A DNA stretch of 22,707 nt from a virus. Shown in pieces: positions 1-22,707 of the stretch. A program made the position numbers and the translations under genes. The notes beneath the pieces are model-generated. The model searched no databases. It was not told where the DNA came from and saw only the letters and a list, made by a program, of their open reading frames with translations. Positions within the stretch are counted from its first letter, which is position 1. Each line of letters opens with the position of its first letter. The stretch lies in the IMG/VR virus record IMGVR_UViG_3300043431_000351, positions 1 to 22,707 of that record; one strand, given 5' to 3'.

Positions 1-1411
1 GATCGGGCGCCATAGTCGGATCATAAACGCCGACTGCTTTAGCGGCGTTGCGCAATACCGGTGGCACCGTACCCATCACACCACCATTATCAAGCGACGC
101 TTGGACAGTATTCAGTGCATTGCGGGCCATGCTGACGGCCGCCGGATCAAGGTTAGGCGTACCAGATTGCTCTGTAGGCTCTTGATTTAAATCGGTATTT
201 TCAGGGGGCCCGCCTACCTCGCCCGATGGTTCTTCAGGCAAGCCGTCGACTGGATTCACCGGTTGGGTATCCGCTACTTGCGCCGCCTGTTGTTCGGGTG
301 TGATGCCCGCGTCGACAGCCATAGTGGCGGCCTTTGTGGCGATACCTTTTACCGGGCCGACTTGGGCTTTCAGGTTTTCGGTAACCGCTTCGAATTGTGT
401 TTTAGGTTGTTCTTCGGCTGCGGGCACAACTTCAGGTGCCGGAGGTGGCGTTATCGGTGCGCTGCCGGCTTGCGACAGTATGCCGCCACCAAGGCCCATA
501 CCGCCGCCTGTGACTGCGCCGGAGGCCATAGCGTTGCCCAAACCTTCGGTAACGTCTTTGCCGGTCGCCAGGTTGGTAGCTGCTGTTTCCTGGCCGGATT
601 GGACAGTTTCTTGCCCGGCTTCCAGTGCGGCTTCGGTACCAACGGCTTTGGCTTTGTTGAGTGCGCCTTGCTTCGCGACGTCATCGGCACCGGGGATCAG
701 CAACGTGTTTATGTCACCGACACCCAGTTTTTTCGCCAATACATTTGATCCGCCGGTTATGGCGCCGGTCAACGCGCCGGAGCCCGCGGCCAAAGCTGTT
801 TGACCCGGCGTTAATTCGCCGCCTGGGGTTTCTTCACGAATTTGTTCGGCGTTGCTACCTGCGGTTACAGAGCCCTCGCCTACTGCGCCGGCTACCCCAC
901 GGGATATTGCTGGTGCCGCTTTCATGGCCGCGCCGCCGATACCTTGTCCCAATAGCATAGGACCGACGGATTGGCCTATATCGTGAGCAATGACGGAAGG
1001 GTTTTCGGCGTACTGGCCCAAGGTGTCGGTAAAGCCCTGCGCGTCACGCACACGGCGATTCGCTTCTTGCTGCTCGGGCGAATAGGCTTCTTCGAGGATT
1101 TGTTGGGTGCGCGGAAAGTCAACGCCGACAGACTCAAGTGCTTTGCCGGCCTTGCCCAAGGTAGGAATATCGGCCAAGCCGACTGCAGCCTGTCCGGTGC
1201 CGACTACGGATTTGGCGGCGGTGACCAGTGGATCGGCAATTGCCCGGCGGAAAATGCCTGACGATTCTTTAGGCGGTTCGCTAGCCGCTTGTAGCGAATC
1301 CCAATCCGGTGCGGAAGATTCGGCATTCGCTTCCGGAGCAGCGGTTGCAGGTTGTAATGAATCCCAATCAGGGGTGTCTGAAGTTGCGCCGCCGTCTGTA
1401 GTAACCGCCAT
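1..1411 (-). CDS. Large Gly/Ala-rich phage protein, probable internal virion protein (partial, 3' end outside window)
   Basis: The frame is open from the ATG at 1409-1411 to the window edge: 470 codons with no stop in any line I checked. AAAGGATC lies about 11 nt upstream of the ATG. Residues 14-20 and 35-41 carry the repeated heptapeptide PDWDSLQ. A conserved-looking segment follows (about 52-145: SGIFRRAIADPLV, GLADIPTLGKAGK, ENPSVIAHDIGQ). Gly/Ala-rich stretches with GxxxG spacing at about 150-180, 208-222 and 288-311 could insert into membranes. The remainder is Pro/Glu/Gln-rich. I recognise the style of very long ejected or 'polyvalent' virion proteins at the distal end of podovirus-like structural operons, but no enzymatic domain is visible in this part. 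It is the next gene after the 849-aa virion protein and is separated from it only by the IS607-type insertion. The gene is real with good confidence; the role is inferred from position and composition. Confidence 0.8.
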   Translation of the reverse strand, partial: MAVTTDGGATSDTPDWDSLQPATAAPEANAESSAPDWDSLQAASEPPKESSGIFRRAIADPLVTAAKSVVGTGQAAVGLADIPTLGKAGKALESVGVDFPRTQQILEEAYSPEQQEANRRVRDAQGFTDTLGQYAENPSVIAHDIGQSVGPMLLGQGIGGAAMKAAPAISRGVAGAVGEGSVTAGSNAEQIREETPGGELTPGQTALAAGSGALTGAITGGSNVLAKKLGVGDINTLLIPGADDVAKQGALNKAKAVGTEAALEAGQETVQSGQETAATNLATGKDVTEGLGNAMASGAVTGGGMGLGGGILSQAGSAPITPPPAPEVVPAAEEQPKTQFEAVTENLKAQVGPVKGIATKAATMAVDAGITPEQQAAQVADTQPVNPVDGLPEEPSGEVGGPPENTDLNQEPTEQSGTPNLDPAAVSMARNALNTVQASLDNGGVMGTVPPVLRNAAKAVGVYDPTMAPD

Positions 1412-1424
1412 TATTTACTGATCC

Positions 1425-1570
1425 TTTTTCCGTAGCCTTAAGCTACTAAATGCTCATACTCACTCGGCGAGTATGAGGTTGAATCCAACAAACCCTTGAG
1501 ATAAATCCCAAGAGCACCGTTCAAATCCCGGCTCATGGTTAAACCGCCATCCGATGTGTATTTCCGCCCA
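1425..1570 (-). ncRNA. Candidate omega RNA from the tnpB 3' end
   Basis: TnpB guide RNAs are known to come from the 3' end of tnpB plus the element's right end, with the guide reading into the flank. Here the last tnpB codons form a perfect 9-bp stem (CTCATACTC / GAGTATGAG, 1453-1477, 7-nt loop). A second 5-bp stem follows (GTAGC / GCTAC, 1432-1446) with the tnpB stop codon in its loop, and then GGAAAAAGG at the proposed end. The predicted guide starts at 1422 and reads ATCAGTAAATAATGGC, the start of the neighbouring virion gene. The upstream limit given is arbitrary. Expression is not shown by the sequence. Confidence 0.35.
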
Positions 1571-2616
1571 CCAAGATTGTGAATGACTTTGCCAGTCCAG
1601 TTCACGGTCTTGGATGTGTAGGCTTCGCACATACGGACAACTTCAACGCCTTCTTTCTTGGCAAGCCATTCAAGACGCTTTGAAAATTGGTAGTGACTAA
1701 ACGTGAGCATTGATCGCACCGACCTTTTGCGTAGTTTCCGCTTGGTTTTCGTGACCATTCCCGACACTTCAAAGTGCGGAAGGAATATCACGGAATAGTT
1801 TTCAACCAGGAAACGTGCAGATTTCCAGTGCAGTTCAGAGATTAAGTCCTTAATTTTCCACCTCAACCGGTTTGCCGCTTTCAACATCCGCTTGCGCTTT
1901 GCCGAAGACAACTTGTCCTTGCGTTTTTTATCGGCGCGGCTCAACAAGTCATCCAGGTATTTGCACAAACGAACGATACGGGCAAAGTCACCCTGTCCAA
2001 TGAAGCCGCAATTTTCAGGTGAGTAGAAACTAAGGAATGTGCGAACCCCAGGGTCAACGCCTACAGCAAGATTCGGCTTGGTTTTCGCCGACTGCGATAG
2101 TATGACTTCATGGGGTACGCACAGAAACCAACGCCCATTTTCCAACGTAATCCTTGAATCACGCGGGTTAGCTGGCAAGGTTTCTGAAAGCGCAATCTCG
2201 CCCAATGTGGTCGGGTAAATTCGCGCTTTCAGAACACCGCCGTCACGGTCTTTGATATGGTCGTTCCTGATGCCTAGCGTTTGGCGGCCCTTCAACCGGC
2301 GAAACTTAACGTCCTGCGGTTCTTTGGTGAGTGCATATTTCCGCTTGGCGGCCGTCACAGCAAGGCAAGCGTCTTCAACGGCTGCATCGCGCACAGCCCT
2401 TGGCACGTCGAAAGTGTATTCCGGCATGGAAGGCAACAGCCATTTCTTGATTGCCATGAAACTGGCAATCGTCCCAGGCTGTTGAAGGTGTTCTACCGTT
2501 GCGTTATAGACCTTCCTTGAGACGCCGAACCACTTCCGCAACAAGGTCTTCTGTTGCGTAGTGGGATAGATACGGATTTTCTTTGACTTCTGAAGCTTTA
2601 TACTTGCGCTGCCCAT
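1438..2616 (-). CDS. tnpB: TnpB, IS607-type RNA-guided nuclease / accessory transposon protein, zinc-finger cysteines absent
   Basis: The 392-aa protein (from the ATG at 2616) is the normal TnpB length. Residues 11-45 match the N-terminal OrfB-type region (KIRIYPTTQQ..., FGVSRKVYNAT). The RuvC triad is visible: D188 in GVDPG, E283 in HFEVSG and D364 in RDLNGA. The region that normally carries four zinc-binding Cys (TSKTCxxCG...CxxCG) reads YTSKTVNWTG...KYTSDGG at 333-358, so no CxxC pair remains. TnpB proteins are RNA-guided DNA nucleases that cut sites lacking the element and promote its retention. The start overlaps tnpA by 113 nt, as is common in IS607. The frame stays open upstream to 2898, but that part is only tnpA read out of frame; 2637 is another possible ATG. 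No good ribosome binding site is seen, so translation may be coupled to tnpA. Confidence 0.85.
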   Translation of the reverse strand: MGSASIKLQKSKKIRIYPTTQQKTLLRKWFGVSRKVYNATVEHLQQPGTIASFMAIKKWLLPSMPEYTFDVPRAVRDAAVEDACLAVTAAKRKYALTKEPQDVKFRRLKGRQTLGIRNDHIKDRDGGVLKARIYPTTLGEIALSETLPANPRDSRITLENGRWFLCVPHEVILSQSAKTKPNLAVGVDPGVRTFLSFYSPENCGFIGQGDFARIVRLCKYLDDLLSRADKKRKDKLSSAKRKRMLKAANRLRWKIKDLISELHWKSARFLVENYSVIFLPHFEVSGMVTKTKRKLRKRSVRSMLTFSHYQFSKRLEWLAKKEGVEVVRMCEAYTSKTVNWTGKVIHNLGGRKYTSDGGLTMSRDLNGALGIYLKGLLDSTSYSPSEYEHLVA

Positions 2617-3136
2617 ACATTCGGCAGGAGAAGACATGGAGGATGTGGAGGATGTGGAGTAGGTCTTTGGTAAGCTCGTTTTCGGCGCTACCCACGTCCT
2701 TGTCGAGAACCACGACTTCGCCGCCGGATTTTTCAATGACAAAGGTAATGAGTTCCCATCCAAACCTTGCAAGGCGGTCACGGTGGGCAACCACAAGTTT
2801 GATACGCTCTCCTTGTATCGCTCGCTCCAATATGGCACGAAGGCCTTTTCTTTTGTAGTTGAGACCGGATGCAACATCTTTGACAACTTCCTCCGCAAAT
2901 TCGCTTAAAAACGCAGCCTGTCTTTCTAAATCAGGCTTTTGCCCTGCGCTACTGACCCGCGCATAGGCCACTGTTGTTTGTTTCGTTATCGTCCCAGCAA
3001 ATGAATCCAAGTCGAAAAGCCTTTGCCCCGCTGGAGTCCTGACCGATTTGATAACCCCTGTGTCTGCATATTTCCGCAAGGTATCTTTCGATAAACCCAA
3101 CGCTTCTATAGCTTTTCTTAACGGCACTAATTTCAT
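2504..3136 (-). CDS. tnpA: TnpA, IS607-type serine recombinase (transposase)
   Basis: The protein has 210 aa. Residues 1-47 form a MerR-like helix-turn-helix (KAIEALGLSKDTLRKYADTG...TPAGQRLFD). The catalytic domain follows: YARVSS at 58-63 with the nucleophilic Ser62 by analogy to resolvase YxRVS, QKPDLERQ at 66-73, and DRLAR at 120-124 supplying the conserved arginines. A long helix with FSCRMYGQRKYK at 169-180 completes the fold. This N-terminal DNA-binding, C-terminal catalytic order is the IS607 arrangement, and the enzyme performs cut-and-rejoin through a phosphoserine link. The helix contains HILHIL (161-166), which comes from a 9-bp tandem duplication in the DNA and is three residues longer than the usual DLLxIxxVFSxR pattern. 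tnpB starts inside its 3' end. The gene otherwise appears intact. Confidence 0.9.
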   Translation of the reverse strand: MKLVPLRKAIEALGLSKDTLRKYADTGVIKSVRTPAGQRLFDLDSFAGTITKQTTVAYARVSSAGQKPDLERQAAFLSEFAEEVVKDVASGLNYKRKGLRAILERAIQGERIKLVVAHRDRLARFGWELITFVIEKSGGEVVVLDKDVGSAENELTKDLLHILHILHVFSCRMYGQRKYKASEVKENPYLSHYATEDLVAEVVRRLKEGL

Positions 3137-3182
3137 AGAGCGAATAATAACACCTAGTAGCGTTTAGTAGCAAAATAATACC
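3137..3182 (-). repeat. IS607 left end with direct repeats (probable TnpA binding sites)
   Basis: Read on the minus strand from the GG end, the 46 nt before tnpA contain CTAGGTATTATTTT and CTAGGTGTTATTATT as imperfect direct repeats. Between them are two copies of GCTACTA ten bases apart (GCTACTAAAC, GCTACTAGGT). Short direct repeats next to the crossover site are the expected layout for IS607 TnpA binding. AT-rich sequence here may also hold the tnpA promoter, but no clear -35/-10 pair is visible. Confidence 0.5.
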
Positions 3183-3188
3183 TAGCTC

Positions 3189-5738
3189 TTACTCCGCTAC
3201 GTAAGGTACTGCTTTGCCGTTTGGTCCTGCCATCCAAGGATTTCCTGCTTGGTCGTACCGAATTTCGATTTCTTTTCCGGTTGATGGATCGACAGGCGGC
3301 ATGTTGGCGTTTAAAAACCGCTGCATTTTACCGCGATATTCCTCGTCAGACTCCATGATACCTTGGCTATTTTTTTCTTGCCACGCTTTTGCGGCTTGCG
3401 TACGATCAATATCCCGCATACGCTTAGCGACTACTGTTTTAGGGCCTTCTAATTTCTCACCACCGTACTCTACTTTTACCGGTTTATTTTCGTCGGCTTT
3501 CTCTTTTCGAGACAGTTCCTGCTTGGCCGTGGCATTTTGCTCAGCCATTAGATTGTTACGCTCAGTATCGCGGGCGTCTTGCGCCGACTGGTGGATCGCG
3601 TTCTGTTTATTGACCGCCGCAGTATTCTCGGCGGTAATATCCATTTTCTTACTTTCCAAAGCGGATTGCTGCTGCGTAGCGGCGTTTTTATCTTGTTGTT
3701 CCAGTAAACCTTGCGCGGCCGCTTGCCGGCGTTTTGTGGCGCCAATCTCTGCGACATTGGTTCTGCCGTTTACGCCACCGTTCAAGGCGATATCTTCCAA
3801 ACCTTTACGCTTTTGCTCAGCCATGTACTGCTGTGCGCCGCCTGGGTAGCCTCGGTTAAGCCAGAAATCCGTGGTTCCGGCTTGTTGCGCCGCTGCCGAT
3901 TGTTGAGGTGGTGGGCTCACTATACCACCACGTTCTTTCAGGCCTTTGTATACCCGATCCATTGCCGCCTGGTTGCCGGATTGAATGTACGATTTTGAAT
4001 CCGGCAGTTCGACACGGGTTTGCCCGTTACCTTGGGTTACTTTGCCAAAATTCGCGTCCCCGTTTTGCGCCGGCCCGGCAGTCGCTTCGACGGACGGGTT
4101 AGAAAAGTCTATATTTGGACCTTCTCTGGCTTCTAGTCCAGTAGGAATCGTATTCTCAACACGTTGCGGAACAACTTCGGTCGGTGTGAACGGCTCAATA
4201 TTGGCTTTAGGAACTACGCCCTCTTCGCGTAACCGACGCGCCTTATCGGATGGTAGTTCGTACTTATTGCCCGTAACACGTTCTTGAATTTTATTGGCGA
4301 TGTCGGGTGCCGCGTAGCCGAGAGCGCCGCCTACCGCTGCGCCGAGAGGTACGGTAATAGGTGCCGCCGGGCCGCCAAAAGCACCTAGCGCTGCGCCGCC
4401 TTCGGCACCTATTAAGGCACCCGCACCGCGCGTGCCGGCTTCCCCTACGCGTCCTGCTACGTCCTCGGCTTTCATACCTGGCGTTGTAGCATCGCGTACG
4501 GTACTGGCACCTTCGATTACAGGCACCGCGGCTTGCCCTGCGGCTTGAAGTAAGGGCTTTAGTCCCGCTTTGCTGTTTTGTAGTGCGCGGCCAACGATAC
4601 CTTCGACTTCGGGTTTTACAGCGCGGACACCTTTTATGGTTGGCTCCGCCTCGTACGGTACCATAGCCGTACTAGAACTTTTAGTGTACGGACCACCTAC
4701 GGTTTGAAAATTAGGTTTGTATCCGCCCGTTGCTGTGCTGGCTTCCGCCGCAGTCGGTACTATGCCGGTTCGGGCAGGTACCGTACCTGCTTGCTGTGTT
4801 ATTTGGGCGGGTTCGGGTGCGTTACCGCTACCGAACATCTTTTTAGCAAGCGCCGCTCCGCCTGCCGCACCCACGCCAAAAGATGCTGCGTCGGTTAGCG
4901 CTTTATTTTCTTTTTCGACTTTTTCAGTGCCGTCAGCGTAGCCTTGCACTTCGTATTCGCCAGGCAAATTCAACAATTCTTCGTCCGAGGGCATGGCCTC
5001 TGTCACATTCTGAATATTTTGCTGTGGCGCCGCTGGCTGAGCTTTCTTAGCGAAACTATAAGGATTATTTGCCATACCCGGAATCGGTGGGGTGCTGGCA
5101 AACAGATTGGCTTTTGCCTGGTCGTTATTGCCGGTAGCGCCGGGTGTGATGCCGGGCATACCGCGCATAATGCCGGTACTGATTGGTTGGGTCACAGAGC
5201 CGACTGCGGATTTCACGCCAGACATGTTTGCCAACGATCCTTGTGAATAGGAGGTACCAACTTTGTTGACCTTAGTGTTGCCCAACATGGCGCTGCCCGT
5301 GCTGAAGTCGGGTTTGCTTACTCCAACCTCTACCGGTTTTGTAATATCCGCGCCCGACCTTTGTGCGCCGCCAGTAAGCGATGCTGGGGCAATCGGAGCC
5401 GAGGTTGCCCCTGATTCTATAGCAGAGCCTGGTCGATAGCCGGTTTGCGCCTCGAATGCTTTTGCAGTACCAGATCGCATGGCTTCAGACGTCGCTAAGG
5501 ATGCTGCGTGTTGCGGCGATGGTGGTGTCTGCGGACTGGTCGTTGCTCCGAGTTGATTGAACGGCACCTGTTCGGTACCGTCGGCATAACCTTGTATTTG
5601 GTTGCGCATTTCTAGCCCCTTTTGGTTAGCTTGTGCAATGGCGTCACGGCCCACCAATTCAGCGGCCTCTTTGTTTAATACGGCTTCGCCGGGTGTCAGC
5701 ATTGCCGCAACGGTGTCTGATGGTTTAGGTGTCGGCAT
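3189..5738 (-). CDS. Large Gly/Ala/Gln-rich virion protein (putative internal virion protein)
   Basis: The protein has 849 aa, with an ATG preceded by CGGAGAG at ideal spacing. The N-terminus has LTPGEAVLNKEAAELVGRD (14-32), a PGExVL motif seen in many phage tail and tape-measure-like proteins. The phrase QGYADGTE occurs at 49-56 and again at 265-272, the second directly after LPGEYEV, so the N-terminal motif is partly duplicated. Gly/Ala zipper segments lie at about 283-300 and 428-475 (GALIGAEGGAALGAFGG, GAAVGGALGYAAP) and could cross a membrane. A Gln/Ala-rich, probably coiled-coil stretch lies roughly at 665-775. No enzyme motif is seen. Its place after the tail proteins and before another large zipper protein fits an ejected virion component; this is inference. 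The IS607 element begins 7 nt after its stop. Confidence 0.75.
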   Translation of the reverse strand: MPTPKPSDTVAAMLTPGEAVLNKEAAELVGRDAIAQANQKGLEMRNQIQGYADGTEQVPFNQLGATTSPQTPPSPQHAASLATSEAMRSGTAKAFEAQTGYRPGSAIESGATSAPIAPASLTGGAQRSGADITKPVEVGVSKPDFSTGSAMLGNTKVNKVGTSYSQGSLANMSGVKSAVGSVTQPISTGIMRGMPGITPGATGNNDQAKANLFASTPPIPGMANNPYSFAKKAQPAAPQQNIQNVTEAMPSDEELLNLPGEYEVQGYADGTEKVEKENKALTDAASFGVGAAGGAALAKKMFGSGNAPEPAQITQQAGTVPARTGIVPTAAEASTATGGYKPNFQTVGGPYTKSSSTAMVPYEAEPTIKGVRAVKPEVEGIVGRALQNSKAGLKPLLQAAGQAAVPVIEGASTVRDATTPGMKAEDVAGRVGEAGTRGAGALIGAEGGAALGAFGGPAAPITVPLGAAVGGALGYAAPDIANKIQERVTGNKYELPSDKARRLREEGVVPKANIEPFTPTEVVPQRVENTIPTGLEAREGPNIDFSNPSVEATAGPAQNGDANFGKVTQGNGQTRVELPDSKSYIQSGNQAAMDRVYKGLKERGGIVSPPPQQSAAAQQAGTTDFWLNRGYPGGAQQYMAEQKRKGLEDIALNGGVNGRTNVAEIGATKRRQAAAQGLLEQQDKNAATQQQSALESKKMDITAENTAAVNKQNAIHQSAQDARDTERNNLMAEQNATAKQELSRKEKADENKPVKVEYGGEKLEGPKTVVAKRMRDIDRTQAAKAWQEKNSQGIMESDEEYRGKMQRFLNANMPPVDPSTGKEIEIRYDQAGNPWMAGPNGKAVPYVAE

Positions 5739-5790
5739 TTCTGCTCTCCGGATCGATGTTTTTAGTTGACCGGTATTGTACTTTCATTAC

Positions 5791-7656
5791 TTAGTACGGT
5801 CTATGCGCGGTAGCTATTGGCGCGGGTTGGGATGCCGATGGTGCTTTATCTATCCGGTACAGGTATTTAGTATAGGGTGCCGGACTACCTTCGTCTAAGG
5901 CCACGATGTAGCTTAAATCCTCTGATGTGGTGGAAGTAAGGCCTATAGTCTGACTGGTAAGCATTATTTTGTTGGTGGTGGCATGTCTGTGCAAACCGTT
6001 TAGGGCATACGCCGCGCTCATGTAATTACCGCCGTTTTTAGTAGTAACGTCGCTTACCAGGAAAAAGTTGTTGCTTGTCCCTCCGATGAACGTGTCATCA
6101 ATGAATACCCCTAAGTACGCTGTTATAAAACTCGCTCCTGGTGGGTTAAGGTACCCTTCGGAGGCCGCGTTCGTGTGCGTACTTACACTGCTTGCGCCTT
6201 TTTTTAATAGGACATCACGCGCGTAGGTGAGCGTACCGTCCTCACCGACACCTCCGTAGGTAGCGCCGTCAAAGGTAACGTCGACTGTCGCAACGGCATC
6301 TACAACGTTATTTAGGTGCATTAGGAACTGGCGTTCCGCAGAAAATGCCCACACAACATTACTGGCAATAGTATTACTGAGGGATACGGCGACAGTGCTT
6401 ATGCCAGTAACGTTATCGTAAAAGGAGCTGTTAGACTCTGCTGCACTAGCTGACTGTGACGCTAATGTTTGGATATTTGAAACACCACTCGCCGATATAG
6501 TACACATATCGAAGTACCACGTAGCTGAACCCGCGTAGTCTTCTTCGTAACTGCCTGCGCGTATGCCGCTCTCCCCGGCCCACGTTGCAGATATAGATGA
6601 ACTGGAGCTTATAGATGTCAGGTCTTGCCGCAGTGCGCAAAATCCTAACCCGTCTGCTTGTAGGTAGGATATGTACGGCTCTCCGACCTGACGAGTGTGT
6701 ACATACGTACCTGTAGAATGGTGCGCGCCATCAGGTACAGTCATAGTCAACGCCGCTTTTACATGTACCGCCACTTGGTTATAGGTGCGGGTAACCGTAA
6801 AGCTCAAATAGTTTGCGGCAAAAGCTATTTCGTCGACTGTTTGAGTGAATCCGTTACTATCTGTAGCGGGCTTCAAAAGGCCTATTTTAAGTGCGTCGGA
6901 TGTGAATCCTGTTAGTTGGCCAACCCTATTACCTAATGCCAGACTACCAAGCAGTTTGACGCCAAAAGTCCCTGTAAAAATAGTAATTGAATAGGCTCCG
7001 TACATTTGCAGTGTACAAGCCCTAGTACTGTTATGTACTGTCAGAACGATAATCCCGTACCTAAACGCCGCTAAATCGGGTTCGCTTGGGTATGCCAAGG
7101 CTAACGTAGCTAAAGGCACAAGCGCCGCTGCTTGGATACGTATGTTAGCGGCTAGTGTAATATTTGAGTAGCGGCCCCCTATGTAAAGGGTGTGATTAAT
7201 CGTATCATCCGTCCAGCTAATAGCATGTTTATTCTCCGTGTCGTACCACGAACCTCCATACCCTGCAGCACCATTGAATAGCGCGCCGCCCGCATACTCG
7301 TCGTTTGCTACGGTTACGCTGTCTCGCGTTGCATAGTAGCGACGTGCGCGCAGTATTTGGTAAGGAGGCGTTGTTTCTGGAATGCCGGAGGACAAAGTTC
7401 CATCCCTGTCCATAACAGTAACAAAAATAGGCAGGGTGCCAGTTTTTATCCAAATACGATTGGGTCTCGAGTCTACGCGTATCGTCACGCCGTCCGCCGG
7501 TTGGTATGTAGCCGACAGCGGACCGGGGGAATTGTGCAGCATGAACTGCAATTTGAGTTTAGCGAACTGCAACCACTTCATGCAATCGCCGGGTACGCCT
7601 TCGAATACGGTGGCGTGCGCGAGGGAATCTTGCCAGAGGCGCGAATCTCGGCTCAT
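5791..7656 (-). CDS. Putative tail-associated virion protein, 621 aa
   Basis: A complete frame starts at an ATG 3 nt after the stop of the 632-aa gene (TAAAGTATG), so translation is probably coupled; no strong ribosome binding site is visible. The first 80 residues (RLWQDSLAHATVF, GDCMKWLQFAKLKLQF) look like a discrete domain containing Cys and Trp. The remainder is rich in Ser/Thr/Ala/Tyr with short beta-strand-like segments and few charges, as in secreted or virion beta proteins. There is a Ser run (ISSSSSIS) near residue 350. I do not recognise the family. Position between the helical protein and the internal virion proteins suggests a tail component. No transmembrane segment or catalytic motif is obvious. 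Confidence 0.75.
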   Translation of the reverse strand: MSRDSRLWQDSLAHATVFEGVPGDCMKWLQFAKLKLQFMLHNSPGPLSATYQPADGVTIRVDSRPNRIWIKTGTLPIFVTVMDRDGTLSSGIPETTPPYQILRARRYYATRDSVTVANDEYAGGALFNGAAGYGGSWYDTENKHAISWTDDTINHTLYIGGRYSNITLAANIRIQAAALVPLATLALAYPSEPDLAAFRYGIIVLTVHNSTRACTLQMYGAYSITIFTGTFGVKLLGSLALGNRVGQLTGFTSDALKIGLLKPATDSNGFTQTVDEIAFAANYLSFTVTRTYNQVAVHVKAALTMTVPDGAHHSTGTYVHTRQVGEPYISYLQADGLGFCALRQDLTSISSSSSISATWAGESGIRAGSYEEDYAGSATWYFDMCTISASGVSNIQTLASQSASAAESNSSFYDNVTGISTVAVSLSNTIASNVVWAFSAERQFLMHLNNVVDAVATVDVTFDGATYGGVGEDGTLTYARDVLLKKGASSVSTHTNAASEGYLNPPGASFITAYLGVFIDDTFIGGTSNNFFLVSDVTTKNGGNYMSAAYALNGLHRHATTNKIMLTSQTIGLTSTTSEDLSYIVALDEGSPAPYTKYLYRIDKAPSASQPAPIATAHRPY

Positions 7657-7659
7657 ACT

Positions 7660-9558
7660 TTACGCGGATACTGCGCTCACAGAACTGTTCAAAGACTGCA
7701 ATGTTGCAGATGCCATGTTCGTATATCCACTGGCTATCGCCTCCGTTTTCTTCAATTCCAACTCGGTGTACCCTTGTTGCAAGCGGTAGAAGTTGGCCAG
7801 CGATTGGATATTGCCTTTGAACGCTTCGATACGTGCGTTTAGGAACGCAATGTCTTTCTGCAGGGCGCCTTTATACACCTCGATGTTGGCGTCGATGTTG
7901 GTTTTGTAAATTTCCAGGCCGAGTTTTTTGATTTCGGCTTGCGAGGTGAATTTTTGTAGTGCGATTTCCGATCCAATTTTGTAGGAATCGAGTTGGGCCT
8001 CGTACTGGCCGAGGCGTGCGGCATTCGTTTTGACGTCGGCATCCAAAATTTTGGATTGTACTTCCACACCAAGACTTGCAGCCTTCAATTGGCCTTCGTA
8101 AAGATCAAGCTTAGCCAACTCACCAGATAGTTTGGCTTTGTCGCCGTCCAAAGAGGCTTTGTATGCCTCGAAAGCGGCCAAACGGGCTTGGATATTGGTT
8201 TTAAACACGTCGGCCCGAATGCCGTACTCTTTGATTTTCAACTCGTCGACTACGGCGCGCTTTGCAATGGCGTCGACCATGGCGCTGTAGCGGTTGACCA
8301 GAATCTGCTGCACTTCAACTTGCAACTTGGCGCCTTCGATCTGTTTGAACTCGACATCTTTTTGCAGCTTTAGGGCTTCAAGTTCGGTTTTAAAGCCCTC
8401 TAACCCAGCCAAAGCGGCTTTTAAGCGCACTTCGTACTGGTCGTTGAGCGCTTTCATAATCGCCAGCGAGAACTCATGGCGTGAGCGTTCGTGTTCGAAT
8501 ACGGTAATCAGTTTGTTGGCCAATTCGACAGACTGGTTATTGGCCGCGCCTATCAATCCTAAGCCGTGCTGTGCGTACTGCACAGCCAAGTTACGTACGC
8601 TCTGTATTTGGGCGGCAGCCATCGTCATTACAAACTGCAGATGCTGCACTTCCATCTTGCGGCGTTCGATATAAACTTCGGTTGAGTTGCCGGCTAGTGC
8701 TTTGGCCCCTTCTACGCGTGCTTTGTTCAGCGCGGATACGACAGCGCCGGGAGGGATCATAAAACCTTTGCGTGCGCCCTGCTCGGTTACTGTTTTCTCG
8801 GCAGCCTTGTATTCGGTTTCTACACGCGCACGGGATCGGGAATACAGCGCCGCTTCAAACTGATCGGGTAAGACCTCGCCTTCTAGCCCCGCCGCTATCT
8901 TGGCGGTTATCGCGTCTTTCTGCGCGTAATATTCGGGCGCAAACTTAGTCACCCAGCCGTCAACGATGTCATCAACAAACGCTTTCATTTCGGGTAACGC
9001 TTTGTCATACCGCGATTGCATGTACGCAGCGTAATTTTCTGGTGCTGGAATAGCCTCTGGTGTTGCTACCAATTCGTAATCCGGCAATACCAACTCGGGC
9101 GCCGTGCGAATAGTCAGCGGCGTGATGCTAGGAATATCCACGTCGCGTAAAATAGGCGCAGCCAGTGCCGCCAACTCGTTATAAATCTCGTCGACGTGTA
9201 GCGCTGGGTTGGCTTCGTTCCAATCTGGCATGACGCTCGAAGGCGCTGTTTGGTTAAACAGACCTGTGGTGTTTAGCGTGGGTACGGCCGGTAACGCGGG
9301 GTTATCTATGGTGTGAAGCGAAACTAGGGTCGGCGCATCGGGTATAACGCCTGGAGGGGCTTCGTACACCGGCATAGGTGTGGTGTCTGCTGGAACTTCT
9401 ACGTACTTAGCAGCAAAATCAGTTGGGTCAACAGGAATCGAGGCGTATCCGATCGATCCTTTAGAGGCATCAATAGCGGCGATTGCTTCGGCTGCCGCGT
9501 TGGCAAAGTAATCCGCACGATTAATTGCAGCGGAGATTAAGGCATTTACGTCAGCCAT
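7660..9558 (-). CDS. Long alpha-helical virion protein, 632 aa
   Basis: The ATG lies one base after the stop of the 345-aa gene (TAACATG). The first about 190 residues are Pro-rich, with paired acidic and Pro motifs (PVYEAPPGVIPDAPTL, PALPAVPTL, ELVLPDYELVATPEAIPAPE). From about residue 190 to 600 the sequence is almost continuously helical and charged, with heptad-like spacing and recurring phrases such as FKTELEALKLQKDVEFKQIE, IQARLAAFEAYKASLDGDK and IEAFKGNIQSLANFYR. It would form a long coiled-coil or helical bundle. No transmembrane helix or signal peptide is evident. I know long helical proteins of this kind from tail modules of podovirus-like phages, but I cannot name a characterised homologue. 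The function is likely structural (fibre stem or tail rod). The frame is secure. Confidence 0.8.
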   Translation of the reverse strand: MADVNALISAAINRADYFANAAAEAIAAIDASKGSIGYASIPVDPTDFAAKYVEVPADTTPMPVYEAPPGVIPDAPTLVSLHTIDNPALPAVPTLNTTGLFNQTAPSSVMPDWNEANPALHVDEIYNELAALAAPILRDVDIPSITPLTIRTAPELVLPDYELVATPEAIPAPENYAAYMQSRYDKALPEMKAFVDDIVDGWVTKFAPEYYAQKDAITAKIAAGLEGEVLPDQFEAALYSRSRARVETEYKAAEKTVTEQGARKGFMIPPGAVVSALNKARVEGAKALAGNSTEVYIERRKMEVQHLQFVMTMAAAQIQSVRNLAVQYAQHGLGLIGAANNQSVELANKLITVFEHERSRHEFSLAIMKALNDQYEVRLKAALAGLEGFKTELEALKLQKDVEFKQIEGAKLQVEVQQILVNRYSAMVDAIAKRAVVDELKIKEYGIRADVFKTNIQARLAAFEAYKASLDGDKAKLSGELAKLDLYEGQLKAASLGVEVQSKILDADVKTNAARLGQYEAQLDSYKIGSEIALQKFTSQAEIKKLGLEIYKTNIDANIEVYKGALQKDIAFLNARIEAFKGNIQSLANFYRLQQGYTELELKKTEAIASGYTNMASATLQSLNSSVSAVSA

Positions 9559-9559
9559 G

Positions 9560-10597
9560 TTATTTCACCCTTCGCGTTAGTCCGTCAGGCAGGTATTCAA
9601 GTCCCTGCAGTTTCTGTATACCTTCTACTTTAAAGGCCCAATAACGGCCTTTACTGCCTCTAGCCAAACGCGTCCTTCGGCCTCCAAATTCGGCAGGGAA
9701 GGTAGGTTGCGCCACACTATCCACTATCGCTGTTACCTGGTACGCGTCATCACCGTCTTGGTACATGTAGGCTACGTTTTTCGATTGGTAGCTATTGAAA
9801 TCGGTGTCTTTGGTAATGATCGTACCGTTTACGGGGGTAAGTGTCACGTTGTCCATCGTGTCGTCGATACCTGTTAATAGATACAACCCATCGTTACGGA
9901 CGCCATAATAGGTATTGCCTATGGCAGCTATGTGCATGAACGGGTAGTTCTGGTATCTTGTAACGCTAGTATTAAGCGTATTCATCACGTAGGCTTCGGC
10001 GTATTCGACAGTGTACGTAAGGTTAAGGTGCGGCGTAACCGCAAAACCACGCCCGGTTAGCCTCGAATAGTACAACCCAGCGGTAAATCCGCGGCCTGTC
10101 AACCGCATGGTCGTTGGCGCAGTAGCGAATGCGCTCAGATCGACGGCAAAACCTCTGCCTGTTAACCGCATGCTGGTTGCGGCTGTTGAGGTTGCGCTTA
10201 AGGCAACGGCAAAGCCACGCCCCGTTAATACTGCGCCGCCAAATAGCTGCGGCGTTACCGCAAAGCCTCGCCCTACCAACTCTGCGTCGGCAGAATTCAC
10301 CATTCGGCCGGTAAAGGTTACGTTGAACCCTTGCCCGGTGAGATACATACTGTTTTCGGACGCCATGCTCAAGGTTGGCGATACCTTAAACGTGGCGCCT
10401 GTACCAACCGCGCCACCAAACAGGGATGGTGTTACTGCAAATCCTTGTCCGGTTAACGTGGCTCCGTAATTGGCCGACATTTCCAGCACAGGTAACCACG
10501 TAAAACCTCTACCAAGTACGTTACCTTGGTTTTCGTTTACGCGGCCTTGCGCCGCGGTAAGCGCAGTACCTGTTATCGAGACTGTTACGTCGGCCAC
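9560..10597 (-). CDS. Repeat-containing tail protein with LTGRGF repeats
   Basis: The 345-aa protein starts at GTG (MADVTVSITG), preceded by AAAGGA seven bases upstream, which settles the start. Residues about 28-185 hold roughly nine copies of a 17-21 residue unit whose core is L[TV]G[RQ]GF[AT]V; some copies share longer stretches (TPSLFGGAV / TPQLFGGAV, ATSMR / PTTMR). The C-terminal about 150 residues form a separate domain (YGVRNDGLYLLTGIDDT, then RLARGSKGRYWAFKVEGIQKLQGLEYLP) that I recognise as a type found at the end of tail and baseplate-like proteins of podovirus-like phages. Probably a tail hub or fibre-attachment protein: the repeats look like a beta-solenoid or extended spacer, the C-terminus like a docking domain. 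Role inferred. Confidence 0.8.
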   Translation of the reverse strand: MADVTVSITGTALTAAQGRVNENQGNVLGRGFTWLPVLEMSANYGATLTGQGFAVTPSLFGGAVGTGATFKVSPTLSMASENSMYLTGQGFNVTFTGRMVNSADAELVGRGFAVTPQLFGGAVLTGRGFAVALSATSTAATSMRLTGRGFAVDLSAFATAPTTMRLTGRGFTAGLYYSRLTGRGFAVTPHLNLTYTVEYAEAYVMNTLNTSVTRYQNYPFMHIAAIGNTYYGVRNDGLYLLTGIDDTMDNVTLTPVNGTIITKDTDFNSYQSKNVAYMYQDGDDAYQVTAIVDSVAQPTFPAEFGGRRTRLARGSKGRYWAFKVEGIQKLQGLEYLPDGLTRRVK

Positions 10598-10609
10598 GAC
10601 AGTCCTTTG

Positions 10610-11071
10610 TTACGAAATGTTACTGAAGGGAATTGTGAAGTTTTGTACTATGCCCGTTTCAGCTACGGCATAGGTTACCTTCGCCATCAACATGTCGCCG
10701 GAGGTAATGCCGACGCTGAAATCATGGCGTATCAAAGTTGTCGAAACACCGCCCGTATCGGAGGCAGAGTTACTGACAAAACGTCCCCATCCAATGGTAC
10801 CGGCGACTGCGCAGACAAAAGTCCATGTTTCGGCGGCGGCTTTGTTCATTGAGGCACCAACAGGGGCATCAAATTCCAAACCGTTGGTTGCGGAACCTGC
10901 GGTCCACGCGCCGCCATTTAAGGTTGCCTTGCCTAGATAGGTGCCTGTCGGTGCCGCATCAGGGCTAGCGGGTTGGGCCCCGGTATAAAACATAATTACG
11001 CCGTCAGCCAAATCGGCTTTGGTTTTGGCCAGTAAGCTGTTCAGTGCGCCTGTTGAAAATCGGTAAGCCAT
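10610..11071 (-). CDS. Small phage structural protein, 153 aa
   Basis: I start this gene at the ATG at 11069-11071 (MAYRFSTGAL) because TAGGAG lies seven bases upstream. A longer frame reaches 11179 but would run through the end of the preceding 372-aa gene. Features are a helical N-terminus (LNSLLAKTKADLADGVIMFYTG), then Thr/Gly/Ala-rich beta-like sequence (GTYLGKATLNGG, TWTFVCAVAGTIGWGRFVSN) and a C-terminus resembling a short strand pair. It is about as long as the 152-aa protein at 16278-16736, and both look like minor virion beta-sandwich proteins, though I cannot show homology by eye. Genes on either side are tail components, so a tail or neck role is plausible but unproven. Confidence 0.75.
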   Translation of the reverse strand: MAYRFSTGALNSLLAKTKADLADGVIMFYTGAQPASPDAAPTGTYLGKATLNGGAWTAGSATNGLEFDAPVGASMNKAAAETWTFVCAVAGTIGWGRFVSNSASDTGGVSTTLIRHDFSVGITSGDMLMAKVTYAVAETGIVQNFTIPFSNIS

Positions 11072-11081
11072 ATCGGTACTC

Positions 11082-12200
11082 CTAAGTGTCAAATGAGTTA
11101 AACGCTTCGCTACCGGCGTCATGCACTGCAACGAATTTACTTGTGCCTTTATTGTACACCAGCGAAGTGGCGCAAACACTACCCATAGGCAAGGATACGG
11201 TTTGTTCGGTTAAAGTGATAAAAGGGAAGCACCGGCATACGCCGCGCTTCGTGTAAATTAGCAAAGTTCCCGTGGGTTCTTTGACGATCGGACGGCCCGG
11301 TATAACCCCGTACTTAGCCAAGCTAGTAAGCCCTGCATCCGTGGTGTATGAATAGATTTCCTCGTCGGTTGCAATAACCAGCGCTTGCTCCGTTGCTTTC
11401 ATAGCTTGCACTTTACCAGGCACGATAAAATAGGCATCGTCACCTGGAAACAAGTGGTAGGTGAAAGGCTTGCTAGCCCAAACTATTGTGTAGTCGCCTA
11501 AAGGCTCAGTCACAAAAATTTTGGACTCGTACCACTCGATTTTGTCAGCATTTACCGGAAAGTGATCGGCATTTAGGTTACAGGGCGCTAATTGGTTGGG
11601 TTGTCCGAGTTCGTAAAACACTTCGCCACCGGCTTCGGTCATGTAGACTTTGCTAGTTAAACCCGGACTTTCCAATGGGTATACTAGGATTTCGCCTTTG
11701 GCTTCTAGTTCGACAGTCACCACGGGCGAAGTTCCGCTTTCCAAGCCGTCACTATTAACAAATGTCGATACGATGCTATATATGCCTGGCTCCCAAGAGC
11801 CTCCTGTTATCGTTACGGCAGGCTCTATTTCAGGTATTGGTACGCGTATAGAACTTACCGTTTCTTCGAATATCATGTACCCGTCGTTAGTGAACAGCGT
11901 TCGCTCTTCATCGGCAAATTCCGTCGCGGTGGACGGGCCTATAAGGGTCAAACTAAGATCGCTCTCGACGCGGTAAAGGTTACCACTGCTAACGATATAG
12001 GTAACACGATCAAGCGTGGTGTATGCGGCGGATACGGACACCGCTAGTGCCGGCGCGTAGCCTGGTCGCGCAACCAAACCCATGGCGTTTGTGACATCGA
12101 CATCGATTGCGTCTTGCAAGCCGACACCCGCCTCGTTACCGTCTGAAAGGTCCCGAGGGGAAACCGTGTTCTGAATACCTGCAAACTTAGTGATTATCAT
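11082..12200 (-). CDS. Putative tail hub / DNA-stabilisation protein, P22 gp10-like
   Basis: The 372-aa protein starts ITKFAGIQNTVSPRDL, followed by a segment of the type (A)xxVDVTNAMGLVARPGY (about 33-48). This is the signature opening of a family of podovirus tail-hub proteins related by pattern to P22 gp10. The rest is beta-rich, with repeated strands spaced like propeller blades (YIVSSGNLYRVESDLSLTLIG, DEERTLFTNDGYMIFEE, TDEEIYSYTTDAG, PTGTLLIYTKRGV). Such proteins close the portal channel and hold the packaged genome. The stop lies 10 nt before the 153-aa gene and the start lies 6 nt after the stop of the fibre gene; no clear ribosome binding site is seen, so coupling is likely. The family call rests on pattern memory only. 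Confidence 0.7.
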   Translation of the reverse strand: MIITKFAGIQNTVSPRDLSDGNEAGVGLQDAIDVDVTNAMGLVARPGYAPALAVSVSAAYTTLDRVTYIVSSGNLYRVESDLSLTLIGPSTATEFADEERTLFTNDGYMIFEETVSSIRVPIPEIEPAVTITGGSWEPGIYSIVSTFVNSDGLESGTSPVVTVELEAKGEILVYPLESPGLTSKVYMTEAGGEVFYELGQPNQLAPCNLNADHFPVNADKIEWYESKIFVTEPLGDYTIVWASKPFTYHLFPGDDAYFIVPGKVQAMKATEQALVIATDEEIYSYTTDAGLTSLAKYGVIPGRPIVKEPTGTLLIYTKRGVCRCFPFITLTEQTVSLPMGSVCATSLVYNKGTSKFVAVHDAGSEAFNSFDT

Positions 12201-12206
12201 GTGTCG

Positions 12207-14495
12207 TTAGATAGCAGGGTATACGTCCGACGATACTACTTGGGTTCCGCTTATAGCGAACCCAAAAGGTTGCCCTATCGGCGTAGTGGACTGTCCGATA
12301 AAAATGTACGACTTTCCACCTTTGCGCACTACCCACGGGTTTCCACAATCGCCGCGGCCATAATGTTCCGGTACGGAATGTATGAGCGGTATGACCTCGT
12401 TCAATGTATTTTTACCTACCTGCGTCCATGCTACCCCATCTTTTGATGTGGCTTTGACGTAGGCCAGGTTGTCTACTTCGTTTCCGCGATACGACGCGTG
12501 GTATATCATAGTAAAATAGCTACCATTCCATTCTACATAGGGATGCCCTACGGTACCTTTAGACGTGCAGGCAATAGGGCCTACTGTAACCGACGCAGAT
12601 ACTTGGTACGTACTACCATTGGCACCCCACAGCCCCGTTAACAACCTGGAAATTTTTAAGCCTGCCGGTATGCCCGCTCCAGTAATACCTGTGTCTACTG
12701 AAAAGGTTCCGGTACCTGTTACGGCACTGTTTAAAGTCATCGTAGTGCCGGCTATGGTAGCGGTAAAAGCCAAGTCGATAGTGCGTAGCCCGGTTAAGTC
12801 GTACTGCCAATGCTTGAAAGGGCCTAAAGGGGATGTCGATCTAGCTACCGAAAGGGTCCATACAGAGGCGCCAGAAATAGGTTTTGACTCATAAAAAAGA
12901 TAATAAATCCCGTTAAGGCCTCTGCACACACATTGGTTAGCTACCGTGCCTAGTGTAAACACGCCAGGTATCTCTACCGTGGCATCAAAAGCTAGTGCCG
13001 TGTGCTTAACTAATTCGGAAGGGTTTGGCCCGTACGCTACCGCAATAGCATTCCCGGTTTTGTAATAAAAATATAAGGTTTTATCTTCGAAAAGTACGGA
13101 GGATTCGCTATCGGGCACGTTACCGCTGCCGGATAGGATAGCGCGTTTGCGAAGCGCCCAGGGTCCTGTAGGTCCAGGGCTAGTAAGCCAGTCTACACCG
13201 CCGTAACCTCCAAAATGGCTGACGAAGCCGTTCCATAGTCCGTTCTGGTCTACGTAGGCGACCATTTCCCCCGGTTGCTCTACCGTAACCGTTCCTAAAC
13301 CATAAAAATTACGTTCGTACGGCCAGTTTGTTACCGAAATATAGCTTAGGTTGTCGAAGGCTGCGCTTTGCATGCCGAAAGCGGTACGGCTACCGCCGTA
13401 GGTAGTTTTAACGTATACCTTAAACGTTACGTTACCTTTTGAGTCTAAGTCGGACGGTAGTACCCGTTGAAATTGCTTTCCGAAACCTCGCACGCCGGAC
13501 GCGTTAAAGTTAAAAGCGTTGGCGTCATTGATTTCGTCTACTGAATTAAATAGCGCTCCTGACGTCCAGTTTCTAATCAACCTTCCGCCTGTAGAAACGA
13601 CGTACACCCCTATAGTATTGCTTGAAAGGTACAAGTTTATGTCCGCTTCAATCAAGTCGCCAACCTTTGCAGGTATGGTTATATCCATTCGCCCAGTGTC
13701 GTCGAGTTTAGTAAACGTATTTGCTACTAAGGTAAAAGTGCTATCGGCGCCTGCTACGCCGCCTGGATATTTAATAACGGGTACCGGTACCCTCGTTATG
13801 CCCGGAATGTTTTTGCGTAAATTTTTTGCTACAAAGTTGTTTATATTCCTTGCCGATAGTAACTGGTACGCGAACGCTCCGCTTACTTCATTAGCGCAAT
13901 ACAGCCTGAAGCATACGTTCCCATTTGCGTCTCTGTCGGTCTCTTTAACGGTGTTTGTAGCCGTAGCCCGCGCGCACTGGCCGTTAGCGTACGTGCCGGA
14001 TGTCGAATTTCCCGCCCATATAGTGAATGCCCCTGCAACGCTTTGCAATCCGGTTACCCCGCTTGTCCAATCCCTTACGGCCGAGCCCGCTATCGACCAA
14101 ATAGATAGTACTAACCCGCTACCACTAGGGCACTTAACGAGTATCGATGAATCTACTTGTATTACGTCGCCTACGTCCGCGGGTATAGTAATGTCCCTAA
14201 AGGCACCCTCGGCGTTATTAACGGCTATGGGTACTGCAGTATTGCTTGTGCTAGGTATCAAAGCGTCCGTTGCTACCGGCAGAATACGTGTCCTGGACGC
14301 GGCAGCTAATACCGGCTTGTCAAAAGGTGCCGATAGGTTGGTCCAGTCGGTACCGTTACTCGCCCATACGTGGCCTGTGTCTTGTAACTGTACCTGTGTT
14401 ACGCCAACCACGCTAGCATCAGGTAGTTCCACTACTACTACTACCGAGTCGTCGTAGGCGTCTTTTTGGGTGTTTGTTCCGTATATTTCGGCCAT
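12207..14495 (-). CDS. Tail fibre/spike with duplicated binding domain and GH43-like five-bladed propeller
   Basis: The 762-aa protein begins with an attachment-type segment (about 1-60, VWASNGTDWTN). Two copies of a domain of about 140 residues follow. They match at DITIPADVGDVIQVD (101) and DITIPAKVGDLIEAD (271), at RDWTSG (141) and RNWTSG (308), and at DANGNVCFRLY and DSKGNVTFKVY. Residues about 405-762 show five recurring Asn/Gly-Tyr-Tyr strand patterns (NGLWNGFVSHFGG, KTLYFYYKTG, NGIYYLFYES, NGSYFTMIYHAS, GKSYIFIGQS) typical of GH43/GH32-type propellers. A common phage module (TGAGIPAGLKI... about 575-645) interrupts the propeller. Start: TAGGATC nine bases upstream; the ATG overlaps the previous stop (TAATG). 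Probably binds or trims host surface glycans; catalytic acids cannot be assigned by eye. Confidence 0.8.
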   Translation of the reverse strand: MAEIYGTNTQKDAYDDSVVVVVELPDASVVGVTQVQLQDTGHVWASNGTDWTNLSAPFDKPVLAAASRTRILPVATDALIPSTSNTAVPIAVNNAEGAFRDITIPADVGDVIQVDSSILVKCPSGSGLVLSIWSIAGSAVRDWTSGVTGLQSVAGAFTIWAGNSTSGTYANGQCARATATNTVKETDRDANGNVCFRLYCANEVSGAFAYQLLSARNINNFVAKNLRKNIPGITRVPVPVIKYPGGVAGADSTFTLVANTFTKLDDTGRMDITIPAKVGDLIEADINLYLSSNTIGVYVVSTGGRLIRNWTSGALFNSVDEINDANAFNFNASGVRGFGKQFQRVLPSDLDSKGNVTFKVYVKTTYGGSRTAFGMQSAAFDNLSYISVTNWPYERNFYGLGTVTVEQPGEMVAYVDQNGLWNGFVSHFGGYGGVDWLTSPGPTGPWALRKRAILSGSGNVPDSESSVLFEDKTLYFYYKTGNAIAVAYGPNPSELVKHTALAFDATVEIPGVFTLGTVANQCVCRGLNGIYYLFYESKPISGASVWTLSVARSTSPLGPFKHWQYDLTGLRTIDLAFTATIAGTTMTLNSAVTGTGTFSVDTGITGAGIPAGLKISRLLTGLWGANGSTYQVSASVTVGPIACTSKGTVGHPYVEWNGSYFTMIYHASYRGNEVDNLAYVKATSKDGVAWTQVGKNTLNEVIPLIHSVPEHYGRGDCGNPWVVRKGGKSYIFIGQSTTPIGQPFGFAISGTQVVSSDVYPAI

Positions 14496-14998
14496 TATCG
14501 TGATCCTACTTTAAATTGAAGTGTAATATCGTCTTCTTCACCGTTGCTTTTGACGGTATGGTTGGTCAAAGAGAAAGTCGCTACCCCATCCGGTACCGCG
14601 GTAATACGGCATTGCGTGGTGTTAGACGTACTTGACTGTTGATCTATCGTAACGCTGTCCGTTGCCACCCATGCCGAGGATGAAATGCTTTCGCTTGGGG
14701 GTAGTAAATTGTAGGCTACGGCTTCCCAAACAATACCGCCGTCTTTTACCGTTCCGCCGACTGTGGTTGGCCAAACAGGTTCCGTAGCTCCTGACAGGCC
14801 GGGGTTGTTTACTTTGAAGTACAGGCCTTTAAACACACTCGCAACAACAATATCGTAATCGTCGTCAAAACGTTTGTAGTAAACCGTGCTAGGTTGCCAC
14901 GTATCAGGGCGATAGATTATGCCGACATAGCGTTTACTATTCGGATCGTGGACGCCGGATACCTTAAAGGGGCCTTTGGCGGTAGCAGAATAAAGCAT
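14495..14998 (-). CDS. Small tail protein with phage ATEPxW-type module, 167 aa
   Basis: I choose the ATG at 14996-14998 (MLYSATAKGPF) because GAGGG precedes it by about eight bases and a promoter-like motif lies 40 nt upstream. The open frame continues to 15112, but that extension overlaps the previous gene. Residues about 30-95 contain a module common in phage fibres (DTWQPSTVYYK, SGATEPVWPTTVGGTV, VWEAVAYN); a related version ends the LamG protein at 17001-18092. The last about 65 residues (STSNTTQCRITAVPDGVATFSLTN) form a beta domain that recurs in phage structural proteins. The stop overlaps the start of the fibre gene by one base, which suggests coupled synthesis and a role in fibre attachment. 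Role inferred. Confidence 0.75.
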   Translation of the reverse strand: MLYSATAKGPFKVSGVHDPNSKRYVGIIYRPDTWQPSTVYYKRFDDDYDIVVASVFKGLYFKVNNPGLSGATEPVWPTTVGGTVKDGGIVWEAVAYNLLPPSESISSSAWVATDSVTIDQQSSTSNTTQCRITAVPDGVATFSLTNHTVKSNGEEDDITLQFKVGSR

Positions 14999-15037
14999 GC
15001 GGTACCCTCGGCAGTTGAGGAAAATTAAATTTTCCAA

Positions 15038-15051
15038 ATTGTAGCAGATAC
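15038..15051 (-). promoter_or_regulatory. Putative late promoter, extended -10 motif, copy A
   Basis: Minus-strand GTATCTGCTACAAT is identical over 14 bases to a second copy at 16983-16996. It contains TGCTACAAT, a textbook extended -10 (TGnTACAAT). It lies just after the 293-aa gene stop, with the predicted start of transcription about 33 nt before the 167-aa gene ATG. No good -35 box is seen, which an extended -10 does not need. A 17-bp palindrome (GGAAAATT-T-AATTTTCC, 15019-15035) follows immediately and could be an operator or hairpin in the leader. Confidence 0.5.
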
Positions 15052-15933
15052 TTAATGCGACCGGTAATCTTCTACGGTTATTTTGTTCGTTTGCTCTTGC
15101 GCAATTATCCAAGTTATGTATCGCTCTAACCGGGTTTTGTGTAAGTCGCCTTGCAAAATAGGTTGTTGAATGCCGTTAATAGGCGCAGTACGGGTTGTTC
15201 CGGGGATATTACCCGTAGCTGCCGTGACGCTTTGCCCGGTCACGCTTGGCCAGTTCAAACTTATACTGGTACCTTGTTGTAGCACTAGCGAGAGTCCTGT
15301 AATACCTTTCGACCGTGCGTTTTGAACTTGTCCCGCTTGCGTTGTCAACACTGACCCTACAGGCAACGCCGCTATACTAATACTCAAAGAACCTAGTGCC
15401 GTACTAGCCGGCACGCCGCTAAGCGCTTTTGCCAAGCTGGCTACTACAGTTCCTTGTTGTATTGCCGTACTTGCCCCGGTTAACTTGGCCGTGCGCGTTA
15501 GGCTAACCGCGCCTGTCGCAGTGATTAGCGCGACGCCAAATATCGACTCCTGTCCTTCTTTTTGAACTCCGACGGACGCTTGCGCAATGGTTGCGGCCAA
15601 TCCTGCCAAGGGCTGGCTGCGAACAACATTGATATTGCCGCGGGCTGCGGTAAGCGATTGGCCTGCTAAGGTTGCAAAATAGGCTACATCCGTGGTGCCC
15701 GCCGCTACCGTTGCGCTTAGCCCTGTTATGGGCGCAAAAAAATCAAGTCCGAATATCACGGTGCCTTGACTCAACGTCGTAGCGAGACCGCTAATGCTGA
15801 CGGTAGTACTAGCTTTAACTGTGCCTTGTCCGACAGTTACTTGTATGCCCGTAGCGCTGGTGTCTAGGATAAAGTCAGTGCCGGTTGTGAAACCCGCCAG
15901 TATGGTGAAGTCTGTACCGGAGGTGAAGGCCAT
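15052..15933 (-). CDS. Gly-rich repeat virion protein, 293 aa
   Basis: Most of the protein is a string of degenerate units of about 22-24 residues of the form [LI]xGxxxTxxxGTVxxS. Examples are ISGLATTLSQGTV, ITGLSATVAAGTT, LAGQSLTAARGNI, LAGLAATIAQASV, LSGVPASTALGSL and VTGQSVTAATGNI. Such repeats are known in phage particle proteins and suggest stacked beta-hairpins or a beta-solenoid. The last about 35 residues are different and charged (KTRLERYITWIIAQEQTNK). The N-terminus has a short duplication (FTSGTDFTILAGF, FTTGTDFILDTS). The ATG overlaps the stop of the 90-aa gene by one base (TAATG). Probably a fibre or decoration protein; no enzyme motif. Role inferred from repeats and neighbours. 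Confidence 0.75.
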   Translation of the reverse strand: MAFTSGTDFTILAGFTTGTDFILDTSATGIQVTVGQGTVKASTTVSISGLATTLSQGTVIFGLDFFAPITGLSATVAAGTTDVAYFATLAGQSLTAARGNINVVRSQPLAGLAATIAQASVGVQKEGQESIFGVALITATGAVSLTRTAKLTGASTAIQQGTVVASLAKALSGVPASTALGSLSISIAALPVGSVLTTQAGQVQNARSKGITGLSLVLQQGTSISLNWPSVTGQSVTAATGNIPGTTRTAPINGIQQPILQGDLHKTRLERYITWIIAQEQTNKITVEDYRSH

Positions 15934-16205
15934 TATATTTCGTCCTCGATGTAGAGGCGTACGCGAGAGGCTTCTGCCGCTATGTTAGGGGAGCGTAACT
16001 GGACTGCGGTTACAAAAGGCGCGTTTTGAGCGACGACGTGGTGGCCTGTTCTTGCGACAATAAGCCACTCTACCTCTGGATTTTTAATAGGTGCGGCAAC
16101 GAAACCGGCCACTGCGTATACCGATACGCCGGATATGGCTACCGTGATTTGGCTTTTGGTATTGCCGGGTACTGCTTGAACTTGCTGACCGGTTGTAGCC
16201 GCCAT
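15933..16205 (-). CDS. Small virion protein, 90 aa
   Basis: The ATG is preceded by AGGTGA five bases upstream, and the stop overlaps the 293-aa gene start. Residues 20-35 read VTVAISGVSVYAVAGF-like, echoing the repeat phrase of the downstream 293-aa protein. The remainder (EVEWLIVARTGHHVVAQNAPFVTAVQLRSPN) looks like a compact beta domain. No known family recognised. Tight coupling suggests the two products work together. A terminator-like hairpin lies just upstream, so expression may depend on read-through or on a promoter that I cannot see. Confidence 0.65.
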   Translation of the reverse strand: MAATTGQQVQAVPGNTKSQITVAISGVSVYAVAGFVAAPIKNPEVEWLIVARTGHHVVAQNAPFVTAVQLRSPNIAAEASRVRLYIEDEI

Positions 16206-16221
16206 AGATCACCTGTATTAA

Positions 16222-16255
16222 AGCCCGAAAAGGCTGTGCGAGGTGCTTTCGGGCG
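16222..16255 (-). terminator. Terminator-like hairpin between the 152-aa and 90-aa genes
   Basis: On the minus strand GCCCGAAA pairs with TTTCGGGC (16247-16254 with 16223-16230) around a 16-nt loop, and CTTTAAT follows. The stem is GC-rich at the base and the U tract is short, so it could be an attenuator rather than a full stop. It falls in the only real gap (72 nt) in this stretch of genes. Confidence 0.45.
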
Positions 16256-16277
16256 GCTTCCGAATATTTGCGGTTGT

Positions 16278-16736
16278 TTAGGCTATACGAAGCAACCCTG
16301 TTGTATCCGAATCCACAGGCATGGTAACCGAAAAGTTTCCTGCGGATACTGTATTCGATCCGAAAGTAAATACACCAACTGCGTTTTTACCTGCTGCGGT
16401 ATCATTGTATATCAGCACAGCGTCAAAAGCGGTTGCCAGCGTAACAGTTGTCCAAGACAGTGCTGCACTTGGCGTCCAGTGAGCGGTAGTACCAGTCAAT
16501 GTGGGTACGTTAGCGTTTGTCACCGCCGTTCCGCCTGCCGTATATCCGGACCCTGACACTTCGCCGGTAGCGGAGTAGGCAGTCGTCGCCGCGTTTACAG
16601 TGGCCGACGCCAGATACAAGGCACCTTTGAACGAATCTTTTGTAGTGCTGCCGCGTACAACAGTGGTACCGAAGGCATGAAGACCGTTTAACAGGTCCCG
16701 CTTAAAAGTAGAACAAATGGATTGCGAGTTGGCCAT
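16278..16736 (-). CDS. Phage structural protein, 152 aa
   Basis: The ATG is preceded by TAGGAG nine bases upstream. The sequence has the pattern of a widespread small virion protein: a helical N-terminus (FKRDLLNGLHAFG), then KDSFKGALYLASATVNAATTAYSATGEVSG, TAGGTAV, LTGTTAHWTPSAALSWTTVTLATAFDAVLIYN and a C-terminal strand set ending TTGLLRIA. I associate this pattern with tail or neck-associated beta-sandwich proteins, whose precise role is generally unknown. It is co-transcribed with the 67-aa gene 15 nt upstream, and a hairpin follows its stop. The frame is secure; the function is not assigned. Confidence 0.75.
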   Translation of the reverse strand: MANSQSICSTFKRDLLNGLHAFGTTVVRGSTTKDSFKGALYLASATVNAATTAYSATGEVSGSGYTAGGTAVTNANVPTLTGTTAHWTPSAALSWTTVTLATAFDAVLIYNDTAAGKNAVGVFTFGSNTVSAGNFSVTMPVDSDTTGLLRIA

Positions 16737-16751
16737 GACGTGTTTCTCCTA

Positions 16752-16955
16752 TTAACCTATTAACTCTTGTTGAGGTAGTGCTTCTAACGGTTTTCGACAA
16801 TAGACGTGCGTGCTGGCCTTGACCATTTCGTCCCCTAAATAATAAATCTCGGCAAACTTAACGTAATCTTCGGTATCTTCCCAGTTATTTTCGACACGTA
16901 GGTCTGCTACTGGTATGTTGCCTTTGGTCGTCCAAATCAGGGGTACTTCGCTCAT
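16752..16955 (-). CDS. Small acidic phage protein, 67 aa
   Basis: GGAG lies seven bases before the ATG, and an extended -10 promoter motif lies about 28 nt upstream, making this the first gene of a probable transcription unit. The sequence (VPLIWTTKGNIPVADL, WEDTEDYVKFAEIYYLGDEMVKASTHVYCRKPLEALPQQ) resembles small proteins of unknown function often found among phage structural genes, with an opening 'WTTKGNxPV' and a pair of beta strands. One Cys is present; there is no transmembrane segment or signal peptide. It may be an assembly accessory; I cannot assign a function. Confidence 0.7.
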   Translation of the reverse strand: MSEVPLIWTTKGNIPVADLRVENNWEDTEDYVKFAEIYYLGDEMVKASTHVYCRKPLEALPQQELIG

Positions 16956-16982
16956 TACGTTGCTCCAGTCAAATTATTTTTC

Positions 16983-16996
16983 ATTGTAGCAGATAC
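16983..16996 (-). promoter_or_regulatory. Putative late promoter, extended -10 motif, copy B
   Basis: This is the second copy of minus-strand GTATCTGCTACAAT, again directly behind a stop codon (LamG gene, 17001) and upstream of a short leader with GGAG. An inverted repeat (ATACCTT / AAGGTAT, 16993-17012, 6-nt loop) overlaps its upstream edge and the LamG stop. The context downstream of the motif (GAAAAATAATTT) also resembles copy A (TTGGAAAATTTAATTT). Conservation of both motif and position supports a promoter recognised by host sigma-70 or by a phage factor. Confidence 0.5.
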
Positions 16997-17000
16997 CTTA

Positions 17001-18092
17001 TTAGGAAGGTATTTTTGGCCCTAACGTTTTTGGATCGGCCAAAGGGGCCACGTAGGTCCAGGTAACTGTGTTATCCGTCGTCGTACCCGATAGGTTCCAA
17101 GACGGTTCAGTTGCTCCGGTGGTACCTGCCGTAGTGCATTGCCAAAGATGCGGCGTTGCGTCTGGGTTAACAGCCACCCCGTAATCATTTAAGGCGACTG
17201 CAGTGCTAGCAGTCCATGCCCTGTCTATCTTTGGGCTTAACGTAATTAAACACGGAGCTGTAGTGGTAACGCCTAATAAGTAGGTTGTACCTGTTACGGT
17301 TGTCGTACCTACTAAAGCGCCGTCTGAGCACTTTACAGCGGTAACACGCCAATTGGTTATAGCTGAACTTTCGGTTATGTTCCCCGAGAATTCCGCGGCC
17401 GAGTTAGGGTACGCGGCTGTAGGCGGTGTAAAAGTCGCGGTATACCTGGCGTACCCCTTCGTTACCCGGACTTCATCTATGTTACCGTCCAAATACCGTG
17501 TCGTGCCCGTTTCATATGTACCTAATCGTAATGTGTGGGCGCTATCAAAACTAGGCGCAAATCCTATAGCTACCGTGTCTTGTAGCACACCGTCTATGAA
17601 TAACCGTGCTTGCCCGCTAGCTACGGTTAAGGCTACGTGAAACCATGTTGACGTTGGTGCAGCTCCCGTAGAATCGACCACTATGTTTGTAGGGCCTGCG
17701 CCGTAGATAAACGCTCTTACTTTATTAGATAGCGACGGAAAATAATGTACGCCTACGCCCAGATCAGTGCCTGCGTTAGATACTGTTGGGTTTGCTATCG
17801 TAATAAACGCTTGGTCGGTTGCGGTAGATGCGATGTACGCGTGAAATTCAATCGTAAAATCGCCGGTTCCAAAGGAAAAGTCGGTATTGTTAACTACCGA
17901 TACATAGTCTCCCGTACCGTCAAATAACGCACTAGCGCCGCCAAACTTACTTCTGGCCGTACTAATTTGAGCATTACCAATAGCGGTTACTGCTTTTGGT
18001 GTAGGCGCGTTATCCGTAAAGATCGTACTGCCGTTAGTACCATCGCAATGGAGTAAAAGACTTACCTGACTATAATGTAAATCGGAAGCCAT
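17001..18092 (-). CDS. LamG/concanavalin-type lectin-like virion protein with C-terminal phage module, 363 aa
   Basis: Residues about 5-230 show the LamG-3 pattern: LLLHCDGTNGSTIFTDN, then FGGASALFDGTGDYVSV, FSFGTGDFTIEFHAY, WFHVALTVASGQARLFIDGVLQDT, LRLGTYETGTTRYLDGNIDEVRVTKGYARYTATFTPP. This beta-sandwich commonly binds carbohydrate. Residues about 238-300 form a second beta domain. The last about 65 residues (RAWTASTAVALNDY, HLWQCTTAGTTGATEPSW, DNTVTWTYV) are the ATEPxW-type module also seen in the 167-aa protein at 14495-14998. The start codon overlaps the stop of a 29-codon membrane ORF by one base (TAATG). Probably a head- or tail-borne adhesin; location on the particle is not evident from sequence. 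Confidence 0.8.
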   Translation of the reverse strand: MASDLHYSQVSLLLHCDGTNGSTIFTDNAPTPKAVTAIGNAQISTARSKFGGASALFDGTGDYVSVVNNTDFSFGTGDFTIEFHAYIASTATDQAFITIANPTVSNAGTDLGVGVHYFPSLSNKVRAFIYGAGPTNIVVDSTGAAPTSTWFHVALTVASGQARLFIDGVLQDTVAIGFAPSFDSAHTLRLGTYETGTTRYLDGNIDEVRVTKGYARYTATFTPPTAAYPNSAAEFSGNITESSAITNWRVTAVKCSDGALVGTTTVTGTTYLLGVTTTAPCLITLSPKIDRAWTASTAVALNDYGVAVNPDATPHLWQCTTAGTTGATEPSWNLSGTTTDNTVTWTYVAPLADPKTLGPKIPS

Positions 18093-18181
18093 TATCCGAC
18101 ATCCTCGTCGCTAGGGAAGTAGCGAGCAGCCTCGACTAATGCTACTAACAAAAACACAACCAGGAATACAAATTTAATCAT
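18092..18181 (-). CDS. Tiny membrane peptide, 29 aa
   Basis: Read directly from the sequence: MIKFVFLVVFLLVALVEAARY followed by FPSDEDVG and TAA. Lys3 and then a run of about 14 hydrophobic residues gives a single membrane anchor or signal-like segment, with a short acidic tail. The ATG overlaps the last codons of the 50-aa ORF by 8 nt, and its stop overlaps the LamG gene start by one base, so it is stitched into the operon on both sides. No Cys, so it is not a spanin lipoprotein. Possibly lysis-related or a coupling leader; small size limits confidence. Confidence 0.5.
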   Translation of the reverse strand: MIKFVFLVVFLLVALVEAARYFPSDEDVG

Positions 18182-18326
18182 CGAAGCGTTTATGGAAATG
18201 GGGTTGCGTTGCTGCCGGTTGGCCTTTGACGTCAATTCCGTATTTAGCCATGTGGTGCTGATAATGCTTGTTTGCTACTACGCCTACTACGCACCATACC
18301 GCTAGATAAATAAACACAGTCTCCAT
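18174..18326 (-). CDS. Small membrane protein, 50 aa
   Basis: Read directly from the sequence: METVFIYLAVWCVVGVVANK forms an N-terminal membrane segment, followed by a His-rich polar tail (HYQHHMAKYG, then QPHFHKRFDD). It starts 4 nt after the stop of the 67-aa membrane protein and overlaps the next tiny ORF by 8 nt. The tail has five His in total. The layout (short N-terminal anchor, polar C-terminus) would suit a lysis accessory or inner-membrane protein, but no family is recognised. Confidence 0.55.
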   Translation of the reverse strand: METVFIYLAVWCVVGVVANKHYQHHMAKYGIDVKGQPAATQPHFHKRFDD

Positions 18327-18330
18327 AACG

Positions 18331-18534
18331 CTACCCCGCTTTAGCTAGGTACTGCACGGCGTATGCAACGACGGCGCTGGCCGCCATCGAATACCCTATT
18401 GCCTTGTTTTGAAACGCCATCAACGCTTCGATGGCGTGATCTTTTTTATCGCACCGCGTAGTCAATTGGGCCACTTGCTCTTTCAAAACAGCTATCTCAA
18501 CATCATTTTGTCGCCGCTCTATTGGTGGGGACAT
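18331..18534 (-). CDS. Holin-associated / XhlA-like small membrane protein, 67 aa
   Basis: AAGGAG precedes the ATG by about six bases. Residues 1-40 are charged and heptad-like (RRQNDVEIAVLKEQVAQLTTRCDKKDHAIEAL), predicting a coiled coil. Residues about 47-64 (IGYSMAASAVVAYAVQYL) form one membrane helix with a short tail. A coiled coil followed by a single C-terminal membrane helix is the plan of XhlA-type proteins that act with holins in lysis. Its small size and two following membrane ORFs strengthen a lysis-module reading, although no endolysin gene is in this window and the block sits among structural genes. The alternative is a membrane-bound assembly protein. Confidence 0.65.
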   Translation of the reverse strand: MSPPIERRQNDVEIAVLKEQVAQLTTRCDKKDHAIEALMAFQNKAIGYSMAASAVVAYAVQYLAKAG

Positions 18535-18550
18535 AGCTTCTCCTTGGCAA

Positions 18551-19246
18551 TTACTGGACGTACATTTCTAAAGGGACTTCAGTCTGCCTTTCGCGGAGAA
18601 CAACAGCGGGCAAGCGAGGGCCAAAGCGTTTTTCAAATTCAGCAAAATTCTTTTCTGATTTCACAGGATCAAAGGTATCCGTGTCGCGTTTTAAATATGC
18701 GTATCCACAAACGCCGTAAATTAAATCCGGATGCCAAATTTCATCTATTTCAGGTACGTCCCCATCCGATTCCAGTAGCACAGGTAGCCGACTCACATCC
18801 ATATAGGCGGTATCTGCTTTTGTAGGTTGACTTAGAAAGGTTATGGAGCGAACCCTAACACCATCATCGTCGCCGGTACCCGCTTGCGTCTGATCGAGTG
18901 CGTACGCTGTAGGTACGCCTTTCGGTATTACACGACCTGAAAAATAGTCTTCGCGACGGCGGATGCTGCTACGTTGTAGCGTGAAGTTTGGGCGGGACGC
19001 CAAATACACAGCCTTGACATCAAGTATGCCGCTAGACAACGCGTATTTGTTGTTCCATGTAAGGTCGACTTTTTGAGTAAACGGTATGGCAATGTCATCT
19101 TCGATGACTAGGTTTGCTTGGATACAAGCATCCCGCAGCGAATCGTTTATATAGTCGAGAAGGTCTTGATCGGACCATAGGTAAGGAGCTAGAAGGTCGT
19201 CTAGTCGCGAGCGTGCCCTGCGGCGAATATCTGCAAGTGTCAACAC
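18551..19246 (-). CDS. Putative head-tail adaptor (connector) protein, 231 aa
   Basis: The start is GTG (MLTLADIRRRARSRLDD), preceded by a perfect AAGGAG seven bases upstream. The helical N-terminus followed by LWSDQDLLDYINDSLRDACIQA (about 23-45) is the usual opening of phage adaptor proteins that bind below the portal, as in P22 gp4 or HK97 gp6-type families. The middle is beta-like (YALSSGILDVKAVYLASRPNFTLQR), and the C-terminus (EIWHPDLIYGVCGYAYLKRDTDTFDPVKSEKNFAEFEKRFG) matches the helical ending expected in this group. Its place between capsid genes and tail genes agrees. Family naming is by pattern memory, but the adaptor role is the most likely one. Confidence 0.75.
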   Translation of the reverse strand: MLTLADIRRRARSRLDDLLAPYLWSDQDLLDYINDSLRDACIQANLVIEDDIAIPFTQKVDLTWNNKYALSSGILDVKAVYLASRPNFTLQRSSIRRREDYFSGRVIPKGVPTAYALDQTQAGTGDDDGVRVRSITFLSQPTKADTAYMDVSRLPVLLESDGDVPEIDEIWHPDLIYGVCGYAYLKRDTDTFDPVKSEKNFAEFEKRFGPRLPAVVLRERQTEVPLEMYVQ

Positions 19247-19307
19247 GTCGTAGCTCCTTATTAGAATTGCATAAACGGGCAGCTAATCCCGCGATTGAGA
19301 GCCTATT

Positions 19308-19604
19308 TTACGCCAAGTCGGATGCGTCAGTCACTTTTTCAGCAGCTTTGGCTTCTTCAGCAGCTTTGGCTTCTTCAGCAGCTTTGGCTTCTTCAGCAGC
19401 TTTGGCTTCTTCAGCAGCTTTGGCCGCTAACGCTTTTTGCTGCGCTTTTGTAAGCGTTTTAGCGTCATCAGTCGCATCGCTAACCGGCGCACCAATTTCA
19501 TTTTCGCTTGCATCAAAACGTTTACCGTCTTGGACGAAGCAAGCACCGTCTTCGGAAAAACCGATTACGGTGCCGAAGTGTTGTGATCTATCCAGTTTAC
19601 TCAT
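19308..19604 (-). CDS. Small head-region protein with EEAKAA tandem repeats, 98 aa
   Basis: AGAAGG precedes the ATG by about eight bases. The N-terminal about 40 residues (HFGTVIGFSEDGACFVQDGKRFDASENEIG) look like a small beta domain. From about residue 52 the protein becomes helical and Ala/Lys/Glu-rich, with the hexapeptide EEAKAA repeated in register at 65-88 from a perfect 18-bp DNA repeat. Such a helix would be a long, charged, single helix or coiled coil whose length could vary by repeat slippage. It overlaps the 80-aa gene upstream by 8 nt and sits between capsid and adaptor genes. Function unknown. Confidence 0.7.
   Translation of the reverse strand: MSKLDRSQHFGTVIGFSEDGACFVQDGKRFDASENEIGAPVSDATDDAKTLTKAQQKALAAKAAEEAKAAEEAKAAEEAKAAEEAKAAEKVTDASDLA
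19338..19424. repeat. Perfect 18-bp tandem repeat, 4.8 copies
   Basis: The unit TTCAGCAGCTTTGGCTTC occurs four times without change (19338, 19356, 19374, 19392), followed by a 15-base partial copy at 19410. The unit is a multiple of three and lies inside the 98-aa gene, encoding EEAKAA. Identity at synonymous positions points to recent expansion by slippage. There are no spacers, so it is not a CRISPR array. Confidence 0.9.
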
Positions 19605-19839
19605 AAGGGTACCTTCTATGCCGTGACGGTATTTTAGTCAGGGACGAAATTTCTTCCGTATCGTAGCGGCAACCGTTACCGTACGAAACTCCCAAGGAGG
19701 TATCGTGCCAGCCTGCGGCGCCCATTGGGGCCGACGCATTTCCAAGTGGGATATACCCATCTTGCAAAGGGTCGCAAGAGGGCGGCATATCGCCGTCCTC
19801 TTCCGCAAAAGCCATCGTAGTAATTACGAGGGCGCTCAT
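19597..19839 (-). CDS. Small protein of unknown function with short hydrophobic N-terminus, 80 aa
   Basis: The ATG lies 3 nt after the stop of the 73-aa gene, and the stop overlaps the 98-aa gene start by 8 nt, so position strongly supports a real gene. The N-terminus MSALVITTMAFA followed by EEDGDMPPSC resembles a very short signal peptide but lacks a basic n-region. The middle is Gly/Ser/Asn-rich (LGNASAPMGAAGWHDTSLGVSYGNG) with two Cys in the protein, and the end is basic (KIPSRHRRYPYE). No strong ribosome binding site is visible. I do not recognise the family. Confidence 0.55.
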   Translation of the reverse strand: MSALVITTMAFAEEDGDMPPSCDPLQDGYIPLGNASAPMGAAGWHDTSLGVSYGNGCRYDTEEISSLTKIPSRHRRYPYE

Positions 19840-19842
19840 GGC

Positions 19843-20064
19843 TTAATACCGGAACGTAAAGTCTTTTCCGTCTTCAGACATCGGTGTATCTTTTGCTTCT
19901 TGTCTGAAGTTAGGGCCTTTAGTTTGTTGCTCAGGTTGGGCCATACCGCGAGGTAAGGCTTCGACCATGCTCAAACCATCTTGAACGCCCGCACTCAAAC
20001 CCGATTTCGGGAAGGAACGAGTGTCTTGATATTTGTTGCTTTTGTCTGCGTTAAAGTCTGACAT
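19843..20064 (-). CDS. Small polar protein in head module, 73 aa
   Basis: GGAG precedes the ATG by six bases. The product is hydrophilic and probably largely disordered (MSDFNADKSNKYQDTRSFPKS, QPEQQTKGPNFRQEAKDTP, ending KDFTFRY), with no Cys or membrane segment. It lies directly behind the 147-aa capsid-region protein. Short disordered proteins in this position can be capsid cement or assembly factors, but nothing in the sequence proves this. Confidence 0.6.
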   Translation of the reverse strand: MSDFNADKSNKYQDTRSFPKSGLSAGVQDGLSMVEALPRGMAQPEQQTKGPNFRQEAKDTPMSEDGKDFTFRY

Positions 20065-20086
20065 GTCAGTCTCCGTTATAAAGTTA

Positions 20087-20100
20087 AAGTACCGGTACTT
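20087..20100. promoter_or_regulatory. 14-bp perfect palindrome between head genes
   Basis: AAGTACCGGTACTT is its own reverse complement and lies across the stop of the 147-aa gene and the leader of the 73-aa gene. It could be an operator-type site or, less likely, a weak hairpin. The sequence shows no further evidence of function. Confidence 0.35.
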
Positions 20101-20542
20101 AGAACCAGTCGATTGTTACTTCGACTACCGCAGCACCGGCCGGTGTACCACCAGTGTTACCAACAAAAGTAATCAGCACGGGGCCGAGTGCTTCGATTGC
20201 TGGCGGGTAGTTTGAGCTAATAGTCGCCGGGTTGGAGGTGCCTGTCAAATCCAGTAACGGGATCAGCGGGTTGGTGCCTTTACGGAATTGGGTATTCCAA
20301 CCTACGGCAGAGCCTGCCGCAGTAGTCAACAAGTCCAGTACGCCACCTACTGCCAAGTTGTTGGCTACGCCAATCTGCACTTTAGCTGAAGTGGTTACCG
20401 CATTGTAGGTAGTGGTTACAGATGCCTGCATATCCAGTACACGACCGGCTGAAGTGCCAGGAGGTGGTTGGATAGCCCAGGTAGTATTGGCGACAGCTAC
20501 AGATCGAGTGTAGGTCACCCTTTTTGGTTCAGTATAAGCCAT
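20099..20542 (-). CDS. Capsid-region structural protein, probable head decoration, 147 aa
   Basis: A complete ATG frame with GAGGAC about seven bases upstream. The sequence is Thr/Val/Ala/Gly-rich beta protein (MAYTEPKRVTYTRSVAVANT, SAKVQIGVANNLAVGGVLDLL, PAIEALGPVLITFVGNTGG, ending VEVTIDWF) with almost no Cys or Lys-rich segments. It immediately follows the major capsid gene, the classic place for a capsid decoration or head-stabilising protein. A strong hairpin lies between the two genes and could set their ratio. I do not recognise a named family, so the role is by position. Confidence 0.7.
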   Translation of the reverse strand: MAYTEPKRVTYTRSVAVANTTWAIQPPPGTSAGRVLDMQASVTTTYNAVTTSAKVQIGVANNLAVGGVLDLLTTAAGSAVGWNTQFRKGTNPLIPLLDLTGTSNPATISSNYPPAIEALGPVLITFVGNTGGTPAGAAVVEVTIDWF

Positions 20543-20575
20543 TTGCTTGTCCTCAAAAAAGTATTCGGGTTAGGT

Positions 20576-20601
20576 CTGTTCGCGTATCGCTACGCGAACA
20601 G
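20576..20601 (-). terminator. Strong 11-bp hairpin after the capsid gene
   Basis: On the minus strand CTGTTCGCGTA and TACGCGAACAG pair perfectly around the 4-base loop GCGA. The hairpin starts 14 nt after the capsid stop codon. No U tract follows at once (a T6 run comes about 13 nt later), so it may be a partial terminator, an RNase barrier that protects abundant capsid mRNA, or a processing site. Confidence 0.6.
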
Positions 20602-20614
20602 GGTTTGCGCCAAA

Positions 20615-21616
20615 TTAAGCCGCAGAACTCCATTTGACGATCCTGGCATTTGAGGCTTGTGGATGGCTCAAACCGAAACCTTCCAAAGCGTACCAAGCAA
20701 TACCACGGCCGCGGCCGTAGTCGTCAGGGATTTTACCGCGAATTTCTTCAGGGACCGCGATGCCTTCGGCAACGGTGTCGGCACCCATAAAGAAAATCCA
20801 GTCGGATTTAGCGTTGTTCCAAGCGTCGGCAGTGTTGGTTTGCGGATTGAACGTAGTTGAGTCCGCAGCACCGCCGGCAGGAATGTGGGTTTGTTCCAAG
20901 AAACGAACGCCACGATAACGGCCTAACTCACCGTTTTTGATTTGCGCCAAACCGGTTTCGGTGTAGGTTTGAATACCTTCCAAATCTGATTTCAACTGCA
21001 TAAAGGTAGCGGGTCGACCGATCGCCATGTAATCGCCGTTTTCGTACGCAGGGATGCCGCGTTCTTTCATAGCGGTGGAAATGGGTTCGACGTGGCCTTT
21101 ACCAAAAGCAACGTTGTTGGTGTCTGCAGGGACGCCGTTGGTTGTCAAAGTAACCGCGGTTGTGCTGGAAGCCGAAGACACAACCAAAGGAGTTTGGTTG
21201 AATTGGTTCCATGCTGCTACGTCAAAGGTTTCAGCAACGTCTATTTTCAAGATTTTGCTAATCATGTCTTTGATCGGTTGCTCGGACAGGTCATCCAATT
21301 TACCGGTGTAGGGTACGCCTTGACCATACTCGGTAATGGTACCGGCGTTTTGGGTGATTTTGAAGCCGCTTTCAGGCATTCTTTCAGTTTCATCCAAAGC
21401 CCGGCCTTTTTGAGCCAGTTTAGAATAGACGTTCCAGTACCACTTGTCGCCACGGCCTTTGCCCAACAAAGGTTTGCCGTCGGCATCGTGTTCTTTAACA
21501 TCGCATAACTGTCTGAATTTTACTACCGGGATATTTTCCAAGCGCAAAAATTCCGACAAGTTCGGCGCCCACATATACCCGCCTTCATCGGCGAGGGACC
21601 ATACTTGACCACTCAT
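20615..21616 (-). CDS. Major capsid protein, N4-gp56-like HK97-fold
   Basis: The 333-aa protein starts at an ATG with AGGTGA five bases upstream. Typical features are an N-terminal segment (WSLADEGGYMWAPNLSEFLRLENIPVVKFRQLCD), a loop region (GDKWYWNVYSKLAQKG), the glycine turn ITEYGQGVPYTGKLDDL, and the conserved C-terminal domain with YMAIGRPATFMQLKSDLEG followed by GELGRYRGVRFLEQTHIP. The pattern 'ϕxAxxxPxxxxxLxxD...GEϕGxϕxGVRFϕE' is what I know from the N4-gp56 family of major capsid proteins, which build the icosahedral shell. It follows the scaffold-like gene and precedes small head genes, as expected. Length fits the family. No protease domain or fusion is seen. The structural role is quite sure; the exact family less so. 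Confidence 0.85.
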   Translation of the reverse strand: MSGQVWSLADEGGYMWAPNLSEFLRLENIPVVKFRQLCDVKEHDADGKPLLGKGRGDKWYWNVYSKLAQKGRALDETERMPESGFKITQNAGTITEYGQGVPYTGKLDDLSEQPIKDMISKILKIDVAETFDVAAWNQFNQTPLVVSSASSTTAVTLTTNGVPADTNNVAFGKGHVEPISTAMKERGIPAYENGDYMAIGRPATFMQLKSDLEGIQTYTETGLAQIKNGELGRYRGVRFLEQTHIPAGGAADSTTFNPQTNTADAWNNAKSDWIFFMGADTVAEGIAVPEEIRGKIPDDYGRGRGIAWYALEGFGLSHPQASNARIVKWSSAA

Positions 21617-21637
21617 AGTTTCACCTATTTTAAAAGT

Positions 21638-21676
21638 CCGGGCAGTACCCGGTTTAGTTTATCTGGCTTGCGCCAG
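21638..21676 (-). terminator. Two adjacent hairpins in the leader of the capsid gene
   Basis: In the minus strand CTGGC-GCAA-GCCAG (21663-21676, a GNRA-type tetraloop) is followed by CCGGG-TACTG-CCCGG (21638-21652) and then ACTTTTAAAA. The second stem plus T4 looks like a weak intrinsic terminator. Their position, 22 nt before the capsid ATG, suggests attenuation or protection of a processed capsid mRNA. Confidence 0.5.
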
Positions 21677-21696
21677 GGTTTGGTACAGCTTACTTA

Positions 21697-22707
21697 CTAC
21701 TGCCCGCGCGCTTTCTTGATTTGATTAATCGCATCAGATCGCGTCGGTTCCTTTTTTTCCGGCGCCGGTTCGTTCCGTACTGTGGCGCTGGGTACTGCCG
21801 GAATATTGCGTTTTGCTAACTTGCGTTCCGTCATATCCGGTACAACTGGCTTAGCTTCTTCCGCCGCAGGTTCATCTGCAACTGCTTCGGGCTCATTGCT
21901 CGTTGCGACTTCAGGTGCGACTTCAGGTGCGACTTCAGGTTCGGCAGCCATCGCTGGTGCCACATCCGCGGTAACCATCGCGGGTGCTTCAGGGTACAAA
22001 TCAGCAACTGCTTTTTGCAGCGCTTCGGCTGCCGACGCACCATGCGATCTGTAAAGGTCGGCCAAAGCCATTACCTTGTCAGATTCCAAACCGTCTTCGG
22101 CCAACTCAGGATGTGCGGCTGCCAATTTACGGGCAACGTCAACATACGCTTGGGCATCTTTTGCGGCTTGGGCTTCGCTTTTCGAACGGTGAATATTTTC
22201 AGCGTACCGATGGTTTTGCAGTTTACGGTACAGTTCTTTGGCTGCGGCCGGATCGCCGAACATCAAAGCTTCGTGATATTGGTCAATCAGCGCTTCGTGA
22301 TCTTCGCCGTCTGGCGCTTCATATTCGCCGGATTCCATTGCGGGTGCTTCGGATTCCATTGCAGGTGCTTCGGATTCCATTGCAGGTGCTTCGGATTCTG
22401 ATTCCATTGCGGGTGCTTCGGACTTCATTGCTGGCGCTTCGGATTCCATTGCTGGTGCTTCTGCAGTGGGTTCACTTTCCATCGCTGGCGCTTCGGACTC
22501 CATTGCTGGTGCTTCCGCAGTGGGTTCACTTTCCATTGCGGGTGCTTCGGATTCCATCGCTGGTGCTTCGGATTCGCCTTCGGCCTTTTCTTCTAAAGCC
22601 TCTGTTGCAACAGCCAATTCTTTTTCAGCTTCAGCGACAATGCCACCTTCGCCGGATACTTCGGGCTCTGGTGTTGGGTATCCGTCTGGGGGGACTACTT
22701 CAGCGTT
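21697..22707 (-). CDS. Scaffold-like acidic repeat protein upstream of the capsid gene (partial, 5' end outside window)
   Basis: The frame is open from the window edge (30 extra codons before the in-frame TTG at 22617, without a stop), so the true start lies outside; 336 codons are visible. Taking 22617 as residue 1, residues 17-97 contain ten copies of EAPAM[EK]S(E), followed by a helical segment (ALIDQYHEALMFGDPAAAKELYRKLQNHRYAENIHRSKSEAQAAKDAQAYVDVARKLA) at about 105-165. A second acidic repeat (PEVAPEVAPEVA) and a basic end (RSDAINQIKKARGQ) follow. An acidic, helical protein just before the capsid gene, with a basic C-terminus, is the normal plan for phage scaffolding proteins, which guide shell assembly and leave before or during packaging. 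The repeat region is unusual. Function inferred from position and composition. Confidence 0.75.
   Translation of the reverse strand, partial: NAEVVPPDGYPTPEPEVSGEGGIVAEAEKELAVATEALEEKAEGESEAPAMESEAPAMESEPTAEAPAMESEAPAMESEPTAEAPAMESEAPAMKSEAPAMESESEAPAMESEAPAMESEAPAMESGEYEAPDGEDHEALIDQYHEALMFGDPAAAKELYRKLQNHRYAENIHRSKSEAQAAKDAQAYVDVARKLAAAHPELAEDGLESDKVMALADLYRSHGASAAEALQKAVADLYPEAPAMVTADVAPAMAAEPEVAPEVAPEVATSNEPEAVADEPAAEEAKPVVPDMTERKLAKRNIPAVPSATVRNEPAPEKKEPTRSDAINQIKKARGQ
22327..22569 (-). repeat. Ten-copy EAPAMESE coding repeat
   Basis: 243 bp encode ten near-identical octamer-like units. Two of them sit in a longer unit ending in EPTA, giving a nested repeat (an AMESEPTA phrase recurs twice). 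DNA units such as GGATTCCATTGCGGGTGCTTC differ at several synonymous positions, so the array is older or more selected than the 18-bp repeat at 19338-19424. Confidence 0.85.

What the first reader, a model, noticed from the sequence alone, without database searches (positions are those of the whole stretch)
1405..3191. IS607 insertion cleanly placed inside a virion-gene Shine-Dalgarno and self-repairing it
Joining the flanks at the shared GG (1423-1424 and 3181-3182) gives GAGCTAGG/ATCAGTAAATA between the 849-aa stop and the next ATG. The GG is therefore part of the downstream ribosome binding site (TAGGA), and the element end (AAAAAGG) rebuilds it as AAAGGA. The insertion would leave virion gene expression nearly intact and puts tnpA/tnpB under the phage operon. 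The ends are seen in the sequence; the GG rule is established for IS607; the neutrality argument is inference.
Basis: partly seen in the sequence, partly recalled or inferred. Interest (0 to 1): 0.6.

Follow-up and report, generated by a model that had tools for sequence, protein, structure and literature searches.

The report
IS607 jumping gene in phage ribosome-site

Summary
The element is real: a complete IS607-family insertion (tnpA plus tnpB, minus strand) between an 849-aa phage gene and a giant virion-protein gene. In four related phages these two genes are neighbours with no element between them. About 60 relatives end in a 5-bp RNA helix, GATNN...NNATC, followed directly by the crossover dinucleotide. 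The helix is fully paired in 61 of 61 relatives, with compensatory changes. The window has the same helix (GATTC/GGATC) ending at 1420, followed by AG at 1419-1418. The matching left end is AG at 3193-3192. AG at both ends is also seen in a Thiomargarita and a Chromatiales relative; most relatives use GG. The predicted empty site is ...GTAGCGG-AG-TAAATAATGGCGG. There the upstream gene keeps its TAA stop and GGAG lies 6 nt before the ATG. So the core idea, an insertion inside a Shine-Dalgarno whose loss is made good by the element's right end (AAAAAGGA), survives with corrected coordinates and dinucleotide. The empty site itself was not found in any database. Shine-Dalgarno targeting is not a family rule (9 of 48 insertions, no more than chance).

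The parts
1418..3193 (-). IS607-family element with both crossover AG copies (1774 bp counting one AG)
   Evidence: Ends from homology with about 60 relatives, terminal reRNA helix and left-end motif spacing
3192..3193 (-). left-end crossover dinucleotide AG (in GCGG-AG-TAAG)
   Evidence: Left-end profile peaks at 3195/3194/3193; AG left ends in L140, L148/L182, L172; must match the right-end AG
1418..1419 (-). right-end crossover dinucleotide AG (in AAAAAGGATC-AG-TAAATAATG)
   Evidence: Directly follows the conserved terminal helix strand GGATC
3156..3171 (-). direct-repeat TnpA-type motifs GCTACTAAACGCTACT; inverted copy near the right end at 1442-1454
   Evidence: Inverted repeat I4; same 10-nt spacing as GCTAAC repeats of relatives
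2504..3136 (-). tnpA, IS607 serine transposase, 210 aa (MerR-type HTH plus resolvase domain)
   Evidence: Pfam; NCBIfam NF033518 163 bits, cut-off 110
1438..2637 (-). tnpB, RNA-guided endonuclease family, 399 aa, RuvC DPG plus alternative-E signature, no zinc-finger cysteines
   Evidence: Pfam, NCBIfam NF040570 116 bits, PDB match to mimivirus L79
1418..1560 (-). probable reRNA scaffold overlapping the tnpB 3' end; guide would begin at TAAATAATGG
   Evidence: Folds 3.9 sd better than shuffles
1481..1485 (-). 5' strand of terminal helix, GATTC
   Evidence: Conserved context TTTGNTNGATNC; pairs with 1424-1420
1420..1424 (-). 3' strand of terminal helix, GGATC
   Evidence: Covarying partner in 61 of 61 relatives; window case
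1422..1429 (-). replacement Shine-Dalgarno AAAAAGGA supplied by the element's right end
   Evidence: Sequence; duplex energy -5.4 kcal/mol
3192..3195 (-). remaining original Shine-Dalgarno GGAG on the left flank
   Evidence: Joined empty site GCGGAGTAAATAATG; duplex energy -6.1 kcal/mol
3189..5738 (-). upstream 849-aa virion-region gene; its present TAA (3191-3189) lies just inside the element and equals the native stop
2..1411 (-). downstream gene: N-terminus of a giant virion protein (open reading frames of 868-4175 aa in relatives; weak match to N4-type virion RNA polymerase N-terminal region)

Best explanation
A complete IS607-family element inserted by TnpA strand exchange at an AG dinucleotide in the Shine-Dalgarno GGAG of a giant virion gene. 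The predicted empty site is GTA GCG GAG TAA ATA ATG GCG. The left end begins AGTAAG, so the upstream protein still stops at TAA after ...VAE. The right end is ...AAAAAGGATC-AG, so the downstream gene gets a new SD (AAGGA, 10 nt before the ATG) in place of GGAG (6 nt before the ATG). The reRNA is probably made from the right end, with its scaffold closed by GATTC/GGATC. Its guide would be the phage start-codon region TAAATAATGGCGG..., so TnpB could re-cut phage genomes that lack the element. Shown: gene content, terminal helix, family ends, AG at both ends in relatives, absence of the element in related phages. Inferred: the exact empty site, expression, neutrality, TnpB activity.
For: Right end: helix GATNN/NNATC fully paired in 61 of 61 relatives anchored only on the 5' motif; shuffling partners gives a mean of 34 and a maximum of 43; types include GATAC/GTATC, GATTC/GAATC, GATCA/TGATC, GATAA/TTATC, GATAG/CTATC and GACAC/GTGTC. 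The window's GATTC/GGATC-AG is the only such site in the window. Profile 16.7 bits at 1418. Thiomargarita copies end AAAAAGGATCGG, 11 of 12 bases identical; pairwise z 5.0 at 1418 against 2.3 and 2.1 for the other candidate ends. AG at both ends in L140 and L172. Left end: best profile cluster at 3195-3193, about 1 in 300 shuffles as good. The joined site gives a normal stop, SD and start; the same 13-mer GGAGTAAATAATG occurs once in the other loci, just before the MCP start of a related phage, L039. Four relatives have the two genes adjacent without an element.
Against: No near-identical phage with the empty site was found. The left end is less certain than the right: the left-end profile slightly prefers GG 3195-3194 over AG 3193 (6.9 against 5.2 bits), and the 20-nt stretch between GG and the motif alone is only P 0.07. 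The four relatives' spacers (11-51 nt with their own SD) are too diverged to show the exact junction. L067 has AAGGAACAGTACATGGCGG before the same gene, which resembles the window's AAGGATCAGTAAATAATGGCGG and could argue that this stretch is phage-derived.
Confidence: 0.8

Rival explanations
1. Ends as the first reader gave them: GG 3182-3181 and GG 1424-1423, empty site TAAGAGCTAGGATCAGTAAATAATG.
For: Most IS607 elements end in and target GG (PMC6188088); both GGs exist.
Against: Right-end score -19.6 bits; it splits the covarying terminal helix; left-end distance to motif and tnpA shorter than in relatives.
Confidence: 0.05
2. Right end at GG 1431-1430 (..GGCTACGG) with left end GG 3182-3181 or 3195-3194, so that AAAAAGGATCAG is the phage's own Shine-Dalgarno and no repair is needed.
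For: Right-end profile 12.1 bits with a CGG end; related phages have similar SDs such as AAGGAACAGTACATG in L067.
Against: Leaves the conserved terminal helix strand GGATC outside the element; z 2.1 against 5.0; with left GG 3195 the upstream gene would have no stop before the next gene.
Confidence: 0.12
3. The element is inherited in this phage lineage and the present junction has mutated since, so no exact empty site can be read off.
For: No near-identical copy or empty site known.
Against: Both genes intact, motifs and helix intact, matching AG at both ends.
Confidence: 0.1

Closest known systems
IS607 family (IS607, IS1535, ISC1926)
   Same: tnpA serine transposase with N-terminal MerR-type DNA-binding domain plus overlapping tnpB; no terminal inverted repeats, subterminal short repeats, no target duplication
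   Different: Crossover dinucleotide AG rather than GG; carried in a phage structural operon
IS607 elements of Chromatiales, Thiomargarita and cyanobacteria (L094, L107, L126, L140, L145, L172 and others)
   Same: TnpA up to about 57% identical in these genomes, same order, same left-end motif spacing, same terminal helix plus dinucleotide
   Different: Most end in GG; L140 and L172 have AG at both ends like the window
Pro-Fanzor TnpBs (PMC10711439) and mimivirus L79
   Same: DPG in RuvC-I, catalytic glutamate moved to the EAYTSKT position, IS607 TnpA partner
   Different: Zinc-finger cysteines absent here and in 49 of the 50 relatives with this signature; not cyanobacterial
ISFba1-type IS607 TnpB (PMC11061315)
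   Same: Its TAM AGGAG resembles the window's left flank CGGAG
   Different: Its reRNA is separate from the tnpB gene (RAGATH-18); here the probable reRNA overlaps the tnpB end and Rfam finds nothing

Membership tests
IS607 family | TnpA: N-terminal HTH followed by serine-recombinase domain | tested here: met
   PF00376 then PF00239; NF033518 163 bits, cut-off 110
IS607 family | tnpB downstream, same strand, overlapping tnpA | tested here: met
   2504-3136 and 1438-2637
IS607 family | subterminal short repeats, no terminal inverted repeats | tested here: met
IS607 family | insertion without target-site duplication at a shared dinucleotide | tested here: inconclusive
   Same AG at both inferred ends, but the empty site was not found
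IS607 family | dinucleotide GG | tested here: not met
   Right end is AG after the terminal helix. Not strictly defining: the literature says most members end in GG, and L140 and L172 also have AG
Pro-Fanzor TnpB clade | DPG plus alternative glutamate | tested here: met
   DPG at 195, EAYTSKT at 338 of 399 aa
Pro-Fanzor TnpB clade | CxxC...CxxC zinc finger after the alternative glutamate (part of the published search pattern) | tested here: not met
   EAYTSKTVNWTG: cysteines absent
Pro-Fanzor TnpB clade | placement in the clade on a TnpB tree | not tested
   No tree was built; only the best PDB match (mimivirus L79) points that way

The most novel reading that the evidence does not exclude
A sub-lineage of IS607 elements, in phage, Thiomargarita and Chromatiales, has switched its crossover dinucleotide from GG to AG, the end still being set by a covarying reRNA helix. 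In this phage the AG preference put it into a GGAG Shine-Dalgarno, where the SD-like right end (AAAAAGGA) and the stop-bearing left end (AGTAA) make the insertion near-silent, with TnpB guided to the start region of the same virion gene.
Probability: 0.35. Interest if true: 0.5.

Novelty: new member of a known kind. Interest (0 to 1): 0.35.

Why it matters
It shows how to read exact ends of IS607 elements without an empty site: the terminal reRNA helix plus the next two bases. It also adds cases where AG replaces GG at both ends, which bears on how strictly serine transposases require a matching GG. The phage case is a concrete example of a mobile element sitting in an SD with little predicted damage to a virion operon. 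Beyond that it is an ordinary insertion; the SD placement is not a family rule.

Tried and rejected
Near relatives of the 849-aa and 470-aa proteins by peptide patterns in viral contigs: none. Other copies by left-end DNA or TnpB peptides in viral contigs: none. No closer TnpA (above about 57%) in 210 genomes of one order, 369 of the class and 42 of the family. nhmmer profiles of both ends gave weak, short matches and did not decide the ends. An early favourite of mine, right end at GG 1430 with the phage's own SD outside the element, was dropped when the terminal helix was recognised. A general SD-targeting rule was tested and rejected: 9 of 48 elements have a start codon 3-14 nt after the right end, against 18.6% of random GG sites. 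Rfam found no known RNA.

Full report
What is there. The window is an IMG/VR virus record of 22,707 bases. Its large genes lie on the minus strand and include an N4-gp56-like major capsid protein, an SU10-type adaptor and a LamG-domain protein. Between the 849-aa gene (5738-3189) and the next gene (start 1411, cut off by the contig end) lie tnpA (3136-2504, IS607 transposase, 163 bits against a cut-off of 110) and tnpB (2637-1438, RNA-guided TnpB family, 116 bits against 100). The downstream gene is the N-terminus of a giant protein: its homologues in four related phages lie in open frames of 868-4175 aa, and it weakly matches the N-terminal region of virion RNA polymerase and two giant PHROGs.

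The insertion is real at the level of gene order. Fifty-five contigs carry a related capsid gene. In four of them (G003, G004, G005, G011; L065, L067, L068, L066) a gene matching the upstream gene, or in G011 the corresponding upstream open frame, is followed directly by the homologue of the downstream gene, with spacers of roughly 11-51 nt and no element. They are too diverged to show the junction base by base. No contig with the same junction was found.

Where the ends are. Eighty TnpA relatives (46-56% identical) came from cyanobacteria, purple sulfur bacteria, Thiotrichales-type gammaproteobacteria and others. Comparing copies with different surroundings shows right ends of the type ...AAAAAAGTATCGG| and left ends of the type GGTTG..., with the first TnpA motif (GCTAAC) starting at base 24 in most. 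A Thiomargarita genome holds seven partial copies ending AAAAAG(G/A)ATCGG in different surroundings; the window has AAAAAGGATCAG at 1429-1418, the only site in the window within one mismatch (0.13 expected).

The deciding evidence is a helix. In relatives the five bases before the terminal dinucleotide pair with five bases 56-106 nt upstream that follow a conserved TTGG-type motif. Anchoring only on the 5' motif, 61 of 61 elements pair fully, against a mean of 34 and a maximum of 43 when partners are shuffled; the types include GATAC/GTATC, GATTC/GAATC, GATCA/TGATC, GATAA/TTATC, GATAG/CTATC and GACAC/GTGTC. Relatedness inflates the raw count, but the several compensatory types do not depend on it. 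The window has GATTC (1485-1481) and GGATC (1424-1420) followed by AG, and this is the only such site in the window. RNA folding of the right end independently pairs these strands (z -3.9). Hence the right end is AG 1419-1418.

The left end must carry the same dinucleotide. The left-end profile peaks at 3195-3193 (about 1 in 300 shuffles as good), and AG 3193-3192 is the AG at the right distance from the motif. AG at both ends also occurs in L140 (Thiomargarita: left AGTTGAC, right GAATCAG) and L172 (Chromatiales: left AGTTGACAG, right GAATCAG). L148/L182 has AG on the left and GG on the right, as expected if a mismatched exchange is resolved differently at each end (inference). The published statement is that most, not all, members end in GG (PMC6188088).

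What the empty site says. Joining the flanks at AG gives CCTTACGTAGCGG-AG-TAAATAATGGCGG: the upstream gene ends ...V-A-E-stop exactly as it does now, and GGAG stands 6 nt before the ATG. The same 13-mer GGAGTAAATAATG occurs once in the 206 loci then held, directly before the capsid gene of a related phage (L039). After insertion the upstream stop TAA comes from the left end (AGTAAG), and the downstream gene receives AAAAAGGA, 10 nt before the ATG. Duplex energies with the anti-SD are -6.1 before and -5.4 kcal/mol after; four other start sites in the window lie between -4.7 and -8.5. Near-neutrality is therefore plausible, but the new SD partly overlaps the reRNA terminal helix, which might mask it. 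Nothing here measures expression.

Is SD targeting a rule? Target flanks are purine-rich (RRGG), and published TAMs of other IS607 TnpBs, AGGAG and GAGGG, look SD-like (PMC11061315). But only 9 of 48 insertions have a start codon 3-14 nt downstream, against 18.6% at random GG sites. So this is a single lucky or selected case. The right end's SD likeness (AAAAAGG) comes with the family's A-rich tract and helix strand.

How it probably works. TnpA excises and inserts the element as a circle through exchange at the dinucleotide (established for IS607: PMC4058570, PMC6188088). TnpB with its reRNA would recognise the left flank (..CGGAG) as TAM and TAAATAATGGCGG... as target, that is, the SD and start of this virion gene in phages lacking the element, favouring retention or spread in mixed infections. 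That step is inference; TnpB keeps its DPG and alternative-glutamate residues.

Verdict. The ends and dinucleotide were wrong. The element is a new member of a known family with a minority crossover dinucleotide.

Noticed in passing
window 1438-2637 (-): TnpB has the DPG plus alternative-glutamate signature published as a near-unique fingerprint of Fanzors and cyanobacterial pro-Fanzors, but no zinc-finger cysteines; its best solved relative is mimivirus L79. The relatives with this zinc-finger-less signature include Chromatiales, Thiotrichales and others, beyond the 'exclusively cyanobacteria' of PMC10711439, whose search pattern required the cysteines.
   Followed up: partly
L200-L206 (genome G416, same genome as L140): Seven partial copies of the IS607 right end, about 70-140 nt long, all ending ATCGG in different surroundings; three share the same left sequence: possibly MITE-like non-autonomous elements using the reRNA end.
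   Followed up: partly
L148/L182 (genome G029): Left end AG but right end GG, possibly a record of a mismatched strand exchange resolved differently at the two ends.
   Followed up: no
window 2504-2637 (-): tnpA runs about 130 nt into tnpB in another frame; relatives also have long open tnpA frames (up to 314 aa), so the long overlap is shared by the group.
   Followed up: no
window 2-1411 (-): Start of a giant virion protein with weak similarity to the N-terminal region of N4-type virion RNA polymerase; homologues in related phages lie in frames of up to 4175 aa.
   Followed up: no
L002 (IMGVR_UViG_3300048672_000755): Phage contig from the same sample as a relative of this phage (L006) carrying the closest TnpA found (60% identical) with a tnpB cut short after its start, probably a decayed IS607 relic behind tail genes.
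   Followed up: no
L003 (IMGVR_UViG_3300047478_000481): A 4.1-kb contig with a capsid protein 100% identical to the window's: a near-identical phage exists in another sample, whose reads could hold the empty site.
   Followed up: no
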